Of a stretch of 64,000 nt of DNA, positions 1-64,000 are shown piece by piece. The DNA comes from Stenocarpella maydis (taxonomy: Eukaryota; Ascomycota; Sordariomycetes; Diaporthales; Diaporthaceae), in assembly GCA_002270565.1 (NCBI GenBank), contig NQMI01000067.1, positions 178,779 to 242,778 of the forward strand, read 5' to 3'. Position numbers and translations under genes: made by a program. The notes under the pieces are model-generated. The model ran no database searches. It saw only the letters and a list, made by a program, of their open reading frames with translations, and was not told where the DNA came from. Each line of letters starts with the position of its first letter. Positions within the stretch are counted from its first letter, which is position 1.

Positions 1-2
1 TT

Positions 3-1149
3 GCGCAGCGCCAATGTTCTGCAGGCTCAACCGAAAAACATATGCCAGTGGTATGCCCCATGAAAGGTGTCGAGCCACTTGCGTCCTTCGATTGGACTAC
101 AAAAAAACCACTGGCCTTTCGCCCCTTTAAGCCCATCTATCACATCACTATGGCTTTGCAGAATTCCTCACCCTCGGATTTGGTCGTCATGGACCAGAAC
201 TACAAGGATCGAGTCCTCGAGAGACGGCAGCTCATGGCCCAGCACCCAGACATAGTCGTAGGGGCTATCCCGCGGGGGAGGGCAGCGGTCGAAGAACTCT
301 ACTCGCTCTTACTGTCAGAATATCTACCGCAGAGGTTCCCAACCATGTTCTCGCTATCCAAAGACTGCAAGATCTTTCAGAACCAAATCACCGGTAGTTC
401 ATTCCCGGTACTGCCACCTGACGACCCAGTCCAGGCACTGAGAAGACTTGGAGAGACCATTGAGGATGATATGTTCCTTTTACATGAGACCGACCGGGGC
501 CACCGCAGTGTCGCGTACGTCTGCTGCTACTGCTCCGGATTCGACCCGTCAAGAAAGCTGGACAAGCTGCTCTTTGAGATCCATCAGCCCGTGCCCAGTT
601 ACGACAAGATCGGACCAAGTATGGAGAGGTACTTTAAGAAAGTAGAAGTCGGCAAAAATGTAAAGCGCGTGAATGTAAGTGAACGTTACCGATTTCTTGT
701 CATGGAACCTCCGGAGTCCATACCCATGTACACAAGATACGTACTCACCTCTTGACGTTAGTGGTCCGTGGTGGATTCTCCCACTCTGTTCAACTGCAAA
801 AGTAATCACATACACGAAGAAGACCTTGACCACATAATCAAGGATGAGGAAATCGATATGGGCAAAGTAGGATAACCCCAACATCCAGGACAGGAAATAG
901 CTGACCGAAGGCGTGCAGGCGCGAGTACGGTGCGAGTTGCAAACACTGAGCCGCCTCCCGAAGACTAAAGCCATCTTGTTCTCCTTCAAGACGTACCTGT
1001 ACACACTCGAAGAGATCAAGTTGGAGGGACTTGGACCACAGCTCGCGGATGCGATGGAGGGTCTAGGAAAAGGGAACGCACCTGGAATGTGGCAGTATAA
1101 GGGCGCGCTCCGCCTAGGGAAGAAGGTGAATGAGTATCTGCGGTCATGA
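3..1149 (+). CDS. DUF3445 (haem-dependent oxidative N-demethylase-like) protein, 5' end cut by window
   Basis: Three exons give one DUF3445 protein: up to 674, 762-866 and 919-1149. The introns are 675-761 (donor GTAAGT) and 867-918. Removing them joins RVN to WSVVDSPTLF and then to ARVRCELQTLSRLPKTKA, which fits the family. The N-terminal part carries FRPFKPIYHITMAL, and the C-terminal part has the characteristic RLPKTKAILFSFKTYLY stretch. The family resembles the alpha subunit of bacterial haem-dependent oxidative N-demethylase; its function in fungi is not settled. The frame is open to the left edge. The first ATG is at 42, but an upstream exon, often with a membrane anchor in this family, may lie outside the window. 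The family and splice joins are firm; the start is not. Confidence 0.82.
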
Positions 1150-1729
1150 AGGTACCCCAGACTAATCGACACGCTGGCCGCCCAGCCGAGTGGCTTTCTA
1201 CATTTGGAGGACAGCATAAATGGAGACAAAGGTGGCAGTTGTTGCGGGACTACGAATAACTTATGAAGTCTTTCGTCATGGCCATTCTGGAGGATTTGAC
1301 ATGTAACTAGTACCTACGTAAGTAGGCAGGCCGTTGCTTAGCCGCTGTGTGTCTTACTGTTCTGTTCACTACAGTTTTGGTGCATCGACAAATCGGGGCA
1401 AGGTGTTGTGAAGTAGACAATCATACGCAGTCAATGGTAGTCTCAGGGCCATGCATTGAAGGCGATCGTCAACCTGTGCCTTCACTTTGACTGGGTTGCC
1501 CTTGGTAGTTAAATATTCCGGTAGGGCAATAACTAGCCTATCTGAACAACCTCATAGCCCGTACCAACTCCGATGAAGAACCGGCTGAGACCTGGTACGC
1601 CCGGCTGGAAAAGCCACGAGGATTGCCTCAAGGATCGGGCTAGCCTCCAGTGAGAGCTATAAGTTCATGGCAGAGTTGTAACATCTTAGAGTGGTACCAA
1701 ATACGCTCGACAATGCCCTCAGGTACATG
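1150..1729. other. Intergenic, no gene seen
   Basis: This spacer separates the convergent 3' ends of the DUF3445 and homocysteine methyltransferase genes. It has only short unsupported frames. A TACCTACGTAAGTAGG palindrome-like motif lies near 1312. Confidence 0.6.
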
Positions 1730-2851
1730 TCAGAGCGCGTCGCCGGGCCTGGAACAGACGTAGTCAACAAGTTTCTTGATGTCGTTGTGGCTGGCCTTGC
1801 AGCATCCTCCTACCAAAACAGTTTGCCACTTCTTTCGCCTGGCCGTATCGAGCACAATCTGTCCAAGGTGCTGATCCCACGGTATCTGTATATCGGGTAA
1901 GAAAGGAGCCCATTGGGCGACGCATAATGGAAGACGCCAGCTTACCTTTTGAGCAACTCGTCCAGGGGGGGCCTCCCACTTCATCGTTGTGGTATTATAG
2001 ACCTCTCCGTTCGTCCCATCCGGGTATAAAACCAACGCCGGCCACGCAGCAAGCCGGTCTTGCTCGATCATGCTCGAGACTGCACCTTCGTATTTGGCGA
2101 TCAAGCCCGCAAGCTTGTGCATCTTGGTGCAGTTGATACCAATGCCCCAGGGCTGCGTTTTGGCACTGTCACGGCAAAGCATCGCCTCTACGACCTCCTC
2201 CACAGTGCTGCCGTCGGGGAACCCATCGCCCTCTCCAGGAAAGACACATGCTATCCAGAGCGGCTTGGGGGCGAAGGCGGCGGTTGCCTTTCTGACCGCA
2301 GCGATCTCATCGACCCTGGGGATGGTCTCGCATGCAATATATGCGATGTCATCCAGCAGATTGGCAAATAGAGACAGACGCCGGGCCCACCACCCGAGTA
2401 GGCTCTCCTCGTCGTTATGATCGCTGTCGTAGGCACCGCTGTACTCCTGGCCAGGGATCATGGTGGAGCCGTAGGGCCCCAGGCTCAGGGCCAGCTTCGC
2501 GTCAGGCTTGCCCCTGGCCTGGCAGGCGATGTCCACCGCCTCCTTGAGAAACCTGGGGACACTGGCCTCGTCGATACCATTTGGCCATGCCTCCGTTCTG
2601 GTGGCTGCAAAGCCAGCGACAGAGACCTGGTAGGTGGCTGTCTCGATCACGTCGACCGGTACCTGGCCAAAGTCCCTCTGGCAGGCGAGCAGGGTCTGCG
2701 GGTCGCTCACGAGAGGGTGCGAAGACCACAGGGGAGTGGTCTCGTTGGAGAACTTTACGCCGTACTTATCTTCGAGGGACGTCCCGAGACCTCCGTCCAT
2801 GAAGAGAATGGGGGTCGTGGTCGACATGTTCGGGGTGGATTCGTGACCCAT
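1730..2851 (-). CDS. Homocysteine S-methyltransferase (Mht1/Sam4-like)
   Basis: This cytosolic enzyme of the homocysteine S-methyltransferase family makes methionine from homocysteine, using S-methylmethionine or S-adenosylmethionine as methyl donor. The continuous frame encodes 373 residues. The family start (MDGGLGTSLE) is near residue 18. The zinc ligands are visible: Cys in GIGINC (about 241) and the two Cys of GGCC (about 350-351). The frame hides a 60-nt in-phase intron at 1886-1945 (donor GTAAGC, acceptor ATACAG). Its removal takes out about 20 residues that fit no family position and leaves about 353 residues. The start at 2851 is the first ATG; a second ATG eight codons on is also possible. 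Confidence 0.88.
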   Translation of the reverse strand: MGHESTPNMSTTTPILFMDGGLGTSLEDKYGVKFSNETTPLWSSHPLVSDPQTLLACQRDFGQVPVDVIETATYQVSVAGFAATRTEAWPNGIDEASVPRFLKEAVDIACQARGKPDAKLALSLGPYGSTMIPGQEYSGAYDSDHNDEESLLGWWARRLSLFANLLDDIAYIACETIPRVDEIAAVRKATAAFAPKPLWIACVFPGEGDGFPDGSTVEEVVEAMLCRDSAKTQPWGIGINCTKMHKLAGLIAKYEGAVSSMIEQDRLAAWPALVLYPDGTNGEVYNTTTMKWEAPPGRVAQKVSWRLPLCVAQWAPFLPDIQIPWDQHLGQIVLDTARRKKWQTVLVGGCCKASHNDIKKLVDYVCSRPGDAL

Positions 2852-3663
2852 GGACCGCTCCCATGGCTGTTGGACATGTGCTTCTCGCGGGCCAGGCCTG
2901 ATCTACGATGCAGGAATTTTCAGTGCCATGGCGGAATTTTTCAAGACTATGACGTGACGCGGCGGTGGATCTATGACCCGGTTCTCGGGCCGGGCCTCGT
3001 CGGTTCCGGGCCCCGCCGGTTCCGGGCCCGGAGCTCAGTGGGCCGGGGCTCGTCAGCCGGCCAGCTCCAGCACCGGACAGGCTGACCAAGGCCCGATGAT
3101 CTGACGCCGAGTGTCCAGGGGGTGGCACAATTAGACATAACTAGTCCATTTGGCCTCGGCTCCGTACTAGGCAGGCAGGCAGTATACCGACAGAGGAAGC
3201 CTGGATCTGGTCCCTCAGGCGCTGAGGCTCAGCTCCGGCCGAGCCTGCGTGGGCCATTCGAGGGGATGGGGCCAGACGTGGCTAAGCATCTATGTTTGGT
3301 GGTACAAACCAGGGTCCAGATCCTGGGAGAGCGCTGCGGCTCTCGCTGCTGACAGTTGTCTGTGTGACGCCACGTCAATCCTTCCTCTGGCCTGGCTTGT
3401 GCTGTCACACACCAACACGTCGTGATCCACCCGAGACGCCAGGCATTAAGTGAGCGAGCTGAGATCCATCCGTGCAGAAAGACGGTCAAACAGATAAGGG
3501 GAACCTCGCGGCGCCTCGTCGACAAAAATGTCCGCCGTGCCAAAGCCCCAGCACGTTTCTGCTTCCAACCTCATCCGATTGCTTTCAACAAAGAGTGTTC
3601 GGCAGTCGACGCTATCAAGCCCGCATACGGCCGCCTAACCGATCCTTCCCCCGACCTGGTGCC
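2852..3663. other. Intergenic, presumed promoter region
   Basis: This is the upstream region of the leftward methyltransferase and of the rightward small frame. It includes a GC-rich patch near 2985-3065 with repeated GGGCCGGG-like words. No gene is supported. Confidence 0.5.
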
Positions 3664-4008
3664 ATGAACATGTCCGACATGCAGACAGCATCCAGGTATT
3701 TGAGCCGTTGCTCTTATCTGGTTTGTCTTATCGTCCTCAACGCCGCTGGTGGGCTGGCACTGCCAACTTCAACGCCAACATCATTGCGCTGGCCCAGTCT
3801 GCTCGAGACCGCAAGACTCGCCATTCCTGGGTGGCTGAATGAGACGACTGCTATTATTTTGGCGGGGGTGATCTTGGGACTCGCATCGGCCTCCATCGCT
3901 GTGTTTGGATTTGACTGGAAGGACTATGCCGTCGATTCTTCAGAGGCACGCATACTAGGCACGGAAGAACAAGGACGCCATACCTCGGAGAAGCGAATTG
4001 TGGCATGA
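3664..4008 (+). CDS. Possible small membrane protein, unknown
   Basis: An ATG at 3664 opens a 114-residue frame with two hydrophobic stretches: an N-terminal signal-like segment (YLVCLIVLNAAGGLALP, about residues 17-33) and a second, membrane-length segment (AIILAGVILGLASASIAVF, about 65-83). The C-terminus is polar. I recognise no family. The frame extends in phase upstream to 3472 without a better start. It could be a real small secreted or membrane protein, or chance. Support is only the paired hydrophobic segments and a plausible start. Confidence 0.35.
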   Translation: MNMSDMQTASRYLSRCSYLVCLIVLNAAGGLALPTSTPTSLRWPSLLETARLAIPGWLNETTAIILAGVILGLASASIAVFGFDWKDYAVDSSEARILGTEEQGRHTSEKRIVA

Positions 4009-6738
4009 TCGCAAGAGGCCTTCAACCGCACGTCGAAATACGATGCTTCGGAGATCACCTGCGAGCCCGCCAAAACCTTCCGCTTCCTGGGCAATTGTTC
4101 GTATCAGACGGTCTGTCCCGGCTCCCACATTCGCCATAGCATCGCACTGGCTGTGAGCGCAGGGCCAGCATCCATGATGCAGCCCTAGGAGCCTCTGGAC
4201 ACCATGCCCGCGACATCGCCCCCAGACGACGGACATCGGCGCCGACAAAACCAGCGTCGTTCAAGACCAATATTCCATGGCTGTGGTCACGCAAATACCG
4301 GAGCGTGAGCACGAAGGGCGCATTCATCCAACCTGTCAGCAGTGTGCGGAGTACCCAAAACGAGCAGCATGCGCCAGTATACGTACCTCACGCGGCCAGG
4401 GGACCGAGTCATGGAATGGGCCATGGCATGATAAGGGGATAAGCGGATCCGCTGTTGCTCCCGTCGGCTAGTGCCGGATGTGAACTTCACTGTGATAATC
4501 GGTCACTGGGGTCGCCCCTGAGCTAGGAAATGCCAGAGTCTAGGCTGCGAGAGGCCTCGGCCTCACCCCTGCGCCACCTGCAACACCTCTCTGCCTGTAA
4601 GGAGTACTGTCATCTTCAGTGTCTTTGTATATATGTACAGGTCACCATGCCTGGGCTGGGGCAAGGACTGCATGTGCAGGTCGGATATTTCTCAGAAACT
4701 TCAGGTTGCCTTGCTCAAGCTGCTTCCACGTCTACATGTCTAACTACAGATCGAAATGGATACACCCACCCCTCGCAGCGTGGATTGTCCATCATGATAT
4801 AAACAGGTTTCCTGATCCTGACGCTATGCGTAGCTTCTACACGTCAAGGCCTTGTGGGCGTGTCCCTGGAGCTTTCAACCTCGGCCGCCGACGGGACTAT
4901 CAGGGATCGTTGAACTGTTGTTTCCGAGGCGCAAGACCACACCCATTACCAATCGAACAAGACTGGAGAATACAAAAGTGTTCTGTTCACGCGCTCGATG
5001 CGTGCAGCGACATAAATGCAGCCATCCTCTAATGTCCCGGACGACTTACCGGAGGTTCGAATATGTGACACGCATAATATGATTATCACAGCTTCCATGC
5101 AGGCATTCCTGTCCTCTTCCCATTTACACTGCCGCCAGGCCAACTGAGATTTCTTACTTGGGCTGAAGGAATCAGTGAAGGGCCCGGGAAGGGGAATCCC
5201 GGTGCCCCTAAGGTGTACATGAGAAGAAATTTTGTACGGCAGCCAGACGGGGGGTTTTCCTCCAGACACATCCCAATTTACCAACACCAAATCGATCCCC
5301 GAAAGTTGTCGGGTACATACGGCGTGGCCTCGTACTACCCTTGTAGGTAATTAAGATGGACGGTTTCAAAGCGTGACCCGCGAGCCAAATCATGTGCTCT
5401 GAACAACGACGTGGTTATTAGTAACTAATCACCAAGCATTTCCCAGCGCCGCCAATCCTTGGAACGCCAATCTTGCAACCTAGGTAGGCTGGCATTTAGA
5501 CAAAGCTTGGCAGGCGTTGCCACCTCGCCACCTAGATACCCAAAATCATGCAATTTCTCCTCTTTGAGAAATGTGCATCTCCGCGCAAGTAAATACCCCC
5601 CCCCAAAACCAGTTCTCCACCGCAGGCACAGGTTTGTACTCGAATACGACAAGGCCCCGTGTATGTACGCCGAGCTGCCTGTGATGGGCCTACGCAATCA
5701 TCTTGCCCGCCTGGAAGGAAGCTCGAGAAAGACTTTGGCGTCTGTAGATCACGGGACCCCATGGTGGGCCGCACAGTCCTGTTACAGCACAGGTCTAACA
5801 GAACTCCTACGAGATTGATGTCTATGGGATATAATGGACTAGCATCCTTGCAACCAGGTAGCTGCTTCCTGCGTCGAAAGTAAAAACAGATATGCTGGGC
5901 GCGAGCGGCCAGGATAATACCATTACACGTATATGCCATTAGGGCACCCCTTATGATGCTTTTGCACACGGACATGGATCGGCTGTCTGACCGAGTTATG
6001 AACATCGAAACACTAGAAATATGCAAGGCGTCCCTGAGCTGAGCAACTGTTCATGCAGAGCCATGCTACGATATCCCGGCCCCATGCGACCATGAGCACG
6101 ACCGCTGAGAGGCTATGTCTCTCGCACCTCTGGTGGTCTGCAGTGTGCTTACGGGTCAGCTGGTCTTTGACGGGATAGTTGGTGTGCACAAAGACGCCTA
6201 GTCTTCGTCTGAACTATGCCGCCATGACTCGAGTACGTGTTTCCGGTGTCGATTCCAGACCGAAGCATCTGGCTACATATTTGCAGGACCACAGGCCTGA
6301 ATGATGGCCGCGACCGGATGCATGTGGGAACAAGAAATAGCTGGTAAAGGAGCCGTCAACCACGCGACAGGGACATCGGGTATTTGTTATTATTAGGGTC
6401 TCGATCAGGAACTAAGTGTACACTACCACATCGTGCCACATGGTACCTAGGTAGGGTATCCTAACGGGTCCAAAAAGACCCGTCTCGAATACGAGTCAGC
6501 ATCGTGCATGCATGCGACCTGCGCTGCTTCGTGAACACGTGAAATCTCAAGGCAGCGTTCTCTGAATCCCGGCAGCGACTATGTGCGATTTATCATCTTT
6601 CCAGACTGAGATTTTTTTCGGTGGTTGGCCTGTCTCGTTGGGAGAGACGGCACGGTTTTTGTTGCGAGGGAGTAAAGCTTGAGTTTTCCTTTTTCCCTTT
6701 TTCCCTTTTTCCGTTTTTTTTATCTTTCTTTTCCTCAC

Positions 6739-6769
<31 letters not shown>

Positions 6770-7373
6770 CAATGGCCCTCGCGGCCTGGCAACCTAAATC
6801 CTAGCCCAGGTCCCTCTCGTTAGCCTAGCTAGGAAACCAAGGACAGCTCCCCCGTCAGATCATGCCAACAGGCAGAACCCTGTTATTTGCCAGAGAAACA
6901 AACTGCGCGTGCCGAGAAAGTCTAAAGTCTGGCATGCCATTCTGCCCGTTCTGCCGAGCATCCCCAGATTGCCTTGCCCCCCCCCCCCCCCTCCTTGGTT
7001 CCGGCAAGGTGTTCTCCACAATTTCGTCCCGACCACTCTGGCGACTATGCACCCGCTCACGCGCGAGGAGGTCGTCGCCGCAGTCTGTCTCCCTGATTCG
7101 ACTCTCGCCGGGCCAGCAATACGCTGACACAAGCCCAAACCTCTGGTGTACAGTGCCCAGTGCGTAGTACGGTACCATCCGGCTCATGGCCAAGAGATCC
7201 TGGCAGGAAGCAGCCGACTCCCTGTCCCAGGACATGGCTAGCCCTCCTCTAACGGCAAGTCACTTAGCCTCACCCTCCCCTCCCGATTCCCATTTCAGAT
7301 TCTGGACCCTCCTTGCCGTCCCCACGCGGCAGCAGGCCAGATGATGCTGACCGAGAGGCTACAAACAATCTAG
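4009..7373. other. Long intergenic region, no supported gene
   Basis: About 3.3 kb without a convincing gene. Frames are short and overlap on several strands. Notable contents are CCTAGGTAGG-like palindromes near 5480 and 6446, a pyrimidine tract ending near 6771 and a poly-C run near 6977. The end of this stretch probably holds the first exon of the Zn2Cys6 regulator; in-phase ATGs at 7186 and 7234 are candidates. Confidence 0.55.
6667..6771. repeat. Pyrimidine-rich low-complexity tract
   Basis: About 105 nt of almost pure C/T on the plus strand, with TTTTCCC repeats followed by TTTTC repeats and a T run. It lies upstream of the regulator gene. This is low-complexity microsatellite-type sequence. 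Confidence 0.85.
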
Positions 7374-9998
7374 AGCAGGCGCCGCGGCTATGATCTGCCG
7401 CCAGGTCCCTCGGCTGGCCTGACCCAGGCCCAGACTGGGGACACTCCTGCTAGGCGCACCAGCCACCCGTCCCCCTTCGCGTCCGCCTCGACGCCACGTG
7501 GTGATGTCCCGCCCCCCTTCCAGCAGCCTCAGCGGAACCCGTCCCTGGCCTCCGTGGAGATATCGCGGAAGGTCAAGGCCTGTGCAGCATGCCGTAAGCA
7601 GAAGGTAGGGCGCCTCATGCCACAATGCCACTTGCAGTCCTTGCTTGCAGTCCCGGCAGTGCCGAAAGCTTTTGCAAGGCTCACAGCGTACCTGACCTTG
7701 TCATCGTCATGTAGATCAGATGTCATATGGAGGACGGAAAGCCCCCGTGTGTGAGGTGCAAACAGAGGAACCTCTCATGTGTGCTCAACAAGAGCTTACA
7801 GATGCTCATGGACGAGAGGTCTCAGTAAGCCCGCACCCCCTCCGTTGTTCTTGTCATGGCCCGGTGACCTCGCCTCCTCAGCGTAGCCCTCCGCAGCGCG
7901 GACCCGGGCACCATCCTCCGCTGCCGATTGTTGGGGTGTCTGACGACCGTGGGTAGGTGGCATCAGGACATTGTCGGCGATCTCGAATTGATATACTCCG
8001 GGGTCCAGGAGCTGCGAGAACGCTCTGCACTCGCGCCGCTTGCTGCGCTGAGGAGCTCGTCTGACCGGCCGGGCCCGGCTGGCACGATGGACCCAGGCGG
8101 TCAGGAGCAGCACGAGGACAGCGGAGGCGTGTCCCCCGGAGATAACAACTCGCCCACAATGGCGAGCATGCTGGACGAGGCCATTGCCGACCCCACAGCG
8201 CAGCACGCCGGCTTCTTCCCACCCCCCATTTCCTCGCTCAACCCACAAGCCGGGCACCCGCCCCTCCACTTTCATGACTCGGGCGAGGACGCACAGAGTC
8301 TCCACTCCGGGGGCGGATCCGTACGGGATTTCATAGCCGCCGGGCACGTCTCCCTGGCGGACGCCCAGCGGCTTTTTGAACTCTACGTCGAGCAGCTGGA
8401 CTACCACGTCTACAATATCGGCGGCCGCTGCCGGACGCTCGATGCGCTGAGGTCGCGGAGCGCCATCCTCACCGCCGCCATCCTCACCGTCGCCGCGCTG
8501 CATGACCCCGCGTCGAACCACATCTACCCAACCTGCAACAGGGAGCTGCGGCGGCTAGTATCGGCGAGCATATTCGACAGGAGGGTTGGCCGGGACCACC
8601 TGAGGGCCCTCTGCGTGGCCTCGTACTGGCTGAGCGACATCAGCTGGACCCTGTCCGGCATGGCGATCCGCAGGGCCACCGAGGTCAACCTGAGCGGTAA
8701 CTATCAAAAGATACTGGCCGAGGGCGGCGGTGACGACGACGCGGCCGACTGCCTGCGGCTGTGGTATAACATTTTTATCTGTGACAGGAACCTCTCAACC
8801 CTCTATAGCAGGCAGACCCTCGTGTGCGAGGACGCCAGTATCCACGGCTGGGAGCAGTTTCTCAAGACGCCCGTGTCGACGGACCACGACAAGAGACTGA
8901 TGAGCAAGGTCTCGCTGCACCTGATCCTGTCGAGCATCCACGAGCTGTTTGGCCCCGACAACGGGGTCGCGGTCCCACCCGCCTTCTCGTTGCAGCTCGC
9001 CCACTACAGCCGTCAGCTCGACCACTGGGTGGGTGTGTGGTCGACGACGCTGAAGAGTCAGTACCCGCCCCACGATGTGTAAGAGGACACACGTCCGAGC
9101 CTGGGAGAAGAAGAATAAGAAATGAGAAGGGGTGGAAGGAGAAAGGCGTAAAGAGAAGAAAGAGAAAAAAAAGAAAAAGAAAAAGAAAAAGAAAAACCCT
9201 CCCCACACTTCCTCAACCTCCCTGCCCTCTTCAAAGTTCTGACCAGGCTGGCTGACTGCTCCGTTGGCAGGCTGCTCCGCGACGATTGGCGAGTTCCCAG
9301 TAAAAAATGCACTTGTTTATTACCACTTCTCGAAGCTCTACCTCTTCAGCCATGTCTTCCGCGGGCTCGCGAACAAGGACCCGATCCCCGTCCCGCTGCG
9401 GGAGGCCGCCTCGGGCGCGATCGCGGCGGCAACAAACATCATCGAGCTCGTCCTCCAGGACCCGGACATTGCCGTCAGCCTCCGGGGCACGCCCACCTAC
9501 GTCCACGCCATGGTGTGCTTCGCCTGCGTGTTCCTCCTGAAGCTGGCTGCCAAGCGGCAGGACGGGCTGGTCGATGCCGGCGCCGTCGGCGACCTGGCAC
9601 ACCGGCTGGTCGCGCAGTTCAGGTCGATACGGGCGGGCAAGTGGCACCTCGCCTTCGTCATGGCGGACGGCCTGGACAAGTGCGCCGCCGCCCTGCTCGG
9701 CGACGGCGGCGCGGCGGCAGGTGACCTCCCGGCTGAGGGGGGTCCCGGCAGCATGATGGCCGGCCCGGGCCCAGAGGACACATCGAGCATGGCCTTTGGC
9801 ATGTACGCCGACCCGAACGCCTCGTCCTTGCATGGGCCTGTGCCCTCGGGCCTCGGTGGCGTGGGAGGCCCGGTCGGCGGGATGCAGCCGGCGCAGGCCG
9901 CACTCCAGAGCCCGGATCTGTCGTTTGGGCCCCAGAGCTTCTTCGAGTTCGGTGCGGCCCCGCCCGGCCCGGAGGATGAGCCCTTTGGATTCCCCTGA
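7374..9998 (+). CDS. Zn2Cys6 fungal transcription factor
   Basis: This is a nuclear DNA-binding regulator in at least four exons: up to 7604, 7715-7824, 7957-9056 and 9271-9998. Splicing 7604 to 7715 assembles the binuclear cluster with spacing C-x2-C-x6-C-x8-C-x2-C-x6-C (CAACRKQK, then IRCHMEDGKPPCVRCKQR). A middle homology region follows, containing SWTLSGMAIRRATEVNL and IGEFPVKNALVYYHFSKLYL. The tail is rich in Gly, Pro and Ala. The third intron (9057-9270) is 214 nt, swollen by a purine tract. The frame is open upstream to 7374 without ATG, so the start must lie in an earlier exon (ATG 7186 or 7234 possible). The regulated genes are unknown. Confidence 0.85.
9108..9196 (+). repeat. Purine (GA/A) tract inside an intron
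   Basis: A nearly pure A/G stretch (GAAGAAG, then repeated AAAAAG units) inside the third intron of the Zn2Cys6 regulator. It looks like microsatellite expansion and explains the long intron. Confidence 0.85.
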
Positions 9999-10531
9999 GC
10001 CGCGGCGTGTAACTTGGTCTTTCCTGTACGGCGCATGCAGTTTGGCCTTCAGAACCGTCCCTCGGTGTGGAGTCGTTGACGGATCGGAGCATTGGCAATT
10101 TTCTCAACAGCAGACGTGGCCAGGTTTCCATGTGCGGATGGCAGTTTTGGTGCTCGGCGGATCCTGATCTCTTGTCCCTCGGCTACTAGAGGTGAAATAG
10201 CCATCGGCGTGTTCCCACTTGTCATGTGAATGCTCCTGGACCTTGTCTCTCCCGGTAGCCCAGCGACCATCCTGCCTACTCGCCAGGCTTTCTGCTCGCA
10301 AGCCCGGAGCCAGACCGTCGGAGTTGCTTTTGCAAGGACCACGAATGTGCCACGGACAAAATCCATCACAACATTCCTTCTCTGTGTGACTCGCATGACT
10401 CTACTGCGCACTGGGCTGGGGGGCTGGTGGCCACTCGAGCGAAGCTGTCGCCCTCGCTCACAAACCATGACCAGCTGATCTGTGCCCAAAGCTCTAGGTA
10501 TCGGATCTGCAGGAGGACTGTGCATTCTTCC
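9999..10531. other. Intergenic between convergent genes
   Basis: Shared 3' region of the regulator and the acidic hypothetical gene. No supported gene or repeat is seen. Confidence 0.6.
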
Positions 10532-11677
10532 TCAGGCGCGTTTTTCCTGGTTAGCAGTCCGCCCGGCATGCAGGGACGAGCCGAAGGCGATGCTGAGGGT
10601 CGAGCCCTGAAAGTCCACCCGAGAGACATCGATCTTGTCTCCGGAAGATGGAGCACTGGCAAGGAGCTGGGCAAGGTCGCCAAACGGCTGGCGGGTGCTT
10701 GACCTCTGTGCGAAATCGGCGATGGGTCTCGCGGAGGCACCAAGGAGTAATGGGTTGTCGTCCGTCTCGGGTTCGTTGCCTTCCCAATCCTCTTGGCCCA
10801 CGAAGGAGCCGTTTTCGGAGGAATTGTCGTCGTCCTCGTTCTGCCTCAGGTCATAGCCCTCCTCGTCCTCGTCTATCTCCATCGCATGGTCTGCATCGTC
10901 GTGCAAGCTCGAATAGTCATTGTCGATATCGCCGCCATGGTGCTCAATATAATCCCTTGGTCTAGGCTCCGTCCAGGGAGCTTGGAAGAGTGAATGTACC
11001 TTGACCAGCCTCTTCGCGAACGGCGACCTGGGCATCATCTGACCCACGGCCTGATCCAGTGCAGTTGCAGCACCGGACTCGTGGCCGGAAGCTCTGCGGG
11101 CCCTCCTCTTCGCGATGATCTTGTCCCGCTTCCTCACGAAGCGAGAGTGAGCCGCGTTGAGAGATTCCATAAGCTCCCTAGCTATGACACCTGACATGTC
11201 GTCTGGCAGGCAGGAGGCCTTGATGATCTGCTCCCAGCAGCGCACGCCGGGCGGCGGGTTCAAGCTGTCATGGCAGGGGACATGTGGAGCCGCAGGCGTG
11301 CCACGCTCAGGTTCCAGGTCCAGGACTGGCAGGCAGAAGTGCCGCTCGACCTGGTCGAGAAAGTCCATGAGCAACGGCGTCACGTCGCGGGCGTTTGGGT
11401 CGTCCCTCTGCAGGGCTCGACACAGCGCCTGAGCCTTGTCGGGCGATGAGACCCACATGGGGTGGCTGCTGCTGCTGCGCACGAGGCCGGCACGCGGGAT
11501 CAGGACATCGAGGCGCTCCAGCGGATCGAGAGGCAGGTTGCGCAGGCCCTTGAGGACCTGGTCGACGCGTTGCCGATATGCCGCCCTGGCACTCCCGGCC
11601 TTCTTGCGTCGAGCACGGACCGAGAGGCCGGCGGTGATGTTGGCTGGAGGCGTCTTGCCGGCTTTTATGCGGCCCAT
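10532..11677 (-). CDS. Hypothetical protein with acidic C-terminal region
   Basis: A single uninterrupted 381-residue frame. The ATG at 11677 has a strong context (GCCACC before ATGG). The N-terminus is basic (RARRKKAG near residue 22), and a basic patch (KRDKIIAKRRARR) lies near the middle. A strongly acidic stretch follows (DEDEEGYDLRQNEDDD), then a Ser-rich C-terminus. This charge layout suggests a nuclear protein, but I recognise no domain. Length, start context and coding-like composition support it as a real gene. Confidence 0.6.
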   Translation of the reverse strand: MGRIKAGKTPPANITAGLSVRARRKKAGSARAAYRQRVDQVLKGLRNLPLDPLERLDVLIPRAGLVRSSSSHPMWVSSPDKAQALCRALQRDDPNARDVTPLLMDFLDQVERHFCLPVLDLEPERGTPAAPHVPCHDSLNPPPGVRCWEQIIKASCLPDDMSGVIARELMESLNAAHSRFVRKRDKIIAKRRARRASGHESGAATALDQAVGQMMPRSPFAKRLVKVHSLFQAPWTEPRPRDYIEHHGGDIDNDYSSLHDDADHAMEIDEDEEGYDLRQNEDDDNSSENGSFVGQEDWEGNEPETDDNPLLLGASARPIADFAQRSSTRQPFGDLAQLLASAPSSGDKIDVSRVDFQGSTLSIAFGSSLHAGRTANQEKRA

Positions 11678-12971
11678 GGTGGCTATCCTGTCATGTACCA
11701 GTTCATCAAAGGTCTGCCGTCGGTGTTTGACTATGCTGCGCGTTGTCGTTGTTTTATTTTTTTAATTTTTTTTTTGGGGGGGGGCGCGGATACAGCACTC
11801 GCTCGGCAATGGCGCGGGTTCGAAATCAGTCAGTCGCTCGATGCGCAACAAAAGTGCATGAAGCTGACCCCGCCAAGAATAACACCCCTGGCCACTGCAA
11901 GCAGCAGGACTGGCGCCCCAGCCCACCAATGAATATGCACCAATGAAATATGCAGGCTGGTGGGTTCAGCGGGTCGACGGCTTTGCTTAGCGGTGAACAA
12001 CGGCAATGTCCCCCCTGCTGACAGGATGAGAGAAGTCAGTCTCGTTCTTAATCTCATCGCATTTCCCTTTTTATATATAAAAAAGCACTATAAGAATTGC
12101 TTCATATAATTATATCAATATTGCTAATTATAAAATTATACATATATATATTCAATTTAGAATAAAGAAATATTAGTTTGTATACGTTTATTTAATTAAG
12201 GTTTAAAGAAAACTTATGTTTTAGGGCGGCTTTTACTTTAATCAGGAGTCATAACATAATATCAATTCAGGGGCAATCCTGGGAAAGGGACCGCCACGCA
12301 TCCTTTGTTTCTAAGGGTATTGCGATCAGATTAGAAACGAAACCACGACGTGATGCCATGCTATAGCTTGTGTTGACAATATGGTAACCTTCCCTGGATG
12401 GACCGGGTGGACCGGTCATCACATGTGCATTCGCCAACCCAGCCTTTCAGGACCGCCCGTCCAGTACCTAGGGCACAAGCAATTAAACCTAAAGTCAACT
12501 ATAAGGTCTTACCACACCTCCTTATCCGAAGGTCTGAATTACCCCACTATAAACCTCCATAAACCTCCTCTACACTAAGGGCCTAGGTAGCCTACAGGGC
12601 TTCCGGGTTATTAGGGCTGAACGACGGGTGGCTTTTTCCACGTATTTGATAGGGTTGCATTTGTTCCACTGGGTCCAGCTTGTGCGGTGTAAAGGCCAAC
12701 ATGCCAGTACGGCAAGGTCCAAAGATCACGGTTCAACGTGCGTGATACCTGCAGAGTCGTCCTGGCCGGCTGGGTGGGCAAAAGTTAAAAGTCCGGGCGT
12801 GTGTCGCCGATAGCCGCGGATGCACGAAACCGGATGACACGTACATCATGTACATGCACCGCATCATCCCCGCAGGACGGACCAAGAAGCCTCTGCTTCA
12901 TTTGAGGGGACACAATTTCCTCCTCTGCTTGACCTCGGATTCTTTTCAGACAACGAAAGCTCGAAAACGCC
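11678..12971. other. Intergenic with AT-rich repeat relic
   Basis: This holds a poly-T/poly-G patch near 11755-11785, an inverted-repeat-bounded AT-rich element (12035-12349) and a degenerate AT-rich stretch at 12480-12620. A motif near 12588-12620 recurs in altered form near 18342-18372. No gene is supported. Confidence 0.6.
12035..12349. mobile_element. AT-rich relic with imperfect terminal inverted repeats
   Basis: The left end (about 12035-12061, containing TCTCGTTCTTAATCTCATCG) and the right end (about 12321-12349, containing GCGATCAGATTAGAAACGA) are inverted copies with a few mismatches. The interior is extremely AT-rich with many TpA steps. A third copy of the same end lies at 18213-18246. 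The size fits a MITE or a repeat decayed by RIP-like mutation. No target-site duplication is evident and no coding capacity remains. Confidence 0.5.
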
Positions 12972-15202
12972 ATGGCGAACACGTATACTTTGGGCATTGC
13001 TATCTTCGCTGCCATTGGCACATTCCTGTTTGTTAGTCGTCGTGCCACCCGCATTCTCTCTAAAGAAATGCTTCTGACCTATCCAGGGCTTTGACACTGG
13101 CATAGCAACAACGAGTGAGGACGGAATTTTCGAGTAGGAGCCTTTTAGCGACCCCTAGGGCTGACAAATATCGCAGCAATCGCGCATCAGAGTTGGATAG
13201 AATACATGCACCATCCATCCAATGCCCTGACCGGCTCGGTATTGCGCACCCCTCGCGTCTTGTGTCCGGCAGATTCGAACTGATGATGTGACGCAGGTGG
13301 TTGCCGTTTATATCGCCGGAGAAGCCCTCGGGGCTCTCACGCAGACAGCCATTGGAGACAGGCTCGGTCGAGTCCGGTTCATGGAGCTGATGTGCATCGT
13401 CGTTACTATCGGCACTGTCATCCAAACGGCGTCCGTCAACATTGGAATGTTCCTGGCTGGGAGAGCTCTTGCTGGGTTTGCCGTCGGGTGAGTGGGGTTC
13501 GGGCCCTCAAAGTGCCCCTCGACTTTACAGAATGATCTGCCGACGCAACTCTTAGAGGCCTTGTGGGAACGGTGCCCATTTATCTTAGCGAGATCTCACC
13601 ACCTGCGAAGCGCGGCCTAATCGGAGGCATATCCGGATGTGGAATCAGCTTCGGCACTATGATGTCGAACTGGGTGGGAATGGCATGTGGCTATGCCCCG
13701 TATGGACCCGTGCAATGGCGCCTCCCGCTCGGTATCCAGGTCCCATGGGGAGTAATCCTCTTCGTCGGTCTCGCGACGTTTATGCCGAATTCACCGCGCC
13801 AGTTGATCCGAAGCGGGAAGACCGATCAAGCCCGGCAGGAGTTCATCAGGATCCGGCGTGACCTGCAGGCTCACGAGGTCCAGCACGAGTTTCTGCTGAT
13901 GCGGTCTCAGATTGAATTCGAAAAGGAGAGAGAGATCAAGTCTTACAAGGAGATATTCCGCCTTTTCAGGCATCGTGCTTTGGCGTGAGTACGCTGATAT
14001 GCTGCAAATTATCAAGTCATGCTGACGACGGTCAAGTTCCATAGCCGTCCAGACGATGACGAGTCTGACTGGGGTGAATGTGATACAGGTCAGTGTATTC
14101 GAAGTGAGTCGGCTTAGTGTCTAGCACGAAGAAACTGACTGCATGCTGGTCTTCAGTACTACCAAAGTAAGTAGGCACCAGACAATACCTTTAAGAGAAC
14201 GCTTTGGCTGATATTACCGTACAGCGATATTGTACAAGTCCCTGGGCATCGAGTCGACGTTAATCCTTGCTCTCGCCGGCGTATATGGGACCATGGCATT
14301 CATGTCGAACCTCCTGACCACACTATTCCTGACCGACCAATGGGGTCGAAGAAAGTAAGCATATAAATGTCCCTGCCCTTATGATCTCAAAAAATTCACC
14401 ACTGCTAGAATGATCTTGGCGGGTCTGAGCGGCGTCATCGTCGTCGAGATATACGCAGCCGTGATGCAAAGGGAGTTCCAGAATACGGATAACCGAGTTG
14501 GGAAAGGCTTTGCAGTCCTTGGGATCTATCTCTTTGTTGTGATCTACTGTAAGCTATACTCGTCCGAATGAGCTGGATCACGAGAGCCAACGCTGTCTTT
14601 ACCTCGTGACATGCTGATGCCGATTGCAGATGGCATGCTGAACAGCACGACATGGTTGTATGGAGCCGAAATACTCCCTATCGCGTTGCGAAGCAAGGTT
14701 ATGGGACTTGCTGCGGCATCCCACTTTATCGTAAACGTCGCCGGTAAGTCGGGCTGCTGCCAGATCCCGAGGCCAACCCTGCTGGCAGCCACACAAAGAC
14801 TAATCCACGCATGGACACATCGCAGTCACCGAAGCAGGGCCCAGCGCTTTTGCCAATATCCGTGAAAATTATTATTACGTCTTCGTCGGATGTACCATCT
14901 TCTTCCTGATTATCGCTTATCTCTACTTCCCGTAAGCAACGCCTTACTGATGACGGAAGAGTTAAGAAAGAATATCGAGCTAAACCTGAATGCCTATAAA
15001 TAGTGAGACAAAACGGAAGACTCTGGAAGAGATTGCGGCAGCTTTCGGTGACAAAGTCGTCATTCATACAGACGCAGAGACGAGACCCCTGGGCCAACCT
15101 GTCGATAGCGTCTTCAAGTCTGATGCCGAAGAGCTGGAGGCAGTTTATGCTGGTGCGTCACGCGACAGACCTGGAGAGTTCAACAACGGCGTACGTGCTT
15201 GA
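12972..15202 (+). CDS. MFS sugar transporter (hexose/quinate permease type)
   Basis: A plasma-membrane sugar porter of about 506 residues in 12 exons: 12972-13031, 13087-13114, 13177-13238, 13297-13487, 13556-13984, 14037-14088, 14157-14166, 14225-14354, 14409-14548, 14630-14743, 14826-14931 and 15004-15202. All joins keep phase. Family marks are GFDTGIATT after helix 1, DRLGRVRF, GTVPIYLSEISPPAKRG, the conserved YYQTILYKSLG and the C-terminal PETKRKTLEEI. Exon 7 is only 10 nt (TACTACCAAA) and supplies YYQ plus one base. The precise substrate cannot be read from the sequence. The P450 gene follows in the same direction about 760 nt downstream. Confidence 0.9.
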
Positions 15203-15965
15203 GATATTCTTGGACGACTCTGTACTATACCAACTGGTGTATTGCCTGGCACACAACAAAACAACTGGCGCAATGGCACGCTCATGTCCGTGATCCCGGA
15301 CCTGGGATCTTTCCTGCAATTAATTCAGTATGAAGACTAGACTATTTAGTTGATGTTTTTGGATATCGGAACCTTGTATCGAATAGTAAGATCACTGATG
15401 AGAGCAAAAAGCTTTTAAACTTATGGGTTTTTCTAACGGTCCAGATGTCCTCTTGCCCACGTGGCCGTTCGGCCAAACGAGACGGCGGTAGAGCCACTTC
15501 CTAAGTTTGTGCCCAGATGCCCACTGTTGCTTCTCCAGGTATGGGTTGAACTACTGCTGAAAATTATGGTTTTTGAAACCTAGGAAAGTGCATTGGTACC
15601 TGGCAAAGTCCTGAAGGAACCTGGAAGACACAGGATGATGGCAACTGGTTCCCACTCCAGTCTCCACCATGTGCCTTTTCAAAGCGTAGCCCAAGCTGGT
15701 CGCAGCTCCCTGGAATAACTGCATGTAACAAAGCAACAACCTTGGAATTTTGGTACAGTTTTCTTGACCGATCGTGTTCTGAAGCCCAACATCTCAAGCA
15801 CCTCATCATTGTCGCTCAGGTCTCCTATTCCAAGCCAGTAGTCTAGATTCATCCTCTTCGTACCTAAAGAAACACCCTCAAAGGCACCAACACCGCTTCC
15901 TGCGCAGTAGCTCATCGACATCAACATACCTCTCCCGTCATCCACACGCCAATACAGGGTCTTCC
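15203..15965. other. Intergenic between transporter and P450
   Basis: About 760 nt with no supported gene. It probably holds the transporter 3' UTR and the P450 promoter. Confidence 0.6.
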
Positions 15966-17902
15966 ATGTCCAACATCCCTGGATCTTTCGAGGTATCAAT
16001 GTTGCCCCGTTGGCGAGCATGCCTCACTGCTATTATTCTCGGTCTTCTCTTGCACCTCTTCATTTACAGGAAGGGCCACCATGATTCTCAGATCGTGTCA
16101 ATCGCCGCTGCGCATTTTCTGCTCTTTCCAGCAATTCTGCTCATCTTGGCAACGGCCTACGGCCTGGCCATCGTCTCACTGATGGATTCCTTTCAGATTT
16201 GGGCATCACTTCATGGGGGCTTAGTCCTCAGCATGGCCACATATCGGCTTTTCTTGCACCCTCTTTGTCGGATTCCGGGCCCATTCTGGGCCAAGATTAC
16301 GAAGATACCAAGTATTGCGAGTCATGGGAAGCTGCATGAGCTGCATGTGCTATGGGCGAGGAAATACGGACCAATAGCGCGCATTGGTCAGTGATTGGTT
16401 GTACTCTGGTGTAACTCCAACTGCTGTTCGCCCAACTGACGACATCTGGCAGCTCCAAACGAGGTTTTGATTACCTCGGTGAGTGCTATTGATGTTATTC
16501 ACGGGCCCCGCTCAACGGCTACGAAACAACACACATTCTACGACTATATGCGATTCCAGGGTGTACATAACCTTGATTCTATCCATGACCGAAGAGAACA
16601 CCGAGCCCGCCGAAAAGTCTGGGACATCGCTCTGAGCAACAAGAATATGGAGCACTATGAACTAAACGCCCGGAAGTCAACACGGATTTGGCTGCGCAAG
16701 GTGTCAGCTGCGGCTACAACGCAAGCTTCATTAGACGTATCTCTTTACATGAGTCTTGTCACATTCGACAATATGAACAGAACCGGATTCTCAGTTGAGT
16801 CTGGGGCTGTTGAACTCAGGGCTAAGCACCACTTGGTACGCCTAATTGAGGGCCCCTTCGCCAAAATAGCGGCATCAGCACACAGCATCTGGCCATTATC
16901 GCTTATGAGAAGCCTACGGCTATCCGGCGAGCATGGGCGATTCGATCTGGCTACGACTGAAATGTGCCTTGCCAGAGAAGTATGTTCTCGAACAACCCGA
17001 GTCCTTGGAGATTGCGGACAACTGACGAGCCCAGAACAATTCCGGCAACCCAAAGGACATCATGAGGTACTTCCTGGATAATTTCCGGTCCGATCAGCCT
17101 ACAGCCTTCTACGATCTCAGAACTGTCTACGCCGACGCCCAGGCTGTCATGGTCGGCGGCACAGGTACCCTAGCAGCGCTTTTAACACACTGTTTCTACT
17201 ACTTAGCCAAAAGCACCGTCATTCGTGATCAACTCAGGCAGGATCTGGCACCTGTTTTTGGAAAATCATGCCCTGGAGAATTTTCCTACAAGGATATAAG
17301 CTCTCTATCCCGCCTAGATTCGGTGATCTCTGAGACGTTAAGGATGCACAGCCCGGTCTGTAACAACGGACCCCGAATGACGACACAGGACACTCACATT
17401 AACGGCCACGTCCTACCAAAGGGTGTCGTCGTATATGTGGGCATCCACAGCATTCAGAGAAGTGATTACCCTGGCTCCCTCTGATCGTTCGAGGACGCCG
17501 TGCTTACCACCGAGCACAGGCCCCGAGTACTTTCTGTATCCAGACGAGTGGATGCCAGAGCGATGGACAACTCGACCAGACCTGATACTGGACAAGCGCG
17601 CGTACCATCCATTCCTCAGAGGTGAGTTCTACATGACTGAGAACTCCTCCCCAATCGGCACAGGCTGTATTAGCTCCTAATCGTCTTGCTGAATGGGATG
17701 CACACCAGGGCCATTCAGTTGTGTGGGCAAGGGCTTGGCATTGATGGTGGCCAAGCTTGTGCTCTCATATACGGTATTGCACTACGATTTCGAATTTTCA
17801 CCCGGCCAAGATGCATGCACCTTCCTGGGTGCTTGCAAGAATCAAGTCATTCTCAAGCCCGGGAGACTAGAATGTGTCTTTACCAGGCTGCATCCTGATT
17901 GA
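15966..17902 (+). CDS. Cytochrome P450 monooxygenase
   Basis: Five exons (15966-16386, 16453-16979, 17035-17461, 17520-17621, 17709-17902) encode 556 residues. The N-terminus has several hydrophobic helices for ER anchoring. The proline-rich hinge is RIPGPFWAKI. The I-helix has the form MVGGTGTLAALL, the K-helix ExxR is ETLR, and PDEWMPERW precedes the haem loop. The haem-binding loop PFLRGPFSCVGKGLA keeps F-x2-G-x3-C and is only complete after splicing 17621 to 17709. The layout resembles fungal P450s often labelled tryprostatin B 6-hydroxylase-like, but that label does not fix the substrate. It appears intact. Confidence 0.9.
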
Positions 17903-18944
17903 TGCAGTGAAATACTCGAAACCTCATCCTAGTAGGCGGCCTTGGTAGGGTGATAGACCTCTGAGCACCAGCCCAGACCTCTCCGCAGTGTTTGCGATAC
18001 AAAAAGGCATAATGATACGTAGGCATATGCACTCAGCACCGTTAATCAAGTCCGCATCTTCAGTCAAGTCCAGTGTCAGCGACATTGTGTTGAATAATTA
18101 TCCAACGCTGGTCGCCGAGAGTTGACGACCGTATAAATGGACCGCCGTAGCTCTTTTATTATCATCATCATCATCATCATTAGTTACTATTAAAAAGGGG
18201 GGGGGCAGGGGTGTGATCAGATTAAGAACGAAACCAGCTTCTCTCAGCAAAGAAATTGTAACCGTGGAAACCACACTCATATTTAGCGCTACCGCGAATT
18301 AAACGCGCACTCTTTTCCTCAAGTCTTGAATATTAGGCGGCATGTAGGCCACAGGGTCTTCGGGCTATTCCCGATCCTCATTATCCGATCTCTCTTGGAC
18401 AGGTAAGCAGGCCAGAGTGGTGTCGGCCCCAAAAGAGCAGCTGGCCCGACTTTGCGAAAGTGCTGTGCGGCCCCGGTTATCTTCAGAAATGGCCCAAGGC
18501 ATCATCCATTGCACACGTGGACAGCCACCGCGTGATTTCCCAGCAGGGCCTACGGGCTAGCGTGATGCAGTGCTTACCAGTTGGCCCGGCTCAAGTGGGA
18601 CCAAGAATATTGCAAGTGGCTTGAGACCCTGCCTCAGCTTGATAAGCGGCTCCCGTAGGTATTTATGGCGGATATGGAGTTCGGAGCTCGGAGTTCTTCG
18701 AGCCAACCGCCGCGTCAGTGCCGCACAATAATCCTGGTCCCTGGTCAAATCCTCCAGGAGCAGCCGCAGCCCACATAGTATAGAGCTTATCGGCTGGTAT
18801 TCTTTTATACACATGGCACCCAATCGCTTTCGCCGACTCCGATCGTGTTCCTTGTAGGCGGAACGCTATATGTATCGACTCCCGCCTGCAACACCTATCT
18901 CGTCCACTCCTTTTCCAAATGCTGACGCTGGCTTCCACCTGCAG
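17903..18944. other. Intergenic with repeat fragments
   Basis: Contains a short ATC microsatellite (about 18160-18180), a poly-G run near 18196-18205 and a copy of the inverted-repeat end seen at 12 kb (18213-18246). The region just before 18945 should hold the first exon of the ABC transporter; I could not fix it. Confidence 0.5.
18213..18246. repeat. Solo copy of the 12-kb element terminal repeat
   Basis: GTGATCAGATTAAGAACGAA and the following CCAGCTTCTCTC match the right end at 12321-12349 in direct orientation and the left end at 12031-12061 in reverse complement. A second shared patch (GTAGGCCACAGGG-like) follows about 100 nt later. Confidence 0.5.
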
Positions 18945-21900
18945 CGGTGAGTGAAGATTTTGGGACACAATCCCCTCCGCCGCTCAGAATGCCTTTCTCT
19001 ACTGGGGAGGGCGGGCTGTTGGACCTCAACCAGGCGAGGTTCGACTTCAACGTGGAGTTCGAGCAGCTGTTCTTCTCCATAATCCCGTCCGTGTTATTCA
19101 TCGCCACGTCACTATGGCGGACCGTTTCACAGGCACGGAAGCCAACAGTTGTGGACGCCCCAGTCTTTCAATTGATCAAATTGGTACCTTTTACCTCATA
19201 AGACATAGATTAGTGCGCCGCGTGTGTTGATTTGAACTCGCTAGTGTACTATTACAACTTACGTGGGCCTCGAGCTTTCCCTCCTGATCTTGGTCGCGAT
19301 AGGGTCCTTCCAGGTTACGGACATTTTCATAGCTGCAGCAGCTCTCAAACTCGTCTCAGCACTGTTTAGTAAGCCCTCCCTTTTTCTACTATTTGTCCGT
19401 GGCTTGCCGTTTGTCATGATTTGCAACGGTCCAATCATAAGTCACTCCAGGGCCTGTAGCAGATGATTGACATGTACCAGTGATAACCCTCAGTTTTGTT
19501 GACCACAGCAAAAGTCCGAGGCCATCTATGCTTTTGAGCAGCTACTTATTCCTAACGCTACTGCTTGACGCTGCTCAGGCCAGGACGCTCTTCCTCACAT
19601 CTGACCAGAAGCCCGAGATTACGTACAGCACTATCTTCTGCGCTGCGATAGCCCTCAAGTCGGGAATCTTGCTGCTAGAGGCCCAGCGAAAGTCTAGATG
19701 GGTGAGATGGGATGAGAAGGAACACAGCCCAGAGGAGACAAGCGGCATCTTCTCCCTTGGGATATTCTCGTGGCTCAACAAGCTTTTCCTCGATGGCTAT
19801 TCGAAAATTTTGACCGTCCAGGACCTTTACCCCCTCGACAGTGCGTTGAAGGGGAAAGTACTGCACGATGAGTTCACTAGGAACATAAATTACTCTAAGC
19901 TCAAGGGTGACAAGTTCGGCTTAGTGAAAGCCCTCATGCGGACCCTCAAAGTCCCTCTGCTCCTTCCAGTACCTCCTCGCCTGGCCCTTCTTGGGTTCAC
20001 ATTCTGTCAACCATTCTTCATCGAAAAGCTTCTTGATCACCTTTCCGAGCCGCACGTTGATGCAAACGTAGGCTACGGATTCATCGGTGCCAGTATACTC
20101 ATTTATTCTGGAATTGCCATCTCCATGGCTTTATACTCGTATAGTGCCACCCACCAACCAGCCTTTACGTATTAACCACTAACACTAAAGGCAAGGTATT
20201 TTCACCAGCGTATGCGTACTATGGCGAGATCTATACTGGTCACTGAGACCTTTCTCAAGGCCACCCGAGCTCGCATTGGCATCGCAGACGACAGCGCTGC
20301 TCTGACTCTGATGAGCACGGATATAGAGCGGATAACGATGGGGTTCAGATCTCTGCATGATATTTGGGCCAGCATCATACAAGCAGGCTTAGCAGCATGG
20401 ATGTTGTACATCCGTCTCGGCGTTGTATTCGTCGTGCCCATGGGGGTTGTCGTGATCTGCTTTGGTGGCCTGGCAGTCCTCATGAAATTCACTGGCGACT
20501 CGCAAAGAACCTGGATGGCCGGCGTACAAAAGCGTATCGGCCTGACGGCTACCGTCATCTCGAGCATGAAAAACCTCAAGATATCAGGCCTCTCAGCTGC
20601 CGTCAGGGACTTCGTTCAGGGGCTGCGTGTCGAGGAATTAGCAGCAGGGGCACGTTTCCGCAAGATTCTCATCGTTGCGGCCCTGTTTGGATTCACACCG
20701 CTGTTGATCAGCCCGCCCTTGACCTTCGCGTTTGCTCAGAGAACGCTGGACTCGTCGACGATGTTTACAAGTCTCTCCTACCTGCTGCTCTTAACCAATC
20801 CATTGTCGCAGGTCTTCCAATCGGTGCCCATGCTACTGTCCGCATTGGCCTGCTTAGGCCGCATCCAGTCCTTCTTGGAGAATGACGACCGCCATGACTT
20901 TCGCCAAGCTCTGGCCGACACGAGTTCAAACACCGAGAAGGCCATGGTTGACACCAACGACATGAGTGACCCAGACTCCAGCCCGCGCATAGCCATAAAA
21001 GATGGAAGCTTTGGCTGGGAGGCAGACAAATTCGCCTTGCGAGACATCAGCGTGAGCATTCCGAAATCCTCACTCACGATAATTATCGGGCCAGTCGGGT
21101 CGGGCAAATCGACTTTTTGCAAAGCACTCCTTGGGGAGACCCCTTTCAGCAAAGGCAGCGTCACCCTCAGTACCAGGTTTCGCCATGTTGGGTTTTGTGA
21201 CCAGACTGCATTCTTATTCAACGGATCGATTAGAGATAACATCATCGGATTCTCTCCATTCGACAACAGCAGATACACGGAAGTCATCGAGGCCACTGCT
21301 TTGGCATTTGATCTTGCCACGCTCCCACAGGGTGATGACACAAATATTGGGTCTGATGGAATTACTCTTTCTGGTGGGCAAAAGCAACGAGTATCTCTTG
21401 CACGGGCCCTCTACTGTAAAAATTCAGACCTCCTCGTCTTCGATGACGTCTTCAGTGGCCTCGATGCGGATACCGAAGAGAAAGTCTTCCGTCGTGTTTT
21501 CGGACCAGACGGACTTCTTAGAAGACGACAAGCTACTGTTGTGCTATGCACCCACAGTATCAGACATCTACCCGCGTCCGATCATATTATAGCGCTTGAA
21601 AACGGGACCGTTGCCGAACAAGGTACCTTCGGGGACTTGATGAGCAGCCAAGGGTATGTGCAGCGTCTGGGCCTCAAGAGCTCCTCAGACAGCGATGCTT
21701 CGTCTCAGGAATCGGGACCGCGGGAAAGCCTCCTCCGGTCAGAGCCTCCATTGCTCCCTACTACTTCAACAAGAACGTCGGCGGGAGTGCCCGGCTCGGG
21801 TGCAGCGCGGCAAACTGGTGACAAGACTGTGTACAAACACTACTTCAAAAGCATGGGCATCTTACTGGCGTCTTGCAGTCTATTCTTTGCCGCTCTTTGG

Positions 21901-24270
21901 GGCTTCTTCACAAACTTCCCAACCATCTGTGAGTAAATGTTGCACAATATCCCCTGTCTATCAGTAGCTGTGTGGACCGTTCCATGCCGCCAAACTAACG
22001 CTGCTCCTACAGGGCTCAAATACTGGTCTGATGATGTCTATTTGGACAACCCAGTCCACTCCTACGCCTACTATGCTGGGATATATGGTTTACTCCAAAT
22101 TTGCGGCATGGTATCACTTCTTCTTCTCGGCATCTCACTCTTCGTTATATCTGTCAAGAGAGCAGGTGCCAATCTCCACCAGCAGGCTTTGCAGACGCTC
22201 ATCCAAGCACCACTGGGCTTCTTCACTAAAACCGATACGGGAATAGTCACAAACCTCTTTTCACAAGACTTGAATCTTGTAGATACAGAGCTGCCAAACG
22301 CATTGCTGAACACCTTATATTCTGTGAGTCTTCCATATCGACATGTCCCTTTGATGTCTTCTGTAACTTTTTGCCGGCGAGCCTTGTCACAGGATAACTT
22401 GAAAGCATAGCAACTTGGCTGGTAGAGGGCACTCTCAGCTACGATATTTATTCTAACATAACTCTTCCAGGTCTTCCAAGCAATCGGGCAGGGCGCAGTC
22501 ATGCTTACAGCATCTGGCTTCTTTGCAATCAGCTACCCATTCCTGGCTGTTTTGCTCTATATTGTACAGAAGTTCTATTTGAGGACCTCAAGGCAGTTGA
22601 GATTGTTGGACCTTGAGGCAAAGAGTCCATGTGAGTAGCTTCTGGAGTCTCTTTATTTTTTCTTTCTTAACCCACTTTGGAATGACATGCTCCTTCCCGT
22701 AACCTATCTCTCGAAGGCCATGGCCACATTGTGGCCCGATCCACACCATGCTTGAATATAGAATATTCCCTAGTTCTTTGAAACTGACTTTCAATTCTGC
22801 AGTGTAGTACGTTAATCACGAGAACACCTGTTACGACTTTCCTAACTGTGGTACCTTGTATTAATCTATCTTCACGCAGCACTCATTTCCTGGACACTCT
22901 AAAGGGAATCACAACTTTACGAGCTTTTGGTGAGTAACAGTTCTAAAGTTAGATGTCCAGTTGTCGAGAGGAAGACCTCAGGACAACACCGCAATGCTTT
23001 CTAGTCCGTTCATAAATACACTGTTTGGCTGACCGGGAACTGAATGCAGGTTTTATTTCCGAAGATACCCAGAAGAACGTACGTTTGATTGATACGAGCC
23101 AGCGCCCGGCATACCTGCTGTTCATGATTCAATCTTGGTTGAATCTTGTCCTTGACCTCGTGGTCATGGTAATGGCAGCAGTGCTGACGACGCTTGCTGT
23201 TCGGCTTCATTCCAACTCTGGTTTCGCCGGTGCTTCCCTGGTGTCACTGATGAGCTTTGGAGAGAACCTCTCTTCGATTGTCATATTCTATACACAACTA
23301 GAGACTTCCATTGGAGCGATAGCTAGGCTCAAGGCGTTTAGCGACGAGGTGAAGCCGGAGGACAGGGATCAAGAAGACATTATCCCCACTGAGCAGTGGC
23401 CCTTGACAGGGGTGGTTGAGCTGGCGGGTGTTTCTGCAACCTACGAGTAAGAACAGCGCCTACTGTTGCGTTTCCATGCCCAGCTCATGATTAGCCGCTG
23501 ACGGTGCGAGCAGTGTGGAGGATCAGACGGATGAGACACCCAACTTGGCCCTCCGAGATGTTCACCTTAAGATCGCCGCGGGCGAGAAGGTTGCCATCTG
23601 CGGTCGAACTGGCAGCGGAAAGTCCAGCTTGATTGCACTGCTGCTTAAGCTCCTCGACCCGACGGCAGAAACGGAAGAGAACATAACGATCGACGGCAAG
23701 CCGCTTATGCGCATCAACCGATCCGCCTTGCGACAACGCATAATCGCCGTTCCCCAGGAACCCGTCTTTCTGCCGGATGGGTCAACCTTCAAAGCCAACC
23801 TGGACCCAACCAACGTCTCCTCGGCCGAGGAATGCCAAGCTGTGGCGGCGGCAGTGGGCCTCTGGGAGTTTATGCAAGACCGGGGTGGACTGCACGCAGG
23901 CATGAGCGCGAGTACCCTCAGCGCTGGGCAGCGGCAGCTCATGTCCCTCGGACGTGCACTCCTGAGACGCCGAATCCGAGCGAGGAACCTGGGCATGGGG
24001 GGTGGTGGCCCCGAGGGCGGGCTGTTGCTGCTGGACGAGGTTAGCTCCAGCGTGGACCACGAGACGGAGCGTCAGATGCAGGAGATCATCGCCAAGGAAT
24101 TCAAGGAGTACACAATCATCGCAGTCAGTCACCGACTGGACATGATCATGGGATTCGACAGAGTTGTTGTGATGGATACTGGAGAGGTTGTGGAGATTGG
24201 TAACCCAATGCAACTCGCCGGAAAGGAGGACTCGAGGTTTGGCGAGTTGGTGAGGGCTGGTGCTAAATAG
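18945..24270 (+). CDS. ABC-C (MRP-type) multidrug transporter, full length
   Basis: A full ABC-C exporter of about 1,475 residues with two membrane domains and two ATPase domains. Exons: 18945-19183, 19245-19368, 19481-20138, 20196-21928, 22013-22323, 22471-22630, 22803-22806, 22880-22929, 23050-23446 and 23514-24270. NBD1 has Walker A GPVGSGKST, signature LSGGQKQR and Walker B LLVFDDV. NBD2 has GRTGSGKSS, LSAGQRQL and LLLLDEV. The 18945 exon begins at an acceptor, so a first exon with the true ATG lies upstream; the first in-frame ATG is 18989. A 4-nt exon (22803-22806) is required to read KSPLYTHFLD. The protein likely exports conjugates or toxic compounds across plasma or vacuolar membranes. 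No disabling lesion is seen. Confidence 0.92.
22631..22802 (+). repeat. Introner-like intron in the ABC transporter gene
   Basis: This 172-nt intron (donor GTGAGTAGCTTCTGG, acceptor TTCTGCAG) shares its whole layout with the Nudix gene intron at 39472-39603. Shared blocks in order are AGCTTCTGG at the donor, a TTGG(A/G)ATGA block, GCCATGGCC, the exact 13-mer TGGCCCGATCCAC (22732-22744) and a branch-site block TGAAA(C)TGACT near the acceptor. It is longer than its partner because of extra AT-rich sequence. It is followed by exon TGTA and a separate ordinary intron (22807-22879). Confidence 0.7.
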
Positions 24271-24469
24271 ATGGAAATGAAAGGCCGTGCAATATCGCAT
24301 GCCGGCATGTGCGAGGCAGCATGTGTCCAAGGCCACGTGCAGCAGTGGTTGAGGAACATGCATGGCTCTGCCTTGCGGTCAGCTGCTCCCACTGAACTGT
24401 CCCAGTCATCTAGAAGTCTCCGAGTACTATACAATCAGCCCAAGCAGACCAACCGTCCACGGTCTCATA

Positions 24470-26862
24470 TCAGTGCTCATCGACCTCGGTGGGCACATCA
24501 TTCAGCCGTAAACACCCATCGAAATACTTTTGGAGGCTGTCAAAATCGTCCATGTCGCCTACCCAGGCAACATACTGGTCGGGGCGTACAACCACGACAC
24601 ACCCACGCTCTTTGTCGACGCCATAATTCTGATACGCGTCACCGAACCCTTCGTGGTAACTGACATCGTCGACGAAGACTTTGTCATAGCTCCAGCCCAC
24701 GGACCTGCTGAAAGGATGTAGAACCTCCGGGAAGTCCCTCAGAAGCTCCGTGTCTGTGCGCCTGGAAGAGTGTATTGTGAGCACCTCCACCACACTGTCA
24801 ACAGGTGCACCGCGTGGAGTTACCCGACGAACAAATCTCTTGTCCGAGCTCAACTCCGCACAGAACCCGTCGATGCGCAACCTCTGTCCAGCGTCAAGAA
24901 TATTACCAGCAAATAGAACAACTCGGAAGCGACCATCCGACCTGAGCCGCTCTTGGAAATGCCAAGGGCGAGCATCGGCCTGGTTCAACACCTTGAAACT
25001 GTTGAAGCGCATACCGACCGTGAGGCCCGCCGCCAGGGACTGGTCGGATGTGTCGCTTGCCACGAGGTTGCTGGGGCCGTACCTTACGGATAGCCCACTA
25101 GCAAACATATTCCCCTTGAGGAATGCCTCCTTGAACTCCTCCATGGAGACCCCCTCGGCGTCCATCACGTCCTTGGCAGGCCTTCCGGAGAACAGGCGGC
25201 TGAAGCGATGGTCGAAGTTGATAAGGTCTTGTGCCACCTGCCGCCGCTCGCTCGCGTACGTGGAGAGAATCTCTGGCTTAGCGATACCCTTCAGGACGAG
25301 TGCGATCTTCCACCCCAGGTTGAAGGTGTCCTGCATCGACACGTTCATGCCCTGGCCCGCCTTGGGCGAGTGCGTGTGGACCGCATCACCAGCGAGGAAC
25401 ACGCGGTTCCGTGAGGAGAAGTCCGTGCCTACGCGCTGACCGATCTGGTATGCCGTCCACCAGTCACAATACTCGTAGTCGAGCTCATATGGCTGCAGTA
25501 TCTTCTTTGCGGCTCCAAATATGAGTTCAGGGGTGATCTTGGAGCGGTCTGCCCGGCCGGATGCATCTGGTGCTACCTCGGTGAGCTGGATGTAGAGGCG
25601 GACCAGCTTGTTTTCTCGCGGAATCACCATCAGACTGCCACTCTCGGCAGAGTGGATGGCGCAGCGCATCCGAATATCGGCTGTAGGATTGTCAGTGCTC
25701 GGCCGAGGCCCAGGCGGACGGGGGTCGGTTGCTCACGGAAATCGGTAATTGGGATAATGTCCATGACACCCCAAATGAAGTCTGTCGCCTCACCCTGGAG
25801 CTCAAAGCCAAGTTGCCTCCGAGTCCAGCTCCGAGCGCCGTCACAGCCGAGCACGTACTTGGCATGCACAATTTCCCTCTCCCCGGCCCGAGAGCCGTGT
25901 GCAATAAGCTCTTCTTCGTCATCTTCATGGCTGAGGCTGCTGCGAAACAGGCCGTCTACGACTTTGCTCCCTCTGATCTGCTGCCTTGGTGTGGATTCTT
26001 CTTCCGAGAGGTGCTGTAGCTCGACGGTCACGGGGTGTGCATGCTCGTCGTCCACATGTGACTCGTCTATGTCCAGAGATGCAGGCAGGATACCGCGCTC
26101 AACCTTGATACTGTCGTCCGAGTACTTCCTGATATTGTCGAGGAAGAAACGTTCAATACGGCCTTGGTGAAGAACAACTTGTTGGAATCGAGACAGCCCC
26201 ACAATTGTATCTGGGATTCGATCTGAACGTCGGATAACCCCGTCATGCCCCGGATTCTGGAGTCCAGCCGCCGTCAACATCGCTTTACACTAGCTCGTCA
26301 TATTGGCAAAGGTAAAAGGGAGATCACCCCACTCTGCACTTACCCACATGCAGATCTCTATCATGTGGTTTGCTTCTTTCCATGCCCGGTCGCCGAATCC
26401 GAGGCTGTCAAATATCTCCAGACTGCGGCACTGGAGCCCGTCTGCCTGACCAGAGTAGATTTTCGCGTTCCTCTTGTCAACGATGCGCGCCTTGATGCCA
26501 CAGTGAGCCATCCAAGCAGCAGCCATCAGACTTTGGCCATCGGCCATGTCAGCGCGCATCTTTTCCCCTCCGCATGTGAGTCAGCTTACCCTGCTGGACC
26601 TGCTCCGATGATAAGCCTAAGCCGGAGTCAGCCATCCACCAATTGCTATCAGTGGCAACGCCTTGATCAGAACTGACACGTCGACATTCGATTCTGAGGT
26701 GACACCCTTCGTCTCGCTTGGAGCGGGTCCATGGCAGTCCGTGTTGTCGGGCACGGCCCCGTTGGTCTCACGAGAACCAAAGTCGCCGGGAGCATCTCCA
26801 GCGGCCTGATCCTGCCCCTCCCGGTTCTCCCCGGACGGGGAAGATCTCAAAGAATGATACAT
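24470..26862 (-). CDS. Phenol 2-monooxygenase (FAD-dependent aromatic hydroxylase)
   Basis: A flavoprotein of the phenol hydroxylase group that converts phenols to catechols with NADPH and O2. Five exons on the minus strand: 26862-26678, 26616-26590, 26530-26344, 26256-25737 and 25680-24470, about 709 residues. Splicing assembles the FAD dinucleotide motif VDVLIIGAGPAG. Next come GQADGLQCRSLEIFDSLGF and the second FAD motif GDAVHTHSPKAGQGMN (the phenol hydroxylase form). A thioredoxin-like C-terminal domain ends with CVVVVRPDQYVAWVG. Exon 2 is only 27 nt. The N-terminal 60 residues before the FAD fold are polar and may include an upstream start choice. It is convergent with the ABC exporter (199 nt apart), so both 3' ends are close. 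Confidence 0.92.
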
Positions 26863-28783
26863 GTCGACCAGGGTGTGGGGTTTCTGCTGGGCTGTGCTAT
26901 CACACTGGCAGAAGCTTGTCAGGCATAGGAAACTGGGCGTAGACAGATCACTTTTGTGTTTGGAGCCGTCAAGGGAGGCTCAGACACGAGAAGCGGCCGA
27001 ACACCGTTGGAACTCCCAACCGTTGCAACATTTATATAATGCGCTCCTCGGATAGTGCTTGGCCGAAAGTCTGAAAAGGCCCATCCGCATCCGATGCCTG
27101 TGCAAATCCACTCGCGTTCTCAGGTAGCCAGTCATGCCAGCTCACCAAAGCCGCAGTGATGGTGCCCCTTGCTTGAGCACCATTGGGTGGGACTCAAACG
27201 ATGTTACGCTGAGAGGTGCTGTGAGTTTGACAGCTCCACCAACCTGCAGCTAGCCGTTTCTCTTCCTTGCCTTGGCTGCTAACTAGTTCCTGCAGCCTTC
27301 CCGTCTTCGCCAGGCCAACGCAGGCATGATGACCCTGAGCCACGCGCCTGGCGGTGGCTGATACCTTGAATGTAGACTTGTGACGAGATTCCTGAGCAGG
27401 GCATTTCGAATAGAGCAAACAGTCTGGTATTCGAGTCTACAGACAATGGAGCGGGGTGCACTCGGTTTTATACTCTAGTATGGAGCAGCATAGTGGAGTG
27501 CCTGACGCGTGACGAAATTCAGGGAATCTGACAGGCACACTGCTGCTGGTTACATCGAGCAGCTTCCAACCGCATGAAGGTGTCAGCGGTAAACCTGCCA
27601 AAGAGCGGGGTATGCATCAGTAATAATAACATTCAGTCCTTTTTCTGGCCTGCGAGCGGTTTAAATTACTTGCAACTTGTGCTCTCCACGATTCCAGGGA
27701 CACAGAATCGACATCTTGAGGTACGTACAGACCACTCCCGAAATTACGCTCGGTTGGTTCAAAAACATTTACCAGTGCACTGTTCTTGGCACCTCATCGT
27801 GATGTCCGTTGGCTTCTCAAAATGAACGATCGTCATCAGTAGAAGGCGTACTGTTGGTCCACCCCTGACTGTGCCCCGTCGGTGCCATATCCGACAGCTC
27901 ACAGAATACCCCATGCACGTATCCAGACAATTGGGCCCGACAACAGAGATCGTGACGTGGTTTGCCCTAGCTCTCTCTCTCCCAAAGAAAAGAGAAAATC
28001 CACATCTTGAGTTGGTCTACCAAGAGCGAGGTGCACTTCCCGAAGCACAAGTCACAAGTTGAAGGCGCAGTTTGGATAAGCCAAGGCCGCCACCAACCAT
28101 GCTGTTGTTAAGTTGCGCTCATCCAGAATCCCTTTGTTGTTGATATTAGTATTTGCGAGGTAGGCAAGAATTTGTGAGACAAGCTCTCCTTGATTGCGCG
28201 ACCACCGTATACCAGAGACGGACTCGGATGCATCGTTTAATTAATGGTAACAAGCCGCACGTGCGTTGTCGACTTGTCAGTTGAGATGAAATATCCTTCA
28301 AGAGGAACGGATGTAGTGCGGGAAAGCACCAAGACTGGGCCAAAGTTCATAGACACGCGATTACCAACGTGGAAGTGGCAGTCTGAATAACGGCATTCTG
28401 GAGTAGAAGTGCCTCAAGTTCTCAGTTCCGAGAGGACAGTGTACTTTCTGGTGAAGTAGTTTAACCCCGGTCTAATTGGAATTCGCATGGGCTTCGTAAG
28501 TGCTTCGACATCTGCAAGCAGCCACCAGAGTCTTGACCGACCTGATGAGGAGTTTTCAGATGTCTCAGGAAAGGACTTTGATCCCGCCAACGTGCGTTGA
28601 TATCCGCCTATACTTCCCGCCAACAAAAAAAAAAAAATTGTGCTCGCCCCCTTGTAGCTGTCGTGTGAGTTTCGAGGTATTGGCGGTTCTGAAATAACAG
28701 GAAATTCCCATCGTAACGAGCCATCCAAGTCAGACCTTTCTTCGTCTCCATTTTATTCGTTATTCATACAATCTCCTCACAAA
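26863..28783. other. Divergent intergenic region (hydroxylase / receptor)
   Basis: About 1.9 kb between the leftward phenol hydroxylase and the rightward 7TM receptor, so it should hold both promoters. Short frames here have no recognisable domains. An A-run of about 13 lies near 28625. Confidence 0.5.
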
Positions 28784-30303
28784 ATGTCTTCTGCTGAGGC
28801 ACAACAGTTCATTAATGAAGTGTGGGGACTTCAGGGCGCTGCCTACCTGGTGCTTGTGCTTCGATACTGCTCTCGCATTGTGACGCTCGGATGGCGCAAG
28901 CTCGCGCTGGATGATCTTTTGATCGCCTTGGCGACGGTATGTTTGGCAGGGCCTCTGTTACTCTGGACAGTCGTCGCTGACAGGGCTCTACACCAGCTGG
29001 TATACACGGCGGAATCAGCTGCGGCCTACTACGTTGTCGCATATTGGAAAGGCTTGGCCAACAACGGCCTTTCCGACCAGGACAGGCTCATGCTTGATCC
29101 CGCCTCTGAAGAGTGGCTCCTCCGCGTTAACGGGTCCAAGACGCATGTGGTCGGCTTACTGCTCTACACCACTCTGCTGTGGCTCCTGAAGGGGTGTTGG
29201 GTTGTCTATTATATGCGTTTGACGTAAGTTAAAGTCAACCTTTCGACCCCAGCCTCCCTCAAAATTTCAGCTGACAGGCATAGGAATGGGTTGTCGAGTC
29301 AAAGGTTCCTTACCAAGTGGGCGATGGTCATCATGCCGTTGACTTACACCTCGTGTTTGCTGGTCGCCTTTCTCAAATGTGTCCCATTCCATCATCAGTG
29401 GCAGATCCAGCCATCTCCAGGTAGTAAGTGCATGTGTGTCGTGAGATGAATGGTATTGGTAATTGGCTAACATTTTGTAGACCATTGCATGCCGGCCATA
29501 TCATATATTCAGACTGTCTTCGTCATGGTTATGAATACATTGACGGACTTTTATCTAATGGCGATCCCTATACCAATGGTATGGAAGTCGCATCTTCCGA
29601 AGGCGAAGAAGGCCACCCTTCTCATTATGTTCAGCGGAGGCCTGCTCGAAATGGCATTCGGAATCCTCCGCTGTGTCTCGATTCTGACTGTTTGTGTTTT
29701 CTCCAAGCTCCATGGCCCTGTTCGTGGCATGAAACTAATTTCTGTCTACTTCAGGCCGGCGACACTGACCCCTCTCAGTCGGGCTACTGGTCTGTACGCG
29801 AGTCCTTTGTCTCGTTCGTCTTGACTAACATGCCGATGCTGTACCCTCTCCCTAAGAGCCTTCTGGAGAAAATCGGCACGGCGCTTGCGCCCACCAAAAA
29901 TAACAGAAGCGGCCGAGCGTCTTCTACTGGCAAAGCGTACAGGCTGGGCAGCTACCCGAACCAGCACAAGAAGACGAGGAACAAGGACCCGAATCCCGTG
30001 CCCGAGGAGACCAGATGCGGGTCCAACGAACACATTTTCTCACCGGATGACGAGAATGCAGACCCCAGCGGTGAGTCTTGCGCTGTCGGCGAGCAGCCCC
30101 ACGGTCGCTCCCAGGCGGCCGCCGGTTTCGAGCCCGCAAGGGTGGTCGTCTGCTCCGGCCCAAGCCCGTCCGCCGGGAGGTGGCCCTTACCGATCGAGCA
30201 CACAGGCGCTGGCGGCATCATGGTCACCAGCGAGTACAACATCTCCGAGGGCTGTCGCATAAATGGTGCAGATCAGAATGACCACAGTTTCCTGGATGAT
30301 TGA
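28784..30303 (+). CDS. Rhodopsin-domain / PTH11-like seven-helix membrane protein
   Basis: Four exons (28784-29223, 29284-29423, 29481-29689, 29755-30303) give 445 residues. Several membrane helices cover about the first 260 residues, including DDLLIALATVCLAGPLLLW, a helix around KTHVVGLLLYTTLLWLLKG and the AISYIQTVFVMVMNTLTDFY segment. The C-terminal tail is long, polar and probably cytosolic. The layout and motifs match the fungal rhodopsin/integral membrane family that includes PTH11-type receptors. I see no CFEM domain. Ligand and role are unknown; its place beside the aromatic hydroxylase could suggest sensing of substrate, which is inference only. Confidence 0.8.
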
Positions 30304-30625
30304 GAAATGGCACGGCTTGTGAAGGTCTATAGCGATCGGGAGACTTGATCTGTCGCGGATGCTAGGCAGAGCGAGCTAGGTTACGGATGCAAGCGATGAT
30401 GATTGTAATACTTCCCGGAGCGATGTAATTTGGGAGTCTTGTACAATTTGCTCCACTCTCACCAGTCCCTTTTAATGGAGCTGTTGAAAGCAACAATTTC
30501 AGTTATGAGAAAAACTCGATTCACTTAGGTAGTCAACCCAAGGGGACCTCCAGAAATCTGTTGCACTAAGCTTTGAGGTCAATGAAATTACGTTGAGCGT
30601 TTCAAATGCTAATGAGGCTCTGGCG
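30304..30625. other. Intergenic between convergent units
   Basis: Short spacer between the receptor gene 3' end and the hydroxylase remnant. Nothing else is seen. Confidence 0.6.
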
Positions 30626-31397
30626 CTACTGGGTGATGTAGAGAGCTCTGTCTACAATTCCTGGCCAGGCCTGGGGCAAGGAATCACTCCATGATCCACG
30701 CCAGGCGATGATCCCATCCGGTCTCAAAAGAACGGCCCCGTTGCCCTCCAGGAGTTTCTTCCATTCTTGGGTAGGCTCCGCCCAGATATCTTACATTTGA
30801 AGGTCTTTGATTCTCTGAGTCTCAACAAACTTGCTGTCAAGAGTGGCCCAACCAGGCTGATCATCGGCAAGCAACGACAATTTACTCGACGATATGAGAT
30901 CCTGAACCGGTATTTCCTTGCAATCTTTATAATACACCCAGACGTGCGGAACATTATGTCCGGTAGATTGCAACACACTTTCGAATCGGAGTCTCCCGTC
31001 TCGCAGAAAATATGGTGCGTGGTCCGCGTCGGTTGTGCCGCCCAAGCCCGGGTACAGCCAACCAAGCTCCAGGCCAGGAGCCTTGAATTCAAGATCGAGC
31101 GCCTTGGGACGCCTGCTCAACTGTTAACAGCCTGGGCCCGTGCCCTGGGCGCGACGGGCCGAAGTACGCCATTAGACCCTCACGGTTCTCAGCCAGTGAC
31201 TGTTCCGGTCTCATATCAAGGACTGCATCCATCGCCAGAGCGTGGCTGCGCAGGTTGTGTAGGCTAGACTGCCCTACTCTCTGCCCGAGCGGTCTTCTCT
31301 CTGTATCATAGCTGGTGAGTAAGCTGTCGTACTTATTCTCATCGACCAATGTCATCTCTAGCTTCCAGACGAGGCTCTCGACGTCTTGGATGCCGCT
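30626..31397 (-). pseudogene. 5'-truncated, frameshifted aromatic hydroxylase remnant
   Basis: This is the C-terminal third of a second FAD aromatic hydroxylase. It begins at an intron acceptor (31397) with SGIQDVESLVWKLEM, then SYDTERRPLGQRVGQSSLHN. It loses frame near 31100-31125 and resumes as RPKALDLEFKAPGLELGWLY. A final exon carries AVLLRPDGIIAWRGSWSD and a stop at 30626. The FAD-binding fold and the Gly-Asp motif are not found anywhere upstream to 32.2 kb. It is therefore a broken copy rather than a functional gene. Similarity is to the same broad family as the intact gene at 24.5-26.9 kb, but the two differ clearly in sequence, so it is not a recent duplicate. Confidence 0.75.
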
Positions 31398-32214
31398 CCT
31401 AAGCAAAGGACAAATAGCTGGTACGCCTGACTGCTCGCCTCAACTAGCTCAGGTCAACCCACATGCAGTTTGTCAACCCGAGTCTCAGAGGAAGCAGAAA
31501 GCAAATGAAGAGCAAAGTGCAGACCGAGTGCAAGCTTTTGCCGTTATTTCATTGCCCACATCAGGGGCCAGCTGCCAATGACTCGGAAGGCACAATATGG
31601 TGCCGTGGTGGAGCACGACTGATTGGGTAACCGGACTGTCGCCATTTCTCAGTTATTCTCAGGATAAGAAAAGGAAAGATGAAGGCCCTGTGACGCGTTA
31701 AGCGAACCTGGTAATTCTCTTAGCGCTACTGCGCAGTCATAGTAGAAAGCAGAAGATTAGCGGGAGGATGACGGCGACGACAGCGCTACCTCACGGATAA
31801 ACTTCAATATCGTGTGCACAGAAGAGAGACGCTTCGACTTGCAAGGTTGTCTAACACAGGATCAGGTCGGGACTCTGGCCTGCCCAGGTGCCCCTGTTGC
31901 CACGCAGTTCCTGGTTCTCCAGGTTCTAGCTACACCTGGAGGAGTTACCCATGTGTCTAATGCAAGCAGTTCCGGATCTATCACTGTGCCCGTTCCAAAT
32001 ATCTGGTTGCTGGGATAGGTATTTCATGAGGACGAAACGTGATACTCGGACAAAGTTTGGCATAAGATTCGTAGTGCAAATATGTACAGTGAGAATATAC
32101 TGCCTGCCCATGACCATATAAAACTCTTGCCCCACCCAGCCCAGCTTCGTCTTGCTTCGAAATCCCACTCATCAGGCCGGCTCCCAGTGACTCCCCAGTT
32201 GCAAGTTGCAGCAC
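31398..32214. other. Intergenic, missing 5' part of the hydroxylase not found
   Basis: About 800 nt with no coding match to the lost hydroxylase N-terminus and no other gene. No repeat boundary was recognised. Confidence 0.55.
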
Positions 32215-33117
32215 CTAGCAGCCAACCTGGATGGCTGCGTAAGATGTTAGTGTCTGTTCCTGTCCAGCTCGCGTGAACCTGAGATACATACCATTGGCAA
32301 AGAGGGCGTAGCTGTCAGCATTGTTCAGGCTCTGGGCGGTGGACAAGCGCTGGATGGCGGCGTAGCCGTAGCCCTCGTCGTCCGTGCCCTTGATCTGGGT
32401 CAGGTGGGTGGCCTCGTGGAGGGTAGTAGTAGCCTGGTCCTGGTCGTGGCACTGGGTGCTGAGGGCACCCAGGTCGCTGAAGTACAGCGGGCACGACGCC
32501 ATGATGCTCCGCCCGGGGACGGTATAGGCGAGGACGCCGCTCGAGCAGTAGCCGAGGACGTCGGTGCAGTACTGCGTGCTCACACCAGCGGTCGTGCTGC
32601 CGCACTCGGCCGCGGCCTTGTTGAAGACGCCGGCAATCGTGCTCCTCGTCGACGACGACGACGACTTGAAGTACTCCTCTACCTTGGCCGCGGACCCGTT
32701 GGTGGCGGCCGAGGCGGCCTTGCGGGCAAGGGATGCGCAGTTGGTCAGGGCCGCGCGCTGGGCAGTGCCGCGGGACCCGGTGCAGTCGGACTGGAGCTTG
32801 GTCCGCTTCTCGATCTTGTCGTGGAAGTCGCGGCGGACCCTGGCGGCGGCAACACCATCGACGTGTGACTTGAGAACGTTGCTGCCGAAAGCAACAGACC
32901 CGTCGATGCTGGTGCTGTCCGCAGAGGCGGTCAAGAACGTCCCCCGGACGAGGAAGTCGAAGTCACCACCGGTGCTTAGATCATGGACCTCGGCGGGGTC
33001 GAACTCGGCCTCGACGCTCTCTCCGGCAGCGAGGGTCTGGAAGGCATCCTCCGGCACGCCGGATGTCTGGATCTGAAGACGCACGCCGTCAAAGGCAATT
33101 CGGTCGGCTGTTCGTTG
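32215..33117 (-). CDS. Deuterolysin (M35) zinc metalloprotease, 5' end unresolved
   Basis: A secreted neutral protease 2-type aspzincin. The catalytic HEATH motif (codons 32418-32404) is followed by GTDDEGYGY, matching the HExxH plus GTxDxxYG signature. The C-terminal SYALFANAIQVGC appears only after removing a 57-nt in-phase intron (32235-32291, donor GTATGT). Propeptide residues IAFDGVRLQIQTSG are present, but the signal peptide and about the first 70 residues expected for the family are not found in frame. The frame has no ATG start and reaches a stop near 33168. Either an upstream exon was missed or the gene is 5'-damaged. The protease domain itself looks intact. Confidence 0.82.
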   Translation of the reverse strand, partial: QRTADRIAFDGVRLQIQTSGVPEDAFQTLAAGESVEAEFDPAEVHDLSTGGDFDFLVRGTFLTASADSTSIDGSVAFGSNVLKSHVDGVAAARVRRDFHDKIEKRTKLQSDCTGSRGTAQRAALTNCASLARKAASAATNGSAAKVEEYFKSSSSSTRSTIAGVFNKAAAECGSTTAGVSTQYCTDVLGYCSSGVLAYTVPGRSIMASCPLYFSDLGALSTQCHDQDQATTTLHEATHLTQIKGTDDEGYGYAAIQRLSTAQSLNNADSYALFANGMYLRFTRAGQEQTLTSYAAIQVGC

Positions 33118-33875
33118 CGGATTAGCTCCTCTGTGGCGACATACGGTAGAATGGCAGTAGGCGCCGTCTCAACCGCAGCCGGGGGGGGGGTTGGTGACGG
33201 ATGGGGCGCACAGCTGCGATGCTGCAAGTCAAAGGCCAAAGCATCTTGACCCACATCTCCGCGTCACCTCCGAGCAAGCCCGGCCGTGTGCCGAAACCAC
33301 CCATTCTCGATACATATTTCATCCCCCTGAATCAGGGGCTCAGGGGCCCTCTTTCCCACACCAGAGTGACGGTCAAATGCAGACTTCCTTTCGTCGCGAG
33401 AGGGCTTCACGCTCAAAACAAGGTAAACTGGGACCCAGTCACCCCCGTCCTCGAGTGTAAAATCCAGGGTATCAACCGTCAGTGTTTGCCACACAAACAC
33501 CGGCCATTTCTACGTAGCTCGCAAAAGGTGTCATTGAGATCATGTCATGTCACGTCGTGCATTATAGGAACAAATAAAACCCACCAGGACTAGAACCCTG
33601 CCCTGGACCCGCAGTTTTTCCAAAGCCGACCCAGTACCGAGCTGGCCAGCTAGGCGCGCCGTTCACCAAGATGCGCCAGCACCCCTTGGCCCGGGGCGCG
33701 TTCCGTTACGTCTATACCTGCCTCATTCAGAAATGAACAACGGCTCTCGGTGAGGTGAGCTGGGTTCCCCCCCCCCCGGTTTCTTCGATCGCGTTGAATT
33801 TTCGACAGAATAGAAATAATAACGATGCAGGAGCGGAGCCCCGAGCCGGCCCCACCCACTACCTTGCCAGGTCCT
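33118..33875. other. Intergenic, possible lost 5' end of the protease
   Basis: Contains poly-G (33181-33190) and poly-C (33768-33777) runs. I found no signal-peptide exon for the M35 gene in any frame. Confidence 0.45.
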
Positions 33876-36800
33876 CTATATCCCGTGTGCACTCCAAACA
33901 CCTCCCATGTTCGCACCAGTCGACTCCATTAGGCTCTGTCCCCAGTCCGCCCAGTTGAAGTCGTCATCCATGTTCACATCGATGTCCTCGGGCTGGATAT
34001 CGTTATTCCCGCCTTGCAGAGGGAAGGTAAATGCCCTCGTGGGCGTGCTTGCACTCAAAGGCCCGCCGTTGGCACTGCTTGGTGTTGCCACAGAGCCTGC
34101 GGTACATCCAAATGGCTGCGCAGCCGCAGCCGGTGCATCACTCCACATCCATGGGGGTAGGTTGCCCTCGATCTTGAGCGCGTCAACGAGAGGTGTCTCC
34201 TGCGTCCTTGGTCCGGTCGACATTGAGGTGCCGGGGATCGCACGGTTGGCGGCTCCGGCGCTGTTGCCGTTGGCAAAGTTGGCGAGAGTCGAGTCCTGCC
34301 TTGGGATTGGGTCGCTGCCAGACATGAAGGGGAACCCCACACGACTCGTTGCAGCACGCGCCATGTCCGCGTACTGTGGCGAGAACGCTATAGGCCAGAA
34401 GCTATCGGGCTGGAAATGAGGCTGGTTCATGACGTTCTCCACAATCTCCATGGCCCTTTCGTCACCACCGTTTGGACCTGGAAAGCCGGCCGCAATGCCC
34501 ATGTTGTTCGGCATCTGTGGAGGCACGCTGACAGCCTCGCCCTGTTGTGCGGATGATCCTTGTTGCTGCTCTTGCTGCAGTGGACACGGCGGTTGAGGCT
34601 GAATCTCTCGTTTTACCTCGGGCGGTAGGGGTGGTGCGTTGACAAGTTTTCGCCATCTCCCGTTGGCCACCGCGCTCTTGATTGACCCGGGCACGGCTGC
34701 GAAGCTCGCCGGCGCCGTCCTGTTCCTGCGCTCTTCCAGCTCTAGCTCCTGCGCTGCCTGAGGGTTGGCCTTGAGTCGGGATATCTCTGCTTCGCGATGC
34801 TTTTTGGCCTTGAGGTAAATCTTCTTGAGCGGCAACCAGACCGCCTGATCCCCTGCCATGCGGTTCAACTCATGAGGGTTGGGGCTGACAGAAGTGGCAT
34901 TTAAGGCCGCCCATGCCCTCTCAACAGCAGCACTCCAAGGGCGGCGGACGACCTCCATCAGGACGTACGCTACAGCGTGCCATGCCGTGTACGTGAGGAA
35001 GAGCCAGCGCCAAGGCCTAGATCGCGGGTCTGAGTTGAGTTGGTGGTTGTACTCGAAAATCTCGGTGGCGGCGGTGAAGATCCGATCACGGATTGCGCTG
35101 GAAAGGACCTCGCCCTCGGGCCCAGGGAAAAGCATAGGTTGGTAGATGATAAGCGTCATCTTCGCGACAATGACGCGGGCTATGTTCGCGGCCGTCCATA
35201 ATATCGGATCCGTGGAGGCATTTGGACCGCGGAAGAACTTCCTTTCCACGCTCGAGTAGGCCTCTCTGACCATATTCTCACGCTCTTCATAGGATATTGC
35301 TGCATCTCGGGGGCAAGATCCCGCATTTGCCGAGGACATGGTGTGCAAACGCCTGGCGAGCCCGCAAATCTCATATCTTATCAGAGAAAAGGTCATGTCG
35401 GTAGAGCCCTCCCGGGGCTGGGGCATCTCTGTCATTTCGGGTGTGAGATCGGAGTCGTTGATGTTCAGCGGTAATTCGGTATCGTAGGTCCGGTCGACGA
35501 TGGTCAAATCAGTACCCTGATCCTCGGCTGCTCGAAGGTCTAGGATGCAAAGCGCCCAAAACACTCGCCGCCGCATTTCGATTTCGAGCGGTGTCAGGCC
35601 CGGAAATGACGTCCCGTCGCGGTGAAGACCCATTGACTGACCGATTCGGATGGCGAGTCCTGTCAGGGTCCATGACACCCGACTGTCATCGTGACGTCGG
35701 ACCAGGACCAGGAAGAGAATGAAGGCCTGAAGAACCACCATCTCTGACGACACCAGGAACTCGGCCTTGGCAAGAGCCTGCTCCAACGCGAAGCGATATT
35801 GCGAGATGAGTCTCGGCCTATCGACTCCGAAGTTCTTCTTGGTCTGCCTCTTGTCAGTGAGTGTAGTATGTAGCAGGGCCACGGGCTGGGACACTCACAT
35901 CTTCCTCGTCCATGGATGTGATGGCCGCAAAGTAGATTGCGAACATCAGGGCCTCGTTCCCGGGTGTCAGGCTATCCAGGTTTTTACGCGTCTCCTTGAC
36001 CAGGATCTCGACGGTCGGCACGTGTAGTATCTTCACAATTGGGTCCACATTCTCTTGATAGACCTGCCACATGTACGGTATTTGTGAAGGCAATGGATGC
36101 AAGGGCCTCAGGTCGACATCGGCGGACCTGTATCCAAGAACAAAGGCGTGGTGGTCACCGCCTGACAGGTCATTCGGAGGAGCTATTATACTCTCGGCAT
36201 CCGAATCACTCGATTCTTCGTCCGTGAGCTTTTGAGTCTCGTGCCGTAGTTCGTCGAGCTAGGTAATTGGTCAGCGAGGCGTGCTCGCGCTCTATAGGGC
36301 GGCACACCGGTGATTGAACCAACCTCATCCGTGATCTTGGACCAGAATGCACTGCTGACATATCTGGTCTTGCCGTGGTCGTTGATGACCAGCCTCCCAA
36401 ACTTCTTGTTGATGGTTTCAGGTCGCTGCGCGACGTTTCTGGAGCCGGAATTGAAATTGTAAGGGGCCGACATCCTGCCATCGGCTGGCGCCGAGGGCGA
36501 CCCCTGGCTGTGTGTGCTGCCTGCTGTTATACTTTCTGCCCTCTCGTGCCTGGGCCCGGGGCCGGGCGTGTTGAAATCGGTAGCGGGGTTGGCGGTGGTC
36601 GTCTCGGGAGAGTTGCCACTGCTGGAGTGATTCCTCGCAGTCTCGACCTCAATCTGGCCGCTCAGCTCCTCAACGATGCCCTCTAGCTTCCGCAGCCGCT
36701 TCATCAGCTCGATCTCGCGCTCGCTGGAGGCCTGCTTGGGTGGCGCATTGGGATCCTTGGGTCGTGGCCGGCGGGGCGCGCGGCCGGGGGCGGGAAAGAT

Positions 36801-37121
36801 GCATGGGATCTGTGCCCTCCGGCAATTCGAACATGGCATGTGCTTGTCGCAGCGTACTTTTCTCCTCCGGCAGGTGACACAGCTGCGAGGGTTCAGGCGG
36901 TCGGAGGGCGTGGCGGTGGGCGTGTAGACCTGGGCGCCGGGAAAGGCAGGATGTGAGTGCGGTTGAGGGGAGGTGTGGTTGTGGTTGAAGGCGCCATTGT
37001 TGTTGGGCGAGTTGGTGGTGGAGGGCAGGTGGAAGTCGGCGAGGGACTCGTCCGGGCTGGTCGGGTTGGACGGATTCGAGCCGGAGGTTTGGGGAGGGAG
37101 CGGCAGCCCCGAGATGTCCAT
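33876..37121 (-). CDS. Zn2Cys6 transcription factor with fungal-specific regulatory domain
   Basis: Three exons (37121-36324, 36258-35899, 35849-33876) encode about 1,043 residues. The binuclear cluster lies near residue 80: CVTCRRRKVRCDKHMPCSNC, then RRAQIPC. A coiled-coil-like linker follows (REIELMKRLRKLEGIVEEL). The fungal-specific domain includes SWTLTGLAIRIGQSMGLHRD and MRRRVFWALCILDLRAAEDQ. The C-terminal third is Gln/Pro/Ser-rich, and the acidic-aromatic tail (DDDFNWADWG) could be an activation region. Introns are 65 and 49 nt. The start ATG at 37121 is followed by a Pro/Asn-rich leader. Targets are unknown; it lies next to the protease. Confidence 0.9.
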
Positions 37122-39353
37122 GTCGAAGCTTGAATACTGTCCCAGCCTTGGGGCTGTCTCACAAGGGCCGTGCAGGCGGTATGCAGAGCGCCACGAGCAA
37201 GACGGAGAGAGGGGGAATCGTAGAGTCGCAGGCGGGATAGATGAAGAGAAGAGTCAGGCGGGGCAGCCGCGCAGCCGCGCAGGTTCGGACCAGGCTCGAG
37301 AGTGAACGTGTCTGCTCGAGCGTGGGTTTATTTGGTGGCGCCAGAGCCGGCGAATACTGCAGACTTGGTCTGCCTCGAACTGAGGCGTGAGATGCAGAGA
37401 GGCTAGGTTCGACTGCGGTTGTTGCGGGATGGTGGGAGCCGTGCGGCGCGGGTGCGACTCAAGCTTTGGGAGGATGAGCAACCCGGACCTTGACCCTGGT
37501 CTCGGATCGACGAATAGGCGAGTGTTCCTGATTGTTTGTTACTGGCGGATTGGGATTAGACTATTGGGACGAGTGCCGGAGCAGCCAAGGCTGAGAGTGT
37601 GCTCGAGATTGGGAACTCGAGGGCGAGGCCAATCTGATCAGGCAGTGGCAGGGGCCGGTGGAATGCGTCATCGGCTACAGAGTTCGGACAAAGGGACAGG
37701 AAAAGAGGAAGGGTGGGTGTGGATGTGGATGTGTGTGAGAGAGCGAGTCTGGTCTGATTGAGGACCCGTCTGAGTGCGTGCACCGGGCGATATGGGTCTG
37801 GGAGGAAGAGAACAGCAGCCCAGCAAATAGCAGCCCCGGGCCGCCTTGTGGGTTGGAGTTTGGGCTCGAGAGGGTAATAACAAGTGAGGGCCCAGTTTCT
37901 TGTGTGACTGACGAGCGATACTACACTATGTATGTCCCATGTAGCTGCAGCCACCACCGCCGAGGGCCGAACGGACGGGCGTTGCCTCTCCCGTTGCGGG
38001 ACCGGCTGGCCTTGAAATGTTGCACCAGGAAAATTATGTCAGCGAACGGAAGGCTCGCCAAGACCCGGTCTGCCCTTCTGCCCACTGCTGCATCGTGCTG
38101 GCAGGGTCAGAGTGTCTTCCATCGAGATCCAAGTTTGAGCGTTTCCATTTTTTATTTATTTATCACCACCATTGTCCTTGTTATTACTGGTATTATTTCC
38201 TCCGCAATCATCCTTCTGCCCACGAACTCCTCCAAAGCAGGGTGGCAAAACACTCTCTCTCGTGAGCTCATCGGTCAAGCTGCTACTTGGTACCTAGTAT
38301 GTACACATTTGTATCTGCAGGCATGCATCATCACAAACCTGAGGCTGCGCTAGCTCACCACCTCCACTAACCGGCCACCCAAAGTAGTGTGACTGATTAG
38401 ATCGATGCATGGCGGAGTCCTCCCCAAGTGCTACCTGACTGATCGCCAGCAGCCAATGGCCGAGCAGGTACCTGCTTGCTGCTGTCCATGCGTGAGAGGG
38501 TGGTCAACGGCTACCCGCGCATCAAATTACCCTGCCGGCCTAGCTAGTTGGCTATACTATCCTCCGCATAGTGGCGAGGCTCCGGGCTGGCAACCCACGG
38601 GCCGAAACACTCGCCGATTCGACGAGGGCGCAGAAACACCGTCATGCACGCCCTGCGATGGTTATCTCTCATGCCGAGGCGCCTCCGATCTCGCTCGCCG
38701 CATGCAATGGCAAATGTGAGAAGGCTCGCGCTTGAACGATGGAATGGACTGGGAACACTGAGCCACAACGGGTCAACCCTATGGAGGTGTCATGTGTGAC
38801 TCAAACATGACATTGGCTTACATGTCGTCCGAAGAATTTACATCACGGCGGTAGGGAGTATCGTACCTGTGTGTAGACGACCTGAATTGACTGGACAGGG
38901 ATACAAGACGCTCCTGGCAAAAACTAACCTCCAACTGACAAATCATGACATAGTCCTGTGGGCTGAGGGATTAGGTATTGACCCCGGCTGAGGTGATTTG
39001 AGTTGGTGTTCTTGTCGGGCAATCGTCATGCTCGGCCAGTCCGTAGCCAAGGATGCCTTGTCTCAATGGACCTCGGCTCGGCCCAACACCGCTGAGCATA
39101 CGGACATTGGACAACCACTACCGTCTCGACAAGCTGGACGACGCAAGCCGCCGCGGCAATGTTCACAGCCCCGCCATGTGTCCGCCGTGGGCTCAGTGGG
39201 ATACGGATAGCCATCCCCAGACCGACAGGTGCTTCCCAGGCGCTCATAACTCGTGGCTGCACATGCGGTGGTGCGCCCCGTCCACCATCCACCGCAGTGT
39301 CACCAGGCAGAGTGCGCCGCCAGGCTAGGGACCCAGAACCCCTCGGATTAGCC
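37122..39353. other. Divergent intergenic region, long leader/promoter
   Basis: About 2.2 kb between the regulator and the Nudix gene, which point away from each other. The regulator-proximal 700 nt are C/T-rich on the minus strand, as in long fungal 5' leaders. No gene is supported. Confidence 0.5.
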
Positions 39354-40688
39354 ATGCCAACGGCCCCATCACAGAACCCTGCCCGCGGGCTGTCATCAGC
39401 CAGCTCCCCCAGGCCCAAGACCGACGGAGACGGACCATCCATGGCGGAGGCGCGGCCGAGCTCAAGCGTCAGTAAGCAGCTTCTGGTGTCATTTTTAAAC
39501 CGCCTTGGGATGAGAAATCCCCTCCCAGAGCCCTTGTCTCAGATGCCATGGCCAGACCATGGCCCGATCCACGCTGTCTCTGAAAGCTGACTCAATGCTG
39601 CAGTCCTCCTCTCCCCCACCAACCAGGTCCTCCTCCTCCACCGCGTACAGACCTCCACCTCCTTCCCCTCCGCCCACGTCTTCCCCGGCGGGAACCTCTC
39701 CCCCTTCCACGAGCCCCCTCCCCCGCCCGCGGGCTCGCCAGACCGCCATCGCGACTCCCCGGCCTACCGCCTCGCCGCCGTCCGCGAGACCTTCGAGGAG
39801 TCGGGCATCCTGATCGCCAAGCGCTCCCCCGCCGACGACACCCTCCTCGTCGTCCCGGAGGCGCAGCGCGACGAGGCCCGGCGGCTGGTCCACGGTGACG
39901 AGCTGAGGTTCACCGACTGGGTCGAGCAGCACCTCGGGGCCGTCCTGTGCGATGCTGACCTCGTCCCCTTCACGCGGTGGGTCACGCCGCCCAACATGCC
40001 GAGGCGCTTCACCACCCAGATGTACCTCTACTTCATGCCGCTGGCAGGGTTGCCGCCGCCTCCGGGAGGGGGCCCGGCAGTCGAGGACGTGGGCGTCGTG
40101 CAGACGCCGACCCCCGACGGCGGCGTCGAGCACACGGCGGCAACCTTCGCCGACGCCTCCGAGTGGCTGCGCAGGCAGCGCCGCGGCGACGTCGTCCTGT
40201 TCCCGCCGCAGTGCTACCTGCTCACCCTGGTGGCCGAGGTGTTCGCCTCGGTGTCGCCCGAGAGCGTCGGGAACGACCTGGAGGCGAGGTACGCGGCCCA
40301 GCGGAGGGCGCTGGTGGAGTTCGTGCGCAGGACGCCCACGACCGCCAGTGATGGTGCTGCTGCTGCTGCTGCGGCGGCGGCGGCGGCGGCGGGAGGGCAA
40401 GGGGCAGGAGGCAGGGCGCTGCACCCGACGGCTCTGATTCCATGGTCGGAGAAGGTCATGAGCCCGCACACCTTGTTCATACGCCACAGCGACGACAGGA
40501 TTGTGCTTGGGGTGGACAAGCCTGGCCCGGAGCTGAAAGGGAGCGGGGCGGGCGGTGACTTTGATAGGGTTGTGCTGGTCAAGTTCGGGAAAGGTGGGCC
40601 CCGTGATGTCGAAGTCAGGGGAAGACAAGAGGTATTGAGGGAAGACAAAGCTTCGAAAGAAAACGGAAAAGAGGCAGGGAAATTATAA
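39354..40688 (+). CDS. Nudix hydrolase, NUDT19-like
   Basis: Two exons (39354-39471, 39604-40688) give about 400 residues. The join restores SSVILLSPTNQVLLLHRV in frame. The Nudix core reads HVFPGGNLS, an insert of about 25 residues, then AAVRETFEESGIL. This split Nudix box is characteristic of the NUDT19/RP2 group, hydrolases of CoA and related diphosphates, often peroxisomal or mitochondrial. Later motifs are WVTPPNMPRRFTTQMYLYF and LFPPQCYLLTLV. An alanine run of 12 (GCT/GCG repeats) interrupts the C-terminal half. The start may be at ATG 39354 or the later in-phase ATG 39441. The single intron is the introner-like copy described separately. Confidence 0.87.
39472..39603 (+). repeat. Introner-like intron in the Nudix gene
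   Basis: This 132-nt intron (donor GTAAGCAGCTTCTGG, acceptor AATGCTGCAG) matches the ABC gene intron at 22631-22802 block by block. It includes the exact 13-mer TGGCCCGATCCAC (39560-39572) and GCCATGGCC just before it. It is in phase 1 and its length is a multiple of three. Confidence 0.7.
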
Positions 40689-40954
40689 CCCTAAGATAAA
40701 ATCTAGAGCACTGACAGAAAACCATCACACCATCTTCTTCGGTGCATGTCTTTTGGCTGGTCTGCTGGCGTCGGTGTCTGGAGTGCATCCTTTTCAACCA
40801 ATTCCCGCAGGTTTCCACGATGGTGTTACCCTTCATCATTTACATATACACTCATACATACCCTGAACAAAGCGCAATACCGTAAGTGGAACTCGCATCC
40901 CTACACACATACACGGCAACCAAGCCTCGGTCTACTTAAGTGGACGCCCAGGCA

Positions 40955-43702
40955 TCAGAGCCGTTTCCTTTCCTTGCCACGCCAGGTTCCGCTCCAAAGG
41001 CAACACACGCTCTTCGACTCGCACCACTTCTTGACATCCATGGGTGAAACCTCGCCATCATAGCCGACCCTCGTCAGCTGGCCCGCATTCAGCCAGGCAG
41101 TCAGATCCTCCAGTATGACCGGGTCGTACATCAGCATCTTTTCGTGCCACGATGGGTTGTCAGGGTCGGTCGTCCTTGGAGAAGTAGTAACGGCTCTAGT
41201 GATGTGGCTGAAGAGAGTGGACGGCTGTGCCGTGGGGCTGAGATCGAGAGTCATCTCTGTATCATCATTAATAAATATTTCCACAGCCCCACCGCCGGTA
41301 GAGAAGAAGACCTTTTCGGGCGAGAAAAGACCAGCAGAGTAACCGCTATCAAGGTCTGAATCTACGATCTCTTTGCTCTTTGCCTTTTTAGTCGTTGTTC
41401 TCCTACGCTTAGGTGTCAAAACAGTAGCCCCTGCCTTGGGCGGTGGCGCCATCGTGGCAGTGGTTGAGGGACCTGCTGCTGCTGATACGTGTTTGCGAGG
41501 ACGGCCCAGTGGCTTCGGCGGAGATGCAATACTTGGCTCTCCACTTGCTGCGGCCGAGTCGTTCGTGGCAACTTCAGCTTTCTTTGTCTTCGCACGCGGC
41601 TTTTTTGGTGCCGGCGAAGTCGCCGCAGGATCTGCTGCAGGTGTTTTCTTCTTTCCTTTCGGACTGGATGAACGAGCACTCGTAGAGAATGATGCTGCTG
41701 CTATTATCGGAGTCCCATTCCTGCTCTCCCAACATTGGTTCAGCAGTGCAAGCATCCCACTGCGGCTCTTGATGGCCTTGAAACCAAAGGAGTGCACCTC
41801 TTTGGCCAGCTTGGCGTCTGTGAATAACTCATAATTTGGCCGCGTCTTTAGAACCTTTTTCGGCATTGGAGGTGATATGTGCCTGATATCTTCTTGACTT
41901 TGCTCTTGGTTGCTGGGTGGCGGTGCGTCGCCTTCGTGGAGCAGACCTGTGACGAAAGGGTGAGTCTCCGTTATTGACGAATCGGAGAGGTCCTCGGCAG
42001 CGGCAGCAGCGGCAGCGTTGATGGTGAGCTTTGGCTGCGTCACAAAGAAGTGCGACTTGGGAACGGGTGGCTGTGATGATGTATTTGAAGTCGCCACAGG
42101 CATGCTGTCGATCTCAATGAGGGATGGCTCGGCCGTCTCAGTTTCCGTCCCGCTAGCAGCTGGTAGCTCCTCCGGTGGCAGGTCCTTCCAAGGGTCCAGG
42201 ATCGCAACCGCGTCGTCTTCAGGGAAGGGCGAGCCTTCAAAATCAATGACCTCAATGTCTACGATTTCCCCATCTTCGTCTCTAGCGCTCACCGACCACA
42301 GTCCTCGGGCACGTTTCGCTGATTGTAGGGCCAAATCGTTGGTCAGGGGGAGCCTCTCCACAGACTCTGCATTCTCGCTCGTGACGACATTTGACGCTCG
42401 CAGGGCGGCCTGAAGATCTCTAAGAAATGTCGGTGATTCTTCCCGGACGAGCTGACTTGAAGTTCCAAATACGAAATCCTGCCTGGCTGTCTGGCACAGT
42501 GCCGCTTTGGGAGATAGGAGTACCGGCTGCTTTGGCGGTGCCTTTTTCTTCGTGACCTTCGTAGTCTTCCCCTTTGCCTTGCTTGTCGTGGGTTTGGAGA
42601 CATTGACCGTTCTGCCAACGTCGAAGTATTCAAGAATTGAGTCCTCTTTGAATGTGTCTTCTTGCAGATCAACGGTTTTGGGGGCGTATGCTGCTGTGGC
42701 CAATTCTGTGATTGTTCGAGCCTTCTTCTTGGGCGCTTTCTGCTTTACAGGAGAAGGATCACCGGTCGTCTGCTTTGATGACTGGCCGACTGAAATCATT
42801 TCGATCACTTTTCTTTTCCCCAAGGTTATGGGCTGCGGCTTATCCAGGTTGCACTCCGCGGGTGCTGTGGCTTTGTGGGCGTACGCATCGCGGAGATTCC
42901 TGAAAACATCGTCTTTGGGAGGTCCATCTTCAGCCGAAGGGACGGGTGGTGAATTGTGTAGTGGATTGGTACTTGAATCAGTAAGTGGCGTCGATACTGC
43001 ATCTGGGTGGTTGTCGTCACGTGGTGGTGTCCAATCCCTCCTTCGTTCCACTGCCGGTTCTAAGTTGATCGTTTCAGGCGTCGAAATCCTTGAATTTGGC
43101 TTGGTGGCACCGTCTTTTTTTGCAAAATGTTTACTGACTGTCTCGTTGTTGTTTTTCTTCTTCTTCTGCACCTTCGGCTTCGTCTGTGGCTCGACAGCCT
43201 TGGCTGACAGGTCTGCGTCACTCATATTGGCGGACACCTTATCTCTCTTCCAAGGCTTGGTTCCCAATTGACCCCCCTCGTTTCCATCCTGCTCATGCAC
43301 CCTGGCCCTTTTAGATGTGTTATTATCGTTGCTATTTGGCGTTGCTCCGTCCGAGGACAAAATGATAACCTCCTTTGCCACTCGCTTCGGCGCCTTGGTT
43401 GTCTTGCGCGCACGCTTGGCTGCAGCCTCCCTCGGAGCGGGCCGCTCGGGCTCATCGATGAGATCCGCTGAGTCGTCAACACCGGCCTGAACGCTACGGA
43501 GAAGATTCGCAGCGCTTGTGAACGTCGTGGACGCGGTAGCGGGGATCGGTACGGCAGCACTACCGCTGCGCAGTGCTGTTGCCTTGGGCTTCTTGGTGGC
43601 AAATTCTGTGATCTCTGGAAGCGGAGACGAGGAAAGCATCATGAGTCTATCAAAATGCGCCCCGGAATCCGGAGAGGGCGTAAAAAAGCTGCTCCTAGTC
43701 AT
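40955..43702 (-). CDS. SLX4: Structure-specific endonuclease subunit SLX4
   Basis: The regulatory subunit of the SLX1-SLX4 nuclease, which resolves branched DNA such as Holliday junctions and stalled forks in the nucleus. The uninterrupted frame from ATG 43702 encodes 915 residues. The frame opens further upstream, but without ATG. Most of the protein is low-complexity and Lys/Ser/Pro-rich. A SAP-like helix region (YELFTDAKLAKEVHSFGFK) lies near residue 605. The conserved C-terminal SLX1-binding domain reads YDPVILEDLTAWLNAGQLTR then VSPMDVKKWCESKSVCC. No introns or lesions are apparent. It is divergent from the eS21 gene. Confidence 0.92.
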   Translation of the reverse strand: MTRSSFFTPSPDSGAHFDRLMMLSSSPLPEITEFATKKPKATALRSGSAAVPIPATASTTFTSAANLLRSVQAGVDDSADLIDEPERPAPREAAAKRARKTTKAPKRVAKEVIILSSDGATPNSNDNNTSKRARVHEQDGNEGGQLGTKPWKRDKVSANMSDADLSAKAVEPQTKPKVQKKKKNNNETVSKHFAKKDGATKPNSRISTPETINLEPAVERRRDWTPPRDDNHPDAVSTPLTDSSTNPLHNSPPVPSAEDGPPKDDVFRNLRDAYAHKATAPAECNLDKPQPITLGKRKVIEMISVGQSSKQTTGDPSPVKQKAPKKKARTITELATAAYAPKTVDLQEDTFKEDSILEYFDVGRTVNVSKPTTSKAKGKTTKVTKKKAPPKQPVLLSPKAALCQTARQDFVFGTSSQLVREESPTFLRDLQAALRASNVVTSENAESVERLPLTNDLALQSAKRARGLWSVSARDEDGEIVDIEVIDFEGSPFPEDDAVAILDPWKDLPPEELPAASGTETETAEPSLIEIDSMPVATSNTSSQPPVPKSHFFVTQPKLTINAAAAAAAEDLSDSSITETHPFVTGLLHEGDAPPPSNQEQSQEDIRHISPPMPKKVLKTRPNYELFTDAKLAKEVHSFGFKAIKSRSGMLALLNQCWESRNGTPIIAAASFSTSARSSSPKGKKKTPAADPAATSPAPKKPRAKTKKAEVATNDSAAASGEPSIASPPKPLGRPRKHVSAAAGPSTTATMAPPPKAGATVLTPKRRRTTTKKAKSKEIVDSDLDSGYSAGLFSPEKVFFSTGGGAVEIFINDDTEMTLDLSPTAQPSTLFSHITRAVTTSPRTTDPDNPSWHEKMLMYDPVILEDLTAWLNAGQLTRVGYDGEVSPMDVKKWCESKSVCCLWSGTWRGKERKRL

Positions 43703-44282
43703 TGGTGAGGGTCTTAGGCCGGTGCTCCAACGCGCGAAGCAGTTGCGCCATGCGCATTGTGGGAGGTTTGGGAGCGTCAGTGTGAACTGAGAAGACGAGT
43801 ATACACAATCCGGCTTGTAGTGCGTGATATTTGGCTTTACGGACTTGGATATACCGTCAAATGCTGAGGTTTGCGTGTATAGTGAGTGCACAGGTCTTCC
43901 CGAAGGAGCAAAAAACAAAGGCGCGGCTTCTGGACCGCCGGCGACTCGATGTCCAGAGGTGCTTGGCGCAACGCGTTGGTCCCGCGAGGTCAGCTGGGCA
44001 GCAGGTGGGGGTGCTGGCGACCAGCGTCAACTAGTCTGACTAAGACGGTACCTGGGTACATGCTGCACAGACCAGGCAGAGCTACAAGCGTGGTGGGAAA
44101 AAAAGCGGGCGGGCGCTCGGACCAGCCCACCAAAGTCGAGAAACCAAGGTAAATTTCAGCAAACCACAATCATCAACCCAAAGCCCCAGCGAAACGGAGA
44201 CCTCGACTGGACGACCTTCTTGACCCGCGACAAAGCCCCTTCAACCCGTTCATCCAGACAACTTCCCAAAACTACCGCCAAA
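43703..44282. promoter_or_regulatory. Divergent promoter region of SLX4 and eS21
   Basis: A 580-nt spacer between two divergent genes that must hold both transcription starts. I see no clear TATA box. The eS21-proximal end is C/A-rich, as in many fungal ribosomal protein leaders. Confidence 0.5.
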
Positions 44283-44693
44283 ATGGAAAACGACCGTGGC
44301 GAGATCGTCGATCTGTAAGGGCAAATTCCCCTCCGGGCCTCAACTGCAAGACGGGAGAGAACTGCGGGAGGAAAAAAAAACCAAAATGATTGAATGAATG
44401 CATGGGCATGTGTTCACGGGCGGAATCAGTCTGGCTAACCCACATCTCTCGCTCGAAACAGCTACGTCCCCCGCAAGTGCTCCGCCACCAACCGCATCAT
44501 CAAGGCCAAGGATCATGCCTCTGTCCAGATCTCCATCGCCAAGGTTGACGAGTCTGGCCGTGCCATATCTGGTGAAAACCACGTCTACGCCCTCTGCGGC
44601 TTCGTCCGCGCCATGGGCGAGTCCGACGATGCCTTGAACCGACTGGCACAGCGTGACGGCCTCGTCAAGAACGTCTGGAGCGGCCAGCGATAA
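44283..44693 (+). CDS. RPS21: 40S ribosomal protein S21 (eS21)
   Basis: A small-subunit ribosomal protein. Two exons (44283-44314, 44462-44693) split by a 147-nt intron give 88 residues. The start is [11 protein letters not shown]; splicing joins it to [13 protein letters not shown], and the rest ([35 protein letters not shown]) is the highly conserved family sequence. The intron sits after codon 10, a common place in fungal ribosomal protein genes. Length equals the usual eS21 length. Confidence 0.97.
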
Positions 44694-46429
44694 ATGGGGT
44701 CAGGACTCAAGGCGTGAAAGGACATGGGATCATGAAGGTATGATCTGGTCTGGTCATCATCGACTGCGCGGTCGCATCGTCCAGCGGCGCGGCGCAGTCC
44801 CTCCTGTAACCTCGTGCCATGCTGACGGCTTGTTCCATTGCAGGGCTACGGTTGTTTGTTTTGGTATCTCGGAGAGGCTGGAACATCGGACACATCAACG
44901 ATGATGCTTCATGGAGTTAGACGGCACGGAACAGCATCTTGCCAGTATTGAGATCTCACGAAACCAACGTCCCCGGACTATTCTCGAAACAATTCGATAC
45001 CCGGAACGAGCCAAACATGAATGTGACGAAACATCCATCCGCCCTGCGCGCTCCCATCGTGCACTCCATGCGATCATCTCGTCCCCGCGCCATTCGTGAA
45101 ATTGCCCCGGCTGGCAAAGTCTGTCCGGATGCGCCTGCGGGAGCATTTCATATCCGGGGATTCTGGGGCTACCTCGATAGCCCCCGTGCCGTAGATGGAT
45201 CAGGCCTTGAAAAAGCCGCGGCGCTCAAGCTGTACGCCGTGGTACAGATACGGGTCTGACATTTAAAGCTGCCCAGTCGGTCCGGTCATGACGGAACCGA
45301 TCCCTAAGAGAGTACTGTTCGTGATTTGACGACTGCTAGTACACCGCACTCACTCCGGGTCCTGGGTCCCCCTCCCATCTCTAGTGACAGACGAAGTGTC
45401 GTAGATGCGCCATCATTCGGATCACAATCACGTGTCTGCAGGTCACCACTCACCCCAGATAGAACCACGGCCGACCTGCGAGCTTAGACCAGGTCGTGGA
45501 TGCAGCAGCTCGCGCCGGATCGTTACGTCTTCTGTACCCAGGCTGCGTAGTATCATCTGTATGCATCATTCTAATATTCAGGACAACAGCAAGACATACT
45601 CGGCATGACTGTGTGGATTTCCAGGCTGCGTTACCACGGTAGCACAGATACTGCTGATGTAGCCCCCGGCTAACAAATCGGACTTGTTCCTCACGACACC
45701 CTGGAAGACAACTGCCCCATGGGTGTATTCTATGTACACATCAGAAAGGAGACAAAGGTTGGCGTCCGATGCTCCACGCACTGGGCAACAAGACGCTTTG
45801 GAGCTCAACAAGTTCAAGCAGGGATTGAGCAGCGCCGAGCGGCTAGGGTCTGAGTAATTGGCAAAGTATATTTGCTTGGTGACTGCAGGGGATACTCGAT
45901 AGGATTTAGCTCGCCGGCGATGCGACGAATTTCCGTCTTGACTGAAGGTCATCGCTGACAACCAAACCGCCTTCAGCTTCGAGGCCCAGTATGGGTCAAC
46001 TACTTGGACGCCCATTGCTAAGACAACATGCAATTTCATTGGGTGAAAACTTATCCGTGAGGGTGCAACTTCACTTTCGGCCATGCAGCAAGAGACACTA
46101 ATGATTCATCTACGCAAACGCGCTCACGGAAATCCAGAGTCCCATCCTCTGTGGCTGCTAATTATTTAATCAAGTCCTCGAGCTCCCAACCTGGCGCGAC
46201 TGGCGGCCCTGTCAGGGCCGCCTCGGCCGTCAGCCAGTTGTGGCGGCAGGGTGGCATACGACGCTAGCTAGGAACAAAGATCGATCTGCAGGGCCCCATG
46301 ACGCATGTAATGGGATCGAGAGATCTGGTGAAATGCGACCAATCCACCATCTCAGCACCTGGGCGAAAACATGTCAAGGGAACCGAAGGTCTTTGTAGTA
46401 AATCTCGCCAGGCCACTGTCGAGATCTGA
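44694..46429. other. Intergenic, no supported gene
   Basis: About 1.7 kb between eS21 and the photolyase. A 168-codon leftward frame (45578-46084) has no recognisable domain and looks like chance. Confidence 0.55.
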
Positions 46430-48304
46430 ATGAAAAACCCCTTTTTGCCCCCAGGAGCTCTTCCATCCATGACTTTACCTCGCGTGTATGCAACAGCAAC
46501 ATTGCGCATTGGATCCTCCGCAGTCAGAGCCCGCCAACTCGCGGCCATGCCACCCAAGCGCAAAGCACCAGTAGCCACCGGCCTGGCCAACGGGGCCGGG
46601 TCCAAGAAGCTGAAGACAGCAGCATCCCTTTCTGAGCCTCATCCCTTTCACGAGGTGGCAGAGGAACACGGCATAGTGCTGAGGAAATATTACCCTCACG
46701 AAATGAACAACGCACGTGCCCTGGCATATAACGAGAATGTACTCACACGCCCCATTGAAGAGCTCCAGTCGACCATGCAGCAGACCGCCGCTGCTCGCAA
46801 GAAGGCCAAGGTCGCGGGATCCGTGGTACACTGGTTCAAGATGGATCTGAGGACAAGAGACAATACTGCCCTCTTCATGGCGAGCGAAAAGGCAAAGGCC
46901 GCCGGCGTCCCGCTAATTGGCTTATACGTGATCAGCCCCCAGGACTGGGAGGCACACTTGACGGCCCCGATCCGCGTCGATTTCATGCTGAGAACCTTGG
47001 AGACCTTGAGGGACGACTTGGCCAAACTGGATATTCCATTACACGTCGAGGTGGTTGAGAAGAGGAAGGGCATACCGCAGATAATCGCCAATCTCATGGC
47101 GGAGTGGGGCGCGAACCACCTCTATGCCAACATCGAGTACGAGGTGGATGAGTTGCGTCGAGAGGCCAAAATGGTGAAGATGCTGGCTGAGGAAGAGAAG
47201 GCGTTTGAGCTCACGCACGACATCTGTGTGGTGCCACCGGGCAAACTCATTACTGGCTCCGGAAGGCAATATGCCGTCTACTCTCCGTGGTATCGCTCCT
47301 GGGTCGCCCATGTACACGCGAATCCCGAACTTCTGGATGTCTTTGACAAACCAGCAAAGAACCCTGCATCCGCGAGGCAAACATATGGGAAACTCTTCAA
47401 CTGCGACATACCAGAGGCACCGGCAAGCAAAAGGCTCTCGGCAGAAGACACCAAACGATACGCCTTGATGTGGCCGGCTGGGGAACACGAGGCGCACAAG
47501 CGGCTGGAGAAGTTCTGCGAGGAGAGGGTCGGCTCGTACGGCGCGAAGAGGAACTTCCCCGCGCAGAACGGCACCTCGACGCTGTCGGTCCACCTCGCCA
47601 GCGGGACCATCAGCGCAAGGACGTGCGTGCGCGCGGCGAGGGACCGCAACACGACCAAGAAGCTCAACGCCGGGAATGAGGGGGTCCAGACGTGGGTCAG
47701 CGAGGTCGCGTGGCGGGACTTCTACAAGCACGTCCTCGTGAACTGGCCGTACATTTGTATGAACAAGCCCTTCAAGCCCGAGTACTCCAACATCGAGTGG
47801 TCATACGACACGGGCCACTTCGACGCGTGGACTCGGGGGATGACTGGGTTCCCCATTGTCGATGCTGCCATGAGGCAAGTCAAGCAGATGGGGTACATGC
47901 ATAACCGTGCGCGCATGATCGTGGCCTCGTTCCTCTCAAAGGACCTGCTTATTGACTGGAGGATGGGCGAGCGGTGGTTCATGGAGAACCTGATTGATGG
48001 CGATTTCGCATCCAACAACGGGGGCTGGGGCTTCTCCGCCTCGGTGGGCGTCGACCCTCAGCCGTACTTCCGCGTGTTCAACCCGCTGTTGCAAAGCGAA
48101 AAGTTCGATTCCGATGGGGAGTACATTCGAAAGTGGATTCCAGAGCTCAAGGACGTCAAGGGAAAGGCGATCCACGATCCATACGGGCGAGGAGCGGGGG
48201 TGATTGCAAAGAAGAGTGGATACCCGAAGCCGATGGTCGAGCACAAGGGGTGTAGGGAGAGGGCGCTGGCGGCTTATAAAAAGGGAGTCGGGGCTGAGAA
48301 GTAG
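46430..48304 (+). CDS. phr1: Deoxyribodipyrimidine photolyase (class I CPD photolyase)
   Basis: A light-driven flavoenzyme that splits cyclobutane pyrimidine dimers. The single-exon frame encodes 624 residues. The antenna domain starts near residue 138 (VVHWFKMDLRTRDNTAL). The FAD domain has GRQYAVYSPWYRSWVAH, WVSEVAWRDFYKHVL, TGFPIVDAAMRQ, MHNRARMIVASFLSKDLL and ASNNGGWGFSASVGVDPQPY, all typical of class I CPD photolyases. Three in-phase ATGs (46430, 46469, 46547) precede a Lys-rich segment (PPKRKAP, KKLK). The stretch between the second and third, MTLPRVYATATLRIGSSAVR, is Arg/Ser/Thr-rich without acids, like a mitochondrial presequence. Dual mitochondrial and nuclear targeting by alternative starts is a plausible inference. 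Confidence 0.95.
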   Translation: MKNPFLPPGALPSMTLPRVYATATLRIGSSAVRARQLAAMPPKRKAPVATGLANGAGSKKLKTAASLSEPHPFHEVAEEHGIVLRKYYPHEMNNARALAYNENVLTRPIEELQSTMQQTAAARKKAKVAGSVVHWFKMDLRTRDNTALFMASEKAKAAGVPLIGLYVISPQDWEAHLTAPIRVDFMLRTLETLRDDLAKLDIPLHVEVVEKRKGIPQIIANLMAEWGANHLYANIEYEVDELRREAKMVKMLAEEEKAFELTHDICVVPPGKLITGSGRQYAVYSPWYRSWVAHVHANPELLDVFDKPAKNPASARQTYGKLFNCDIPEAPASKRLSAEDTKRYALMWPAGEHEAHKRLEKFCEERVGSYGAKRNFPAQNGTSTLSVHLASGTISARTCVRAARDRNTTKKLNAGNEGVQTWVSEVAWRDFYKHVLVNWPYICMNKPFKPEYSNIEWSYDTGHFDAWTRGMTGFPIVDAAMRQVKQMGYMHNRARMIVASFLSKDLLIDWRMGERWFMENLIDGDFASNNGGWGFSASVGVDPQPYFRVFNPLLQSEKFDSDGEYIRKWIPELKDVKGKAIHDPYGRGAGVIAKKSGYPKPMVEHKGCRERALAAYKKGVGAEK

Positions 48305-48887
48305 GGACTTTATGAATAGCTGGAAATGCACATGTGGTTATCGTGCTGTTCGGCACAAGGCGGGCTCTGGCAATTACCACGCTGGGCCTCTGTGCAGGGC
48401 ATCTGGGACGAAGCAGCGTCTCGTGTCCTGTCTTAGGATTGAGGCTTTGGGCACGACTGAGCAGACTCTTCGGTGTAGTCAAATAGTTACCTACCTCTCA
48501 AGGTACTTGGGTAAGTAGGTAGCCTACGAAAGTAGTCGCTGGTCTTGGAATGGCAAGTCTCTTGGAAGGGAGCAGGAGCACCAGGGTCCAGGGTGACCAC
48601 CCACGGTTTCGACCAGCGCACCTTCCCATCAAAAACCCTACGAGCTGGAATCTTGGTTAGCAGCTGTTCTCCCCCCTCCCTTCTAGGCCATACCTCGAGC
48701 TTACCTAGGGACCTTGTCAAAAGGCCGTGGCCCTGCGAAACATTCGCGACCACACGCATCAACCTCGACCTCCCCCTCCCCCACCGCGCCCCGTCACCTC
48801 CTCCTAAACCTCGAATCTCTCCAGCCTGCCCCTTCGATCTCGCGTCTCGACAAGGCGTTTTTCGCGTTTCCCACCTCGAAAGCCACC
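48305..48887. other. Intergenic / promoter of the following gene
   Basis: Contains a palindromic cluster around 48486-48526 (TTACCTACC, AAGGTACTTGGGTAAGTAGG). The last 200 nt are C-rich, as in a fungal 5' leader. Confidence 0.5.
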
Positions 48888-49775
48888 ATGTCTGTCAAGC
48901 GAGAAGCCGGCCCCTTCATCAAGCCCAACCCAGACGCGAAACGCGTCAAGAGGGAGGGCGCCGAGGGCGGTCTCTCTCTCTCCTCGATCCCCATGGCCCC
49001 TCCTCCTACTCCCTTCGCCTCCTCCTCGACCTCTTCGGACGTCGTCTCCAAGGTCGAGAACGGAGATCGCAAGCCTCTTGGTCCCGTGAGTAGTCCTAGT
49101 GCTACCACTATGCGCGGTCTTTACCTCCCATGCGTCACAACTTTCCAACAAGTGCTTTCCCTCTTGGCCTTCTTACGTCGGCTGCCACTTCAGTCCTTTC
49201 GCAATGCCCAAGTCCTGAACATGGAGATTTACCCTGCTTTCAGTGCCGCTGCCGCTAATACACCTCATGTGTCGACTTCAGGCTCCCAACTTCGGCGGTC
49301 AACCTGGGCAGGACCGCAAGAAGAAGAGGTTCGGCGGAAACTCCATCAAAGTTCGCCGAGGTGAGGACTGGGTTTCCGCTCACTTCAACAAGAGAACCAT
49401 GATGGTGCACTTCGTCATGCACTGCGCAATTACAAAGCAATGGTCCTCGGTCGAAGTGGAGAAGGAAATCTTCGAGAGGCTCAACAACGCAAAGTTCTTC
49501 ATTCAGCCGTCCGAGAATTGGGGCTTCCTCGACCGCAAGTACAATGCAGCATGGGCACAAGTATGTAGGACACTGGGTTCAGTTTCTACGATGTACGTGC
49601 GACTGACATCCATGCTGGCGGCAAGGTCACCATCCACCCCGATCCTAGCGCGCTCATTATGGATTACCCACTCAAAGTGAAGGTCAACTACTCGAGCACG
49701 AACAAAGTTGAGAATTCTCCCTCTAGCCTCAAAAAGCCACAGCCCAACTTCCAACCGAAGAACGAGCGTCTCTAG
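48888..49775 (+). CDS. Conserved-looking protein of unknown function
   Basis: Three exons (48888-49085, 49282-49560, 49626-49775) encode 208 residues. The start context GCCACCATG is strong, and the upstream in-phase frame lacks support. The first 70 residues are disordered and Lys/Ser/Pro-rich (MSVKREAGPF, KRVKREG), suggesting a nuclear signal. A compact middle domain follows: GGNSIKVRRGEDWVSAHFNK, then MMVHFVMHCAITKQW and ERLNNAKFFIQPSENWGFLD. The end reads VTIHPDPSALIMDYPLKVKV. Clean splice joins and a folded-looking core say it is a real gene. I cannot name the family. Confidence 0.75.
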
Positions 49776-52390
49776 TGGACAACTGCGAGTGAAGACTCGG
49801 ACTTCAAGACCCGATGTGTTGGGCTCGGTATACACTTGGGGCGGCATCGACAAGGAGGAAACCGGTCTTACATATGCCACGGCACCTGCCGCATGTCAGT
49901 TGCTGTTCAATTGGCTGTATGCCCTGAAGGAAATTCTGTGAATTGGGCACCAAGATATTTGTTACCTTTGCTTTCGGCAAGTGGCAACCGCCGGCCGAAT
50001 CAGTGTTGAAATCCTGCACCAATGGAGATATATCAGAGAGCCCGCAGGAACGGCTGATACCCTCTAGAATCAAGTATCATGTCTTCTCATGACTCTGTTT
50101 GGCCCATAACGTAATCTAGACTACTGTGCAGTTGTATTCTGTGGGTCAGTGTTGCCACATTAGCTTTGCAGTAGTGCGCGGGGAAATGGGGCTGACCTCG
50201 GGATGCTCAGGCGATGTTGTGTCAGACATCATGCCACCGCACGCCCCTGCTGAAACGCTCGTCTGGCTGGTGCAACAACGGAGTGGGCCACCTGCCGGGT
50301 TGGACAACGCGTATAAATTGACAGGTGTGCCCCCAACCATCTTAAATTTGTAATCCTTCTCCTCTTCAATCCCATGGGTCTGTGGGATCCAGCCCCTCGG
50401 TTGCGCTTCGCCCAAGCCTGGCCCATCGAACAAAACACGTGAAGGCCGCAGCGACAAGTCTTGGCCGAAAGCCAACCGCAACCGAGGAGCCATCGACGAC
50501 GATGTTCTCAGTTCCGCCTCTTTGAGCTCCGTCTCCCCTGCGACGGACGTTTGGAGGCGTAGAGCGCAGAGAACCAACCCAAGCGCTCCGCATCATGACC
50601 AGGGAAAGGGCCTCAATTACTGGTTCCCGCCCTCGTCGTGGTCTGTTGAGCGCAAAACCCTCCGTCGGCTGACTGGGCCCAATCTGCTGCTCGCCCTCAC
50701 TGCTGCAGATGTCAAACACCAAATCCTCCCAGTCAGCCAGATGTTGAGCCCCCCGTCCGGCCCCCACTGGAAGCATCGTTCCCCGCAGCCGCCTGGCTGG
50801 TGTGCGATCTGGAAGTGGCCGCGTTTGTCGGATTAGAAAACCTGTCTGACCCACACTGTGATACCTTCACCCGCGGGAGCTGGTCTCGCAGTGGTCGTGT
50901 CTGTCGGACAAAGCCCGTCTGGCCCCGCTGGAAGAATTCGTGCGCGTCACTCCCACAGGAAGGGATTGAGCACGACCTGGAAGCTGGAGAAGTCGGATAG
51001 GCGCCATCTTCCGCGAAACAAATTTAGACGACGTCACGCCCGGTTCCCCTTTTTATCTCAACAGGGGAGACACACAAACACCCGTACGTTTACGCATGCC
51101 TACACCAATGCGCTGTGTGTCTGGGATAAAACACACGACAACACGAACTGGATTCGTTTGACGCTCGATCTCGCCGCGCTCATGGAAGCGTCGACTCTTC
51201 CGCCGGAAGTTATTCCCTCTGCCCCGCCACGTGAATTGGCTCCTGCAGCACCGCAGTCTTTTGAGCCCCGTGGGTTGCGCGGCGGAGGGGAGCTGGAGGT
51301 GACGCGAGTCCGCTGGAATGAAGCCGCGCGGATCTCTGAGAGAAGAGCGATGGGACTGTCGTCCTGGATCGCGTTTGAAGATGGAAATTAAGTCAGCCCC
51401 TCATAATGCAGAGAGTGGGGCAAAATTTTGTGCCTGATGAAGCACATGGGAAGAGAATGTTGAGAACTGGCTGTGATGGTCTTGTATTGGACGGGGCTGC
51501 TGGTTTGCTTCAGTCTCGGAAACTGTGTGGAGGGTCCCTTGTTCGGAGTGCCTGGACCTTTTCGTGGTGCGAGGGATGAGATGCACCGGAGTGTATCGAC
51601 GAACACAGGCAGTACGGAGTATTAGTATAGTTGAAGTAGCAGAATAGAAACTGGCGATCTACAAGCATACTCGGAATCTCTACGACCGATAGTGCATGCC
51701 CATAAAATTGATCTTGTCGTTAACTAACTACCAAGGCTAGCCGGTGACCGTTGAGACCTCCCAGCCTCACTTCCGCAGAGAGACCGGCTAGCAGGGGCCC
51801 TATCCTCGCACACCAGCTGCGCTCGTTGCAGCCTATCGAAAAATGGCTGAAGATTCTCGAGTAATGCAATTGGCAGTGTTCAGCCACGCTGGTCAGGAGC
51901 AGCCAGCAAGACGTGTGTTCGGGCTCGAATGTCCGCCACGTGTCCGGATCGGGGGCTGAATCGCCAACACTCGCCTTCTCAACATGTCTGTCTGTGAACG
52001 TATGCTGTATTTCCACGAAGAGCCGGTGCATCTGATTGCATGGCTTGACGATTTTTGAAGTCATTCCCACCAGCAGTTCCCTCCCATCGAGGCTGGATGT
52101 GATGTTTGAGGCAGGTAGGCCAGGTAACCACCTGAAAATACATCGGTACGTACTCGTCACCGGTGGGGGACTCAAGAAAAAAGAAATGGCCGTTTCAGTG
52201 CTAGCGTAGGGCACGGCCCGCTCTGCGACCCCTGATCAACAAGGATCAGCCACTCCAAGCCGGGACACCCATGCCTAGTCCTGCCGCCCGACCAGCCCAC
52301 TCAAGCACAAATTTTCTTTCGTGTGGATATCTGATATAGCCTCCATTCCCGCACCGGAATCCAACGAGACACACGGCGTCCTTGCAAGAT
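49776..52390. other. Long intergenic region, no supported gene
   Basis: About 2.6 kb. Frames at 50366-50854 (minus) and 50858-51391 (plus) overlap each other's shadows and show no domains. No repeats were recognised. Confidence 0.5.
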
Positions 52391-52538
52391 GCCCGGCTAG
52401 CTCAATCGGTAGAGCGTGAGACTCTTGTACGTTCCTGGCTTCAACACACCACTTGTAACCTACAATCGCTAACAACAGCAGACACTGTCACGACTCTGAT
52501 GAATCTCAAGGTTGTGGGTTCGACCCCCACGTCGGGCT
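52391..52538 (+). tRNA. tRNA-Lys(CUU): tRNA-Lys (anticodon CUU) with 65-nt intron
   Basis: The acceptor 5' strand GCCCGGC pairs with GTCGGGC (52531-52537), with one G-T pair. The D-arm and box A are TAGCTCAATCGGT. The anticodon stem is TGAGA with TCTCA, the anticodon CTT is at 52434-52436, and the T-arm is GTGGGTTCGACCCCCAC (box B). An intron at 52438-52502 starts one base after the anticodon, the normal eukaryotic site. A T run follows within 30 nt. Confidence 0.95.
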
Positions 52539-52564
52539 CAATTCCCGGCGATCATCGCCTTCTC

Positions 52565-52569
52565 TTTTT
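52565..52569 (+). terminator. RNA polymerase III T-tract
   Basis: Five T residues 26 nt after the tRNA-Lys 3' end, followed by further T-rich sequence; the expected Pol III stop signal. Confidence 0.7.
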
Positions 52570-53350
52570 GCCTTTTGTTGTTTTCTTGACCCAGGTCGTG
52601 TCCTGCCAGCCTGCCAGGGAGATTCGACAGGCATTGGCCAGCCCTGGGCCGGGAGGGGCCAGCATTATGTACTATATCCTTGTAGTGTGTGCTACTCAGG
52701 TACAGAGAGTTGTTACCCAGGTACCGTCCACCAGTAGGTACCGCGGGCTTTCTGTTCCAACTTGCGCGATGGGCAGAGGTAGTCCCATCATGGGATTGGT
52801 CCTTCGGCATGCTCGCTCCCGTTCTCTAAGTACGTAGATGTGATCCATGGATGGTGGCTGTGACGTTTCTGGCTGCACACTTGGTCATGTAAGCACGAGA
52901 GCCATCGATGTGTAAATTCACATATGCGGGCAGATGAGCGGCGCACACCTAGTTGTTTATTGAGATATATACGGTAACATTGGCAGTATTACTTGCACAG
53001 TCCTTGTTCTGATGACGGGAAAACCTTGATTAAGTTTCAATACAGCAAACCACTCGTGTCTCGTCAATTCACTCATCTCAATCACATGGATTTGGAATAC
53101 GATGCCCAGCACCTGGGTGCCAGGTTTCAAATAGGAGTGGCGGGAAGGCCATAAACAATTGAAATTAACAAGCTATCTGATGAAAAGTGCAACAAAGGTA
53201 GGCAAGGACGACTCAAATATTAATTTCATTGCGGCCTTGAGCCTTTGCGACATCACACAGAACCTTACCTTCTCGCATGTGTGGACGCAAGCCATCCACC
53301 AAGCTTTGGGCCGCTTCTTCACGATACAGGCAGGCGCTGTCGTCATCATC
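52570..53350. other. Intergenic, no gene seen
   Basis: Spacer between the tRNA and the decayed leftward gene. TACCGTCCACCAGTAGGTACC forms a short palindrome near 52720. Confidence 0.55.
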
Positions 53351-54950
53351 TTACGGCCAAGATTCATAAGCCTCCTCGTCCTCGTCATCAAGAACCTCGC
53401 AGAGCCACTCATGCCGTCGAATGTGTTGCTCCGAAGCTGCGAAGCCTGTCCTGCGAAGCCACATGAAGATATTTAGTGTTGCCGTGCCAGAAGCAGAATT
53501 TTGTTCCAAATCCAACTTATCAAATGGGATCTCCTCGCCCGAGTATGGCACTCGGGGTGGCTGATGGTCAACATCATCCAATGCTGGAGGCTGTTGTCTG
53601 ACGCTGACGCCGCGATCATCTGCCCAGCAGTCCCAGGCCCATCCCGTATACCTGAGCCTGTGGCCCAGGCAAGCTCCGTGGATCTGGACTTCGAGCTCAG
53701 GATCTTTGAGATCAACGGTTCCAAAAGGTTTCCAAGGTGTGAATGGGATATTTTGCTGGTAGTCCTTCGATGCCAGTGCGAGATAGGCAATCCGGCACTC
53801 CTCCTCTCGCCGAATGCGCCCGGACCGCGGGGCGGACACCGGCAGTTGCATGAACGTTTGGATGGTGCCTGTCCATACTGCCGATAGCAAATCGATCTCA
53901 AAAGACCCATAACGTGCCCTGTCGAGCAAAGAGATGTGCGTCCCCAGGATCGCCGTCCCCACCCAAAGAAACCCGACTTTCGGTGACCTTCGCAGCAAGG
54001 CGTGGATCAGTAGGGCTGGATCATGGGAGATACTGTCCAAGGCTGCAAATGTACCCTGCAGGTTACAGATGGGGCCGGCAAGGTGACCCTGCTGCTGAAG
54101 CGAGTGGCAAACGGCAGACATAAGACGGTGGACAGTGCTGCCCGGCTTTGGTCGTCAACACCATACAGAGCGACATACCCTGAAAGGTAGTCTAAAGCAG
54201 TCGCAGAATCAGGTGCAGCGGCCTGCACATGAGAATGTCCCAGAAAGAGAGATCTCAGTACCTGTTTGGAAGACAGTATAACTGACCGAGGGGAGTACAG
54301 TGTTTTTCCTCCAGTGTCGGCAGAAGCCAGCCAGCCCTGGCCTGGAACCAGGACTGCTTGCCACCAGCGCGCAGCCTCGCCGCTCGTAGCTTTGATAGGA
54401 ACAGTGATGACTGAAGGCTCAGGTTCAGATGAATTTGGTCTGGAGCCAGTATACTGCGCGTTGTTGGCGCCTGGGATGATTTCTGTCCATCTCGCGGAGA
54501 GAATATAAGCCCAAGCGAGGATGAGGATGCTGACGTGATCGTCCTTATCCCCAAGCAGGGATAACAGACCACTCTCACAGGAGTCGCTCAGTTCCAGCTT
54601 TGTTGGTTTAGACTTGGTGACAGAAAATCGGTGTTTTTGAGGCCTTATTTCTGGCAGGCTAGAGCCGCAGCTGAAGAGGGACGAGGTGGAAATCGTTGGA
54701 CCAGCTGCCGCGTCCCAGAAGGATACACCATTAGCTACCCAGCATTCAGATGACTTCTTAAGGTTCAAGCCACTGGGGAAGGTAGGGTGACCGGGAGAGG
54801 CACGGTCAAACTCCTTAAACACACGAGAGATTCTTGTTTCGCCGCCCGAGACACGCGTTGTGGACAAAATAGCCACGCTCTGAAGCCGAGCTCGAAAACA
54901 GACCGGCACGACTCAGGGCGGGGTGTCACCGCATTCTCGTCGGGTTCCAT
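53351..54950 (-). pseudogene. Decayed fungal-specific gene of unknown function
   Basis: A leftward coding stretch from ATG 54950 (MEPDENAVTPRPESCRSVFE) changes frame at least twice. The first shift is near 54820-54850, where the sequence passes to FPSGLNLKKSSECWVANGVS and SFWDAAAG. The second is near 54085-54110, where it passes from SSRVTLPAP to a new frame carrying NLQGTFAALDSISHDPALLI and SPKVGFLWVGTAILG. No GT-AG intron of normal length explains either shift. The segments (for example SILILAWAYILSARWTEIIP and EAARWWQAVLVPGQGWL) look like one ascomycete hypothetical family with internal membrane-like stretches. I infer a pseudogene. Sequencing error would be the alternative. Confidence 0.5.
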
Positions 54951-56856
54951 TTCGTTAGAGGCTAGGCCGGCTCGAAGTTTTCGCGGTTGAGTTCGGTAGT
55001 TTGCTGTTCTTGTTAACGAGATGTGAATATGTGGTTTCGCAGAGGACAAGATTGGCCTCCACTTCTGACCGTTGTTCGTGGGCCAATCCCGGAGCCACTC
55101 CCCTTAATACCTTAGGTAGGTATGATTCTGGTCCGTACTTCGGTGCAGATGGCGTGTACCTGGATATCGACTAGCACACAACACAGCCAAGCATTCATAG
55201 ATGGTAGGAATCAGTTGAATACGAGCTTAAGTATGATGCATCTAAAAAGCCCGTAGGCGCACCCAGTACAAGAAATTAAGCGTGCAGCACACTATAAATT
55301 CCTATATCTCCCCTACCCTCTAGCCCCTCCATACCCCTCTACACCCCTCCACTACTCTATAAATCCAGAGGAAGGCCCTCCATACGCCTTTTACGCGCCT
55401 AAAGGAAGGCCCTCTATCCCTTTATACCCCTTTATATACCTCTAAAAGGCGCCCCTTTTAAAAGTCCTTCCTCTAGGCGTATAAAGGGCTTTCCTTTAAG
55501 TATATAAAGGGCCTTCCTTTAGGCGCATAAAGGGCTTATAGAGGAGGGCCTAGGCCTAAAGGGTTAGGATAGGCCTTTTACTTATATAAACTTTCCACAT
55601 ACCTAGCTAACCTTATAGGGCTTTAGTATAGGGTTAAGGAGCTATTAGTAGGGTTAAGGAGCTATAGGTATAAAAGAACTAGGTATATTATATGCTTAAT
55701 TTCTTCTACCTACTAGGTGCGCCCACGGAAAGAGCTGGGTGCGTGAACGCTGACCGCAACTTGAGTTGTACGTGATACTACCAAAACTCAAGACTCTTAA
55801 CTCCACATGTCATATAGATTTTATATTGGAATCATAAGTCATGGGCTCGGGTGCTGCCATTAATGATATTGGCATTTCCTTCTAAGAATAATAATCTTAG
55901 TAATTTCGCTATACTTTTATTTGTGGGAGCTAAAGTTATGCAAGCAACCCAAATGCTCCGGGTCAAGACCGTACGTTCTGGGATTTTAATGCCAGGCCTC
56001 TCGGAAGGGGGGAGGGGTTTAAAAAGGCCACACAAGGTAATCTTTATTTCGTATATTTCATTAACATGCAGAGACTATTCAAATACAGAGATGTCATTGG
56101 AGTACGAGGTAATGTATGAAGGACGGTAAAGTCTAGACTATAGCAGCAGGGACAATGTGCCAGTACAGGTACTGCCTTTAACTATATCGCCATATCTCAA
56201 TAACCTTAGTGAAAGGAGTTATTTCAGCCCTATATATACATATGTCAGCTCACCCCAGTCCACGTGATGTTCATGTGTGGCTCATATCGCGGGCTCAGGC
56301 TCTATAGACAGGGCTTAGCTAGAGGCTTAGATCATGCAATTCTTATCCATCCGGGTTTAGCTCTTTTGACCAGCTCTTTGTTCTGAGGCTTCGGTAGCCT
56401 CCAGACGCCGTTTCGGTTGACATGTGTTTGATGAATCGAAAGTGCCCAGGTGACTATCTTGTAGCGATGAAATTCGAAGGGCTAATAGTGGAGGTGGTTT
56501 CCAAATGGCGTCTTTTTGACAAACTGACACGGCAGTGCGACACCTCGCCAGGAGGCGTAATACTTTCGGCCGTTGTAATCGAATTACTTTGCGGCATGGA
56601 TCTACTAGTGGTGATAAGACGACATCTACAGATAGTTAAGGACTTGGATTGAAGGTCGGACGTGGAGGAACATGCTGTGGGTACGGGACCGCTTCTGGCC
56701 CTGAAACTGGACTACCTGACCATAAATTGCCCGTGGACGCGCGGAAAATAGTGAAGCTGGTTTGTAGATTCCGGTTGATCGTTCATGTGATGGAGTCCGC
56801 GTGTTTTCTCACATAGAACTCAACTAGCACATGAGGCTCGGTCTCCACAACTTTTC
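54951..56856. other. Intergenic with MITE-like element
   Basis: Holds the hairpin element 55256-55723. To its right is AT-rich sequence (55800-56130), where a short leftward frame contains APTNKSIAKLLRLLF, faintly helicase-like but too short to call. No gene is supported. Confidence 0.5.
55256..55723. mobile_element. MITE-like element with terminal and internal inverted repeats
   Basis: The left end GGCGCACCCAGTA and the inverted right end GGCGCACCTAGTA (55711-55723 reversed) differ at one position. Both continue inward with AAGAAATTAAGC after a 4-nt length difference. Inside, GCGCCTAAAGGAAGGCCCT (55395-55413) is the exact inverse of 55508-55526, so the centre can fold into a long hairpin. 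The element is 468 bp, AT-rich with CCCTCC/TATAAA words, and has no coding capacity. No clear target-site duplication was seen. Confidence 0.7.
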
Positions 56857-59025
56857 TCATATATCTTTCCTTTTCGTTTTGAGCGGTGGAAAGCGGGGGA
56901 GGGGTTGGCTCACACTGAGCCTACTTGGTGCTTCACCTGGGATAGACTCTGGCCACATGCGCATACTAATCTGCCAGCCCGGCTGGACCGTCTTCTCCCA
57001 GACTACCGGGAGGATGAGCTCGCCGTGGGGCCCTATCAGGTCGTAGTGGCCTTCTTGGACGTGTGGGCCAATAACCTCCACGTGAAAGAATGCCTGCTTG
57101 ATGAGATCCTCCATGCTCTTGGGAATTAAGGTCAATAAAACACGCGTTCACATGATGCTGGGATAGTAGGGATGGTCTACTTACAGTCCAGGTCGCGCAG
57201 AGATTCCAAGGGAAGTTGAACTTCCTCCCCATAGCGTCCTTAAACTTGATGGGCTCCTTGTCCTCGCCGGACGCCTTCTTGGCTTCCTCGGCCGCCTTGG
57301 CTTTAGCATCCTCCTCGATCTTCTTGAGGAGTTCTTCTTTCTCTTTCTTGACCTCCTCCTCCTCCTTCTTAGCGGCCAATGCGTTCCTGAGTATGGCCAT
57401 GGCTGAATCCTCTTCTACCTTAGCCTCCGCTTCCAAATTCTCTCCTCCCTGCGGTGTGACGAGTAACGTTACATTGCTCGTTTCGTGGATTGCATCCCGG
57501 CTCCCTCCACCACTCGACGAAACTTCCAGTTCGTTTTCATAGTCATCTATTGGCTCTTTTTTCATCTCCAGGCTCTCATTATGAGACATTTCGTTGTCAT
57601 CATTGTCAATCCGTTCCTCAACTTCTTCGACACCTGGCAAAGAAAACAACGCCAGCTGCTCTAAGTGATGGCCGACATGCGATTTATACTGACGACTGTT
57701 GGCAATCTCGTACTCCCAGCAAAGTGGACATATCGCATTCCCCCGCGTCGATTCGTCCCTGCTGCCAAGATCCATATTCTTTGGCGTTCTCGATGACCTG
57801 TGTTCTTGGCTCATCATGCTGTGCTCAGAGAAATGCGAGGGCGCGGTAACGCCCTTATCACGCCCAACAGCGGACGTCCCAGAGCACCAGTGTTCCCGGA
57901 GAACGTGACTGAACCAGTCTCTACGTCGCCCAAACCCGGCTACAGCATCAACGCATCCAGGTTCGAGGCAATGGTAGGGTCGCAGGTCGCTAAAGACGTG
58001 CTGTCTAGTCAATCAAGATGTTATTAGTCATATAATTTAGTCTTTTTGACGGCAAATACTTACTTCCATTGGTATCTGTTTTGTATTGAGATGGGAAGAA
58101 AGCAATATGGGCAAAGGAAAGGGCCATCAACATATTCCGGGGGAATTCGTGGAATACGGAGCTCGGACTCATTCCCACACGAAGTGGCATAGGATGTTGT
58201 CGTCTGCTCTGACTTATCGTCTCTCCAAACGTGTGTCCCATGTCCCATATCCTCAGTATCGTCCCGTGGTAGCCACGAGGCTTCAGTTGTGGCGCCACCC
58301 CTGCTGCCTTCTTTCTCGTCTTGTTTGTCGATCCCTTCCTGGAGTCGTTCATGGTGTTCTAGCCTGTAACGCATAAATAGCCGACTATAAGTTAAGGATT
58401 TCCCCAACCTTTCGGCCACCTCACGGGTAATCCGGGGGAATTTGTGCAGAACGTGATCTGTATGCCTGGAGTCGTATTCAGATACCAGTGCTGGCTCACT
58501 GAAGCTGAACTGTTCGTGCGGCGCCGGATTGCGGATCGTGACTGCAAGCCTCATCAGGCAGTTGACGTCGTTCTTAACCTGTAATAGGATCTGTTCAAAT
58601 TCATCTACAAAAGGCTCGTCGTCTGCAAAGTAATCGCTGAGAAGCCCGTCATCTGTCTGTGGTTTGTTTTCAAGTTCGGGCTCTTGGCTGGTTCTTTGCA
58701 GAACGATTTCGGCTGCGGCATGTCAGAAAACATACAACTACAACAGATCGATCATTGACCTCTGCGTACCTTCTTTCAAATGCTTATACACATCCTCCAA
58801 CAAGGTTACGACGTGGTCTCGAATGGTCGCGGCCCCACTCAGGCGATACTCCAGGGAACGATGGCCGTACGGCCGGTGCGCCGCCACGCTGCCGGCCCAT
58901 AATCTAAATCGACTTAGATTTGATCGAACGCTTGAATCCCTAGCAGGTACATGAGCCTTTGAAAGGTCCTCGAGGCTGTCAAATGCCGCAATAGCTAACA
59001 AGACCAACTTCGATATTGAAGACAT
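56857..59025 (-). CDS. C2H2-type / ubiquitin-like-domain fungal protein
   Basis: Four exons (59025-58770, 58712-58064, 58004-57185, 57117-56857) encode about 661 residues. The N-terminal helical region has FRLWAGSVAAHRPYGHRSLE and EYRLSGAATIRDHVVTLLED. It is followed by MRLAVTIRNPAPHEQF and by zinc-finger-like Cys/His pairs (GPFLCPYCFLP, HVFSDLRPYHCLEPGC, CPLCWEYEI, HVGHHLEQLALFSLP). A Lys/Glu coiled coil lies near 57260-57400. The C-terminal ubiquitin-like fold reads IKFKDAMGRKFNFPWNLCAT joined to SMEDLIKQAFFHVEVIGPHV. Fungal proteins of this layout are common but uncharacterised; some are linked to signalling-receptor loci. It is divergent from the DUF7580 gene 370 nt away. Confidence 0.85.
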
Positions 59026-59395
59026 CTTGGACCCAACTTCTGCCTCAAACAAGGGAAAGGGAAAGACAGTACGTGTTTACTTTGCGAATCTGGCCGGGAA
59101 CACTATTTGCCTGCCTGAAGGGCATTAAGACTCAATTCAATGAGGGCCCCCAGTGATCCACTCCTCCAGTCTCAATTGGCCGCCGATGTGTTGTCTGTGG
59201 TACCCTATCATAGATATTATTGGTGCCCGCTTGCTTCAAGCATGATGACTGCATCCGGTGGCACGCAAGCGCTTTAGTCCTTATGTCTTGACTTGGTCCC
59301 CGAGCACAGATGAAAGTAGTGATATCTCGACTCGATTATTCCCTCATGTTTATGGTATCCTCAATGAATGTGAACGGTCGATTCGTCGGCCTACA
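59026..59395. promoter_or_regulatory. Shared divergent promoter of the C2H2/ULD and DUF7580 genes
   Basis: A 370-nt spacer between two start codons pointing apart, so both promoters overlap here. The rightward frame extends in phase to 59258, so part may be coding if an earlier start is used. Confidence 0.5.
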
Positions 59396-61278
59396 ATGGA
59401 AGTCGCTGGCCTAGTGCTTGGTGTGGTGGGCGCGTTACCGGTGATAATCACAGTCATCGAAAGCTATCAAGTCATTGTCAAGAGCAGCCGGGCAGAACGT
59501 TACATGGACACACTGTCGAAAAATGTCCGCACTGAGCAAGTAATTCTGAGAAATACGTACCAACTCCTTCTCAATGGGATTGTTCCGGCTTGGGACCTCG
59601 ACGACCTGCAAGATATGGATCCCTCGACCGAAACATGGCGAAAATACGACCATCAAATCCGCTCACGACTTCGCGGATCCTACCAGGAATTCCATATCAA
59701 AGTCAAAGAAATAGCAGAAGCTGTTGAAGAACTGAAAGAGAAGCTGGCAATAACTTCTAGTGGAGAGGTGTGTATTCGGCAAGCGGATACCCGTGGTATT
59801 TCCTCAAGTTTGCTCTATTTTGTTGACAACTAACCCACCAGGTTCCGTTCACCAATTGGCTCGCCATTGTTGCCGAATTGACATCTAAAGTCAGGGTCCG
59901 GGCAAAATTCACGTTAAAGTCGAATGACTACAATGATAGTTTGAGCAGCATCCAGAAGAACAATATCCTTCTTCGTATGCTAGTCGACCATAGCTTAGAG
60001 TATGAGCCAACTCAAAGGGCCAACTCGAGAGCCAAGATTGCACGGAATATCCGTGATATGGCTCAGTGCCTCTTTTCAACCCTCTGTAAAGTTGTATGTT
60101 GCGGGTGTGCTGACTCACACAGACTTGGACTTCAGCTTGTGCAGAGGCCCGGAGAGGACAAAGGCTCGCAACATGGCCGCATGACTTTCGACATGATCTT
60201 TGGCACTTACCTTGGACCACTAAGGGACAATCTGATATGGAAAGGGCTGAGTTTACGATGGAAAGAAGGTGAAAAGGATCACTTTGGCCAAAAGGGGTCA
60301 GCGGAGGTTTGTCGCTCCATCGAGTTATTGTCTTTGAAAGACAAGGATCCGCCTGGGAAGAATCAGAAGCCCATATCAAATCCTGATCGTGGGGCGGTTT
60401 TGTTGAGCTTGGGCCAGTCTCCCACACGTCCAAGGCCGAAGCGCCGGAAAATGGTCAGTTTCATTATGCCAACAGCTCTTCAACCTACCGAAGAGGCCCC
60501 AGCAACGAAGCCTGGCGAGAACAAGACTGTGGGGGCAACTGCTCCACCCACCATCATCGATCTATGTGAAAGTGTTCAACGGGGCGAGCTGGTAGCAAAG
60601 CAACTGGTTGGCTTCATCTCGTGTGATGGAAAGTCGAAGGGATTCGATGTTTACTACGATGATGGCACGCCCGGCTCCTCTGGTACAGCAAGCCTGACGC
60701 TCAGCGAAGCTCTCAGCGGCAAAGACGGTCTGGCCGAGTTCGACCTGAAGGAGAGGCTCAATATCGCTTTGAGCCTATCTTTCAGTATTCTTCAACTTTG
60801 CGGGACTCCGTGGCTGGGTAAGGTCATATCATTGGACGATATTCTATTCCTGCGAGCTGCGGGTGCCTCACGATGCTACACTCCGACGATCGATTTCCCC
60901 GCTCCCTTCCTTGTCAGTCAGTCAGGAACTGTCCAGCACACAGGAAAGTCGCCGAGGCCATTCAATTTCGCCCTGTTGTCACTTGGGGTTCTTTTAACAC
61001 ACATCATTACCGGGCATCGGGTCGAGGACATTGACCTGAACGAGGATATGACGAAGGAATCATTGATGCTCAGAATGAAGCTTGCAAACGACGAGGTTGC
61101 GATTTGTGACGACGCCTCCCACAATTATGTTGGCGCTGTGCAATGGTGTTCCAAACATGGCTTCACATTCGCCACGTTTGACGAGGAGGACCAGGAACTA
61201 AGTCGGAATTTCCATGATGCAGTTATAGCTAAATTGGAGAGCGATTTGAGAAGCATTGATTGTCTCAGTGTCAAGTAA
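59396..61278 (+). CDS. DUF7580 domain protein (fungal, prion/NLR-associated type)
   Basis: Two exons (59396-59767, 59842-61278) encode 602 residues. The ATG at 59396 starts with MEVAGLVLGVVGALPVIITV, the typical hydrophobic N-terminal helix of this family, so the longer frame from 59258 is less likely. The N-terminal half is helical. The C-terminal half has RLNIALSLSFSILQLCGTPW and SPRPFNFALLSLGVLLTHII, a pattern seen in DUF7580 proteins and related kinase-like fungal domains. An apparent 22-residue Pro/Lys linker (PTRPRPKRRK) separates them. The family occurs near or inside STAND/NLR-type genes; its activity is not known. The protein looks intact. Confidence 0.8.
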
Positions 61279-62037
61279 TGAGACGGTTAATGAGGAAAAT
61301 AAGAAAAGGAAGAGGTCTATGGATTGTCTTGGGCGGGATTCGCCGGATCTATACGATGCTCGTTGGTTTAGCTTTCATGTAACGGGTTGAGTTCCGAGGA
61401 GTTGGTTTAATTATTTCTGTCTACCTATATAGAAGAAGGGTAACTAGAGGTTGATATCCCCCGCTTAGTTAGGGCCAAATACGCCCTCACGAAAGGGGAA
61501 GTTGCCTGCCAGGCCTACCCTTCAGAAGACAGAAGTCTCAGCTATTCACCTGGGTGCCTTCAACTGTGCCTGTGGGGTTGGCCTGCGTCTCCTGAGTCAA
61601 TGTAAATATCATAACCAAGTGGAGTCAGGTGAGAATGGTAGTAGGGAGGAGGGCTTGCAAAAGAGATTACCCAGAGGCAACAATTTATGATCCCAAGCAC
61701 TAAAATTGTGATAATGCCTACCTCGTCTGTATGTTTGAGGTTTGTAGTGCCTAGTTGCTTGCACTACAAGGGCCCCTGTGGAACCCGACGCTCGGTTCGA
61801 GCGGATGCGGCGGGCGAGCAAGACCCCTGGCCCTTGTTACTCCAGTGCCACTAGTGTAGCCTCTCTGCCGAGACACCTTTTCCGGCTGTCTGGGCCACTT
61901 TACCTTTGCTCTAAGCCCCTATGATTCCCATCCCACCTCGCCTCGCCTCGCTCTTCGCCGTCTTCCCGAGATCATGGTGGACGTCAAGACCCAACCCTCC
62001 TGTACAGCATCTCCATTGTTTCCGTCCGCACTGCAGG
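61279..62037. other. Intergenic, no gene seen
   Basis: About 760 nt between the DUF7580 gene and the ZIP transporter, in tandem. It should hold the transporter promoter. No domain-bearing frame was found. Confidence 0.55.
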
Positions 62038-63581
62038 ATGGATAATCCGACCCAGCTAGCGACCGGTAAGTGTGCCTGCTTGCCTGCTGCTGGCCCCGCC
62101 TTCAATGCCCCATCAGCCCTCCCATCCCAACCGCACGCCCCTCTCCTGCTCGCCGCTGCTGCTGATGCTAACCCCGACATTGTGTGCGCGCATAGATACT
62201 TCCTGGTCCTCCCTTCCGACAGAATGGCTCCTGGCTGAGCTCGCAAAACGCGGCGATGCGGCCGACACGAAGCCTGCCTGTGGCTCCGGCAAGAAGGGCT
62301 CCTACGACACATTCATGCATGTCGCTGCTTTGATGCTCATCCTCGCCCTGAGCACAATGTGTACGCATCCAACACCGCCCCTGTTGCCCCTGGACCGAGA
62401 TGGCGCTCGTCGCTGACCCCCATGACCTCGCAGCTTGCGGCTTCCCCCTAATATCCAGCCACTCCCGGAGCCGGCGCTCCAACAGCATTGTCTTCTACTC
62501 CCAGCACTTCGGCACCGGCGTCCTGATCGCTACCGCATTCGTCCACCTCCTCCCGACTGCCTTCCAATCCCTCACCGACCCGTGTCTCCCGTACTTCTTC
62601 AGCAAGGGCTACAAGCCCCTGCCGGGATTCATAGCCATGTTCTCGGCCATGGTGGTAGTCGCACTCGAGTCCTATTTAACAACACGTGGCGCCGGGCACT
62701 CCCATTCGCACATGTGGGAAGATGAGGACAGCGATGACGAACATGGGGTCCTGGATCGGCAGACCGGAGGCCTCTTGGCCGCCAGGCGCGGGCTGAACCG
62801 GCCTACCAATATTGCACTGGAGGATCTGGATGCCTCCGAGGGGCTCATGGCGGACGCGTCCCCGCTTCCGGAATCGACGCCGACCTTACAGGTGAATGGG
62901 AAGAGCAGCGGTGGGGCAGACGCGCCGAGATTGGGGAGATTGTATGACGATGGCGATGACGACGCGGATCGCGAGTCGATGGACCTGGAGCTGAACATGG
63001 ACGAGCTATCCACCGTGCGCCTCGATGGCGCCAAGCCCATTTCCGACCCCAAGAGCCCGACGGTGGCTCACATGCCAAGTCAAGACGAGCAGAGGAGGCT
63101 GATGCTACAATGTCTCCTTCTCGAGGCCGGCATCCTCTTCCACAGCGTCTTCATCGGGATGGCCATATCTGTCGCTACCGGGCCACCGTTCGTGGTGTTC
63201 CTCGTAGCCATAGCCTTCCATCAGACCTTTGAGGGCCTCGCGCTCGGCTCTCGAATCGCCGGCCTCCACCTACCCAAATCATCACCTCGACCTTGGCTCA
63301 TGGTCCTCGCCTACGGCACGACGACCCCTATAGGCCAGGCGATTGGGCTCATCGTACATAACTTTTACGACCCCATGAGCCAGACCGGGCTGCTCATGGT
63401 CGGCTTCATGAACGCCATTTCGAGTGGTCTGCTACTTTTCGCAGGCCTGGTCCAGCTCCTGTCGGAGGACTTTTTGAGCGAGAAGAGCTACAAGAACCTG
63501 CACGGCCGCAGGAGAATCAATGCTTTCGTCGCCGTGATAGGTGGCTCATTGTTGATGGCGCTTGTTGGTGCTTTCGCATGA
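62038..63581 (+). CDS. ZIP-family zinc/iron transporter
   Basis: A plasma-membrane divalent metal importer of the ZIP family. Three exons (62038-62065, 62196-62360, 62434-63581) give 446 residues. The N-terminal exons carry MDNPTQLATDTSWSSLPTEW and a first helix. Motifs include SQHFGTGVLIATAFVHLLPT, a cytosolic loop with GHSHSHMWEDED (metal-binding His) and acidic repeats, HSVFIGMAI, and the signature FHQTFEGLALGSRI, in which His and Glu bind zinc. The final helices end with GGSLLMALVGAFA. The layout matches fungal Zrt1/Zrt2-type transporters. Which metal it prefers, and regulation by zinc, cannot be read from the window. Confidence 0.93.
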
Positions 63582-64000
63582 GCTTAAATATGGCCTGGAG
63601 TTGTGGGTTTCTGGATGTCTTCAATATCTAAAGCATGCGCGGAGTTGGTGGTACATCTCATTACAATATTTTCCACACCTAGGTATATATCTCTGCCTTG
63701 TCCAATCATATTATCTGTGACGATGTCTCTAATCTCGGGGAATGCCATCTCCCGGATGATCAGCTAGAGTACCTGGGGACGCGATCCAACTGGAGCGCGT
63801 CGCTATAATTTTTTTTTTTTTTTGCCGTCACTTTACGTCACAAGTGACATTCCCACGTGCATGTTTCCCGCTGTGTCGGAAAAACGAGAGTTACCCCCCC
63901 CCTGGCTAAATTAGCATTTGCCGCACGTGCCACCTAAATTTTGGTGCAAAGTCAGGCAACTCACAATTCTCGCCTAGATAACGATTTCCACCCTATTTAC
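63582..64000. other. 3' flank of the ZIP gene, window end
   Basis: Contains CACACCTAGGTATATA near 63676, a T run of about 15 near 63809 and a C run near 63894. No gene start is seen before the edge. Confidence 0.55.

Follow-up and report, generated by a model that had tools for sequence, protein, structure and literature searches.

Two introns in unrelated genes of the window (the whole stretch of 64,000 nucleotides analysed here) are members of a single copied-intron family, with at least 101 full-length GT-AG copies in the same genome. The first-pass annotation of the window had proposed such a family, and the present analysis bears it out. We identify these elements as introners with high confidence, and it is probable that a spliceosomal intron some 160 nt long was multiplied via RNA into at least 101 places.

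Two related introns in the window

The two introns lie in an ABC-C transporter-like and a Nudix-like gene, and begin and end exactly where they had been placed by the first-pass annotation (Table 1). Its statement that they align nearly end to end also held, with a local alignment score of 52 as compared to a maximum of 28 in 500 dinucleotide shuffles (mean 16.2, sd 2.5); when the window was tested in 30-base steps, the best other piece scored 29. The shared blocks that it had named, including the 13-mer TGGCCCGATCCAC, were found in the described order in both introns. The T-rich insertion of the ABC-C copy is located near its 5' end, and the Nudix copy, from which a stretch close to the 3' end is missing, is 28 nt below the 160-nt consensus.

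Removal of the two introns had been said to restore conserved protein motifs. This is the case for the Nudix gene, where the spliced join reads ..SSSVILLSPTNQVLLLHRV..FPGGNLSPFHE..RETFEESGIL. For the ABC-C gene it is true only with a predicted 4-nt exon and a second intron, unmentioned in the annotation, which together give a join reading ..LEAKSPLYTHFLDTLKGITTLRAFG; one-step removal of 22631-22879 breaks the reading frame. The ABC-C exon has named matches of 67-70% in Talaromyces, Aspergillus, Thermothielavioides and Clarireedia. In genome-wide BLAST searches with either intron, the other one was absent among the matches listed, and the two are linked via the wider family and not via direct genome BLAST.

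Table 1. Positions of the two introner copies and adjoining features in the window
Feature	Position	Strand	Basis
Introner copy in ABC-C transporter-like gene, 172 nt, GTGAGT..CTGCAG, T-rich insertion	22631..22802	+	End-to-end alignment, family profile
Predicted 4-nt exon TGTA between introner and next intron (ABC-C gene)	22803..22806	+	Sole join keeping SPLYTHFLDTLKGITTLRAFG in frame
Ordinary intron directly 3' of the 4-nt exon, 73 nt, GTACGT..ACGCAG	22807..22879	+	No match to family profile
Introner copy in Nudix-like gene, 132 nt, GTAAGC..CTGCAG, shortened near 3' end, site TCA|TCC	39472..39603	+	
Near-terminal stem of Nudix copy, 5' arm GCAGC	39476..39480	+	
Near-terminal stem of Nudix copy, 3' arm GCTGC	39597..39601	+	

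A family of full-length copies

Searches covered the window's own assembly (53.5 Mb in 312 contigs, denoted G000). BLAST with the ABC-C intron as a query retrieved 37 matches, and the Nudix intron at least 40 (40 scored of 62 candidates). The 40 scored Nudix matches all start at the first intron base, and the 39 non-query ones among them are 78-90% identical. Patterns derived from the consensus, allowing up to 3 mismatches, matched 50 places for the 5' end, 37 for the middle and 81 for the 3' end, and reversed control patterns matched none in each case; a shorter 5' pattern with 2 mismatches matched 127 places vs 12 for its control. A 24-nt 3' pattern had no matches in viral contigs or in prokaryote genomes, which says little about fungi.

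Running a profile built from 47 aligned copies over 105 segments (300 kb; cut-off E<=1) yielded 112 matches. After six boundary corrections, 102 of these start with GT and end with AG, and 101 are full-length, in keeping with the dozens of matches running exactly from GT to AG that the first-pass annotation had expected of an introner family. The number 101 is a lower bound, because among 89 new clusters retrieved by the patterns 60 were read, one was already included, and 28, matched by the short 5' pattern only, were left out of the profile run. Since the profile covered retrieved segments only, and many of these were picked by end patterns, the conservation of the intron ends is biased upward.

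The family consensus, of about 160 nt, reads GTAAGCAGCTTC..CTGAC..CAATGCTGCAG. Most full-length copies (95/101) start with GTAAGC, and 70/101 contain a CTGAC or CTAAC branch motif whose A is 15 nt from the intron end. The copies therefore come with a donor, a branch site and an acceptor of their own, and their ends are fixed across the family, as described for fungal introner-like elements. A set of 87 candidate ordinary introns, picked by motif, has a median length of 69 nt. One copy of 57 nt (G000:C290:686752-686808), reduced to the first 23 and the last 37 positions of the profile, is apparently an introner that shrank to a minimal intron.

Host genes and intron behaviour

Copies are found nearly exclusively in coding sequence, in the sense direction. 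Their removal leaves a frame of at least 100 aa in 93/101 cases (median 222 aa), a test that is weak alone because antisense frames (76/101, median 145 aa) and random deletions in the same stretches (64%, median 129 aa) often reach this length too. Only 6/101 unspliced elements can be read through in the host frame without a stop. We searched for Pfam domains in 20 spliced products, the first ones in profile order whose frame comprised 180 aa or more, with no fewer than 50 aa to either side of the junction. A domain was found in 16 of them and spans the junction in 15, with one domain lying away from the junction; the remaining four products had no domain, and one of these was judged to be in the wrong frame. 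The junction-spanning domains include luciferase-like monooxygenase, peroxidase, GMC oxidoreductase, GH43 (two hosts), nucleotide-sugar transporter, MFS, aldo/keto reductase and CoA ligase, so that the 101 sequence-similar introns reside in unrelated genes, a hallmark of introner-like elements.

For one of the GH43 hosts, an alignment with nine homologues is gap-free at the junction, and a single homologue has an additional residue a few positions before it. All ten sequences share an Asp-Met pair whose Met codon is interrupted by the junction, and the CATG at this place therefore looks older than the insertion. The protein of the GH43 host of G000:C99:65803-65962 is 89% identical to a protein of Colletotrichum somersetense, the closest among the best 120 of 7693 matches, and no Diaporthe is named among these 120; gene transfer or missing data are possible reasons.

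The middle pattern makes no use of the intron ends, and 35 of its 37 matches are full-length GT-AG introns, 33 of which leave a spliced frame of at least 100 aa. The other two matches represent a single duplicated, truncated copy on contig C110. Within this set of pattern matches the copies thus appear restricted to genes, and matches lying mostly outside introns, named by the first-pass annotation as an outcome that would speak against a family of introners, were not observed. From these sequence features we infer that the copies are spliced and were recently gained.

A directional insertion site

We compared the exon bases flanking the copies with counts expected from phase-matched positions in the same host flanks, which form part of no query. 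The copies sit at CA|T in 31/101 cases (2.28 expected), including CA|TG in 20 (0.76 expected) and CA|TC in 11 (0.98 expected), and at C|AT in 9 (1.52 expected). The usual protosplice site AG|G shows no preference (2/101 vs 1.62 expected), and C at position +1 was seen in 2/101 copies vs 26.7 expected. Strongly preferred positions are C-2, A-1, T+1 and G+2, with T at +1 in 57/101 copies vs 14/87 of the motif-picked ordinary introns. CA|TC was far more frequent than its mirror GA|TG (11 vs 1, with 0.98 and 0.54 expected), and the site is therefore read in one direction.

CA|T is commoner in copies less like the profile (19/42) than in close ones (12/59), and C|AT shows the opposite trend (0/42 vs 9/59). 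Nearest copies share their site class at a frequency of 0.65 vs 0.57 by chance, with 8% of permutations being as high.

No target-site duplication was found when flanks were compared with permuted pairs at 2, 3, 4, 5 and 8 bases, all of which were within about one sd of the permuted value or below it. Flank matching at 6 bases was two sd above (0.305 vs 0.271), as codon periodicity would give, and the twelve largest offset flank matches (0.06-0.07 above control) were all displaced by nine bases, a displacement that we also read as codon periodicity. With no flank excess and a gap-free GH43 host, the insertions have the seamless character, without target-site duplication, that marks introners. 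Two other arrangements were considered and rejected. Complementary exon flanks (CA with TG) found no support, with C|G occurring once and G|C never, vs 14 times for C|A; and a [D1,2] stwintron, whose internal intron follows G1 of the outer donor, would have G before the GT, seen in only 22/101 copies.

Predicted structure of the intron RNA

A stable predicted RNA structure was reportedly among the traits in the first description of fungal introner-like elements. The consensus of the present family folds into one rod, a single long imperfect hairpin of -46 kcal/mol (z -3.1; 3/1000 shuffles as low). The mean fold z of the first 40 copies was -2.1, with -1.8 for their antisense, and the two window copies gave values of 0.18 (ABC-C, first 150 nt) and -1.3 (Nudix).

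With sets of 47, 101, 59 and 42 copies RNAalifold predicted no pairs, and with three subsets of 15 it predicted weak ones. Evaluated on the consensus fold, paired cells amounted to 0.8305 vs 0.8246 in shuffles (sd 0.0020), and double changes to 73 vs 55.9 (sd 6.3); this excess disappeared without the single pair 35-127 (0.8309 vs 0.8299 and 53 vs 47, respectively). Covariation is thus unconvincing, and the fold therefore seems not to be maintained after insertion. We accordingly rejected a structure conserved across copies, and keep the fold as a property of the consensus alone.

A five-pair stem, GCAGC/GCTGC, joins intron nt 5-9 with nt -7 to -3. It is complete in 70/101 copies and has four or five pairs in 95/101; among the 87 ordinary-intron candidates none has the complete stem, and 14 have four or more pairs. 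Among 36 copies that BLAST retrieved with the ABC-C intron as the query, 28 have all five pairs. Because the copies descend from one consensus, these counts are not independent and mix inheritance with constraint. The near-terminal stems of Xylariales stwintrons, in the accessible text of the report describing them, likewise run from donor nt 5 to near the acceptor (PMC12403724).

History of the copies

Pairwise identity between the copies averages 75% and reaches 96% at most. The FastTree tree is star-like, with terminal branches summing to 11.85 vs 1.50 for internal ones, and support exceeds 0.9 at only 7/98 nodes. A small number of similar sources have produced many copies, each of which then drifted alone. 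The first-pass annotation had cautiously written that the genome "has, or had" an active family, a wording that remains apt: the copies support an active past and leave activity today unproven, because the best pair of copies is only 96% identical. On the same strand, five pairs of matches are no more than 1 kb apart, a number that is no fair test of clustering because some of the pairs were noticed through the flanks that were read. Contig C110, of 64 kb, contains an inverted duplication (G000:C110:33297-35385 and 61570-63658; 2066/2089 positions equal), in both arms of which the element is missing its first eight positions, including the donor end.

A second family in the same genome

Among the repeats left in the segments read we found a second intron-like element of about 104 nt, GTAAGTACCATTCTT..TGATTAACGTGTACCAG (for example G000:C246:505939-506050). 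It has 28 matches in its own genome, of which 25 start at the first base; 22 were read, 21 of them distinct. One of these (L148) begins with GG instead of GT and another (L146) lacks an AG where one would be expected. The ends of this element can also pair from nt 5, with four of four pairs in 13/21 copies vs 1/87 ordinary candidates (better of two offsets). Its sites show no CA|T bias (1/21), and the consensus folds weakly (z -1.7; 26/500 shuffles as low). Four places of the second family, on contigs C246, C16, C226 and C264, are within 400 nt of a place of the first family, two of which are known as pattern matches only. This second family is introner-like and unrelated to the first, sharing the end stem and lacking the site preference.

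Other features of the window and genome

A 136-base repeat with 76% identity is common to G000:C58:69292-72405 and G000:C66:40033-43144, outside the introners. Within the window, pieces of 55270-55743 resemble a repeat on contig C301 near 698,000, and the region contains an inverted repeat with arms at 55377-55417 and 55504-55544; it is possibly a mobile element. A tRNA match at 52391-52538 spans 148 bases for a 71-position model, which makes a tRNA gene containing a long intron probable. For the SLX4 protein of the window, the nearest named proteins are from Diaporthe only (65-74%), followed by Cytospora (49-52%) and other Diaporthales, among the best 120 of 695 matches; on this ground we take the host to be Diaporthe-like, the matches of the ABC-C exon being ambiguous.

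How the copies may have spread

We propose that one or a few near-identical source introns multiplied into at least 101 places, with copies moving through the excised intron RNA by reverse splicing or some other step that depends on RNA. Pairing of the intron ends in the short stem may have helped by keeping these ends together, and inserted copies would then diverge and shrink towards ordinary introns. Decay of this kind into ordinary introns is described for Dothideomycetes copies in the accessible text of PMC4457414. In the accessible part of PMC9860276, ascomycete introners likewise are without target-site duplications and terminal inverted repeats and favour genes, and reverse splicing is proposed for them. 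The sharp, one-directional site fits a target-recognising RNA, or an enzyme that leaves no duplication. We judge the RNA route to be about four times as likely as the DNA route.

In the DNA route, a non-autonomous DNA transposon that makes no target duplication and brings its own splice sites would insert at CATG-like sites. The strongly over-represented CA|TG is palindromic, and its CATG core could suggest a DNA-cutting enzyme; the long imperfect hairpin of the consensus would also suit such an element. However, the target-site duplication of a MITE is absent, and although the consensus folds back, its only inverted repeat at the termini is the five-base one, which lies inside the intron ends. 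The 11 to 1 excess of CA|TC over its mirror makes the site directional, and a DNA element should have left intergenic copies too, whereas 35/37 middle-pattern matches are intact introns. We therefore consider a DNA transposon unlikely.

Other readings fare worse. The several conserved blocks, strongest at the ends, might be those of a non-coding RNA such as a snoRNA or riboswitch, copied within introns for its function; but neither intron matches Rfam, the sole match in the window being the tRNA, covariation between the copies is almost nil, and conservation peaks at the splice ends, all of which render this reading very improbable. Duplicated host genes sharing an old intron are exemplified by the near-identical inverted pair on contig C110, but the hosts belong to many families, and the flanks of the eight closest copy pairs match at chance-like scores of 6-10 only. 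Host-gene duplication is refuted for these tested pairs, and as a general explanation is hardly credible. Chance similarity of the two window introns is refuted by their alignment score, almost double the shuffle maximum, and by some hundred further copies; its probability is negligible.

Within the RNA route that we favour, a more specific scheme can be offered, tentatively and with considerable reserve. Intron RNA, through the spliceosome or some other RNA-dependent step, might insert into a family-specific target, which the element and not the splicing machinery would set, as in a retrohoming intron; the near-terminal stem from nt 5 would then be a shared copying requirement. The first family prefers CA|T(G/C) and the second does not, so that in this scheme the element would set the target.

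The origin of introns has long been an open question, and how fungal introners spread is not settled either. About 100 copies with a clear one-directional motif, next to a second family without it, help to separate RNA-based from DNA-based models, and make this genome useful for studying how new introns arise.

Comparison with known introners

The first-pass annotation had assigned introner-like elements mainly to Dothideomycetes and algae. Those of Dothideomycetes are described in PMC4457414, and fungal introners have also been published for Xylariales (PMC8469720, PMC12403724). Among the introner literature found for Sordariomycetes, reports concerned Hypoxylaceae, with Pleosporales in addition, and nothing was found on Diaporthales; for Diaporthe together with introners the literature searched had no report, nor had it one for intron gain as judged by title and abstract, and an earlier mention may exist in subscription papers or supplementary files. 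As far as these searches reach, the present family, whose host is outside both Xylariales and Dothideomycetes, extends published fungal introners to Diaporthales.

As in the introner-like elements of Dothideomycetes (PMC4457414), similar spliceosomal introns occur here in unrelated ascomycete genes. The present host, in contrast, is Diaporthe-like and belongs to the Sordariomycetes; some copies in Dothideomycetes are 98-99% identical, as compared to a maximum of 96% here; and the main text of that study, as far as searched, mentions no site preference, whereas the present family prefers CA|T(G/C).

Across eukaryotes, the accessible part of a broad survey (PMC9860276) reports introners to be enriched in genes in 161/175 genomes. 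Its ascomycete families resemble ours in having neither target-site duplications nor terminal inverted repeats, but it mentions GC-rich insertion motifs, and that part contains no CA|TG motif.

The sister stwintrons and cropped sister introns of Hypoxylaceae and Xylariaceae (PMC8469720, PMC12403724) also proliferate in Sordariomycetes and are seamless, without flanking duplications. According to the accessible text of these two reports, they further share with the present family an internal symmetry and a near-terminal stem starting at donor nt 5. They differ in being nested, whereas the copies described here are single introns, and the exons beside the Hypoxylon elements show no pattern in the accessible text of PMC8469720, unlike those of the present family with their preference for CA|T(G/C).
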